A stretch of 64,000 nucleotides of DNA from Latrodectus hesperus (lineage: Eukaryota > Arthropoda > Arachnida > Araneae > Theridiidae): contig CM075856.1 in the NCBI GenBank assembly GCA_037975125.1, forward strand, positions 3,756,949-3,820,948, in the 5' to 3' direction. The notes under the pieces are model-generated. The model searched no databases, had not been told where the DNA came from, and saw only the letters and a program-made list of their open reading frames with translations. Below, one piece after another: positions 1 through 64,000 of this stretch. The position numbers and the translations under genes are program-made. Each line of letters starts with the position of its first letter. The first letter of the stretch is position 1.

Positions 1-667
1 TCATTTAATTCATACTACTACAAACAAATTACTACTTTTTATAGTGTTTAGTAGTATTCAAAATTAAAATTTTACAAAATTAATTTTTCAGTTCATTTTT
101 GTAGATTTTAATTTTCAATGCTATCACTTTTCATTTCATACAGTGTCATTGTTTTATCAATTTGTAAAAAGTAAAGTAATTTTTCATATTTTTTTTAAAA
201 TCTTACATGTTCCTCTATTCAATTTTTTGTCATAGAAACCAAAAATTGTACTTCATTTTTAAGATTTTAAAATTATTTTTAAATGTATATTTAATCTGTA
301 TTCCAGCAAATATTTATTTGTTAAGCAAAATTAATTCCTTTTAGAACAATGTTTTGCTTGAAGCAGGATTTTTATTAGTAAGATAAAATATCAACAGAAT
401 GTGGCTAATTTTTATTGACAAATCAGCCACAATTAAATAACATCAAATAATCTCTATTTCATTATTGTAAAGTCTAATGCTCCATTTAAAGAAATGTCTT
501 TTTTCAATTTAAAATGCACAAAAGAAATTAAAATAATAAAAATACAATTTTAAATTTAAATGTATGTTTTAGTTTGATTACGAAACCAATTTTCCAGGAT
601 TAATTGCTTAATTTTGTACACATTTTCATAAATTAAATTTATTTTTTAATCTGAATTGTGTTGTTAT
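1..667. other. AT-rich intergenic DNA, no gene seen
   Basis: AT-rich, low-complexity sequence with stops in all frames. I see no RNA gene, conserved motif or terminal repeat. Confidence 0.6.
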
Positions 668-674
668 TATTTAT

Positions 675-1033
675 GACACTCTTAACCCGACGGCTATGTG
701 AACTAAAATCAGAAGGAAGCAGCTTTCGTTTAACCAGAGCACCATGAAGTTGAAAGTACGACTTTGTTCTAAATTTCTCCTATAGATGGAACCACCAGAG
801 GATCCACTCCCTCAATTTTTAACTAATCTTAAGAGGGAGGAAATTTTTTCCAGACCATTACATCCGTGGAAAATGCTCTACGACGGACAACACGAATTTC
901 GATTCCACAGACTTAAAGAGCACTTACAACGCATTTACTCAATGGGCTTTAGGCAGCATTGAGATTCCAACCCTGTCCTTCCGGACGTAATGCCTTTAAC
1001 CTAACCACTAGGCTACCATGGCCCGTGTAAAGC
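675..1033 (-). repeat. tRNA-derived SINE
   Basis: A GC-richer block in AT-rich DNA. Read on the minus strand it begins with a tRNA-like head: a box A match TAGCCTAGTGGT at 1004-1015 and a degenerate box B GGTTGGAATCT at 962-972 (consensus GGTTCGANTCC). These are RNA polymerase III promoter elements. The tRNA-unrelated body runs down to about 675. A 7-bp repeat TATTTAT at 668-674 and 1034-1040 may be the target duplication, though seven bases can recur by chance in AT-rich DNA. The head is clear; the left border is less certain. Confidence 0.7.
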
Positions 1034-1040
1034 TATTTAT

Positions 1041-3999
<2,959 letters not shown>

Positions 4000-4164
4000 C
4001 CGGGTGGCCATAATTAAACTGACAGTGCTCACAACGTTCTGTAGCGCGATCTATTTGCGAGAATGACGCCACATTTTGGAGGAAGATTAAACAAGACGGG
4101 AGACAAAAGATTCCGCGAAAAAACAAACTAGTTCCAAAAGTCACCACTAGGGGAATATTTGGCG

Positions 4165-4234
4165 CTGTGTAATAAAAAATAGAGTGTTAACAAATGCAAA
4201 TCAATACGGAAATTACCTTTTATTTTGCATTCAA
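4165..4234. repeat. Inner part of left terminal inverted repeat
   Basis: 4,165-4,201 is the inverted counterpart of 5,588-5,624 with two mismatches in 37. The similarity continues with small indels to about 4,234 and so overlaps the last codons of the transposase (stop at 4,220-4,222). Confidence 0.85.
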
Positions 4235-5332
4235 ATGAGTTTCCATGTGGCTGCCGTTGTTGTGGACCACATATTGCATTCTGTGCACAGTATGCACAAC
4301 AGCAGAAAGTAACATGTCTGCATGAATCTCCCGTACAGTCCGTGATATGTTATCCCTCAACGTAGCCAGGTCCTGGACCACTCCTTGATAGACCCTGGAT
4401 TTAAGGTAACCCCACTGCCAGAAATCGCATGGGGTAAGATCAGGCGACCGAGGTGGCCATGCAGTTGGAAAGTAGCAGCTAATAACTCTTTCTGTTGTGA
4501 ATTTCTGTCGTAGCATCTGTTGCACCCGTACAGCAACGTGTGGAGGAGGGACTCCATCTGTCATGAAAATGATTTCCTCCAGGCATTGTCTTTACTGAGG
4601 TGCCGGAATGACAAAGCTGTTCAACATGTGGCGATATTTTTCTCCGGTAACAGAACAGGTTTCCGGTCCTGTCTGGGTAATGTTCTCATAAAAGAATGGA
4701 CCTACTATAAATTCCGCTGTGAACACACACCAAACAGTTACCTTTGGTGAATGTAAGGGAATTGCTGTGATTGCATGTGATGATTTGTCATCCCAAATTC
4801 GGCAGTTCTGTGTATTCACAGTTCCATTCAAGTAAAAGTGGGCCTCGTCTCCCCATAAGATTTTCCACGGCCAAGCATCATCCACCTCCATTCTGGCAAG
4901 AAAGGTGAGAGCAAAAGTCAATCGCTTATCATGGTCGGGGTACAGTAACTCCTGTACACGGCTGATCTTGTACGGATAGAAGTTGATAATCTTTCGTTAG
5001 ATTTTGAATACCGTACTGTAAGGCATATCCATATTCCGAGCTACTCCACGAGCGCTAGAGGTGGCAGCAATATTATCTGGTCCTCTTTCGACAATTGCCG
5101 TGGCAACTGCTTCGATTGTATCCTATGGTACAGGTTTTCGTCCTCTGCCTGACTGAACCTTCAGAGAACCTGTTTTCTCAAACGTCATAACCATTGCTTT
5201 TAGCCCATTAACTGACACAGGACCGTTACCTTTACGCATTTTTTTGTGCATTCTAAAAGCACGAAGAGCGTTGCATTGGTTGAGGTAAAAGAATTTGACC
5301 AGTAACGCACGCTCGACTAAAGAAGGAGACAT
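4220..5332 (-). pseudogene. DUF4817/DDE transposase pseudogene, three nonsense codons
   Basis: Encodes a transposase of the IS630-Tc1-mariner superfamily with an N-terminal DUF4817-like helix-turn-helix. Such enzymes bind the terminal repeats and cut and join DNA through a DDE-type RNase H fold. I chose the Met at 5,330-5,332, just before S-P-S-L-V-E-R-A; the same frame is open upstream to 5,476. The reading frame is continuous over about 371 codons and is broken only by stops at 5,123-5,125, 4,997-4,999 and 4,592-4,594, with no frameshift. Visible landmarks are the helix-turn-helix region ending near SGRGRKPV, then FLARMEVDDAWP, the first acidic motif LWGDEAHF (Asp at 4,847-4,849), a second Asp in FMTDG (4,556-4,558) and RSPDLTPCDFW (Asp at 4,439-4,441 and 4,424-4,426). 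The acidic residues remain, so decay is by point mutation. The family call is confident; the exact subfamily is not. Confidence 0.85.
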
Positions 5333-5552
5333 GGCACATAAACTTCCAATCCGATTGATTCGAAACGTAACACATTGCCTTTTAAAACCCAAGCAGCTGG
5401 CACTGTGCCAATGGATGTAACGTGAAATTTGAATAAAGAACTTCTTCTGCTCAGCGTACGTGATATTGTTGATCATGAGACTTAAGCGGTGCTTATGTAG
5501 ATTTTACGTTTTTTTAAAAGTGTTACCATATTGCACATGAACTACTTCAGAA

Positions 5553-5624
5553 AATGTGCATAATAAAAGGAATTTTATTCTGTATTAATTTGCATTTGTT
5601 AACACTATATTTTCTATTACACAG
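5553..5624. repeat. Inner part of right terminal inverted repeat
   Basis: Inverted copy of 4,165-4,234. It starts about 75 bp beyond the first in-frame codon of the coding stretch and stops abruptly at 5,624, well short of the length of the left repeat. Confidence 0.85.
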
Positions 5625-7638
5625 ACTCAAATTTAAAACTATTATATTCATTCTCTCTCTCTCTCTCATACCAAATCAAGTTGACATTTTACTAAATGCT
5701 TCTGAAATCTTAGAGGAATCTTCAAATTTAAAATAGACTTTTTGAACATTAATGCAAAATTGAGATAGAGCGTGATATCTTTATAGTAAAATTATTTTTT
5801 TTTTATTATTTGATTAAGAAAGAAAATAACGTGGTGACTCCTGCATATTACATATTTAATTAAATTTTATGAAATGATTCAGGAATGCTTCTGTCATTAT
5901 TAAAACTAAGGAATATATTTCTAGCCAGATTGGATGATATTTAGTGAATTTTAAATTTAAATAAGATTACTGTTTACTTTGAATGTAAATTAAGTTTAGT
6001 AAATTATAGCCTACAAAATTTCTATGAGATAATTTTCAGATGCAAAATATGGGATGAGGACAGTAACCAAAGCAAATAAAATCCGAAATGCATTTAACAT
6101 TTAATTACTGTTCATAAATTAAAACTATTCTAGCTTTAGTTATAATTTTGGCTACTTCTCATATATTTAAATATTTTATACAATGATCATAAATAATCTA
6201 ATGTATACTTTAATCTGTAGAAGCACTGAGTTTACAGTCAAAGAGAAGGGAATTTGATTCATACATTTAAAGGTATTGTAAACCGATTGTATATTAATTA
6301 AAACACATATTTAAAATATAAGGTAAACAATGATATGTCTACAAATTTAAATGAATGATAAATATGAGATACGAATCAAATTTAAGCATTTAAAATGTTT
6401 ATTTCAAATGAAATAATGAATCATATTAAAAATTTAGATACAGTTAACATTATATCTTGAATTAGATTACTGTTCAATAAATCATAAACATCTCAAGAAA
6501 TTTAGCAATTATATTATTTTTGTCACGTAAATTTTCGTTAAAACTGAAGGTTAGATTTTATATTCATTGCGCGATGTATTTTAATAATTCAATAATGCAA
6601 GCATTGTATTTTTATTATTTAATAACTCTTAAAGTATGTGAGTATCTAAATATAAAAAGCATAACAATGTTAACGATGGATAAAGTTGTTTTTTTTAATA
6701 AAATATTTTTAAAAATGCATGTTGTACTAAAACTGTTAGTAACAATGCTTCAGAAAATATTATTTATACAGAGCCCTAGGAGAACGCTATTGAATTTTTC
6801 GCAGCAAATTCATCTAATTATAAAAGTTTCTTTTTCATAACAAGATTAATTAGCACGATGCAATTTTAGCCGTAAACATGTCATTCTCAAATTAATTAGA
6901 GATTCTTTGGAAAAAAACATTCTTCTGCATAAATAGCATAATAAAATCACTTTCGTTAATGAATGGTTTAGTCACTTCATTATGAAAATCAAGTCATAAT
7001 TTCTACTATTTTCTATGATATTCGAGGTGAAGAGTACATCTCAGGTAAAAGCTGATTTTTGATTAGAATACTTTGATTTTTCTTAGGGCTTATTTTTTGC
7101 ATACTAGATTATGTATTGCTATTAATTAATGTATAACTGTAATTCAAACTTTAAAATTTTCATATCTAATTTTATCTTAACAAATCAGTAACTGACAAAG
7201 ATGTTGGTTTCTTTTATTTTATAGTAAAAAATAAACAAATATATTTGAAACATCTGATGATTTTTCACATAAAAAGGCTGTTTTATTTAAAAGAAAGTAT
7301 ATGCATGATAAAGATATACAAAATATTTTTATAAATATGATTTTCATTTTGAAATACTTCTGAAAATATTAATTATTGGTTAAAAGAAGTTTAGTGCAAT
7401 ACTTTAATACATTTAATTATTTCAGATAAATTCATTTTTTATATAAAGCATGTAAATAAAAACAATTCCTTAGATCTCTAGAAAACATTACTTTAATAAT
7501 GGTCAATTATTCAATGTATCATCAAGATTAAACTTGGTGGAAGTGGGACGATACGCAAGCAATTGACACATTCTTTCTCCCTTCCTAACTAAAAGTAAGA
7601 AAAATAATTACCCTTCTAGTGTTTACTCTTGCTGAGTT
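5625..7638. other. AT-rich DNA, no gene seen
   Basis: Contains a short (TC)n run at about 5,651-5,667, then AT-rich sequence. An open stretch at 6,520-6,840 has AT-driven composition and no recognisable motif. The piggyBac element's left terminus should lie near the right end of this interval, but I could not identify an inverted repeat or a flanking TTAA with confidence. Confidence 0.5.
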
Positions 7639-9420
7639 ATGTCAGTACAAAGGTTTCTGAAGTTAGAGAATACTTTGGATTTACTAAATAGTTTAGATAC
7701 TGATGAGAGCGACGTTGAAATTGCTATGTTACCACCAAATGCTAGTGAACTAACTGACAAAGATTAAGGGGATTAAAATGAAGTAAACACTGGTGATATT
7801 ATTATAAACGATGTTCCTGTGTCTCTGGAAGTTAGAGCTGGAGATATTTTCGAGCCTGAACCATTCACAATCTCTAGTGTATCAACAACAAAGAGCAAAA
7901 AAAAAGGGGCTAAACGATTTCAATTATCTTGGATAAAGAATAAGTCAACGCAATACACAAAATGGAAAATACAAGGTGAATCAACTGCAAATGACTTTCT
8001 CAAACAGATGGAAGCTGCACTAAAAGACAAAACTCCGCCAAAGCTTTTTAAACAGTTTTATTCCAGTGAAGTTTACGATATCATCGTAAAAGAAACTGTG
8101 CGATATGCCACAGATATAAAAGATGAACACGATTTCTTTACCACTGCTGATGAAATTCGTGTTTTTGTAAAAAATTTGCTTTAAACTGGTTATCATTCAA
8201 ATACCTGTGAACATGACTACTGGTCAGATACCGAAGATCTTGCATTACCCTGGTGAAAAATGCCATGTCACGAAACTGTTTCCAAAAGTTGAAATCTTAT
8301 TTACACTTTGTCGACAATGGAACTCTGAGTCATCACGCTCAGGATCAATCCTTCAAAGTAAAACCTTTGTTTGTCATACTCGATAAAAATTGTATGCAAT
8401 TTGGACACTTCTCTGCAAATCTAAGCATTGATGAAATGACCATCATGTATTATTGTAGGAATGGTCTGAAACTGTTTATCTAAGTTTAGCCAATTCGTTT
8501 TGGATATAAACTTTGGGCTCTCTATGGAAGCGGCGAGAGATATTGTTACAATTTTTCTTTCTATTGTGTTAAAGAATTTTATGCAAGAAATGATTCTCCT
8601 CTAGGTACTCGGGTTGTGATGAAACTAACAGAGAATATAGTTCATCCTTCAAGCTATATTTTATGTTTTGACAACTTTTTTACCAAAATTGATCTTTTGA
8701 AAAGTTTGTGAACAGGGTTTTCGAGCTACAGAAAGCATACGAGAAAATCGGATAAACCATGAATGTCCTCAAGAAGAATCTAAGTCTATGTGGAAGAAAG
8801 AAAGAGACACGTCTGATTTTGCATTTGACGAGAACTCTGAGATTTTTCTGGTGCGATGGAATGACAATTGTACTTTTATTGTTGCTACAAAATTCAGCAC
8901 TTAAGAACCATTGTTTGATGTGAAGAGGTAAGTAAGAAGACACAAAAATAAACTTAACATAAAGATGCATAATTTGATCAATTCTTACAACAAATATATG
9001 GGTGGTGTGGATCACCACGACTGGTTGGCTGGATTTTATTCCATTAAAATTAATGGGAAAAAGTTATACTGGACACTTTTTATTTGTTCATTGGATATGA
9101 CTATGGTAAACGCATGGATAATTCACAAAACTCTCAACAAAAATAAAGCCCTAAACTTGAAGGAGCTCCGAAGATTTGTAACAACACTTTACCTAAAAAC
9201 ATCTATGATAAGAACAAGAGGTAGAACTAGGATCTTGACTGTACCTTCTGGTGCCAAAGGAGACGACGTCCAAAAAGGTAGCGTGTGCCATTTTTTACTA
9301 AAACGAGAAAAACAACGTCATTGTCAAAGAGAGGGCTGCAAAAGAAAACCCAAAATATAATGTGGGAAATGTAACAAAACAGTTCATCAGGATTGCTTTG
9401 GACCTCTCCACCAAGATTAA
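7639..9420 (+). pseudogene. piggyBac-type transposase pseudogene
   Basis: A near full-length but broken piggyBac (PGBD-like) transposase, an enzyme that moves elements by cut-and-paste at TTAA. It starts at the Met of MSVQRFLKLEN, followed by an acidic N-terminal region (SDVEIAMLPP). In-frame stops occur at 7,765 and 7,774 and at 8,182. The frame then shifts, with the central region in another phase (stop at 8,481-8,483), and returns to the first phase for 8,965-9,360. All three aspartates of the family's DDD site are recognisable: N-L-S-I-D-E (8,430-8,432), F-D-N-F-F-T (8,670-8,672) and Y-M-G-G-V-D (9,010-9,012). A cysteine/histidine-rich C-terminus follows (REGCKRKPKI, stop, CGKCNKTVHQDCFGPLH), matching the family's zinc-binding tail. 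Nonsense and frameshift changes make this copy inactive. Its terminal repeats were not found. Confidence 0.9.
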
Positions 9421-10979
9421 AAGGAAATTTAACTGAAAAATTAACTATTTTGCAAATAAGGTATTAATATTCAAATAAAGTAAAATTTTGTACCCGGAAA
9501 TTACTTTTCATCTTTGAAGAAAACAGTAAAGCATTTAATTGCAAATTTCATCCCCTTTATACCAGTGTTATATTTAGATGACGGGTTAGATTTCTTATAT
9601 GAAATATATTTTATTTTTCAAATTTTGTTATATTTATTTTGTTTAGGTTGAATTAACTTTAGAAAACATGATTCTTCTCTAATCTGAACAAAATAAATAA
9701 ATTGGGATAAAACGGTTTAATCATCATTTTATTTCTTAGAATTTCAAGAAATTTAATTCGTTTCTTTTGTACCCTGGTCATATTCTGATACACAACATTT
9801 AAAATAATTTATCAAAAATTGAATACAATTCATTAAAATAACAGAAACAGAATTATCAAGTAGATGGTAATTTGAAGATCTAAACAGTAGGAAATATGTA
9901 TATAAGGCTCAAAACACGTACCGGAGTGAAATATATTTTAATTTGTATTTACATTTATCAACAAGGAAAATATTGCATTTATCATTATAATGAATATTTG
10001 TTACATGTAAAATTGCTGTTATTTTCATGGGAAGTAATCTATAGATAATTAGCATGTACTTTGGAGGAATTTGTTCTAGGTCATTATTTCAAAATTTCAG
10101 ATTTGAATGCCTTATCGAGACTTTAAATTCCTGGATAACAATATAAAATCCTGTAAAGGGAGACAGGAATCTCAATCCTCTCAATAAAGTAAACGAAAAA
10201 AATTGTTTCTTAGGAAACTGTGTTGTAGTAATTGTTATATTTATATTAGTTGTTCTGTCTTCAAAGGTTTCCGTGGAGTTCATTTCCTGGTTTTTGCACA
10301 TACATTAAGATTTTTACATCTCAAGATCTTCATGATAAAGAGTGCAATATTTTATTTTTGAAAAATAACTATTGCAAATATTGGAGGAGATAATAGGGAC
10401 ATAAATTCTCCTGCAAGTTTCTCTAACAATTCAATCTCATATTTGGTGAAAGAATTTGTCAATCAATCATTTTGCAAACTATAGTTAGATAAAATGTGGT
10501 GTAATCACAAGCTTGCTTGAAAAGTTTTAGTGAATGACTTTTTTGAAAATGTTAATGGTGTAAAGAAGAAATCTACCTTGAAGGAAGTTTGTCATTGGTT
10601 CATTATTGCTTTTAATTTATTTTTTACCTTATGCTAAATATTTGATAAGAGTTTTTCCATTGTAGGTTTAACTTCTTGAAATATTTCTGTTATCTTAAAT
10701 ATAATAACGTCTTAGGTTCATGAGTAAATTGAAGTATATAGTGAGCATAAAAATGTTATCCAAATATAACTTAATAATGAATTCAAGTAATAATATAGCA
10801 ATGTTAAAATCCAAAATAATATCATTAAATTAAAATATGAAGCACAATTTAAAAAGGAAAGAAACCTCCTTTTTGTCATATTTTTGTTAGTGAAAGTTAT
10901 GAGTGTAGCTGGGTTACCAGAAAATGTTAGAATTGTCTTAATTATTATGAAATAACTAGGATATAATCTTAAGAGTACG
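9421..10979. other. AT-rich DNA, no gene seen
   Basis: Lies between the piggyBac relic and the LINE. An open stretch on the minus strand at 10,089-10,301 shows no family signature. No repeat boundary or RNA gene is visible. Confidence 0.5.
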
Positions 10980-13622
10980 CCAAGATTATGCCAGTTACGT
11001 TTTAGGGGGAGGCTTGCAAATTATAGTATTATTAATGTACATACATGCCCCTACAGAGGACAAAGGGGATGAAGAGAAGGAAATATTTTATAAAAAGCTC
11101 TCTGAGTGCTTAAGGAACTGCCCACATAATGATGTAATACTTATTTTGGGTGATTTGAATGCTAAAATAGGTAAAGAGAAAGAGTTCAGACCCATTATTG
11201 GTGGCCATAGTGCTCATGAAGAATCAAAATAATAGTATAAGCGTCATTGAGTTTGCTATTGCACATGATCTAGTGGTTGGTAGTACCTATTTTGAACGTA
11301 AAAACATTCATAAATATACCTGGAAATCACCGGATGGGATAACACTTAACCAGATTGATCATGTTCTTGTTGATGCTAGGTATTTTACAAGCTTGATTAA
11401 TGTTAGAACTTTTAGAAGAACTAATATTGACAGTGATCACTATTTAGTGTTAGCTAGGCTAAGAGGTAAAGTCTCTAATGCCAATCAAGAATAAAGTAAA
11501 AAGATAAAAAGGTTTGATTGTAACAAACTTAAAGAGAATACCGTGATCAATAACTTTAGAGAGACTTTAGAAAGGAGAATTTCGGAAGTGAAACTAGATA
11601 TCTCCAATGTAGGCAATCTCGAAGAACTATGTGCCAGTTTAAGAGGGCCATTTCTGATACAGCAGCTGAAATTTTGGGCCACAAGACTAAGGAGAAAAGT
11701 AAGGATTGGTTTGATGACGAATGTAAAGATGCAAATGAGCAAAAACGTATTGCATATAAAAGATCTCTGCAGCATGGTACTAGGGGTGTGTTGGAGGATT
11801 ACCAAAAGGTACGAAGATATGAGAAGAAGGTTTTCAGGGCTAAGAAAAGGGCGTTTGAGGAAGATAGATTCAAGGATGTGGAACACCTCAAGAAGACTAA
11901 TGAATGCCGTACATTCTTTCAAGACGTCAGTTATTGTCGAAGAGACTTTAAACCTAAAATCAACTATTGTAGAAATAAGGCTGGTGTTATCCTTAGTGAA
12001 GGCTCTGAAATTTTGAAGAGATGGGTTGAGCATTTTGAATACCTGCTAAAGATTAATGATTATACTGTTGATACTGCGATTACACAGGAGGAAATCATAG
12101 ATGGACCTTTGGAGCTGGATCTTCCAACTCTGCAGGAAACATTGCTTGCAATAAAAGAGCTCAAAAACAATAAAGCGCCTGCAATAGAGTTCATACAGGC
12201 CGCACTTATAAAAAAAGGAGGGCCAAAGGTGTCAGAGCTCTTACATGGAATAATCCAGTAGGTTTGGACATTCGAGAAGATGCCAGAGGATTGGCTTACA
12301 ATCCTCTTGCTTTGTCCAATTTTCAAAAGGAGCGATCCATTAGTATGTGACAAATATAGAGGAATAACTTAAAGTGCATTTGCTACAAAGTTCTTTCCAA
12401 GATATTGTAGAAGAGACTTGTCCTGTATGTAGTGGACCATATCTTTGGTCTTAGACAAATTATGGAGAAGTGTCATGGATTTGATATAGATTTACATATT
12501 TTTTTATTGACTACAAGGCGGCATATGATTCTATAGACCGCAATGAATTACTTAAGGCTATGCTTGTTTTTGGTATTCCATTAAAGTTAATTAATTTGCT
12601 TAAAATGACCCTCAACTCGACTTCCTGTAAGGTCGTGATCCAGGGACAAATCTCTAGAGACTTTCTTGTTGATAAGGGAGTAAGACAGGGGGATTCTCTT
12701 TCTTGCCTTTTGTTTAAAATCGTTCTTGAAAGAGTCATCAGGAAAACTGGTATCAATATTAGGGGCAGCATTTTCGGAAAATCTGTTCAAGTGGTGGTGT
12801 TTGCAGATAACATTGCACTGGTAGCCAGAAGTAAAAAATACTTAATAGAAGCTTTTGAGGCTATTGAGAAGGAGGCCAGGCCGGCAGGGCTTGTTGTCAA
12901 TCAAGTTAAAACTAAATATTTCCCTGTAACTAGAACCCAATTTACCCAAACTCATCTACTCATTGGTGATTATAAATTTGAAATAGTTGATGAATTTATC
13001 TATCATTGCTCAATGGTTAACAAAAATAATGACATTCTCCCAGAGGTAAGAAAACGTTTAACTGTAGCTAGCCTTTTTTGCCTTAGACAAAGACTTTTTG
13101 GGCCTTAGACATGTATTAAAAACTAAATTTCTATCATGAAAAACTAAGTTACAGATCTATAGAACGCTTATCCGTCCCGTTTTGACCTATGCCTCAGAAA
13201 TTTGGATTTTGACTGTAAGCGAGGAGAAACTGTTGGGCCTATTTGAACGCAGGATTTTAAGAAGTATTTTTGGAGGCACGAAGGAAAACGGTGTCTGGTG
13301 CAGAAGATACAATACAGAAATATATCGAATGTACAAGGAGCTAGGCGTTGTACATCACATTAAAGTATGCCGTCTCAATTGGGTTGGACATGTTATTAGA
13401 ATGAAGGACAATAAAACACTGAGGGATTTTTTTTTGCAAAACCCATCAGCGTAAGAAGAAGAGGAAGACCAAAGCTGAGATGAGTGGATGCAGTCGAAGA
13501 AGACTGTAGGGTCCTTGGAACAAAAAATTGAAGGAGTTTGGCTGCCAGTAGAGGTGGCTGGAAGAAACTTGTTCAGAAGACCTTGGCCCATCCTGGGCTG
13601 GCACGCCATAAATGGTGATGAT
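10980..13622 (+). pseudogene. RTE/BovB-like LINE, 5'-truncated, endonuclease plus reverse transcriptase
   Basis: A non-LTR retrotransposon relic of the kind often annotated as craniofacial development protein 2-like or F52C9.6-like. In order it shows the C-terminal half of an apurinic-type endonuclease (LILGDLNAKIG near 11,140-11,175, IDHVLVDAR, SDHYLVLARL near 11,432-11,461), a linker (DWFDDEC near 11,707) and the reverse transcriptase. RT landmarks are NNKAPA (about 12,166), KYRGIT (about 12,352), FFIDYKAAYDSIDR with catalytic Asp at 12,509-12,511, GVRQGDSLS (about 12,680) and the catalytic box, which reads FADN at 12,800-12,811 where FADD is expected. The C-terminal part carries YASEIWIL and LNWVGHVIRMKDN. 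Frames change several times, stops are common, and a small deletion seems to have fused DHIFGLRQ to a later motif. The 3' end has a GCCCA/TGGGC hairpin and a GGTGATGATGA tail, as in RTE elements. It is inactive. Confidence 0.85.
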
Positions 13623-16600
13623 GAATCTTAAGAGAAGTGTAATTTGATATCTGTTATCGAAGAGATTGGAGCCGATCAAAGTGTTTTTTTATAAGTTTAG
13701 CAAGCTTTACAAAAGACTAAATAATTATGAATTTGAATTCTTTACGTACATTAATATTTAACGACATTAAAAGCTTATAAATTAGGAAAATAAAATTTTA
13801 ATCTAACAAAAGAAAAATATTAGTATTCTTAATGAGAGAGAGATAAATGAATCGTCTATTGTCATTTTTCATACATTAAATGCATTATTATATTTAAAAT
13901 TTTTTATGAAGTTCAGAATATATTATTTTAAACAATTTATTTTTTTAAATATATTCTTTTCTAAATATATTTATCATATAAAGAAGCTACGAATTTCCTT
14001 AAATTTAATTGGTACATTAATTAAGAATAATAAATGCACATTGTGATTTCTTTAATTCAGAGACGGGAAATTATATTAATTTATTAATTATATATTTGAA
14101 CGTGATAACATTTTACTTCTTTGATACGTCATCACGTGTGAAAAAATGTTACACAATGTTGGTTAAAGAATCGTTTATGGATTCGTTAAATAATTATAAA
14201 TAGGAATTCTCTTAAAATTTTTTTAACAACATTGCATGAAATAAAAATCTTAACAATAATTTGATATGTTTTTGTTACAAATTTCAGTCAATGAGTGTTA
14301 AATAATTAGTTTCTAAATTTCAAGTTTTTCAACCCAAATAATAAGCATTTATTTGTTATACAATATTTACTAAACGATAATATTCGAAAGTGGGATTTAT
14401 TGTTGAAACCATAACATTTATCAAAAATTAATCCTTTTGTCAAATAGTTTTTTTCTCTTACTGCTGTATGTCTTACTGATGAAAATATATGTATTGAAAT
14501 TTCAAGCTATAACTGTTTCCCTGACAACGTGCGTCAGAGATGGTGACATGCAATATATTACGTGGATATGTTAGGCGTCTGATATATGTATATTGAATTA
14601 CATTCCTGTCAAAATCTAATTAATTATTTTATGCTAAAAAAATCGAGATTGTATATTAAGTTATTGTTTAAAAATAATAAGGAAATCTTTACTTTGAATG
14701 GTTGTTTTAAGGAATTCTTATTTTATGGATGCATAATCGTCATTAAAAACTAAACTTTGGTTTATTTGTTCTTACTTGAAACTTTGGGACCCACACATTT
14801 TTTAAACTTACATGCAAAAATAACCTTTTGTTTAATTTATACGTTGTTTATTTCGCTTATTAGATAAATATTTTATCGTAAAATGAAGCTTAATTCAACT
14901 TTTATAGAATGCTTTGAAAACAAATGGACTTTTAGTTTCTTAAAAATAATGCATAAATATATTTAATGAATTATTTAGACTTATAGATCTTGGATAGCCG
15001 TTATAATAGTATTCTGGAAATATTAATTACTCCTATGTCTAGATATCAGCGGATTCTATTTCTAATGCAGCTGAAAACAGGTTTTCTTACAGATCCATCA
15101 AATATTAAGTTTCAATAAAAGTCCATGCCTCTACTTTTTTATATAATTGTATTTATTCTATCGATTTTCTTCAATTATACATTAAGTAACGTGTCCAAAG
15201 TTCAATTTACAGCAGACACGTTTACTGCATTGGAAATAATTATAATTATATTGATACACATTCGCTTCCAAAAATTAAGCATTAAAAACAGAACGAATGA
15301 GAAAAATAAACTGATATTATTAAAAATTTAAATAAAATGAATATTATTAAAAATTTGATATAAGAGCTACAGCTTTGTCATGAATATACGATTTCATAAA
15401 GTATTGCTAAATTAAAATAGAATTTAGAGAAGCTATCTCTAAAACTTTTTGAGATAGTAAATAGAGATACATAATTTTGTGCTGGATAACCAAATTATAG
15501 AAAATGCTTAAAGGCGTTTTCTCTAACACTTTTAAATCGAAACACTGTAATACCTCGGGATTCCATCAATGTATGATAAAAATGAATTTCATAACTGCAA
15601 AAAAAGAGATGAAAGCCAAGCCTGTTAACACTATGAAAATCGAGGATCCTAACTGACAAAAACGTAATTCATGCAATTAATATAGTTAAGAAAAGATTAA
15701 ACCACTACGAGATAAAAAAAATATCAACTAATAAAGTATGCCCAAAACAAATACTCATAACCATGTTGTATTCTTCAGCATTCTTAAATTTTTAATAAAA
15801 CATAATTTCAACTTATGTATTCATATATCATGAGAATAGAGGAAAAATAATTAATTTTGCATTTGTCTAGTATTTGTGTAAAGTATTGAGTCCATATAAC
15901 TGTAAAGATTTCATTATAAATAGATAAAAATTGTAAAATAGATAAAAGAATAAAACAATACTTTTAATTATAAATTTATTTAATATTTTTCTATCTAAGA
16001 GCTTAACATCCTCACTAATCTACAATTATCTCTTAATTATAAAGCTAGTAATTCAAGTCAATTTTGAACAGAAATCATTCTACTCGAAATGATTTTTCCT
16101 TTTGAAATAATAAGAGAAAATGAGCCACGAAATGTGGGATTTCAGTATCACTCAATCCCTTAGGATAAAGAAATATTTTTCTTGTTCCATTTCCCAAGAT
16201 ATTTCAGCAAAAATGACAAGAAGAACATTGGAATGATACAAATGAAGTTTTCTAAGATTTAGCTCTTGCCAAATACACAAAATTCTGATGAATGTCGTAC
16301 TGAATCTATCTTCACTAGAGCAAAAGCAATTATTTGAAAGGCAATTATTAAATTAAAGGATTACTTTTACTGTTACATATTATATTTGTGTAACATGAAA
16401 ATTCTCATATTTAAGAATACATTTTTCTTAAATTCTGATTAATATCAAATTAATGTATTTAAGATTTTTGAAAGAGTGAAATAGTTTAGCTAAAAATATT
16501 ACAACAAAATATCAAAATATACTCTAATTATTCGAAAAAAATTTTGTGTATATATAGAAAATTTGTATTAACATATTATTATAACTTACATTATACTAGT

Positions 16601-17110
16601 ATATATTGAAGAAAGATTAGAGAGAGAGAGAGACTCTGTGTTAAAGCTCTTATCAAAATGAATTTGGATTCGTTTAAACACATCCACAGGACTTCACAAT
16701 TTTATTATTGAATATAGAAACATATTCAAATCATAACTCTTCCACAATTTTAAAATAAATAAAATGCTTACTACAACAACTAAATGCTATCAAAATACAA
16801 TAAGCATTCTAAAAAAGTGTCGATAAATATTTAATAAATATGACTGACTAACAAATATATCTCGATTGCTGATTTTTTACTAAATGTAAAATTATATGAT
16901 CTTATTTTCTAAAGGAAACAATAGAAAATCTAAAAATATTTATTTGGTTTGTGATAACATAATTTCATAAAATTTAGACAGTAAGTATACTTTTGTTTAA
17001 ATGAATATATTTATTTACGTTATAAAATAAAGCTCTAGTTTAAAATAAATTTTAAGGAAATAAATAAAAACGCGTTTCTCAGATGTGTGTGAAGCAACTG
17101 ATTCAAAATA
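13623..17110. other. AT-rich DNA, no gene seen
   Basis: Long AT-rich interval with short homopolymer and GA runs (about 13,831 and 16,620). Open stretches such as 15,125-15,331 are AT-biased and show no domain. Confidence 0.55.
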
Positions 17111-18377
17111 CACTGCCCGACTTTGAAAATGCAACACCAAGTGTTGGAATGTTCTGAAAATTGTGCAAATTTTAGTACAGAAGCTCCTTACCGAGTCATG
17201 TTGTTATTAAAGTTGTTATGAAAAGTTGGCTATATTCGCGTTGTTATTTCTGACTGGAAAATAATCGTAGAAATTTGGATCTTGTCCAAAAGAAGCCTAT
17301 AATTGCAGAGAATGCCAGGCCATCGTCTATGGAGTCAGTTCCTGCTGACAGGCGAGTTTAATAAGGGAATGGTGATTGAACTAAGAAAGGCAAGTTGCTC
17401 CTTACGACAAATCACAACTGTAAGATCGCTGAATAAGTCCACAGTGCACAGGCAGTAACGAAGATAACTGGAATAAGAAACTGTGGAATGTTTGTGGGGT
17501 GTTGGTGCAGCCAGAGTAACATCAGCAAGCGTGGATAAACGCATCCGACGGAAGATGGCGTTAGTCCCGCAAAGCACGTCTCTACAGAAATTCTGCAGTA
17601 TGAACAAGACACTTTGAATCCTCCCATGTTAAGGAGAACCATTTACCGTCAATTGGTGGCTAGTAACCTGCGCTCATGCCATCCCTTAAGAAGCCTGCTA
17701 ACCCTACAGAATAGACGTCAACGTCTGGAATTTTGATGAATGAGGGCGATGTGGACGACGGTGGGACACAGGATAGTCTTCTCAGATAAATCACGATTTT
17801 GTGTCTTCAGGGATTGTTTCTGTGTACGAGTGTGTCATCGACGAGGTCCATTATCATCACATTTCGTATTTATGGCTCACTTGAAGTCCAAAGCTACGTG
17901 GATGACGTACTGATGTAGGTGTCACTTCTCTGCCTTCAAGGGTTACCCAATGCCTTTTATCAGCAGCATAACGCCGGATTACACATTGCTCGCATCATCC
18001 AACAGGACCTGCAAAGTGTATAGTTGCTTCCCTGGCCACCGTGCGTGCTATGTCTATCATTTATCGAATTCGTTTGGCATATGATTGGATGCCATTTGTA
18101 GACTCCTTCAGAAGAGCACTTTTCTAAATAGTTGAGAGGGAATGGAGAGGATGTCATTCGTACTCTCATTGATTCTGTGTCTAGACGTGTTGCTTCATGT
18201 ATCGCCATCCATGATGGTCCTACAACCTATTGACTCAACCCTGTTCTCTTTCTGTATTATGCATATCATATATTCTCTCACCCTCTCTCTCTCTCTCATT
18301 CTCTATTGTCTGGTTGCCAAGTTTCGTCACTTTCCATTAAGTATTTCTTGGTGTTGCATTTTCAATATAGAACAGCG
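17111..18377 (+). mobile_element. Tc1-like transposon with inverted ends
   Basis: The left end CACTGCCCGACTTTGAAAAT at 17,111 continues to 17,141 and is mirrored at 18,347-18,377. The inner 18 bp, covering TTGAAAATGCAACACCAAG, match almost exactly; the outer bases are diverged. TA precedes the left end (17,109-17,110). Total length of about 1.27 kb is slightly short for an intact Tc1-like element, consistent with small deletions in the coding region. Confidence 0.8.
17312..18233 (+). pseudogene. Tc1-like DD34E transposase pseudogene
   Basis: Remains of a Tc1-type transposase, read by moving between frames. It starts MPGHRLWSQFLLTGEFNKGMV, then a helix-turn-helix segment (CSLRQITTVRSLNKSTVHRQ followed by a stop). 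The first catalytic Asp is in VFSDKSRFCV (17,785-17,787), where the usual Glu after Asp has become Lys. The second catalytic position reads QHNAGLH (17,967-17,969), so His replaces the expected Asp. The third motif L-S-F-I-E-F-V-W keeps its Glu (18,066-18,068). The C-terminus LIDSVSRRVASCIAIHDGPT ends at the stop at 18,231-18,233. Many stops and shifts plus the lost Asp show it is dead. Confidence 0.8.
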
Positions 18378-18381
18378 CATA

Positions 18382-20026
18382 CTCATATTTTAAAAATTTG
18401 CTTAATTTTAACTCAAAATTTGTTGTATTTAAAAATTTTAATTTTTAAAGAAATTCAAAATTGATTTTAATAAATCCCAATTGTTAATAATGCTATTATT
18501 TACAAATTAGTTACCACAAGTATGTATTTAAGAACCTTCATTTTTTATTTTATATCTTTTTACATTTTATTAGAAGAGTAAAGAATTGTATCATCATAAA
18601 GAACATTTATTCATATCATATCATCTGCATTTGCCAAAGAAAAAAATTGGAAACTATTGATTCAGGCATTTTTTTAAAAGCTCTAGGGATAAATTTTATT
18701 AGTGATAACTTATACTTCTTAACATTATAAATTATTCATAAAGTAAAAAACTGTTGAACTCAAATCTAAAAATAGTTATATAGACGATAAAATAAAGAAT
18801 AAAGAGACATTGTCCTTGTTCATATCGTAAATCCCAGACATCATTCAGGAATTTGAAACCATCTTTTATGAGAAGGAAAACTATAATATATGATGGAAAA
18901 ATGAAAAATTTTGTGGCATGCATACATTTTCCTTAACTTCTCCATTATTATTTCTTTTATTTCAACATTTATCACATTGCATCACAAGCTTCAGAAGTCC
19001 CATATAACTCTTCTGACAAGTTACTTAAGCAAAATTATCATCCAATTTTTAAAATTTCAAAATATATATTTCCAGAAATTCTTTCATCACATGTGAATAA
19101 AGGAATTGCTTGTTGAAAGTTACGAATAATAAAATTTTTTGTTCTGAATAGATCTAGGAATTCCAGAGACATAACAAGCAATAATGGGGGAGGGGGTTTG
19201 CAAGTTGTGAAGAAATCACCAGAAAGCATTCCACGTGTCTTGTTCAGATCAGGAATATTTTTTAATTTTTACAGTAAATTAAAGCACATCATTTTAGGCA
19301 TAGTAAAAAATTATTAAATTGAAATATTATAAAGTTCCTGACCATGTACTAAAATTACTTAATTGTATGAGGAAATTATATAAAATAGTAAAGGAAGCTT
19401 CCTGTATTCCTGTATTGCATTTTGATATTAAATATCTGATTTATTTGATTTTCAAATGAAAGGAATTTTCATTTTTTAAATAAATTTTATACATTTAAAA
19501 TATTTTTTTAAATTTTATTAAAGTAACTTTTTAAAGAAATCTTTTTCTCACATTCTCTCCTTTATTAACCGTAAAAATTCTTTTCTGCATCTAGGATAGT
19601 TGTTAGTTAATACCCTAAATTTTGAGAATAGAGTTATATCTTTGGTTTAATTTTAAAGATGTAAAACTTATAAATAATAAAATGGCTTAATTAATATAAT
19701 AATAGAAATATGATCTAACCAGCCCTTTTTAGTCGGTTTTAAAAATGTTGAACTTCCTCAATATATAAATCTCAATACATAACATTTCCTCAATATATAA
19801 AATTTTACATAGTACTAACATTTTTCAAACATTACTGTTTTAAATTAATTATTACATTTTTCTTCATTTTGTAAATATTAATATATGAATCCAATTAAGA
19901 ACACAAACGTTTTGCGTATTAATTAAATGAATTTTGTGGATCTGAAATTATACAGGTACAAGTTTTCGAATTAAAATTATGTATCAATTGATATAGAATT
20001 TCTCAAATATTATGATTTTTATAAAT
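18382..20026. other. AT-rich DNA, no gene seen
   Basis: AT-rich throughout, with a small G-run near 19,184-19,198. Open stretches on both strands around 18,732-19,229 overlap one another and carry no recognisable motif. Confidence 0.55.
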
Positions 20027-20036
20027 AAATAATTAT

Positions 20037-20309
20037 TTTTTTCAACGGCGGCCATGCCACAACAAGGCCAGAAACTGCTACTCATTTGTCGTTACCCAGG
20101 GGGCACCTATGAACCAAGTCACGGAGGCGAGTAGCGTTACCCGCGTCATACATAACCACAAACCCGTTTATAGGATGGGCTAAATTCATACGTCATCACA
20201 GAGGAAAGGATAGAGAAACACAGAAAGAAAATAATATCCATGCCCGAACCGGGATTCGAACCCAGAACCCACAGCTCAGGAGTCAGGAGCGCTAACCATC
20301 AGTCGGCAG
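20037..20309 (-). repeat. Complete tRNA-derived SINE with 10-bp target duplication
   Basis: Read on the minus strand, the element starts with a tRNA-like head containing TGGTTAGCGC (box A region) and a perfect box B GGTTCGAATCC (plus strand 20,252-20,262), followed by a roughly 200-bp body and a short A-rich 3' tail. It is flanked by the direct repeat AAATAATTAT at 20,027-20,036 and 20,310-20,319, a target-site duplication left by LINE-driven retroposition. The partner LINE cannot be named from this copy. Confidence 0.88.
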
Positions 20310-20319
20310 AAATAATTAT

Positions 20320-22559
20320 AAGCTATACATATTAATACTTCATAAAAAATAAGCTCCTTTATATTACTAATAGTGTAAAAATGAAGAAATATTTAGAAGA
20401 GTTATTTAAAACACAAGTATTGAAATGAAATTGAGTTCAATGTATTTTGGAAATATGATAACGAAATTATATTTTTTCAGAGATAAATGGTAATAAATAT
20501 TTAGTTCTTATTGAAGAGTAGACAGAATTATAAATGGAGAAATGAACTCAAATTGACCTGAAGTAAATAAATGAAATACTGTATTAAATGCTAAATTTTT
20601 TATTCGGTCCTTTTGCATAAATTTTGTAATCGTTCTGTACTCTGTTACTGAGCTGAATTGTGTCCAATGATTTCCAAAGCCAGCGGGTTTCCTTCTGAGA
20701 ACGATTACTAAGTGCTTTGATTTGAAGATTAAGATCAATTTGTTTTGAAGTATATTAACTTTTAATTATATGTATAAATTTTTATGGGAAACGTGCGTGT
20801 AATCAAAGTATTTATAATAATCTCGCTTCCCATTAATCTGCATTATAAAATTGTACTTGCAGTAAAATTTAAGTTAGATTATTCAATCAAATCTTCAAAA
20901 AATTTCTTGCATTATAATGATCTTATAAACAATATTACACTTAAATAATGATCAGAAAAATCAACTAATTTACAAAATAAATAATTTGAAGAATATTTGT
21001 TGATTTTTAAAACTGAGTAATTAAGTATGTGTGTCAAATGAGATTATTTATTAAAAAGCGATAGTTAGTTTCTTTAAAATTACCTCTTTTTTCGAAATAT
21101 TCTCAAAAAAGGAAAAAAAATATACTTAATTTAATAAATAATTTAGTTCCAATAAAACATTTTTAATAATAGTAAATAATATTTCATTTTCTATATGTAG
21201 TATTTACCTAATTGGTTAACTTAACGTTAAATGGAGATTTCACACTTCTTTTTTAACACATAACATTTTTGGTACTTTTCATACATTATATTATTTTCTC
21301 TTTTCCATAAAAATCATGCTATATCTTTAGGATGAAAAACGGGGGTGTAATGGAAAAATATCCACTTTTTTAATTGAGAAAAAACTACATTTTTCTGCTA
21401 TAATATTACAAACAATAGAGATTTTATTGGGATACGTTGTATATCTTTCTTTAAGTTACTTGAATTTACTTTCCATGTTAATAAAACAAACCATTAATTC
21501 TTTTTAACATAAAAAATACAGATAAATTGACAAAAGAAACAGGAAAAATATTTTTCTAAAATTATTATGTCTTTAAAATCACAATTTTTTAAACAAAATT
21601 TAAAATATACTTTAATTACAGTTATAATCACCAATTTTAATATAAATTATTTTGGTATACTGTTATATTCTAAAGTAGATTAGTCAAACTTTTAACAATA
21701 AAGAATACAAGTATTGGTTTAATGTAACATGAATTCGTATTTTTAGAGTAATTGTATGAAAAATTGTGTTTAGGAATTCAAGATGACATTTACAAAATTG
21801 TTTTAAGCTTTCTATATTGGTTTAAGGGCATGTATCGTTATTCATTAATGTAAAATACTTAGTAGTGAAAATACATCTTAGTGAGAGAAGCAGGTTTTAT
21901 ACAACTATTTTTGACCAATTTCAATAATACTCTTTTGCCATTTAAAATAAAATAAATATTTTAGGTCAACATTCTGTTGCTTTTCAAGATCATTCCTTTC
22001 GGATTAATTACATTATTAGAAACAAAATTTTTAATATTATTTTTCATCTTATAATGTATGAATGGATACATATTTTATTGTTTTAATAGAATTTTTATTA
22101 TATAAAAGTAAAACATTAAAACTCAATAGAATGTCGGAAGAAGTTGGTATTAAATTTGTGTATTCATTCATTATACATTCCAAAATAGACATGCATTTAA
22201 TATGATTACTATATTTCCAAATGTATTATTTTTCATCTATTCACATGACAAACCGAATCAAAATTTCAAACATTGTTATTTAAGCATATTAATTGCAGAT
22301 ATAGTGATGACTTTAAGAAACCACTGAGTTTCTGTTTACGATTACAGATAAAGAATTTCAAGATTTTCGAATTTTAATACCGATTTTCCTTGTGGATATC
22401 GATTAGTATATTAAATAAAAAGCAAATAATACTGGAAAGATTAACGTGTGATTGAAAAGACCAGCTATATAACATTTGAAAACACTGATTGTAATATTGG
22501 TTCTGAAATCGGAAAATAATTTATTTTAAAAATTATTCAGTTTTCAACATGTCTATTAT
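20320..22559. other. AT-rich DNA, no gene seen
   Basis: AT-rich sequence without conserved motif. The open stretch on the minus strand at 20,508-20,738 is not recognisable as a family member. Confidence 0.55.
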
Positions 22560-23050
22560 TGCAGGTGACAACACAAAGCATGTATGAAATTTAGATGGCA
22601 GATGGCATAGATGAATCATAATGGCAGATGTCGTAGAGGAATCTATTTAAGTTCACATTTGAAGGTATTCGTTAATTCTGATACCTCTTTTGATCAGTCA
22701 GGTACACTTCACATTAAAGTTAACCTCATAGCCTTAAATCCAGAAGAATGAGATCATTTAATCATAGTTGACCGGAAACAACAAATTTGAGAGAGCTTAT
22801 TGTATCTCCAAAGCGTGGAGTATGCACCGGCTTAGCGAACCAACTCAGAATTGAGATCCATCAGCTAGGTGGAAGAAACTGGATGAGACTCCTCGTGAGA
22901 TTCAGAAACAAGGGCCAAGCAGAAGACCCTCACACTTGACTTGGTATCCGCAGTGGTATTATTGGAATTGGAGGACATTCCAACCATAAACAATTGGAAC
23001 GGATCTTAGTTGAATTGGGATTTGAATCTGTTCCCTTCAAATAAGCCATA
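22560..23050. other. Unresolved mixed-composition block
   Basis: Clearly higher in GC and complexity than its neighbours. Near 22,597-22,636 there is a short repeated motif (GGCAGATG-like, three copies). Around 22,900-23,045 a plus-strand frame reads IGIGGHSNHKQLERILVELG and stops. I could not assign it to a transposon family or find flanking duplications. It may be an exapted or decayed repeat. Confidence 0.35.
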
Positions 23051-23235
23051 TATGGACTTAATACACTAATCAGTTTTTGGAAAGAAAAATGTGTGTTTTC
23101 ATTCGAAAAATTTTGAAATTTTTTCATTCATTGTAATCTTAACCTTAAGATTACAATTATAACAATTACAGGAATATAGCATCAAACAATGAAATTTTAC
23201 TGGGAATTGTTAACAATATAATCTGTTATAATTTC

Positions 23236-23708
23236 TATATCATCAGCATTGGCACGACAGCCCTTTGTGGGCCTTGGCCTTCTTCAGAAATCTCTTCTAT
23301 TCCGACCCTTTTCTAAAAATCGACTTTCAGTTCTTGACTTTAAGTATGTTGAAGTCTTCTTCCAAACAGTCCTTCCATCTCTTTTTGGATCTTCCTCTTG
23401 GTATAATAGAGTACGTATATTCCAGAATCAAAATCTCATGTCCTGTTTTATTTTCCGTAAACGAATTCCGTAAAGGCATTTACTTCCTTAGATTTCGGAA
23501 CAAGGTTTTTTTCCGGGGAGGGTTTGTTAGCCCTCCGCCCAACCCTTAACCTGGAGGAGCTGGTTGTCCCTTTGGTCTGGCTCCGCCCCTCCGACCTGTC
23601 CGGCATGGGTGACCCTACCAGTAGGTACGCTACCGCCGGCATAGCTCTCGGGATCATTAGCACACGCAACCACCGCACTTTGACAAAGCGGAACACCATT
23701 CACGGTGG
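23236..23708 (-). mobile_element. Mini-LINE: joined 5' and 3' ends of an RTE-like LINE
   Basis: A 473-bp element on the minus strand, flanked by the 8-bp direct repeat ATAATTTC at 23,228-23,235 and 23,709-23,716. It begins CCACCGTGAATGG and holds a GC-rich 5' segment (to about 23,465) with overlapping frames reading ACANDPESYAGGSV and GRVTHAGQVGGAEPDQRDN. I associate these with the 5' region of the craniofacial-development-protein-2-like (RTE-type) LINEs, from memory. It then switches to a 3' segment with the hairpin GCCCACAAAGGGC (plus 23,260-23,272) and ends TGATGATATA. The endonuclease and reverse transcriptase are missing. With duplications at both ends, the copy was inserted in this short form and not deleted in place. 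It is non-autonomous. Confidence 0.75.
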
Positions 23709-23716
23709 ATAATTTC

Positions 23717-25479
23717 ATATATTGAAGTTTATTTCTTTGACCACTGATCTTTTTCAATGAAGCAATTAAAAATATTAAGAGTTTAAAAATACATTTATTT
23801 CTCATTATTTGAAATAAAAGTAAAGAAATGAGAATTTTGAAAATATATTAGTTATGTGAATCAACATTGCGAACTAAATTAATGTTGTAAGATATCTTTT
23901 AAATTTTAATGTCTAAATTTCTTGAACAGGTCACAAAAATTTGTAAAAGTTGATATTGCATTTCACATAAATTCCGTAGATTCATTTAAAAGTTATGTAA
24001 GATGGGTGACAGCATTTAAAATGACTTTAATTTAACAAATTTAAAAGGAAAATATTATGTAATCCTTAAGTATGATTCACAAATTTTTCACTATAAATAT
24101 TATACATAAATATTTACTTATATAATTCAATTTAAGATTTATTTTATAATTGCATTTTAAATTTTGTTAATTGTGATTTATGAAATAAAAAGTATATTCA
24201 ATAAAAATTTATAAGAAATCATTGAATCAACTAAACTTCAGGTCTTCTTAGGTACTTAGTTTTAAATATTAGATTTTATTGAAAATTTACCAACATTCTC
24301 AACATACATATACATATCAAACGCTCAAAAAAATGAAAGCTAAAGAATAATTAAAATATAAAACACACACACAATAAGAATGGAAATTACAGAAATAAAA
24401 ATAGGAGAAAACGTATGCATGCTTATTCTTTTATTAATGTCAATATATTGTGATAATATTCACCAAATCTTGATATTACTAAAATAATTCAATTTTTGAT
24501 TAAATTTGATTTTCAAAGAAAAATTTCATCAAAGTGCTCAAAAAGTACATTTCTTTTCGCATGTTATATATCTTATTCCAAATTTTGAAAAAAAAAACAA
24601 TTTAAATTAAATATAAGTAAATTTTAAGAAAAACTATCTAAATAAATCAAATTTGATTCTTACCATAGAGTAACATATTTACAGTCTTAAATTGTCCTTT
24701 ATGATTTATGAATTATTTTTAAGAATATTTAACATTTATTAGAATGCTACGAATGGATTTAATTCTATATTGGAAAATATATTTCTGCACTTATTCCATG
24801 AAAAATCTTTGTAATCAAGTGAATTGACATTTTCTATTACAGTTTTTCTTTGGTAATCAATAAATCGAAAAAATAAATTTGCTTCTCACCTAGTACTTAA
24901 GATGACAACTCTCAATCAATTGCTTTGTTTTTGCTTCAATGACTTTTTAACTAAGTATCCGTTTCTTTCTGCTTATAACGATCGGAATAAAAAGCAACAA
25001 AAGTTTGATTTGGAATCTATAAAAGTATTTGTGACATATTAATGCTAGGTTATTTATAGTAAATATAATATAATGATTGTATTTTTTCACTTTTATTTAC
25101 TTTCAATGATTTTTTATGCACATTTATTGCATTTTTTAATTAATTGATTTTTTTTCGAATCAATGTTAATGAAGAATTTTCTTTAATTAAAACATCAATT
25201 TTATGTATAATTGAAAAAAGTGCAGGAATTATAACTATTGTTATTTCTTTATTCCCATTACTTGATAGTGTTAAATGTTTGATAATTTTTATTAATTGAA
25301 TTGAATCCCTTACCTTCAATTGTAATCAAAACTGATATGTTGCTTCCAACTCAAGAGCAAAATAAGAGTTCAGAGCATTAGTCTCTTAAAACTAAGAGTT
25401 GTTGAAATAATAGACAACTATTGTATGACTTTCAAATGTATGCAACTCAATTTTTTTCTTGGAGATATTCCGTGGCTGT
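23717..25479. other. AT-rich DNA, no gene seen
   Basis: AT-rich sequence downstream of the mini-LINE with a short CA run near 24,363. No motif or RNA gene recognised. Confidence 0.55.
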
Positions 25480-25640
25480 CATTTAAGTATCTCAAAGAGT
25501 CTCTAGGTACTCATCCCAATAAATCAGATTTTGTAGAAATTAAAAGTATGCCAATTATCAGTCCTGGATCCGCAGTGTAGGAACTCAAACCAGAAACTCA
25601 GAAGGCTTTCTACTAGTAGGCTGCATTGTGTTACAATTCT
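25480..25640 (-). repeat. Degenerate SINE-like fragment with a tRNA-like head
   Basis: On the minus strand, a box B-like GGTTTGAGTTCC (plus 25,580-25,591) follows a CTTCTGAG stem-like segment, in the order expected for a tRNA-derived head. Box A is poorly preserved and no target duplication is evident. It may be an old SINE; chance similarity cannot be excluded. Confidence 0.4.
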
Positions 25641-28600
25641 TGCCGTTATTAAACATTATATAAAATAAATTATTTTTTTCTAACATGTTTTAATTTAAAT
25701 AAATTTGAAAGATATTTATGATTAATTTTATGCAAAGATATTTAATGATGCAAATTAATAGTTATTACTAATGATGGATTAAATATTTTTAACAAATCAC
25801 TACACATTAAAAATGTTTACTCATGTATCAAAATATTCTTAATTAGCATTTATCTCAGGCAATTTCAGAATAAATAACATAATTCCATTAATAACTATTT
25901 TTACATATCTAAATTGAATCAATAAAGATTACAAGTATACAACAGTGTTAATAATCATGCATAATATTAGTGCAATGTGCTCGTTATGATGAAATATTAG
26001 TTTACATAGACACACAAATTATTTAATTAAATTGATTTGTAAAAGAAAAAAAATTACACTGCTTAAAGAGCAAACATAGTTATATTATTTTAACGTAATT
26101 CAATGCATCATTTTTATATATTTTTTTCATTTTACAGAAAACATTTTAAGATTGGACTAAAAAGGAAAAACATTATCAAAGTAAACTTTCTTTTTTGAAG
26201 AAATCAAATTTGTTATTACAATTATTTTATGACTCTAATATTATACTTATAAATGTTTTCTTGTATTTCATTAAATAAATAAATTTAAACCAACTAAATC
26301 AAATTGATGAATCAGTCAGTACTATGGATATTACTGAAAAATTTCTAATCAGGCTTTGGAAAACAATGTGGAAGGTCAATTTTTTTTAGAAATTATCTGA
26401 CATGTAAATATCATTTTCAACGAAACAAACTACATTAATGAAATGATAGCTTATGATTTGAGGTAATATGATATTTTTTATAAGCGAGTAAGTAATACTC
26501 TATGAAAAACAAATTAATAATGGAAAAAGCAGTCTTTAGAAAAAATGTCACTGAAATATTTAACTATATGTATTTGTTTTCAGATACGTGCAAGTTTCAT
26601 GAGATAAATGACATGTGTTTGGAATTTACAAAACTTTATCTTACAAGATAACTTAATATTTTCTTTTCTTCTATAAAAGAAGAACTTATTTCCAAAACAA
26701 CGAGGCAGCTACAAATTTTTCAGAGAACACTCTGGAGTGAAAACCTGTGGTCATTTATTTACACAAACAGATCTCCTGATTTAACTTTTCGCTCATCATT
26801 ATTTTATACTCTTATTAAAAAGGATATTCTTTATCATATTATATTACATCTATCAATAAAAAAATTTGATATCAGGGATGAGAAAAGAGATTATGTCTAC
26901 TCACTATCAATCATCAATCAATTTATAAAATCTATGATTGAATCTACACTGCCCTTTTCTAAAAGCAAGGGACAGTTACAACATTCAATTCTCCAATTAA
27001 TATTCATAAACTATCCATATCACACCAATAATGTATTTCCTAATAAGCAAGGAGAAGGCACGTTCATTAAATTTCTATATTAAGATACAGGGGCATATTT
27101 TAAGTCATCTCTCACCTCATCTCATAAATAAGCTGTGAGATATAGGTCAGTTGCTCTAATTGTAGGGCCATATGCTGATCATAGCAACTACTGTAGATCA
27201 GCTGCACTGTCATTTTGAAATCAAATGCTAGCATATTTGGTAAAACGGTCACGAGAATAGAAATCACGTGTCTCTTTAGAACTGGTTAAATATATAGCAA
27301 ATTGAACTTACCAGGGATTGTGAACCAGATTCTTAACCCATGCAACGACTAACATACTGAAATACAAAACACTATAATAGATTTCATTGTTTGTGCCAGC
27401 TACAGTTCAGCTTAATATAAAATCTTATCCTAAACACAGCTATCTGAAGTATGGAAGATAAACTTAGGCTGCTTTCTTGAGAAAGCTTTATGTTTCTAAT
27501 GTTTGGATGTCCAGAATTGTTGATATTATATAAAGATTTGCCGATAAAAAATGTTTGGTTGTCGGATTACCGGAGTAACAAAGCAAATAAGTTTCTAAAT
27601 ATTTTTTATTTATGAACAGTTGTGTGGAATCTGTTAAATAGTTCCAGAGATTTCAGAAAGGTACTTTTCTTCTGGATTGATTTGCACAACGTGCTTAGAA
27701 AGGTCTGCTGAGTCAAATTACACTCTGACTGACACTTTACAATCAAATAGGATGACCTCCTCTATTAGGGACATTTTAAGCCCCTGAATGATTACGAAGT
27801 TGGAGATTACTTAAGCCGCAACCTTGTTTTTGGTTATCAAAGTGATAATAGTTAGCATTTTCTATGATAATTAACAATCTCACATTTCCTATAATCAGAG
27901 GATTCCGAATTGAATTCCATTTTTCTAGCTTATTATTGCGATAATGTTTCTACACTTTTGTACAGAGAGACTTATGCAAGAAAACAGACATCGTTTGCTA
28001 AGAAAGATAGATAATTTTTTACAGATAATATATATTTTGCTTTCAAAAATATTTAATTTATAACCCCATTCCTGAATCACGTATCTGTAATGAATTTAGG
28101 AAAATCGCATGCTTTCGAATCTTAAAATTATCACTTCTAAATATCGATAAATCATTAGAAAAAATATTTTATTAGAAAAAATATTTGTTGAAAATTAAGT
28201 CTATAATTGATTTTAGTAAAGTAAAATGTCATTTATACAAATGGTAAAAATAAAAACATTTCAAAATATTATAACACTTAACAGCTTTTTAAGAGCTTTA
28301 TAAATTATGCTATTTCAGTGCAATAAAATTTTTAAACTGAGCTTTTAACATTTAGCAGTTTTATTACACTACAAGTTCTATATATCTTTAAACTATTAAA
28401 TAGTTTGTAAAATTAACTAAACAATTTAAATTGGGAATTTAGTTAAGTTCCATGTTATTAGCAATACATTTCCTGTATGAATCTTATAGATAGACACTGT
28501 TATAGATTATGAAATTGTTACACTGTAAATAAAATATATATTGTAATTTAAACATAGTTAATATGAAAACCATTTAAAATAGAGTTTTATCATGGAATTA

Positions 28601-30870
28601 CTTATAAAGTATTTTGTGAAAAAATATTGAAACTAATTTCAACATATATGAAAAGGAACAGGTTTCTTCATTCTTTATCAAACTTTAAATAACAAGGTAT
28701 AACTTTTTCCGAAGATTTTCCTGCTAAATAAAGTGAAAGTTTTACAAAACATTTGCTTGAAATTCTTCTGGAGAAAAATAAATTTGTAAAAGATTTATTG
28801 ACTAACAATGTAAAATATACAGGGAATGATACCCAATTTGGGTATTAAATAATCGTAGTTTCTGCATATTTTAATGAACACGCTGTCTGAGTATTCCAAC
28901 AGAAATTACCATGACACAAAGAATAAGTATCAAATTACTTGTTGTTGTCATCGTAATTGTACTTTAGGAACAAAAAATCTTACTTCTGTTCTAGCAAATA
29001 ATTTCACGTTTTTTTTTTAAAAAAAACTTTTTCTACCTGAATTCTGTAATTTGGCTGCAAGTTTCTTTCTTTTTAAGCAAAATTATACATTGTAAAGTTA
29101 TTTTAAGCTTCAAAAGAATAATTACGAGAATAATTTCGGATGAATTTTCGAATTAGAATTGTCTTATGAATGTTTCAAATACAAAATAAATTCCCTTTAA
29201 AATTATTATTGAAAAAATAACTATTAATTTATAGATGTTCTTAAAAATTTAATCAAGCAAAATAAATACGAAATTAATTGAAATAAAGAAATAATTATAA
29301 ACCAATGGATTTCTGATTTTATAATTATAAGTTTACTAATGTTTTTTAGTGTTCTTTAGAATAAAAACCTAAAATGTTTTTAATCCCTTGAGAATTTAAA
29401 TAGATGTTTTAATTTAATTTAAAAGTCAACACATTTTGCTGTATACATTTCTTAGTATATGTAAATAATAATGATAAATATAATAATTTTGATTTCAACT
29501 TAGACTTTTCTGTTAAGAAAAGTGTAGTTATGGTTCTTCAATTTTTTATATTTTATTTACTTTTTTTACTATTTCTATTCTTAAAATATTTTTTTAATTG
29601 AAAAAGATTAATGATCCTAATCTATTTCCCTAATGATTAATTATTTTCTAATTAATGTTCGATGACACAATTAATGTCGGGAAATATTGAATTAAATATT
29701 TAATGTTTATATGTATTAGGTAAGTATTAAAATTTTCTTTGGTAGCTTTTAAATAATATGGAAGGTTTTAAAATAATCTTTTTCTTTATTCAACGTTTTA
29801 CTTTAATTTTTTTTTATCATTTACTTTACACTTTAAAGACTTTTCTGTTTATTGGTTAGAAAAATTCATAAATTTAAATATCACCTTTCATATTGAATTG
29901 GTTATTTTATAAAACAGGAATTTTTTTAAATAAATAATTGCATAATATATAAGCAAAATATAAAATACTTGATAACTGTAATTAAACTTTTCGTGTATTT
30001 TAGCATTTTATTTCCGTAATCTTAAAATAGAACAGAATTTAGTAGAAAAACAGAATTTTAGTTTAGAATTCTTCTTTTACTTGTCAGATTATCTCCTACT
30101 TTGAAAGACAAAAAATAATTAAAATGATACATATTTTCTTAAATTTTTATAAGTATTCTTTTCTTTCATAACAATGAGATACTGATTAAAAGTGCAGTTT
30201 ATAGTAAAAGTAATCTATCAAAATGTTTAAATTTCATTTTCAAATATATAGTGCTGTAAATATTTTTATTAATATTATTAAAGTATTTCAATTAAAATTT
30301 ATTTTCAAATAATTATAAAATTTAACTTATTTTTGATTATTTGAGTTGCAGTTAATTACGTTATTTTTTTAAAGTTACATTTTAAATTTAAATTAAAAAG
30401 CAATTTCAGAAAATATAAAGTTATCGCCTTTTTATATAAAATTACACGAGTAAAAGAGACTGATTTTCATGAAGAAGACATTTTATTTCAGTTCTTAAAT
30501 TAAACTGTTCTTATTTTTTTGAAAATAATTAAGTTGTTCTATGATTTTTTTAAAAAAGTCAGAATAAAATATAATGTGTGTGTGAGCTTCCAAAATTTTA
30601 TCTGTAAAATATCAGATTAGTTAACTTGCTCTATGTTATAAAATTAATACTGAATATTGATTAAATAAATAATGTGTTATGTTTATGTCATAAACTTATA
30701 GTAATAAGGAGTAAACACAAACCAAATGCTAATAAGAAATTAAAACATGAAAATAGACATAATTTAATTTCAAATATTTTTTTTAAAAAGCATTGATAAC
30801 AGTTTTCTTAGTTAATTTATAAAACTAGTATTTATTGGAGTATAAAACGAAAAAATTCATTATTATCATC

Positions 30871-30873
<3 letters not shown>
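25641..30873. other. Long AT-rich interval, no gene seen
   Basis: Mostly AT-rich DNA. About 26,640-27,860 is somewhat more complex, but both strands are closed by frequent stops and I see no domain, terminal repeat or target duplication. Confidence 0.5.

Positions 30874-30962
<89 letters not shown>
30874..30962. repeat. (TA)n microsatellite, about 44 units
   Basis: Uninterrupted TA array in AT-rich DNA. No mobile-element terminus is recognisable at either border. Confidence 0.95.
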
Positions 30963-30965
<3 letters not shown>

Positions 30966-33900
30966 ATTTTGTAGAGAAATATGTATCTGGGAAAGCTTAT
31001 AAAAAGCTTTGCTCTAGTTTTAATTCATAACAAAGAGTTAAATTTGAGATAACTTATGAAAATCATAAAAGGTGATCAGAATATTGATAAAATGAGTTCA
31101 ATATTAAAAATCTTATACTGAATTGCAAATAGAAGATTATGAAGAAAATTGATAAAAAATTACGGGAATTTATTAATTCCATATTTTAATCAGAATATTT
31201 CATAAATATGATGTTAATTAAAGCAATGAATTTTTACATCATTAGATTAATTTATTCATATCATAATCAAGTTAAATTTATAAGATAATCTCAATTTTTG
31301 AATTTTCTTGCTTACTTATACGTAGTTAAGAAAATTTCAATGAATTTAATATATTTCTTAAAATTTTTGATGTATAATTATTGGGAATTTTATTTATCGT
31401 TCTCATTTTGAAAAATCTTTGTTTGAGAACTTCAGTTTGTGAAAAATGTCTCAAAATTAAATTCTGTTGTTGTAATATTATTTTTTTATCCTATCTGATT
31501 AGCATTCTTCTTGCAAAATGTCTAAAACAAGAAGAGGATTTCGGAACACAATTTAAAGTCCTCAGAAGTACCAGGGGTAAAATGAATGAAGTTGCATTTC
31601 CTGCACATGGAAAAAATCTTGTTTCCTTGGTCAATTCTTAGACATATCATGTATCCCCTTATGAGTTTTGATAATCCTATCTGCTGCTCGCGGCTACCCT
31701 TAAAAGTGACAGAATCTTTTGAATGCTTGCCATGACGGTAATTAGATGGGGATCCACACATGGGAATAGTGAAGAATCCTAAGTATGCTTTAAATATTCT
31801 ACACTTTTAAATTTTTTAGCATATTATATTAATATCTTATTAGTTTAACATGCTCAACACTTTATAATATATCACAGAAATTTTAATAGTTTTTAAGGGA
31901 AATATGTAAGTAATGTATTTATTTAGCCATGTCTCGTAATTTCTGATATTATTATGCATTTTTTAAAAATTTGTCGATTTTATGTTTTTAATACTAATTA
32001 AAACTAATGAAGAGGATACATATTGATTTAAATCATTTTCAATTTTATAAATTTACTTTACACTAGTTTGTGCTGACTATATGGGAAATATTATATAGTA
32101 ATTATTCTTTAGTGCTACTGAAACTGATTCCTTATCTGTATTTGTTGAAACAAAATTTTGGGTTATAAAATATAACATAAGTTGAAATAGTAATGATTAA
32201 AATATGGAATTAAATTTTTATAATCATATAAATTTTATTGCACTACTTAAAACATGTTTTAAATTAATTTAGGTTTTTATAATATTTTGAGTTAAAAATG
32301 AACATCTACTTCATATTCATATAAAATAGCTACTTAGTTATTTTTATTATAAAGCTTTTAAAACTGAAAGAGATCTTTAAAATTGCATTCAAACTTCTTT
32401 CTGAGTTTCAATATAACGGAACTGAAGTTTGCAAAAGCTCAAATAGAAGAAAGCGTTAGATTTAGATTTAAAGAATAGGTCAACTGACTTTAACTCAATT
32501 ATTTTTCGACTTCGTAAGCTACATTTTAAGAACTCTTTTAAGTCAGAGATGTCAGTTTTGCTATGAATAATTAGTTAACTGTTTGTACATTTCAAACTAA
32601 AACATTTAATTTAAAAATGAGTTAGCAATGAAGTTCTTGCCATTTTTAATTAAATTTAATAAACAAATTAATTAAGATGTTCAGAAAATGATTCCAATTT
32701 TTATTTCTTGTATCTTAAAATAAGAAATAATTACATTTAAAGTATTTGCTAATTTTCTCAAGTTGCAGTAGATACAAAAATTTACGTTAGCTTAATTGCA
32801 ACGGTTTATTTTTCACTTTTTAAAAGCAAATTTTTATATTTTCTTGTTAAAGACTGTCTTCAAGTTTTTTTAAACAGACGACGTATAGAAAAAATATGTT
32901 TCTTGTGCATTTCTCCCGTTATGCGGGTAAATATGTCGCACTATTTTAAAATTCACTTAAGAATCATTTTAGTTAATTTCATAATTACATAACAAATGTA
33001 GTTTTAATTTAATTTTCCTAAGACTTCTGTGTACTAAATTTACTTTGCAAATTACAATTATGTGCTATACAAATTATAATAAATGGTTTTCTAACGAATA
33101 ATATACAAGAAATTGTTAAAATACAATGCATCAATAATTAGATTTGTTTAAATCGATTTTAATTATTTTTATACTTTTCCATATATTGAAGCATTCCAAT
33201 GATTATTTATTTATGCAAATTCAATTTAAATATTTTATTTCCTAATCAACTGATAAGATATCCTCATTGTTATGTTTCAAAATATTATGTAATTTATAAC
33301 ACAACTGGTTTAATGGCAAAAAATATTAGTTTTACGGATAAATGTTAATGAAATTTAGACAGTTATGCAAACATAATTTTAAAATGCTAAACGTCGGAAT
33401 GAGCAAACATTTCAGAAATATAAAATTTAGATTAAACAAGTTATGTGTTACACTAAATACGTTTTATAAAAATCTCATGAGAATTTAAGAAAATTAATTC
33501 CTGTTAAAGGTTGAAACATCTAACCTTTATCTCAGAGCATCTTCATTGTCCAAATGTTTTGACTAATTTATTGTCAACATCACCTTATACCCTTTTTGAC
33601 ATACAAAATCATCGTACACTGTTTTTTGCTCAGATTTAAACTTTAAACGAATTTGCAAAATTTCCTCTTAATAAAATAAACACATTAAATGCTTAATCAA
33701 ATCATGAGAATAACAGCTTGGAAAAAATTTCCTAACATTTAGCAACCTAATTTCACGAAATGTTTGAATACAATTATAAATATTCATTTCAAAATAATGA
33801 TTGCTATATTTCATTTAAAAATGTAAACGAAAAATCACAATCTGTGATATTTTTCAATGAAAAAATAATATTCATGAATATATTATTTATATAACTAGTC

Positions 33901-34309
33901 TAAATATGCTTTAAAGTAATTTGTAAAGATATCTGCTTAAAAATAAAAGAAATGAAACGTAAGAATGAGTACTTCCTTATGAAAATGTTTAGATATCACA
34001 ATTTTAATTTATTTTCAATAATATAATTAAATATGCAGTGAAGAAGGATTTTTTATAACATTACATTCAAAATATTTGAAAAAATATTTGTTTTTTGATA
34101 AGTTCTATAACCCCATTTATTGGAATAATATTCAAAAACAAGTATCTAAAATGATTTTGTAATTTTTTGACTGCTCAAATGATTAAATTTTAATGAATTG
34201 ATTAAGTTTTATCAAATATATTTTTCTTTATAAATTACTAAAAAATAAAATATGCGTGATTCAACCGTACATATGAAATTCTTTTTCCTAAATCTGTATT
34301 CCATTCTAC
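30963..34309. other. AT-rich DNA, no gene recognised
   Basis: AT-rich interval. A block at about 31,500-31,770 is richer in GC and open on both strands (31,381-31,641 plus; 31,522-31,761 minus). The minus frame contains MCRKC, but I recognise no family and find no flanking repeats. Confidence 0.5.
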
Positions 34310-34311
34310 TA

Positions 34312-34530
34312 CCCAGTAAACACAAACTGCCGGCAAAAATCCGGGCCGCTGCTGGCCAAGCCGGTTTTCTGTTGGCCACGGCCAGCCGCTCATGGTTGTT
34401 TGATGGCCCAGCTCCGGCCATTACGGCCACGGATGAGTGCTGGCCAAAATGAACCGGGCCGGTGCTGGATGATAAGTAGTGGGCCAACAGATTTTGGCCA
34501 TTGTTGGCCCTGAAGCTGTTGGCCAGCAAA
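34312..34530. repeat. Left GC-rich terminal region of the 6.4-kb element
   Basis: Holds 13 copies of GGCC, mostly as TGGCC or CGGCC, in about 220 bp within otherwise AT-rich DNA. Only the outermost 45 bp or so aligns clearly, in inverted orientation, with the right end. Further in, the two sides share motif content more than exact order. The dense motif suggests repeated binding sites, which is inference. Confidence 0.75.
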
Positions 34531-34689
34531 ATTAAGACAATTAGTTGAAGCGCTATTTTTTATTTTATCGGCAAAGACTATTTTTTTCCAAATAATTATT
34601 TTTTGTGATGTTAATTAATTTTCATTTAACTTCTTACTTTTTAAACTATTTAAAAACAACTTTTCAGAAAGAAATCTAATTTTCACATT

Positions 34690-34804
34690 TATTGCGTATT
34701 CCGCGTGACAATATGACGTCAGATACTGCGAAATGCTTGAGTCAGCGTCAGCCATTAATGTGAAATGGCGGAATGTTGTGTCTGTGAGCTAAGAGAAATA
34801 TAAG
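34690..34804 (+). other. Candidate first exon with strong splice donor
   Basis: A more complex, CpG-containing stretch just inside the left GC-rich block. It includes GACGTCA (34,714-34,720), a cAMP-response-type motif, and an ATG in AATGGCGGAATG. It ends with a near-consensus donor AAG/GTAAGT at 34,804/34,805. The short frame from that ATG closes before the donor, so this is either an untranslated exon or has decayed. Its placement suggests the promoter and first exon of the element's gene. Confidence 0.4.
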
Positions 34805-34810
34805 GTAAGT

Positions 34811-36850
34811 AAGCATTTATTATTGTTGTTTTTATCATGATAGAATTGTTATGAATGAGATGCAAGAATAATATATTTGTTTTATGTTGAAATATTATTT
34901 AATTACTTGTTAAGAAAATTTCATAAGCTGTTGATAACGTGACAACAAAAGAAAGACATTGGAAAATGTTTGTCATTGTATGTTTTAGAATAATTTCATT
35001 CCCATGTGAGGAATAGAAAAATATATCATGCACAGAAGCATTTTTTCATTCCATATATTAGTTATATTTAATCAATTAGTATAATAAATTTTTCAATGCT
35101 CAATTTTTTGAATCCAATTCGATTGCTACTAAGTTTAAACGTATTTATTACATTTTTTGTTTTTTACGAAGCAAGTTTATGGAGTCTAAAAATATTCTAT
35201 TTGAAAGCGCTTAGATGTTTACTTTCAATAAATTAATATATGATATTTTAGCATTTCTGATCAAAAAATTATGTGCGAATTCCATATAAACTTTAATTAT
35301 TTTATTTTTAAAAGGCTTTCTTATTTACTATTATTTTTAAGTCAATTTTTACTGACCGAAATATTTTGTCTTATAAGGATTCGTGGTTTTAAATTTTGTA
35401 TACTCCTCAAAGATCTGTTTTAAGGAATGAAAAATTGTACAATGCATAATATTACAAAATATTTTATTGCATATATAACCTGGTTTTTATGTATAATCCT
35501 GTCAACCATTAAAATCATTGTGGATTTCTTAGCGAAATATTATTGCATCTAAAACTCGAAAAATTGTATAAACTTGAAAATAGTAAATTTTAAAATTTCT
35601 ATAGGAATCTGACAGATTAATTGCCACAAATTAATAAAAAAAACATCTAGAATTATGTGGTTGGAAAATTAATATTAACACTTATGAAAAATGTTCATAT
35701 GGAACAACTTTTATTATATAAATTAGTTGTGTAGCATGTTAACTATTTCTATGTAAAGAATGCTGTCAGATGTAACAGCTTAGTAGCTACTCTTGTGTTT
35801 ACATTATTATATTTAAACCATATTTTATGTTTTTATTTATGATGGAAAAATTGAAGTATGAATTAACAGTAATTTCAATTTGTTTTAATGAAAATATAAG
35901 TTAACTAGAATATTTGTTCCTTTATATTTTGGAGAAAGTGATTAACATTTCAAGCATTTGATGATACTTTTGACATTTTGATCTCTTGATTCTTTTGTAG
36001 TAATGTAAATGGTTTTACTGTTATAGTAAATAGTCGACCGGATAATGGGTAAATGATATATCTTATATATATACACACTTAAACACCATTACATAAACAC
36101 CTTTACCAATTTACAAAGTCTGATTATGATGACAATATTGTCCTAGATATATTGTCAGAATTATTTTTATTTACTTTTGATTTTTCTCTTTAAAGAATTA
36201 AAGTTAAATAAAGAACTTAAATATAATTTTAAACAATGTAAATTAGTAAGGTATTATTTAATCATTTTATTAGAGAAAGAATATAATTTAAGTTTAATCT
36301 TATTTATCAGTTAAGCATTTAATATTTTAAAATTAATATATCATTCATTAACATGTTGGATGTGTTTTACAACTGTTCTACATGATGGATCAGCTGTTTA
36401 CGAATTGCAAATTATTACGAGATCTAAACTTAGAAAAGAAAAAAGTATTGCCCAATTACATAAGGGAAATAGTTAGGTCTTCTTTATTTATATGTTTTAT
36501 CCTTTTTCTGGCTGCTTGCAAAACTTTAATTTGTTATAGAAATTTTTTTATCAATAACATTTGGTATAAATATATTATACTGGAAAGTGACCTTTAATAG
36601 GTATTTTATGGTTATATGTAGTCTCGATCAATGACCACATCTAACCATAAATACAAATAAATTTTCCTTAATATTTTTCAATATCATTAATAATTACAAG
36701 CCAGATAATTTATTTCCTTGTGTTACAATTTTTTTATTATTTGTATTTACAAATAATTGTAAATAATATAATTCTTGCAATTAATTATAATGGTAAATAA
36801 TATTAACAAATAATTGTAATTATAAATACTATTAGCAAGTAAATATAGGT
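34811..36850. other. AT-rich interior of the 6.4-kb element, intron-like
   Basis: AT-rich sequence after the splice donor, compatible with a long intron. An open stretch at 36,382-36,597 begins MMDQLFTNCKLLRDL, but I do not recognise it; it could be chance or a decayed exon. Confidence 0.4.
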
Positions 36851-36859
36851 AATATTTTT

Positions 36860-37007
36860 TTGTCAGGCAGTACTTGGTTGATGACCCTCTTCTGGTTTTG
36901 GATTTTGGTTTGACGACCCTCTTCTGGTTTTGGATTATTGTAGAGTGTACAACGTCATGGACCTGGTCTAGCGCTGCTGGCCTTTGGGGGCATGCAACAA
37001 CAACAAC
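36860..37007 (+). repeat. Short retroposed repeat with (CAA)n tail and 9-bp target duplication
   Basis: A GC-richer 148-bp block containing two tandem copies of a 31-32-bp unit (36,874-36,904 and 36,905-36,936, each with GACCCTCTTCTGGTTTTGG) and ending in a (CAA)n tail. It is bracketed by AATATTTTT at 36,851-36,859 and 37,008-37,016. Tail and duplication point to LINE-mediated insertion. It is a SINE or the 3' end of a LINE, nested in the 6.4-kb element. Confidence 0.65.
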
Positions 37008-37903
37008 AATATTTTTAAAGTAAAGTAACAAATTATTGCTTATATTTATTATTGATGGCTATTTTGCTACTATTTCATTTTATACATTAGCTTTGAAGAT
37101 TGTGTTTCTAACATCCATCCACTCCAATGTAAAGTGTACCAATTTAAACTATAGTCCAGAATCAATAACTTATTTTCTAATAATATTGGATTAAATATAA
37201 ATTTAATACTTTGTGCAAAATAAAAATTATAAAGTTATGTAAAACATTTTTACTTCTAAATAATTCATGATTATGATAATTACTTGTGATGTAAATTTAC
37301 TGTCCAACAACTGGAATGCATGTATTTAAAATCTGAAAATCATTTGCATTAATTGACGTAATTTTTTTCATTAATCTGTAATCACAGGTGTATAAAAAAA
37401 TAAATTCCATGTTAATAAGATTTTGCATAGAATATTGCATAAATAATTCAAAATTTTCAATATGTTTTAAAATTCATCAATATTTATTTTAATTACTATG
37501 ATTTTATAAACTTTACTTATCTCGAATTGTAGTTGTGTATAAAAAATAATTTGGTAATCATTGATGAATATTTTATTTAACCATTTTTTATTAGTTCAAA
37601 ATGATTTTTTAAAAGCATGAAATACAAAGTGAATGTTATAAATTAATTACATTCTATTATAACCTTGAAAATGTAAAATTCTGCTTAAAACATTACATTG
37701 AATTTTTGAAGTCAGATGTTTAGAATTTCTATTAAGTCATTCAACTGAAATTGTTTTCATGTAATCCAATTATTTGTCTCTATTTTTAATCAAAGAATTG
37801 TCAGAATTGATGAATGTTGATTATTCATTTGTTACTTAATGTTATTTATTATAATGTGTATGTATATTGAAATATCAATATGAATATAAACTATAAAACT
37901 AAA

Positions 37904-38090
37904 CTCTGGCAGGACAGACCACATGGGCCAAGGCCTACAGTGCTTATTTTCCTGACCAAGAGCCCCTGGGCTGCGAAGCACATGTCCCGATTAGGTGCTC
38001 AGCATAACGCAAAACACCCAGTGTTTAGTTCCCAAGCATGCTCATGGTGGACATAATGTTACTAATAACCATTCCCCCTTTTTTAAAGAG
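37904..38090. repeat. Short interspersed element with 11-bp target duplication
   Basis: A 187-bp GC-rich block that begins CTCTGGCAGGACAGACC and is flanked by the perfect direct repeat ATAAAACTAAA at 37,893-37,903 and 38,091-38,101. The duplication length is typical of LINE-mediated insertion. No clear box A/B is visible and the orientation is uncertain, so the source family is unknown. It is nested within the 6.4-kb element. Confidence 0.65.
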
Positions 38091-38329
38091 ATAAAACTAA
38101 AATTAAGTAAAAGATTCCATCATAAAAGAATTGTATTAGTAATTTTTTTATGAGTTATTAATTCTGAATGAAAATAGACATTATTATAGGCATTCACAAC
38201 CTATTCAAGTGCTTGGCTTGTTTTGCTTTGACTGTAAATTTAATTGTAAAATATTGTAAGTTTAAAAATAGTTGTGTTGGATTCTCCTTATTCAAAGTTA
38301 ATACTGTGAAATAATACCTACTTCCGAGC

Positions 38330-38431
38330 ACAACTATCGTGGAAGAGGGGAATGTATTGCCTATTTGTAGCTTTGATGAATTGAAAGTTATGGAAGAAAG
38401 GCTCTAAGGCATTGAAGAATTTAGTAAAATG
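38330..38431 (+). pseudogene. Candidate exon resembling the start of a DUF4806 domain
   Basis: A stretch of better coding composition that reads TTIVEEGNVLPICSFDELK, then VMEERL, a stop (38,405-38,407), then GIEEFSKMV, followed by a possible splice donor at 38,431/38,432. The pattern leucine-proline-x-serine/cysteine, a short spacer, an acidic helix with 'E..L' and then 'F..MV' resembles how DUF4806 domains begin. DUF4806 is a domain of unknown function found in arthropod proteins. I compare it from memory only. The upstream acceptor is weak, and the in-frame stop shows decay. No function can be given. Confidence 0.4.
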
Positions 38432-39448
38432 GTAAAAATATTAGTTTAAAAAAGCTTGTTTTTTGTGTGTATAATATATGTATGTATGTACATAATATTT
38501 TAATAGGTTATTATCAAAGAGATTACTTGGGTAATTCTAAGAAAATTAATAAATAATTAAAATTTTTGAATTTACAATTTAATATTATTACAAATTAAAA
38601 TTAATTCCTGACTCAAAATTATTTGAAGCATTTATCATGCGTATATAAATGCAATTTATCATCTTAGAAAAACATTTTAAATTGTATGTCAGTAAACATT
38701 ATTAATAAATTTAACTTATAAAAATGAAAAAAATAATAGAAAATAATAATCCTCAAAATAATAAAAAATACTTTAACAAATTATAACTTCCTATGTCACA
38801 AGTCTGGGCAGTTTTGATTGCCAATTGCAACCAAAATTCCTGTTTATGCAAAATTATTGAATGGAAATCGACCATTCTCACTTACTATATATTTTACTGG
38901 TATTTCTTCCTGTCAAATTAATCCTTTTATGTCCAAGATAATTGCTTCCTTAAAATTAATGTACATCCGTTAGGGTATATATAAATCTTAATTAACATAT
39001 ATAAGATTAACATATATAACATATATAGAATTAACATATAATAGAAGAAAATAGTGCCAAAATATAAGCGAATAAGGAGGAGCTCAAATATTAAAATTTC
39101 TTTCATTGTTAAGAGAAAATACAAAATTAATATTGATCACTGAAATTTAAAGTGAAAACTTATGCACCAATTCAATATAAAAGGATAACTTCCAGCATTT
39201 ATTTAAACAAGAAATTCTTGATTTATTTCTTAGTGAAAAATTTTATTGTTCTTAAAAATTTTATTAACATATATAAATATAAAGCAAACAGAAAAAAAGT
39301 AATTTACTACAAAAATTATCTTTGTTAAAGATTTCTCTTTTCTGTAATTATTTTTTTAAATAATTCTGAATTTATTTTATTACAGGTTACAAAAAGTAAT
39401 CTGAATTGATGTTACCTGTATTAATTTAATTTGATTTTTTATTTTCAG

Positions 39449-39578
39449 TAAGTGTTCGACAGCAAAGAGAATATTCTAGCATTTCGCAACACAAAATAGA
39501 GGAGTATGTAAGAAATTGGCTTTGAAATGCTCCAGATCGGGAAGGAGGAAGGAACAAAAGAAGAAAACTTTTAAATTA
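39449..39578 (+). pseudogene. Candidate terminal exon resembling the end of a DUF4806 domain
   Basis: Preceded by a good acceptor (pyrimidine-rich tract and CAG ending at 39,448). The frame reads SVRQQREYSSISQHKIEEYV, then RNWL, a TGA, then NAPDREGGRNKRRKLLN and a stop at 39,576-39,578. The I-E-E-x-V-x-x-W-L-x-x-A-x-x-R pattern is what I know from C-termini of DUF4806-type proteins. The internal TGA fits a CGA (Arg) codon changed by CpG decay, which would restore a continuous helix. The basic KRRK tail could be a nuclear signal. A poly(A) signal follows at 39,589. Together with 38,330-38,431 this looks like the two ends of one domain split by an intron, with middle exons lost or unrecognised. 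Confidence 0.45.
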
Positions 39579-39588
39579 AAAATACTGT

Positions 39589-39594
39589 AAATAA
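39589..39594 (+). promoter_or_regulatory. Poly(A) signal AATAAA downstream of the candidate terminal exon
   Basis: AATAAA lies 10 bases after the stop codon. The hexamer is common in AT-rich DNA, so its position is suggestive only. Confidence 0.35.
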
Positions 39595-40018
39595 ATAATG
39601 TGACTGGATTTTTGATTGTAAATAAAAAAAATTTTATACAGGATCTGTCTCGTTCTGAGCCATCATTAATAAAAATATCATTGATATAATATAAATTATC
39701 TAATATAAAAAGTTCAGTTTATGTGTGTTTAGTTAAATGTGTTGCATGCTTTACAAAAATACAATAAAACAAATATCATAAAATAATTAAGTTAGAATTT
39801 TATGTATATGTTCATCCGCAGAACAACAGAACAATGAATTTAACAACAGAACAGTTAACAATGAAGTGAAAATTTCTCAAAGATATATTAAAATGTTTAT
39901 TGAATAAAAATAAATAATTACTGCTAATTCAAAAGTAATCTTAACAAATTGGTAAAACATGATTATAATCAACATATAAATGAATTCTATTAGAAAAAAT
40001 ATTTTAGAAAAGAATCAA

Positions 40019-40302
40019 ATCTAATATAAATATGTATTTATACAAAACTAAACTAATATTTACTAGCTCATTACAGTAAAAACTGAAAATTCAAATTTTT
40101 GAAATTGTTTTAATTTATATATAATTATTTCTTAAGAAATAAAAACATTTAATGTTATACTATTAATATATATGTATTTAAATTAATTTTAACAAAAATA
40201 AACTATAATATTCATAAGCTCATTATAATAAAAGTTGAAAATTAAAATTTTTGAAATTGTTTTAATTTATATATAATTATTTCTTAAGAAATAATATGAG
40301 AA
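40019..40302. repeat. Tandem duplication, period about 152 bp
   Basis: Two diverged copies in direct order; the best-conserved part is a 45-bp stretch around 40,093-40,140, repeated around 40,245-40,292. It lies just inside the right GC-rich end of the 6.4-kb element and shows nothing coding. Confidence 0.75.
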
Positions 40303-40451
40303 GAGAGCGGCATCTCTAAATAACCAAAGCAGATTCAATTTAATGCATTTCCAATATATTTCAACAGTAACTTTACAATATATAAATTCTTAGCAATTAA
40401 AAAATGGGTAAATATTTCATTTTAATCTGTGGAAATAAAATCAAAGTTATA

Positions 40452-40739
40452 ATTGGCTCCACGTCGGTTAATGCGGCCATTGCCGGCCAAACTGCAAAGG
40501 CCCGACGGATAACCGTATACGGGCATGTGCTGGCAATTATACGGACCACACACGGCCAATACGGCATTGCTGGCCACCCAGCGTTGGGCCAACAGCGGAC
40601 CGTACTGCCGGTCCAGCAGCAATGACGACGACCACTTTATTGACGGAGCCGACGAGGCCAAATAGCGGCGGGCCGCTGCTGGCCAAGACGGCTGACAGCA
40701 GCGGCCCGATGGATGCCCGGCATCTTTGTGTTTGCTGGG
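40452..40739. repeat. Right GC-rich terminal region of the 6.4-kb element, with hairpin
   Basis: Contains about ten GGCC motifs and ends GTTTGCTGGG followed by TA. Near the end a perfect 13-bp inverted repeat, CGGGCCGCTGCTG at 40,669-40,681 and its complement at 40,696-40,708, can form a hairpin with a 14-base loop. The same 13-mer motif occurs once in the left end, so the right end has gained an extra inverted copy. Confidence 0.75.
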
Positions 40740-40741
40740 TA

Positions 40742-42951
<2,210 letters not shown>

Positions 42952-45251
42952 TTAAAGTTATATTTACAAAAATAACAAATTCAAATTATCAGCTTTCGGT
43001 AGGACTCATTACATTGATGCGTAACTCGGTAAAATTTACATTTACACATTCGATGAAATGGCAACATACGACAAATTTTGCTAAAGTGATTGCATGACTG
43101 AGCAATTTTGACCTTTGTTTTATTCCTTAAATTTCATTTTCCCCAGAGAATAATGCAACACATTTCTACAAATTTTAACTTCAAGGTCAATGGGATCTAT
43201 AAATTTATTATTTGTTCTTTGCTGCATTTCTTCTTTGTAATATTTTTAAAATTATTTTCGTTGATTGTATTCTTCATTACTTAAAAATAAGCTACGTATT
43301 TTATAATATTTTAGTACACAGATTATATTTAAAATTTTTCCTTATAGAAGACTTTTTTATTATTAAACTAATTTTATAATAAATTTGCACATTTGAGTAT
43401 GGATTAGATAATAGAAATCTATCAGAATATAAATCATTAATTTTTCCTAGTATTCTAGTATTCCATTTTTAGTATTCTAGAGTTTCCATTTACAAATGCC
43501 TAAAGCTGATTGAAAAAGTACATTTATTATATGTAATGATTATTAATTTTCTACGCCTGCAAACAAATATTTTCCCATAAGCTTTTAATAAAGAAATACA
43601 AATATAAAAATATTAATAACCAACTTGATATGTTTTTAACAATTTATAAATGACATAATTTGATAAAAAATTGTTTCACCAGATGTTTTTTACAATGTTT
43701 GAAAAAATATATTTAAGTAAATGATTTTAATGGCTTATCAGTATGCCTGCTTATGTATAAAGATACATTTAAAAATGATATGAGGTGCCAATGCAAACAA
43801 AATTAAAAATTTCAATAACTTAACCAATATTAATATTATACAATTTTCTTATTTCTTGTGAGAGAAAAATAATCACTCCCTCGAAACAGAAACAATAAAT
43901 TCAAAAATTTTAAAAGAATTTGGTGGTAGGTTTTCAATAATTTATTATATAGTGAATATAAAATATATTTAATTTTCTTTACGCGCCTTTTGCGATTAGT
44001 TAAAAGCTGAAATATTCAGTATGGGAACAAAATGCGATGTATTTGTTAATCATGCACAAATTTTATTTATTTAAATAAATATTTTTCAATTTCTTCTGCT
44101 GAAAAAGAGTACATACAATATAAACTATTATTAAAATGAAACGTAGTTTATTAAATTTAAAATTTTGTAAAACAATAATAAGCAATTTTACGCATTATGT
44201 AATCTCAAGTAAATAATAAGAACAATATATTGTTACTAAAAACGGAAATTAAGCAGTTCTCTATGCATTAGTTGAATCTTGTTTGTATCATTTATTTCCT
44301 TTAGAGTTTAATCTATAACTTTTAATTTATTCTCCTTAATGGGTCTTTCACGTAAACTAGAGTAAAATGAAAATTCATAAATAGCATTCTTTACTTGCAT
44401 CACACAATCAAGACCTGTGGCAGACGAAATGAGTAAATTTGCCTATAGCAACCAGCACTAAATTAGGATATGTCTAAAGAGATTTCACATTTTCTTCGTA
44501 TCACATACATTCATTTAGAAGACATTCGGTACCTAAGAATATGTGCTTGCTAAATATAATTTCTAATTATTCTGAAAAATTTTACTTTGTTTGAAATTGT
44601 TAGTCTTAAAAATCTCTATGGATAAATTGTACTATGACTTTTTATAGTTTTAAATATTTCAACGAATTATTCAGTAAATGTAATAAAAAATTACATGAAA
44701 TTATGTTTCTCAAAATATCAGAAAAATAATAAATTCATTTATTAAATATTTGACATACTCAAAAATTTAAAATTTGCTGAAAATATTATTTGAAATAGTA
44801 TTCTTTGAATAAAATTTTCATACAATCCCGTTACCAATAGGATAGGAATGTAACTAAGTAATTGTATTCAAGACATAGGATTTTAAATGAAAACTCAAAA
44901 GCTTAAAGGATTCAAAGAACTTTATCTATATTTGTTAAACATGGCTTATTATGAAATTTATTGCTAAAATACAATATAAAATTACTAATATTAATATAAG
45001 TTCCAAATACTATGAATATTTATTTTTTACTATTGAATCTCATATCGATTTTATTTAACAACTATTATATAAAGCCAATATTTTCTTAGAAAAATAATGA
45101 TTTCCCAATTTTTTTAATAAGATAACCAATTATGTAGAATGGAACTAAATTTCTATACATTTATACGTGTGATTAGTTCTAAATAAAAATGTATATCTAT
45201 TATGGATATTATACGATGAACTTTAAGTACAATAACGTTTTTATTAAAAAT
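42952..45251. other. AT-rich DNA, no gene seen
   Basis: AT-rich interval with a short repeated TAGTATTC motif near 43,447-43,484. No gene or RNA recognised. Confidence 0.55.
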
Positions 45252-45265
45252 GAAATTAAATATTT

Positions 45266-46090
45266 CTTCTTCTTCTTCTTCTTAAAAATTGAGTTTGTAT
45301 GTCATTGGGCACCTCTGCTTTTATCAGCATTTTGTACCGTTAACTCCAAACCCAATGTTTCCTAGTTCCAATTGCTCGGGTCACCCACTTTACTAATAAA
45401 GTCCAATAACCCTTTAATGGAGTCTAGGTGCAACTCTCTAGTATGGATGAAGCCTAAAGAAGTTAATTTAGGGAGGGCAAGAGCCTCACATTCGTAAATG
45501 ACATGCTCTGCCGTTTCCTCTTGCATATGACATTTCCAGCAGATAGGGTCTTGCTGAAATAGTCCCATCTGGTCAGAAAGTCAGTCATGCTAGGAATAGC
45601 TTCCTGAATTTCACCAGAAGAAGATGGTTTAGAGGTCATTTCTACCTCAAGTGAAGGATTCATTGCTGCCCCTTTACAAGATTGCCTCTGAGTTCCCTTG
45701 TCTTTTTCAGCAAGGTCTACTTCAGAGGCTTCACCTGCAAATGCAGAAAGGTTTGTTATTACTTGTGTCTTTTCAGCCACAAGATAACAATTAAAAAGCT
45801 CAGGTAATATAAGTCCACCCAGCATTGCCTGAGTTACTGGGCAAGGCAAATTACTCTAGAAGTTCGCCAAGCAACTAGAGGCTCCGTTAAGACACCAATA
45901 CCGCGGTGCCAATTAGCCCTAGGCACGGATTGCATAACACCAGGGTTTACGGGAGCTGGTTCGCGGCCTCTGATTCTATATTCAAGGCTATCCTGTCATT
46001 CCTACAGGACATTCGGCTATCCACCACCTGCCGACGCGCCTGGTGGCTGTGCTCAAGCCCCAGGAAGGTACACGTACCCCCTGGTTCCAG
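45266..46090 (-). mobile_element. Mini-LINE with 14-bp target duplication and (GAA)n tail
   Basis: An 825-bp element on the minus strand flanked by the perfect 14-bp direct repeat GAAATTAAATATTT at 45,252-45,265 and 46,091-46,104. It starts CCTGGAACCAGGGGG and has a GC-rich 5' leader (about 45,850-46,090). It then has the start of a reading frame, a jump to the C-terminal end of a non-LTR polyprotein, a 3' untranslated region and a (GAA)n tail of six units. The whole catalytic middle is absent. Intact duplications show that it inserted in this short form. It would need enzymes from a full-length relative. Confidence 0.85.
45362..45849 (-). pseudogene. Fused N- and C-terminal remnants of a non-LTR polyprotein, CCHC motif
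   Basis: Within the mini-LINE. The upstream part begins MPCPVTQAMLGGLILPELFN and continues with a low-complexity Ser/Glu/Lys region to about 45,570. After a frame change the downstream part reads MGLFQQDPICWKCHMQEETA, then EHVIYECEALALPKL, and ends FISKVGDPSNWN. The Cys-x2-Cys...His-x4-Cys spacing and 'ECEALA' match the C-terminal zinc motif after RNase H in I/Jockey/R1-type non-LTR elements. No endonuclease, RT or RNase H domain lies between. Its protein, if made, would have no catalytic activity. Confidence 0.65.
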
Positions 46091-46151
46091 GAAATTAAAT
46101 ATTTAAGATAATATATTAAGTTATTAAATAATTAATTAAACACTAATTAAA

Positions 46152-47386
<1,235 letters not shown>

Positions 47387-48597
47387 CCAAATGTTAAAAT
47401 CAAAATGTTAACCAAAATGTTAAAATATCTATTGCATTGAAAATTGTGATATATGGGGTAACATGATGAATTTAATATATTATTGTATATTAAATTTAAA
47501 TACGTGATGTTTTTTTTTTAATTTGCTTGACAGGTGTGAATAAAAATTGTATACTAAGATAAAATACATATAAAATTGATGAAGTATAGTATCAACATTT
47601 TATTTATGAGTGCATAGAATGTACTTTTTGCAGAATAATAATGCTTAATAGAGTAAGATATACAGATGTAATTGCAATTTTTGAAGATATGGTAAATAAG
47701 ACTATGTATTAATTTCCCTTGAAAAGTTATGAATAACCCTCAGCACTTTATTTGTTCTTTTAAACAATTTTTAATGAAAAAATGTTACATATATATTTTT
47801 AAAAAATTGAGTTTGACAAAAAAACATGATTTTACGGCATGCATTTTGCCTCAGAAAAATTCTAAATAGTCATAAAATAATAAAAAATAAAATATAGAAA
47901 ATGATGTTAATAAATAAAGTCCATTTTGTAATTTCAAATTATAAGACAATAAGTAACAAAAATGAAGAACATGTTACCATTTTTCACTTTGGACTGAAAC
48001 AAGAAAGGATATAATTTAACATGTTCATTCTGAGTATTATTCAGCAACCAAAACAACAGGCGATCGTTTGATTGATTTGTTTCGTACAGATATGATGGAT
48101 GTGTCATTAATAGTCAATTTGCTTAGGAAAAGACAATTAATTTCTCCTTTACAACTGCAGAAACTAAATTGTGCTTAGAGGAAACTTCTGGAATTTTTTC
48201 TCCGAATAAACTCATATTGGTCTATTATTTAAAATAAAGAATATATATATCTCATCATTTATCTGCAGAATGGATATCCTCTGCAGAATGAATATTTATC
48301 TGCAGAATGGATAAGGTTTTTGCTAAATGTTGAAATAATTAATCAATTAAATTTTCATTCATTTGTGTGAGGTATCTGTTACAATATTTCATCACACACA
48401 GCTACAGTATTTCACTCACGTTATTTAAGCTGTTTATTTTAAAAACCATCTATTAGTGACATAATTAGCTTATAATTTTATTATGTAAAATTATGATTAA
48501 TAAATAAATAAAATTAGTATTAAAAATAATATTAATTAAATAAATAAAAATAGTCAAAAATGAAATTAAATATTATCTTTCCACAAGTCAGGAAAAT
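47387..48597. other. AT-rich DNA with a small tandem motif, no gene seen
   Basis: Contains three copies of CTGCAGAATG spaced about 18-19 bases apart at about 48,263-48,309. Otherwise AT-rich with no recognisable gene. Confidence 0.55.
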
Positions 48598-48808
48598 TAT
48601 GGTTTTTGAAGTATTTTTTTTTCCTAATGCCCAGCTACACTTAGGAATTACTCTTATTCATCGTAACAAGGGGCGAAATTGAAGGCATATGATGTTCTAG
48701 AGTATTCAGTGGGGGTATCCCCGTCTTCCCGCAATTAAAACGATAAAGGAATTCACACATAGAGAGAAAGCGACATCCATGCCCGAACCAGAATTTGAAC
48801 ATGGAACC
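48598..48808 (-). repeat. Diverged SINE fragment related to the copy at 20,037-20,309
   Basis: Shares with the earlier SINE the stretch ATCCATGCCCGAACC next to a decayed box B, an upstream AGAGA-rich segment and a similar 'TCGT.AC..GGGGC' segment in the body. The tRNA head beyond box B is missing. No target duplication was found. It is an older member of the same family. Confidence 0.6.
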
Positions 48809-51800
48809 AATTTTTTTTTAGTTATTGATTAAATATATAAAATTTTTGTTTGCCTCTAAAATAAAAAAATGAAAACAGTTTTTTAACGATATTCTATTCC
48901 AGAAGTACATATAATTTTTGCGATGACTGAAATAAAATGTTTCTATATGACTCGATATGGTGTAAATTTGATAAATTGCTTGGATGATTTTATCGTTTTA
49001 TCACTTAAACAGTTGTAAAAATGCGGATAGTAATATAAATATTATAACCATTAATGCAATACAGAAAAACATTTACATTTTGATAACTTAAAAATTGCAA
49101 TTTTTAAAATTAACTAACAAATAAATTAATCAAAAATATTTTACTCTTTCAAAATAGCATAGCGCAAAATATTTTATTTTTTATTTTGAAGTATTTTTAT
49201 TGAAATTAAATTATATTTTATTTAAAGATGGAAACTTAGTTTCTTCAAAAACTTATAAATTAAATTTTTCTATTTTCGCATGATAGGTAGTAATACTTTT
49301 TGAAGCAATTTACTTGATTTCATGCATTATTATGATTAAAGTTCCATTCTAAAAGATGACCTCTCTTACGCATTATGGCTTAACTGCACAAAAGTTTGAC
49401 CAGTGGCTTAGTACTGACATGTATAGTGGAATAGTGAGGATTATAAATCTTTTTAATTATGTACTTCCGATAGTATTAATAATACAACAAAATATTCATA
49501 TTGACATGAATTATTTTAAGAGAACATTTTAGTATATCATAGTTTCTATATAGGTTTACATTAAAAAATTTAATCTAGTAAAAAATCGATTTAGAAAGCA
49601 TTTTGATATTAATATCAATTTAAAATTTATTAAATAAAATAAATCAAATTAGTTACTTTCTTAATAACTTCAAATGAAATGAAATATTTTTTGAAATATT
49701 ATCTTGGTTAAATTGTGCATATTATTGTGCAAATATTTTAAAATTGTGCAAATATTTTAAAAATTTCAAAAATGGTAATTCAAAACAATTTTATTTGTAA
49801 AGTAAATTTCATTTCTACGAAATTGTGTACTTATTGTAGCTTGGTTATTTATATTTTAAAATCACATAGTACCAAAAATATCAGTATCACATAATACCAA
49901 AAACACAAAGCACCGAAAGTTTCTATTTAGAATAAGTTTGGAAATCATTCAAATAAATATATAATGATTTTATAAAACTTAATATCTTTATTGAAACAGT
50001 TTTTTTTAAAAAATATTTTGTTTTTGTAATTTAGTATGCATATAGTCATCATTAATATGAAAATAAAATTAAACTTCAGCGTAATTCTTTTTTAAAATAT
50101 AAAATCTCACATACCATCAGATAGTAAGTGATTTTATATTTAATCATCTTCAAAAGCATTTATTAAAACTTTATTGGAAATGAATTATCAATCACGTATA
50201 AAATATGCACGTTTCATTCAATAAAAATATAAGACTATTTTTATAATATTATGAGTGTTATTGTATTAATGAATATTATAATATCATATATTAATATTAT
50301 GATATGTTTTTGTTAAATTTATTTTGTGCAACACTCAATTTCTTTTTAAAAAAATATTTTCTTTAGTTAATTTAGATAAAATTTGGCATATATTAATAGT
50401 TTTAACCCACTATAGTCACTTAATGTTCTATTTTGAGTTTTTTAAACTTATCTGTGTTATAGTAGATTCTTTTGCTGTTAAAATGATTTTAATGCTTTTA
50501 ATAAAAAAGTATTTTAATTTTTATTTACTTGAGATACACGAGATTTTTAAAATATGTTCGAAAAAATGCATACATAAGGTATATAATTGAAACGTATATT
50601 TTAATGTATATCTATACTAATTTATATAGCATCATTTGCTTAAAAGGCTTAAAATATTTAATCCTTTCAGTGTCAAAAAATTCTAGCTAAAATTAAAGCA
50701 ATTAAATATTTTTTAAATTTGTGTATAATATTTTAATTGAATAAAATAATGGCAGAATATTTTAAAATGTTCTTTAGTAAATTTCTAACATAGAAATTAA
50801 ATATTTAAGTTTATTTGGTTAATTTTAAATACATTTTTCTTTTAAATTTTTCATACATGGAACAATAAAAATTATTATTTTAGCTATCTAATTTTAAAAA
50901 TAACACTTCCTATCCTTCATATTTTGCTTATATAAGCTTTTAAATATTTTATTCATTCAGATGGCGTAATGCTTTTTAAGACGGTTAACATTTAGTCACT
51001 TTTAAATGTAAGCATAAATGACTTTTTATCTTTTTCAATTCCTTTCATTTTTTTCACAGAATGACATTGACTTTCACATTTTATATTTTTTAATTTTATG
51101 TTACATTTGTATATTCTTTTTTTACGAATTAATTATTCAATAAAAATATTAAAAAGATACCCTATATGGAGAAGTTATTTTCGTATATAAAAGTTAGTTA
51201 TATAATTTGGGATAATATTTTAAAATTACATTCAGTTATTTAAAATATTTATTTTTATTTTATGTAAAGCAGAAAAGAATGAGTTTTCTTTTTAAATGTG
51301 TCATGTAATTTTAATCAAACAAAATGTATTATGCATTCCTAAAATACAGCTTACTTTAACTTTTTATCAATAATATCTAAATAAACATATGTATATTTGT
51401 GCCTGTTATTTGTTTCTTATAATAATATATTAGATTTCCAAAATTTTATGTTTGTGAAAAAAATTAAATGTTTTTATTTACTTTAAAAAATTTAACAATT
51501 TTAACGTCCTTATTTTAAATCAATGTATTATTATTTATTATACTAGTTGCATTGTTTTATTATTTATATCATTGAACATTGAATCATAAATCAAATATCA
51601 CTAACTTTCATTAATTAAAAAATAAATTTTTAACGTAACACCATATTTATATACACCATATTCTTCATACTGATTTACCTGACATTTTTGGCAAAAAAAA
51701 TGAAACAATTGCTTTTTTTTTGGCAAAACTTTTAAATTTTATATTGATATTCAATTCTATATCCTTACAAAGCTAGCACAACAGACTGAGAAGAATGATC

Positions 51801-51871
51801 TGAAAGTGTAATATGCTTTTTTAAATAGATATTTGGAGTGAAAAACTTAATGGGGTTGTAAAACAATTAAA

Positions 51872-51872
<1 letters not shown>
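48809..51872. other. AT-rich DNA, no gene seen
   Basis: AT-rich throughout. The open stretch at 50,324-50,590 is rich in Phe, Leu, Ile and Lys as expected from base composition and has no family signature. Confidence 0.55.

Positions 51873-51968
<96 letters not shown>
51873..51968. repeat. (TG)48 microsatellite
   Basis: A perfect 96-bp TG array, the only long non-TA dinucleotide repeat in the window. Confidence 0.97.
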
Positions 51969-51969
<1 letters not shown>

Positions 51970-54790
51970 AATCTAGAATACATAATTTGCACATTACAAT
52001 GAAATCTATGAAAATGGTTTTAGGAAAAACATAATTTAAATTTTTTATACATTTATTATAAAATAGGTTGTGTTGCTGGTAAAATATAAAGAAAATTGGT
52101 AAAAAAATAATGTAATTGTATATTAATATATGTTACATAATATTCGTTAATTTATTGATATAATTTAATATATGTATATAAAATAAATGTAAACAAGTAA
52201 AATTATTTCATACTTCTTTATTTTCGATGCATTCTTCAAAGGATATGAAATGGTTAACAAATTTAAATTAAAATACAACAAAACAATTTTAGGAATTTTT
52301 GATAATACAAAATATATAAATCAATAAATATTTAATACTGGAAGATTTTTATAAGCATTATTATTAAATTCAATTAAAAAGTTAATAGGCAGGTCATGTA
52401 TGTCAATTTTACATGATAGCTATATTTACTTCAGTCAAATGCTTTTTTAAACAAACAAAACTGTAAATATTGATCAATTACATTTATAGTTCATTTACAC
52501 ATGCATTAAAATAAAAATTATTAGTTTGAAAAATTATATTTTATCAAACTGTAATTATAAAATCTTTTTTTTTTAATATATTTACATTTGATCCATTTAT
52601 TTTGTAGAAAATTTAACAATTTACGGTTATTTAAATAATAAAATAAAATCATAAGATAGAGAGAAAGAGAGAGATTTATCGTACGTGTCTAATGATATCA
52701 TAAATCAATCGCTGTTTTTAGAAATATTTTAATAAAATTGGAACAGCTTATAAAAATATTCAAAAATATAAAAACATTCCTTTCAAACTTTCTTTATATA
52801 CAATGCATTTTGAAAATAATTATTGCTGCTAAAAGAATGGATTCGAAGCTTTTAAGCACATGCCTCGATCAAAAATATGAACAATCCTGAAAATAGAGTT
52901 ACATTGATAAAATTAAACTTTTTTTTACTAATTAAATATCATTATATTGAAATTTAATATCTAAAGTAAATTTTTTTTCGATTTTTTTGAAATTAGCTTA
53001 CTTACTAAAGTTAATCCTATGTTTATAAAATAATTTCGCTATTCAATATATATACAAAATAATGAAATTATAGTTTCGTTAATAAATAGTCCATCCTAAA
53101 CAGTGAACAGTTAGTGGAGAAAAGTGCAATAAAAATTATGAACTTTATTTTTTTTTAGATGTTTTCTTTAAAAAGAATTATAACTCGAAACAAAAAAAGC
53201 TTTTTAAAATTTAAGTTTATTGCTTACTCATATGCTTAAATTTATTTTAAAATACAAATATCTGTTTTTGATTTACTTTTTGTATATTTTTAAATGTGAT
53301 AATACCGTGATGGTGAAAAATTATTTTATAAAATTATTAGTCAATTATTTTTTATTAAGTATTCGTGCATACTGCGGTTAATCACGTTAAAGAATTTGAA
53401 AGCAATCATCAATTTATAATATTTCATTAATTATAGCCTTTTATTTGAAAGTAATTTAGTGGATAAGAAATTTCAAAAAAGAAATGAATATTTAATTATT
53501 TAGATTTTAAAGAATTTTAGTAATACGTAAGCTAAATAACGATAGTCAAACTGAAGCATATTTACATTTAAGTTGCATTGCATAGAATAGAAATGGAAAA
53601 TCATCACATTTCAATTTCATGTACAGAAACCATCGTATTCACACCTCGTGATAAAAATATTATTATAATAACACCGATAAATTCTTGACGTCTATCTAAC
53701 AAAGATTGCACTGCAATTTCTGAAAAATAGTAGAGTTTTTATTTATAAACAAGTTTTTTTATCCATAGCTTTTTCAAAAAATATTTGAAAATTGCATATT
53801 ACCTAGTTTCAATGTTGAATGACAAATTAAGAAAATGTAATTATATTTTTATCTATTACAAGGATAATATATATTAATAATTTATTTAAGAAAAGCAATA
53901 AGATTTAACGGAAATTTTATTATTTTTGAATACATAAGGTTCATAACCAAAGTTAAAGTCCTCTATTTCAACAAGATAGAAAATTGTGAATGCTATTTTT
54001 TTTAATAAAAATTAAATTATCTTTTTCTGATAGTTTTTGTATAATTTCTTTTCAATTGAATATGTTTTTCTCAGTTCATAATTATATAAAAATACTTTTA
54101 TAAATTTGCAAGTTTTATAAAATAGTAAGTTTTTAGAAATAATAACAAGTTTTATAAAATAATACCTTCGTATTATAAAATGACATTAATTTCATATACC
54201 AAAAATATGTCACCATAATATTAAAAATCAATCAGATTAAATTTATTGAAACAGTAATGCATTTTTAATGGGATATTTATAAATCCTTAAGGTAATATGT
54301 ATATAAATTTTTGCATGTTATTAATTATAAATGTGTGCATTTTGTTCTAAATATTCACTAAATTGAAAAATTTTTAAATATATTTTTTTATTAATGCTCT
54401 ATGATGTTTTATATATAATTTAAGAAGTTACTTGTTTTGATGGATAGGATAGTACTTAATTTGAATGAACAAGAATAAAATTTCCTTTTATGTTAATTAA
54501 AACAGAAATTGATTTTGTCATTGTGCTGTTTGGAATTGTGTAAAAACAAGTACATTAATCAGATAAAATATTTGACTAATTTTAAATAGAAGTAATCATC
54601 CCAATAAAAATAAATTTTGGCTGTTACAAAATTTAAAAAAATGGAATGGGTGAGGAATTAAATTATAAATTTTAAAAGAGTATAGAGTATTCTAGCAAAA
54701 GTATACAATAGTGAAAATGTATGTCAATTATAGATAATTTCTTATTTTATGTAGTTGTTTTTATCCCCCATCTCTAATGTTTTCTATACT
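51969..54790. other. AT-rich DNA, no gene seen
   Basis: AT-rich interval with a GA-rich run near 52,657-52,676. No gene, RNA or repeat boundary recognised. Confidence 0.55.
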
Positions 54791-54820
54791 AGGTCAGTGA
54801 GATTAACAACCCTCAAAAAG

Positions 54821-55668
54821 TTAAAAAAAAAACATGTAAAGGATTTCTTTTAAGTCATCACGAAAGAATTGAAGACATTCCAAAATGTGTTTCGAAGAAG
54901 CATTTTCTAAAGCACACTTGTTGGTTGTGAAAAAGATTTTCTGACACCTATAGAAGCAAATCCCCTTTAAATGGCCACTAATAAATCTGGAAACAGCAGT
55001 CTGACCTTTTAGATTGAAGTGAGGCCTAGACATCCATGACTACTAGTTTACCTTTTTTTATTGGAGGGAATTTCCATTAATTCTCGTTGAAATTCTTGAT
55101 TGCAGAAATTTCATAAAATGTTTTTACAGGGACAGGGATAGGGGCTTCAGAATCTCCCTTAGCCAGTTTAAGAGCAACCTTATTTCCATAAATGTCTATA
55201 TGTGAGGGAATTCATTGCAGATATGCAGTCTAAAAAAGGAAAATCTGCTTAAGCATGCCTACTATGGTAAATGCTAGTTCTATCCCCAACATCACTACAA
55301 TTCTTTAAGTGCTGAAATGCGCTCTTGCTTTCCATTAGAAGTCAAATCTCACCACAGTGTTTTTCCACAAATATTTCCCTAGGTCCTACATCAGTAACAA
55401 TAAGTTAGGTTTCAAAAACGGAGTGACGGTCTGGATTTTTAACTTTTATCTCTTGATCTCCATCTGAAATCAAGATATAAATGCCACTTATTAATTCGTT
55501 ATTCTCACTTTTACTTACCTCAATGTATGGTTTAATAGCGTCCCTTCGTATCCAATGAATGATCTCCAGTGTGAGTTTTTTTAGATGTTGGCGAATAATT
55601 GATCCCCTGACCATTAAATGGAGTAATTCAGTGAGAAAAAACGCCGGGTTAGCCAACAGTGGGATCAA
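54821..55668 (-). pseudogene. RNase H and C-terminal end of a non-LTR retrotransposon polyprotein
   Basis: A decayed 3' fragment of an R1/Jockey-like pol gene, read across several frames. From the amino side: a pre-RNase H segment ending YIEVSKSENN, then ISGIYILISDGDQEIKV, where SDG corresponds to the first RNase H Asp motif. Next comes LLMESKSAFQHLKNCSDVGD (second and helix motif), and after a gap IPSHIDIYGNKVALKLAKGD, which fits the IPSHxGIxGNExAD-type motif. The C-terminus reads QTAVSRFISGHLKG, a cysteine-bearing segment and SSKHILECLQFFRDDLKE, as in many arthropod non-LTR RNase H proteins. Stops and shifts are frequent. The family level is confident, the clade is not. Confidence 0.75.
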
Positions 55669-55699
55669 TATTGATCTTGGGCAAATGGTTCTCTGCGTA

Positions 55700-57304
55700 T
55701 AAATATAGAGTAGTTGAAAATTACATTTAGTTCATATATAGTTGCTAGATTTATATAGCTTTTTCCTTAAGTTAAAAACATACAAAAGTATAAAAATGCT
55801 TAGAATTTTATTTATTTTCTAAGTGTTTGATAAAACTCATGTAAGTAAAATTCATGCAACTTATATTTATTACATTCCTATACTCTCATATTAATCATAA
55901 TTATTAGATTTTTCAAGGCAGCAAATCATATTTATTAGTTTAAAATATTACGAAATAAAAAATATGCTCCAAAACATAAAATATGAAAGCAGATTAATGT
56001 AGCTAGAATCATACTCTAAAATAATCAAAAAAATATTCCAAGTTTTAAATATCTTATTTTTCTTAAACTGTATTATTTGAATTGTATCTAACTCTTCATA
56101 ATTGTTGCATCTTAAATGATTGTGTCTGTGTAATTGGACAGGTATATGAAAGAACATATATCTAATTATAAACATGTATTTAACATGTATAGTTTTTTCG
56201 TTAAGATGAATTAATTGTTGTTGATATTTGGAATTAAAATTTTATTTTCCAACTGTTTTTTGTACTTAAAAACTTTTTTCAATAAAAAAATTGGCCTATT
56301 TTATGCAAGAAAAAATTGCATATTTAAAAAATATATAATCATTATTAGATTAATATAGTATTCCTCATTATGTTAAAAGTGGTAGTTTGTTTTGTTTATT
56401 ATGTTTAAAGTTCAGTTAAAAATAAAAATTGTTATATTTAAATTAAAAATTAGATTTCTAATTTTATTATTACGCTTATGTAGGAAAAATATTACTGATA
56501 TGTATGTAAATATATATATCATAATTCAAGAGCAATGTTATTTATTTATATTAATTGAATTCTTAATTTGTTTTATCGATCGTTTTTCTGATTACAGAAA
56601 TCATAGAGTGTTTGATTTTTAAATCTGCTTATCTCTTTATTTTTGGTTATTTAAAATATACTCACCAGATAAGCAAAAACAATACAAAAACAAAGTAATT
56701 TACTATAGTGTTAACAAGTATTACATGTAGTAATTTACTAAGGTTATGCATAATTTCATAAAACTCAAAGAATTTAGAAAGTTAATTTATGTTTATTATT
56801 ATAAATATAATTAACATTAAAATATATATGAAACATTTATTATATGAGAAAATTGAACAATATTTGCAAATAATTATTCATAACTCCAAATAAAAAATAA
56901 ATTAAACTTGCCACCCTATGATCAGGGCTCTTAGTTTTTCCAGATTATTTTGTATTTTTACATAAAAAGTATGTTTAATAGCAAAATTGCACAAAGCATT
57001 AATATTTATTAACTATTATTAATTAGTACACAAATTCATAAAATAAATTTTATTGAATGTAAAAAGCATGTATTTAGCTAATCAGCTAACCAAATGAAAA
57101 GGCCACAGAAAACATATAAATAGTGCAGTACACATGTAATAACTGTAAATATATAAAAATAATCTCTCGAAATAACACACTTAATTTTTTTCTAAAATAA
57201 AATGGTATTAATTAAAAGAAATTTTATTTTCATTTATACAAACATAATCATATTTCCACAATTGCATATCTAGTAATTAAAGGATAAGACCATAAGAATT
57301 AAAA
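55700..57304. other. AT-rich DNA, no gene seen
   Basis: AT-rich interval. Open stretches at 55,948-56,175 (minus) and 56,392-56,622 (plus) show only composition-driven residues. Confidence 0.55.
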
Positions 57305-57306
57305 TA

Positions 57307-58699
57307 CACTGCTGTCCATCGTAAATGCAACAGCCTGAAGCAAGCACGCAAATATCATTAAATTTACAACATGCATTAGCAGAGGTGAGATATACAAATG
57401 ATTAGAATTCAGAGAAGACGTACATTACGTGTGCGTTGGTGCCATATCAAAGCGCTATTTAAGGCTTGGAGATTTTGACGATTTCAAGTTTGGCAATTTC
57501 ATTATTCTTGTGTTCTTTCAAAATAAAGAATAAATCATGTGTCATAAAAAACAGTGATCATTTTTTTGATGAAGTATCCAAGTTCGACAGAGAAAAGATT
57601 GGGGCCTACCGATATTGTGGATTATCTTACAGAGAAATCGGTAGCGTGTTGGACGAAAACAAACAACTGTATGTGGATATGTGATCGTTGGATGCAGGTG
57701 GGTAAGATGGACCGACGTGTTCGATCACATTCACCTCAGTGCACTACTTCACGTACTGACAGGAAAATTGTACACATGACAGTAACGTATCGCTTAGGAA
57801 CCATAGCATAGCACATTCAGTTTGTAATGCATCATCCTGTGTCTGCGGGTATCATTCGACGCCGTTTCAGCAGAGTGGTCTGTCCACAAGCCGTCCATTG
57901 CTTCGTCTACTCAAGACTCAGAACTATGGACGTCTGCGCCGCCATTGGTGTGACGAAAGAAGGATGTGAATGGCAGAATTGAATGAAATTATCTTTAGTG
58001 ACGAGTCACGTTTCTGTTTGTAACACCACGATGGTCGAATTTGAGTCTAGAGACACCGTGGAGAGAGGATGTTAAACAAATGCATTATGCATCTTCACAC
58101 TGGTTCTGCACCGGGTATTATAATATGGGGCGAATTGGATATCACTCTCACACTCCTCTTGTATTTATTGTCATAGTTTAAACTGCAGCACTTTATCTTT
58201 GAGGTGTTGGAGCCAGTTGTCTTTCCTTACATTCAGGGCTTGCCCACAGCCATATTTGAACAGAATAATGCAATACTACACGTGGTATGAAAGGCATTAA
58301 AGTATTTTTGTCAATCACCAAATTGAATTGCTTCTATGGCCGGCTTGCTCTCCGGATTTTTCACCGATAGAAAACAAGGGTCCATGGTTGCTAAATGATC
58401 AGCCTAAATTACATCCCCTGCTGCCACACCAGATCAACTTTGGCAACGTGTGGAAGCTATTTGGGCTGCTGTACCCCAAGAAGACATCCAAAGTCTCTTT
58501 GAATCAAATCCGATGTTTGTAGCAGTGGTGATCTCCAGGAATGGCATCAACTCTGACTACTGATTTTGGCAGGAACCTCACTTCACTGAAGTCTACAAAT
58601 TTAATCATTTGATACTTTGTCAACATGTTATCTACAAAAGAAATTTTGTTATGGAATCTCTCTTCTTTATTGGTGATGCCAATTGGATGTCCAGCAGTG
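57307..58699 (+). mobile_element. Tc1-like transposon with both ends and TA on each side
   Basis: A 1,393-bp element. The left end starts CACTGCTGTCCATCG and the right end, inverted, CACTGCTGGACATCC. TA flanks both (57,305-57,306 and 58,700-58,701), as expected for Tc1/mariner insertion. The ends resemble those of the element at 17,111 (CACTGC...), so the two belong to related groups. Confidence 0.85.
57547..58563 (+). pseudogene. Tc1-like DD34E transposase pseudogene
   Basis: Read across frames: a helix-turn-helix region (KFDREKIGAYRYCGLSYREI), a second DNA-binding region (CDRWMQVGKMDRR, then SHSPQCTTSRTDRKIV), then the catalytic core. First Asp in IIFSDESRFCL (58,000-58,002). The second position reads F-E-Q-N-N-A (58,264-58,266), with Asn in place of the expected Asp. 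The third motif D-F-S-P-I-E-N keeps Glu at 58,370-58,372. The spacing from second to third residue is about 34, giving DD34E. The C-terminus PAATPDQLWQRVEAIWAAVP and FVAVVISRNGINSDY ends at 58,561-58,563. Numerous stops, at least two frame changes and the lost Asp make it inactive. Confidence 0.85.
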
Positions 58700-58701
58700 T
58701 A

Positions 58702-60419
58702 GATAAAAAAATACGTAATTATTGAGGACCTGAAGATTCGTTACGAAATTCGACGACTGAAAATTCGTTATTAGTTATATTTTAAAAAGTAATTTTTTTC
58801 AAAAATGTTTAAATTTTTGGAATATTTTATTAAAATGTTTGATTTTGTATTTTAATTGAAAATGCCCTCCATTATTTTACATATATTTCATTGAAATATC
58901 TTATTTAATTCTTTCAATGATGTCGAGCCATTTTTTAATCTTTTAGCATATTTATCAGCAATCTAAGTAATAATATTTCATGTTTGATGTACACTCGAAC
59001 ACCGATTGTTTCTAGCATTCATTTTATTTAAAAATGATTTTTTGTGATCAAAATAATTAAGTTAATTCCAAGATTATTTTTGTCAAGTCCTTTCTTTTCA
59101 AAGTCACTATGGATGAAAATGAGCTTTGTCAGGAATTAATATATAAAACAAAAGATTTTAAGTTCAATTATGAAAACCATTTTGAAAATAAAAGTTAATT
59201 TATGAAAATCTTCAAGCTCACACACACACAAAATATCAGCTTATTTTAATTAACCGAATTAAAATTATCTTTTGATATCTCTAGTTTAAATTTATGATAT
59301 CTCTAGTTTAAAACATATTTTATATCCTTTTTGCTAATAATAGGCCTCGAAATATATCGAAAGATTTTATTTTGACATTACGATAATGCGAATTTTAGAA
59401 GTTAGTTTTAAAGAATATATCTCTGAGATTAAAAACTTGTCTGAGTAAAATGTATAACTTTCTTCGTTCTTGTAGTTTCTTATTTGTTATAAGATAGTAT
59501 TACCAGGAAGATTTATAGTAATGTTCAACTTTTTTATTTGTTTTAACGCGATTCATTTGATAAGTGCATTTCAAGAAAAGAAGTGACTTTTTCTATTTAA
59601 AGAATATTATAAGAAATAAAACTTATCACAGTTTCTGGATTACAGTTACAGATTTTTATCTCTTCATGTGATTTTTATTTATTTATTTATGTTTCAGATT
59701 TCAGTATATATAATTCTCTTATAAATACTTTCCGAAGTTGCTTATAACAAAGATTAGATACATTTTTCTTAATGATGAAATTAAATAGGTGAAATATTAC
59801 AGACAATAATATTTGTAGATCTTTAATTTAATCGGAATAATAATAACATTTTTCTTCTATTGTTGTAAAATTATTAAATTATAAATCAACATTTAGTTAC
59901 ATGATATTAAAAGATAAAAAGTGATCGGTAAAAAAAAGTTATGACAAGTCAAACGCTATTTCTACCTAACTCAATAGCATAAAAACAAAATTTAATTACA
60001 GTGTTAAAATTAAAGTAACTAATCATACTAAACACAATTTTTCAAGTTTTAGTAATTCAATAATTTATTGTTACAAAATGAAATTTATGATAAATTTTCA
60101 AAAGCAATAATATATTTTTATCAAAATAAAAAAAAGAATTGTATTTTCAAATCATCAGATCGTGCAACAAATTTGAGTAAAGCATGCATTTATTCAAATA
60201 AAATGCTGCACAATAACGAAAAAGATTACTATTAGAAACATAATTAAAATGTATAAGTTAAATTATTATGATAACAATAAATTTTTAAACGTATCAGATT
60301 AATGTTTAAATTTATTATTGTAATTTTATACATTATTATAATCATAAAGCATAATTTGCGCACATGATGAAAACAGATAGAAAAGGTATTTCATTTAAAG
60401 GGAATCGTTTTAAGCAGAA
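58702..60419. other. AT-rich DNA, no gene seen
   Basis: AT-rich interval. It includes a short direct duplication around GATATCTCTAGTTTAAA (59,274-59,312) and a CA run near 59,221. No gene recognised. Confidence 0.55.
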
Positions 60420-61045
60420 AGTGTAGTTTCCCTGACGACAATCGCCGTTAAACACCTTTGTGGTATCGGATGAATGAGGCTTTGAAGAAATATTCTGTCC
60501 CACTTATCCAAAAGAGCTCTTTCCAGTTGTTTGAGAAATGTTAAGGTTCGTAGGTGTCCAGCAGCTCGTCTATCTAGAATGTCCTAGATACTCCTTTATT
60601 GGTTTCATTTCCGAAGAACACACTGGTCATTCCAATGGTATGATTGCTTCCTCCAAAAGTAAATCATTCTCTAAGTTAGCATAATGTTGGCCTGCAACTG
60701 TCGTCCATTAACCTGAAGTCATCTCTTATTGCTTCAGTGCAAATGACTTCAATAGTGCTGAGGATATCATCTCTGTATCGCTGAACGGTCAAAGCTTCAT
60801 TTCAAATAATGTTATAACAAGTCTATGAATTTGCTCTGATCTTTGGACTGCATTTTCTTTCTCAAAAAATTTCCAGATACAGTAAATTGCCTTTTGTGAA
60901 ACAAGAATGAATTTTGCTGGTTCAGAGTAATCTTGGCTCTCATTTAAAATACAATGTTTTTACTTAATGACAATTTTCTTTTTCTTTCTATTACATTAAT
61001 TTAAAATCCAACTCTCATCCATTGCCGCAAAAGTGTAGTCTTCGA
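60420..61045 (-). pseudogene. Tc1-like transposase fragment, catalytic half
   Basis: The minus strand carries the decayed catalytic half of a Tc1-type transposase. Visible in order are TFAAMDESWILN near 61,010-61,045 (first Asp motif), QRYRDDILSTIEVICTEAIR near 60,725-60,787, and DDFRLMDDSCRP near 60,692-60,728 (second Asp motif). Near 60,590-60,615 follows a segment aligning to the SPxxxPIExxW motif but reading SSEMKPIKEYLG, so the catalytic Glu is Lys. The stretch WKELFWISGTEYF then matches the family's C-terminal helix. The N-terminal DNA-binding region was not found, and no terminal repeats were identified. It is an old fragment. Confidence 0.65.
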
Positions 61046-63165
61046 CGTCAACCTAGTATAAAATTTGAAAATGAAATAAAAATCTATTTGGGTCTCTCTT
61101 CTTCTACTTTATACTATAAACTCCCTTATACCGTTAATTTGTAGAAATTTCACTGTCTTTAAATTATTTTGAGCAATGTACATTAAAATAAATTTAAATT
61201 GTATAGGTAAATGGGTAATATTTTTATCTATAATTGTATGTAACTTACTACTTGTTCAGACATTTACATTTTGAAAGAGAACGTATTATAAGATATTTTA
61301 CAACTATTATAACTTAGAACAATCGTCCGTTTATATTTGTCATTATATTTCAATAAAGTATATACTTTGAAAAGTTCTTTTTTTCAAATTTGTATTATTA
61401 AGTTTTCATATATCTTTGTAATAGACGTTATAAGAATTCCTTTTGTATCTATCGTTTAATCTTACAAATTTTATTATAAATTATAGATTATTTAACTAAA
61501 ATTCACTTTTTAACTTTTTTATTTACTAAAGCATTCATAACTTGTGTAAAAGAGCTTGAAAGCTCTTTTTAACACCAACTTGAAAAAAAGCTTTCCTGAA
61601 TTTTATGATAATAACTAAAGAAATGAATATTATTATTTACAAAAGTATGTACTTTTACAAGAATATTTATTAATATTTTCTTTAATGTATTTCAAGTAAA
61701 TTTAAAATTAAAACACCCTTAATCTATCAGAGAAAAAAAAAGAAAATATTTTTTGAATGGCGAATTCAGTGTCAACTAAAATTTATAATATAGAATTTAG
61801 TACAAAAAATCTAATTAAAAAAATTATCATTTTGAATCAATTTAAGACAGAAACAAAGAAATGATTTTCTCAACATGATTAACTGCTTAACTCTTATTAT
61901 TTTACAAATGATATACTTTAATAAAAAGATGATAATAAGTCAAAACCAAACAAATATATTTCATTAAATTTGAAAATCATTTTTGCTTTTGATAAGCTTC
62001 TCAATAACATTAATACAAATTCAAAATTTGTAATATGATATCTGTAGGATATAATTAATATTAATAATGAAAACCGTCACACCATAAGAGATTCCATTTC
62101 AAGTTTGAATAACAAGTTTGTAAGCTTAGTTAAACCTGCATAGAATTAATTTTTCATACATGATGTATGTTTAATTAATTTGATAACAATTCGGACAAAA
62201 TTTTCAACAAATGATAGCTACTAGGAATGTAATCCTAACTGATTACTGAGTATGTGTCTGATTTTTATAAAACATACTTTTCACAGATCTTAATTTTAAT
62301 TTTTATTTGGTTCAAAAGGATAAAAAAAAACTTCATGCTTAGCATTTAAAAAATTTAAATTCACATTGTTAAATATAGTGTTCGAGATAATTAAAACAAA
62401 AGAGTTATATGAATAAAGTTCAATATACTGTAGATAACAAAAATTCAAAAACACATTTTTTATTAAAATGAAATATATCGATTATAGCTAATTTTTCCAT
62501 CATGAAAAATCACGGCACATTTTCCATAATTTAATTTGGAAATAAAACTAAATATTTAGGGATTAATATAATGTGGTAGAACTTCATTTTAAATTTAAAA
62601 TTAATAAATAAATTAACATATATTTTAAATAGGTACAACTTAATTAAATAATATTATTAAGAATTAAATTAATCTTATTATTATATTTTTGTCAAATTGT
62701 AATAGGCGATTATATATTAATTATTAATATAATATTTAAAGTAAGTAAAATGATACAATATTCAGTTTGAAGAGCATATAATAAAAATGTAATATACGTG
62801 AAATAATAAGGAATAATCTAAGCATATGATAAAAACTACAAATAGCTTTTGCTAAATAATAAGTATGGCAAAAATGTATGGCAAAGATAGCATGGCAAAA
62901 AATTAAATTCATACTTTATATGAGTATGTCATTTTTTAACTTTATTTCAAATTTCTATTATAAATGTGTTATTTAGGGAATATAAAATATTTAGTATTTT
63001 GGGATACATACTTTTTATAGTATCAATAAGTATATTTTGATTTTGATTTTTAAATTAGAATTTTAAGTTTGTTTTTAAAAACTCTAATAATTAAAAGAGA
63101 ACTTAATATTAAAAATATTATTGTTGATTATAACTACAAGATAAACAAGAAAGTTCTTGTAGTTT
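61046..63165. other. AT-rich DNA, no gene seen
   Basis: AT-rich interval, including an AGAGCTT/AAGCTCT palindrome near 61,551-61,568. No gene or repeat boundary recognised. Confidence 0.55.
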
Positions 63166-63210
63166 TTAATGATACAAAAAAACACAACCTACAGAAAGTG
63201 TAGCCTAATA

Positions 63211-64000
63211 TTAGCCCTCGAAGTAATTACCATCGACATCTAGCACCTTTTCTGCCAGTGTATCTCCGGTGGTGCAATTCCATGCGGTAAAACTCAGGGT
63301 TTTGAACGCAAAGAAATCCGTGTGTACTTGGCTCAACTGCTTCATTGGAAAAGGAGTTTTTACGATAACGATTTGCAAGGGAATGGAAGAGGTGGTAATA
63401 TTATTGTACAAGATCAGATAAATAAAGAGGATGTTCAAAATCTCTGAACCAAATCACGTATAGCATTCCTGGCCCCTCGCGCAACATTCGGTCTTACGTT
63501 ATCAGCCATAAACAGTATATACTTGAGAGTAGACAGTGTTCTGTAGTTGAGAATAAAAAGTGTTCTGTTGTTGAGAGTAGACAGTGCTCCTTCTGTGGCA
63601 AATGCTATTGTACATGTTCCAATTGGTGCAAGTAAATTCCGGTCCACAGTGATCAGTGTGACCATTTGGCCGTTGGTAGAACCCATACTACTTGATTACT
63701 ATTGATGACCACTTGATGACTTTTCAATCAGATACCAACGTCATCATAGGGGGACAAATTTCTATATCTAGATTCGTGATACCAATGCTCTTCCCTTACG
63801 TTCATTCGCATCACTATCCCCAAACGCTTGACATACTCGATGACTTGATGCAGAAGATGTAAAGCAATCAGCACTAACAAGCTCCTTTCAAATGTCCATT
63901 TCTCTTCGCTACTATACGAGTTACGATTGGTGATTGTGCTCAGTGAACCTGATTTTGTGATGATTAAAATTCCTACTCTCGACTGAACAGTATCACAGTC
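63211..64000 (-). pseudogene. mariner DD34D transposase fragment, running off the window
   Basis: The minus strand encodes the C-terminal part of a mariner-type transposase. The second catalytic Asp lies in FMADNVRPNVARG (63,501-63,503). After a frame change follows DFEHPLYLSDLVQ, a stop, then YYHLFHSLANRYR, matching the HPPYSPDLAPxDYHLF motif of DD34D enzymes, with the third Asp at 63,413-63,415. Next come SFSNEAV, QNPEFYR and, in a further frame, the terminal KVLDVDGNYFEG with stop at 63,211-63,213. The spacing between second and third Asp is a few residues short of 34, so bases are lost. Sequence from 63,700 to the edge probably continues the element, but I recognise no motif there. Confidence 0.75.
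63523..63594. repeat. Three tandem 24-bp units inside the mariner fragment
   Basis: Units at 63,523-63,546, 63,547-63,570 and 63,571-63,594, each starting TTGAGA and centred on AGTGTTCTG or AGTGCTCCT. In the transposase frame they give three 8-residue repeats (STLNNRTL-like) just before the second catalytic motif. The third unit is the most diverged at its end. Confidence 0.85.

Follow-up and report, generated by a model that had tools for sequence, protein, structure and literature searches.

A large family of apparently non-autonomous DNA transposons with CCCAG...CTGGG ends in Latrodectus hesperus

Structure of the element

The window analysed here is a 64-kb stretch of the Latrodectus hesperus genome, in which the block at 34312-40739 is a full copy of a terminal-inverted-repeat (TIR) DNA transposon, 6428 bp in length and AT-rich in its interior. 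Its structural features are the following:

34310..34311, no strand: left target-site duplication (TSD), TA
34312..40739, + strand: complete transposon copy, with both termini, the 2-bp duplication and multi-copy relatives
34312..34326, + strand: left terminal inverted repeat CCCAGTAAACACAAA (CCCAGC in the other copies read)
34312..34546, + strand: left GC-rich subterminal block, with 13 GGCC in 235 bp
40457..40739, - strand: right GC-rich subterminal block, with 10 GGCC
40725..40739, - strand: right terminal inverted repeat
40740..40741, no strand: right target-site duplication, TA

The sequence-only reading had proposed matching inverted ends 6.4 kb apart with TA adjoining both of them, and both observations hold. 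CCCAGYAAACACAAA has only two perfect matches in the 64 kb, one on the + strand at 34312-34326 and the other on the - strand at 40725-40739; the remaining six of its eight matches carry three mismatches each, and in the shuffle control with up to three mismatches the mean was 3.09 matches, eight being reached in 2 of 100 shuffles. For GGGCCGCTGCTGGCCAA, no match being expected, there are two perfect + strand occurrences, at 34343 and at 40670, and one with three mismatches at 40585 on the - strand. The shorter inverted 13-mer noted earlier is present at about 40697-40709. The GGCC motif is concentrated at the element ends, which hold 23 of all 62 occurrences in the window.

Copies and subfamilies in the genome

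The block is one of well over 100 related copies, which form a genuine transposon family in this genome. Left ends were found at no fewer than 40 places elsewhere, with identities of 97-100% (40 of 634 candidates scored), and copies with both ends, for which the earlier reading had suggested a search, are indeed there: those fetched are 3.0-7.1 kb long, and four copies of 6.9-7.1 kb are 98-99% identical to the copy L009. Paired terminal inverted repeats thus bound repeated copies, as in TIR DNA transposons generally. The subfamilies have their ends in common while their interiors differ. In the related C subfamily, the lengths are mostly 9-14 kb, and 4.9-22.8 kb overall, as estimated from coordinates; large copies include C8:70945200-70967986, at about 22.8 kb, and C852:41000-50600, and 5-19 kb separate the C-type left ends from the exon remnant E1 described below. 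The left block 34312-34546 is the main left-hand part common to the window copy and this larger subfamily (89%).

Target-site duplication and empty sites

Among the 15 copies with both ends, the flanks match for two bases in 14; the other copy, L023, has lost its final bases and its flanks show no match, and L026 sits in a TA run where longer flank matches are also possible. TA is found on both sides in 13 of the 15, a sample in which TA at the left flank was favoured because the query began outside the element and included the TA. One copy, L028, has CA on both sides with both ends intact, and in the 28 copies retrieved by means of the exon remnant E2 (described below), which is internal to the element, the right flank is TA in 10 and another dinucleotide in 18, as seen on this one side only. 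The duplication is 2 bp, and TA is preferred, not obligatory.

The earlier reading had also named empty sites with a single TA as a test, and such sites were found for one copy, L009, at paralogous places (40 of 54 candidates scored). When the L009 flanks are joined with a single TA, they match C10:37272005-37272244 over 240 of 240 bases at 98%, and a second empty paralogous site lies at C1672:34300-34539 (query 1-240, 91%); at the filled L009 site the match splits into 1-120 and 119-240, the overlap being the two duplicated bases. Among the sequences already fetched, nothing usable as an empty site was present in the matches listed. With the element removed and a single TA kept, a frame of 170 aa runs through the L009 site, against a longest frame of 113 aa with both TAs kept; at the other joined sites the lengths for one TA and for both are 175 and 160 aa (L015), 104 and 100 aa (L019), and 111 and 130 aa (L024), so that the frame test is clear at one of four sites, namely L009. 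A short duplication and precise empty sites are accordingly found, as in TIR DNA transposons. A chance pairing of two unrelated GC-rich repeats was rejected in view of the end matches, the copies with both ends and the empty sites.

Gene-like remnants in the interior

The gene-like signals noted earlier in the AT-rich interior were borne out by three putative features:

34714..34804, + strand: promoter-like stretch with TGACGTCA and TGAGTCA, together with a putative first exon that runs up to a GTAAGT donor at 34805; read by eye
38318..38431, + strand: putative exon remnant E1 (ending in SFDELKVMEERL, a stop, GIEEFSKM, and then gt), with one TAA in the window copy
39451..39576, + strand: putative terminal exon E2 (SVRQQREYSSISQHKIEEYVRNWL, a stop, NAPDREGGRNKRRKLLN), with one TGA in the window copy

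Judged from its sequence, the interior appears to hold what is left of a spliced gene, in the form of a first exon with promoter-like features and a pair of coding exons. The promoter-like stretch is also present in L009. E1 has 85 matches in the genome (91 candidates), of which 45 are stop-free, and E2 has at least 150 scored matches (296 candidates), with 106 of these 150 stop-free. Across 30 fetched loci E2 differs by 0-3 substitutions, which is not taken as a sign of selection because these loci are its best-scoring matches. In the B subfamily an exon-like stretch lies at the corresponding place, as read by eye. In the C subfamily, 40 left ends were followed on the same strand for up to 25 kb: E2 follows in 24, E1 in 22 and both in 20, and a scored E2 is absent downstream of the other 16. 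In the first 5.3 kb of the 11-kb C5 copy, no convincing coding exon in common with the window family was seen.

No protein relatives of E2 were found, and a Pfam scan of E1, E2 and nine longer frames (seven from the window copy and two from L009) gave nothing above the cut-off; the weak matches to PF18993 and PF09022 below it were set aside as chance. E1 and E2 may resemble the start and the end of the DUF4806 domain (PF16064); the Pfam scan of these fragments gave no such match, the exons being shorter than the profile. A genome search with PF16064 returned nothing at E 0.001 with its control silent, and at E 10 it returned 27 sub-threshold matches, none at E1 or E2 by eye, again with a silent control. 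A structured-RNA or tRNA origin was rejected: at gathering scores, Rfam matched nothing between 34000 and 41000, and no tRNA was found in the window.

Search for the transposase

The sequence-only reading saw a large DNA transposon of no assignable family and no recognisable transposase, and this description stands: both ends are there, and within 34312-40739 no frame between stops reaches 120 aa. None of the copies has an identified transposase inside it or in its vicinity, and no autonomous copy was found. As for linkage, the two transposase families used for the search, PF20700 and PF02992, gave none linked to the element. The Mutator profile PF20700 produced 115 rows (114 of 658 candidates scored), and none of those listed comes closer than 15 kb to any of the places of E2 (150), E1 (85) or C-type left ends (40), one being at 27.5 kb. 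With PF02992, the profile for CMC transposases, which carry C(2)C and H(3-4)H motifs, neither the genome nor the control gave a match. Inside the 15 copies with both ends, the frames of at least 110 aa contain no Tc1/mariner-type transposase by eye. At the copy L022, whose sequence as fetched stops short of the right end, a 377-aa frame 4-5 kb beyond the stretch matching the element reads like a transposase of this type.

Comparison with known systems and rival readings

TA was the commonest target dinucleotide (10 of the 28 right flanks), as expected for Tc1/mariner elements, and the earlier reading had taken the TA duplication as a pointer to that superfamily. This pointer is much weakened because of the CA/CA copy and the TA found at only 10 of 28 right flanks, so that a TA-specific duplication is not what is observed, at least on the one side scored. 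An element of this superfamily inserting at TA only could draw on the TA pairs in 13 of 15 copies and on the L022 frame, which may lie inside or outside that copy, but the query biased that sample of 15 towards TA on the left. Moreover, the present elements are much larger than Tc1/mariner elements, carry GC-rich subterminal arrays, and show no such transposase in the copies with both ends; we consider this reading highly improbable.

CACTA elements are large and intron-bearing, with subterminal arrays of short motifs and large internally deleted derivatives, and the form of the present family resembles them in its putative introns and its arrays. It is a real possibility, though short of an even chance, that the family is a member or a sister lineage of CMC (CACTA/EnSpm-Mirage-Chapaev), whose autonomous partner would encode a CMC-type transposase together with a DNA-binding accessory protein, E1 and E2 being remains of the latter. 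The 2-bp duplication, not fixed to TA, falls within the 2-3 bp of this group. In passages of PMC6004678, CACTA elements with 2-bp TSDs are described in a tunicate and in wasp-associated genomes, and the animal elements CMC-NA and ENS1_Cis share with ours this duplication and terminal inverted repeats; passages of PMC12730594 put the TSDs of the broader CMCT group at 2-5 bp, with one lineage having TA TSDs. The termini, however, are CAC...GTG in CACTA (PMC6004678, in part) and mostly CA...TG in CMCT (PMC12730594, in part), against CCCAG...CTGGG here, and no CMC transposase was linked to our elements, the PF02992 search having had a silent control. The fungal ESTA and PHISTA transposons are likewise gene-bearing with TA duplications, but as far as the relevant passages of PMC12730594 go, their transposases are identified and TA TSDs define them, whereas TA is a mere preference here.

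A 2-bp TSD would also suit a PIF/Harbinger element of the ISL2EU type, or another superfamily with such duplications, which we regard as unlikely; ISL2EU elements have 2-bp TSDs, and DDE_Tnp_4 and YqaJ proteins would mark an element of this kind. Just as unlikely seems a captured cellular gene with its promoter, picked up by the transposon as host DNA. The promoter-like first exon with its canonical donor and the 106 stop-free E2 matches out of 150 would fit a capture, but subfamilies A, B and C all have an exon or exon-like stretch near the right end, and no source gene was recognised outside the elements (30 of 150 E2 places fetched; 150 of 296 candidates scored). A resident gene fits better than a capture because this exon placement is common to the three while the B sequence has diverged. 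As for the "gene carrier" of the earlier reading, its gene-like parts stand, and its cargo sense gives way to what is probably the decay of the element's own gene.

In the literature, the string CCCAGCAAACAC led to no transposon paper by title, large non-autonomous elements with subterminal arrays led by title to plant Stowaway only, with Repbase and Dfam outside the scope, and the other searches showed no such family by title.

Probable reading: a decayed element moved in trans

To sum up, the family very probably consists of decayed, non-autonomous cut-and-paste TIR transposons moved in trans. A transposase encoded elsewhere would recognise the 15-bp inverted repeats together with the adjoining GGCC-rich arrays, excise the element and join it to a 2-bp staggered cut, preferably at TA. 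The interior would be what remains of an intron-rich gene belonging to the element itself rather than captured host DNA, with the first exon near the left end and the last exon near the right end, and the forms of 7.1, 6.4, 5.8 and 3.0 kb may derive from a larger gene-bearing element of about 10 kb in which internal stretches were lost and exchanged. A bolder version, which we think rather improbable, is an undescribed superfamily with CCCAG...CTGGG ends, GGCC-rich arrays, 2-bp duplications of free sequence, elements of at least about 10 kb, a transposase whose type is unassigned, and a BEN/DUF4806-like accessory DNA-binding protein that reads the arrays.

The family defined here is abundant, its DNA transposons are unusually large and apparently non-autonomous, and its diagnostic signature of ends, duplication and subterminal arrays makes the transposase searchable by structure. 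The analysis also gives a caution, in that a TA next to a single copy and a query extending into the flank can suggest the wrong superfamily. Should the missing transposase turn out to be of a new kind, a superfamily would be gained; failing that, the family would illustrate how non-autonomous copies can retain much of a decayed gene instead of shrinking to MITEs.

Paired ends and copies in the genome

The sequence-only reading had claimed paired ends for this element, and these are borne out by the 15-base end motif, which matches perfectly only at 34312 (+) and 40725 (-) in the 64-kb window. Moreover, a GC-rich 17-mer is confined to the two end regions of the window copy (two perfect occurrences, each on the + strand, plus a third that differs at three positions), GC content is about 55% in the outer 235 bases on the left and 330 bases on the right vs 27% for the whole element, and 23 of the 62 GGCC in the window fall within these two blocks. 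The GGCC arrays suggest candidate binding sites for a transposase or a helper protein.

Features of the window copy
34312-40739 (+): the element, 6428 bp, CCCAG..CTGGG ends, TA adjoining both
34805: GTAAGT donor after a short exon-like stretch
38318-38431: E1, second putative exon
39451-39576: E2, putative terminal exon near the right end
40037-40341: 152-base unit in two copies, near the right end

The genome containing the window (C7:3756949-3820948) comprises 1.64 Gb in 2912 contigs, and with the left 251 bases as query it gave 634 candidates; of these the best 40 were scored, with identities of 97-100%. The family is large in this genome. Among 20 regions fetched (L009-L028), both ends are present in 15, counting L011, whose right end is the contig end, and L023, which lacks the last bases, while L012, L013, L021, L022 and L027 show a single end. 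The 15 both-end copies have common ends and partly different interiors, and sort into groups. Nearest to the window copy among the fetched regions are L012 and L021 (98.7-99.5% over matching stretches).

Groups of both-end copies
6.9-7.1 kb: L009, L020, L025, L026, L028
5.3-5.8 kb, right part different: L010, L014, L016, L017, L019, L023
Other forms, 3.0-6.4 kb: L011, L015, L018, L024

The 152-base unit is likewise doubled in L009, L020, L025 and L028, and one unit has apparently been lost in L026.

Target site and empty sites

The target duplication is 2 bp. In the window copy and 14 fetched copies (L011 being excluded, as its contig ends there), both flanks are TA in 13 of 15; L028 has CA on both sides, L023 has no flank match, and the match is exactly 2 bases long, with L026 ambiguous since it sits in a TA repeat. 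The left-flank TA excess is partly selection because the left-end query started outside the element, TA included; the right-flank agreement is informative because right flanks were absent from that query. A second sample, the 30 best E2 matches picked regardless of flank, was reduced to 28 (L041 stops at a contig end, L053 has no right end), and its right-hand dinucleotides, the only side read, are TA 10, AA 6, AT 4, TT 2, CT 2, and CA, AG, AC and GA 1 each, the flank of L043 being less sure as the family alignment stops 61 bases before the end.

Empty sites with a single TA, which the earlier reading had proposed as a check, exist for the family, found as paralogous sites of one copy, L009, whose host sequence is a LINE-like reading frame. 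Among the best 40 of 54 candidates, a query made of its two flanks with one TA between them aligned along its full 240 bases with C10:37272005-37272244 at 98% and with C1672:34300-34539 at 91%; hits spanning 1-240 also came from C5 (83%) and C6 (81%). The filled site divides the query into 1-120 and 119-240, two matches that share the duplicated bases. Joined with one TA, the L009 site has a 170-aa frame spanning the junction vs at most 113 aa with both TAs kept; the same comparison at L015 (175 vs 160 aa), L019 (104 vs 100) and L024 (111 vs 130) is not decisive.

Putative gene remnants and the larger C subfamily

Just inside the left end, TGACGTCA and TGAGTCA precede the exon-like stretch and its donor. 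E2 translates in the window as SVRQQREYSSISQHKIEEYVRNWL*NAPDREGGRNKRRKLLN, and 106 of its 150 scored genome matches (88-100% identity) are free of stops; E1 carries a stop in the window type, and 45 of 85 scored matches (91 candidates) are stop-free. The 5.8-kb group has, read by eye, an exon-like stretch of diverged sequence at the E2 position. E1 and E2 may resemble the two ends of DUF4806; tests with the fragments and in the genome gave this likeness no support, the exons being shorter than the profile and the controls of the genome searches silent. DUF4806 is termed a BEN-domain subtype in PMC11075544. Of 27 weak DUF4806 matches in the genome, 21 cover profile 33/34-87 in 79-83-aa frames at near-equal scores, with the appearance of an exon from some other repeat family. 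One of the weak matches, C11:55141213, is some 5.4 kb away from a Mutator (PF20700) match at C11:55134908.

The C subfamily comprises larger relatives. It has in common with the 7.1-kb group the left 235 bases (89%, from one C copy) and some 2.6 kb of the right side (~94% for the most part); the 5.3 kb compared from one C interior shows little further similarity. For the best 40 of 624 C-type left-end candidates, pairing with all 150 E2 and 85 E1 places (same strand, at most 25 kb downstream) found E2 at 24, E1 at 22 and both at 20, with no scored E2 downstream of 16. Lengths, estimated from coordinates, are 4.9-22.8 kb (20 of 24 between 9 and 14.3 kb), and the pairing at C759:40073 probably merges two copies that lie side by side or one within the other. 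At C1:7746062-7765680, two C-type copies on one strand touch or run into each other, as far as such estimates can resolve, as if head to tail.

Search for a transposase

By eye, among frames of at least 110 aa, no transposase-sized frame belonging to the element was seen inside the 15 both-end copies, the long frames being those of retroelements or other transposons around them. L022 is interrupted after its first 1.9 kb, with LINE-like frames further on and, at L022:1422-2552, 4-5 kb past the matching part, a 377-aa stop-free frame that reads by eye as a Tc1/mariner-type transposase and may or may not belong to the copy. The genome has many PF20700 transposases, 115 rows with 114 of 658 candidates scored. 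Among these rows, no PF20700 match is closer than 15 kb to an E1, E2 or C-type left-end place, and a distance of 27.5 kb separates one of them from an E2. The genome search with PF02992 (CACTA/CMC) gave no match, and its control was likewise silent.

Other repeats in the window
4220-5503 (-): three neighbouring frames, by eye remains of another DNA transposon's transposase; upstream frame, DUF4817 helix-turn-helix profile at 19.6 bits, below the 22.6 cut-off; middle frame, no Pfam match
7777-9360 (+): piggyBac-type transposase remains; PF13843 above cut-off for 8932-9360, no Pfam match for 7777-8184
11560-13108 (+): read by us as non-LTR retrotransposon remains; reverse transcriptase PF00078 in 12485-13108, no Pfam match for 11560-12261

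Classification and interpretation

The element is a TIR DNA transposon, and it is filed only as such, with no superfamily assigned, because its duplication is like that of animal CACTA/CMC elements but it does not have the CAC..GTG or CA..TG ends given for them in PMC6004678 and PMC12730594. It is most simply explained as a cut-and-paste transposon, non-autonomous today, that arose by decay of a larger element bearing a gene, from which the putative gene remnants would derive; it would be mobilised in trans, through its ends, by a trans-acting enzyme, and the GGCC arrays may have a role in this mobilisation.
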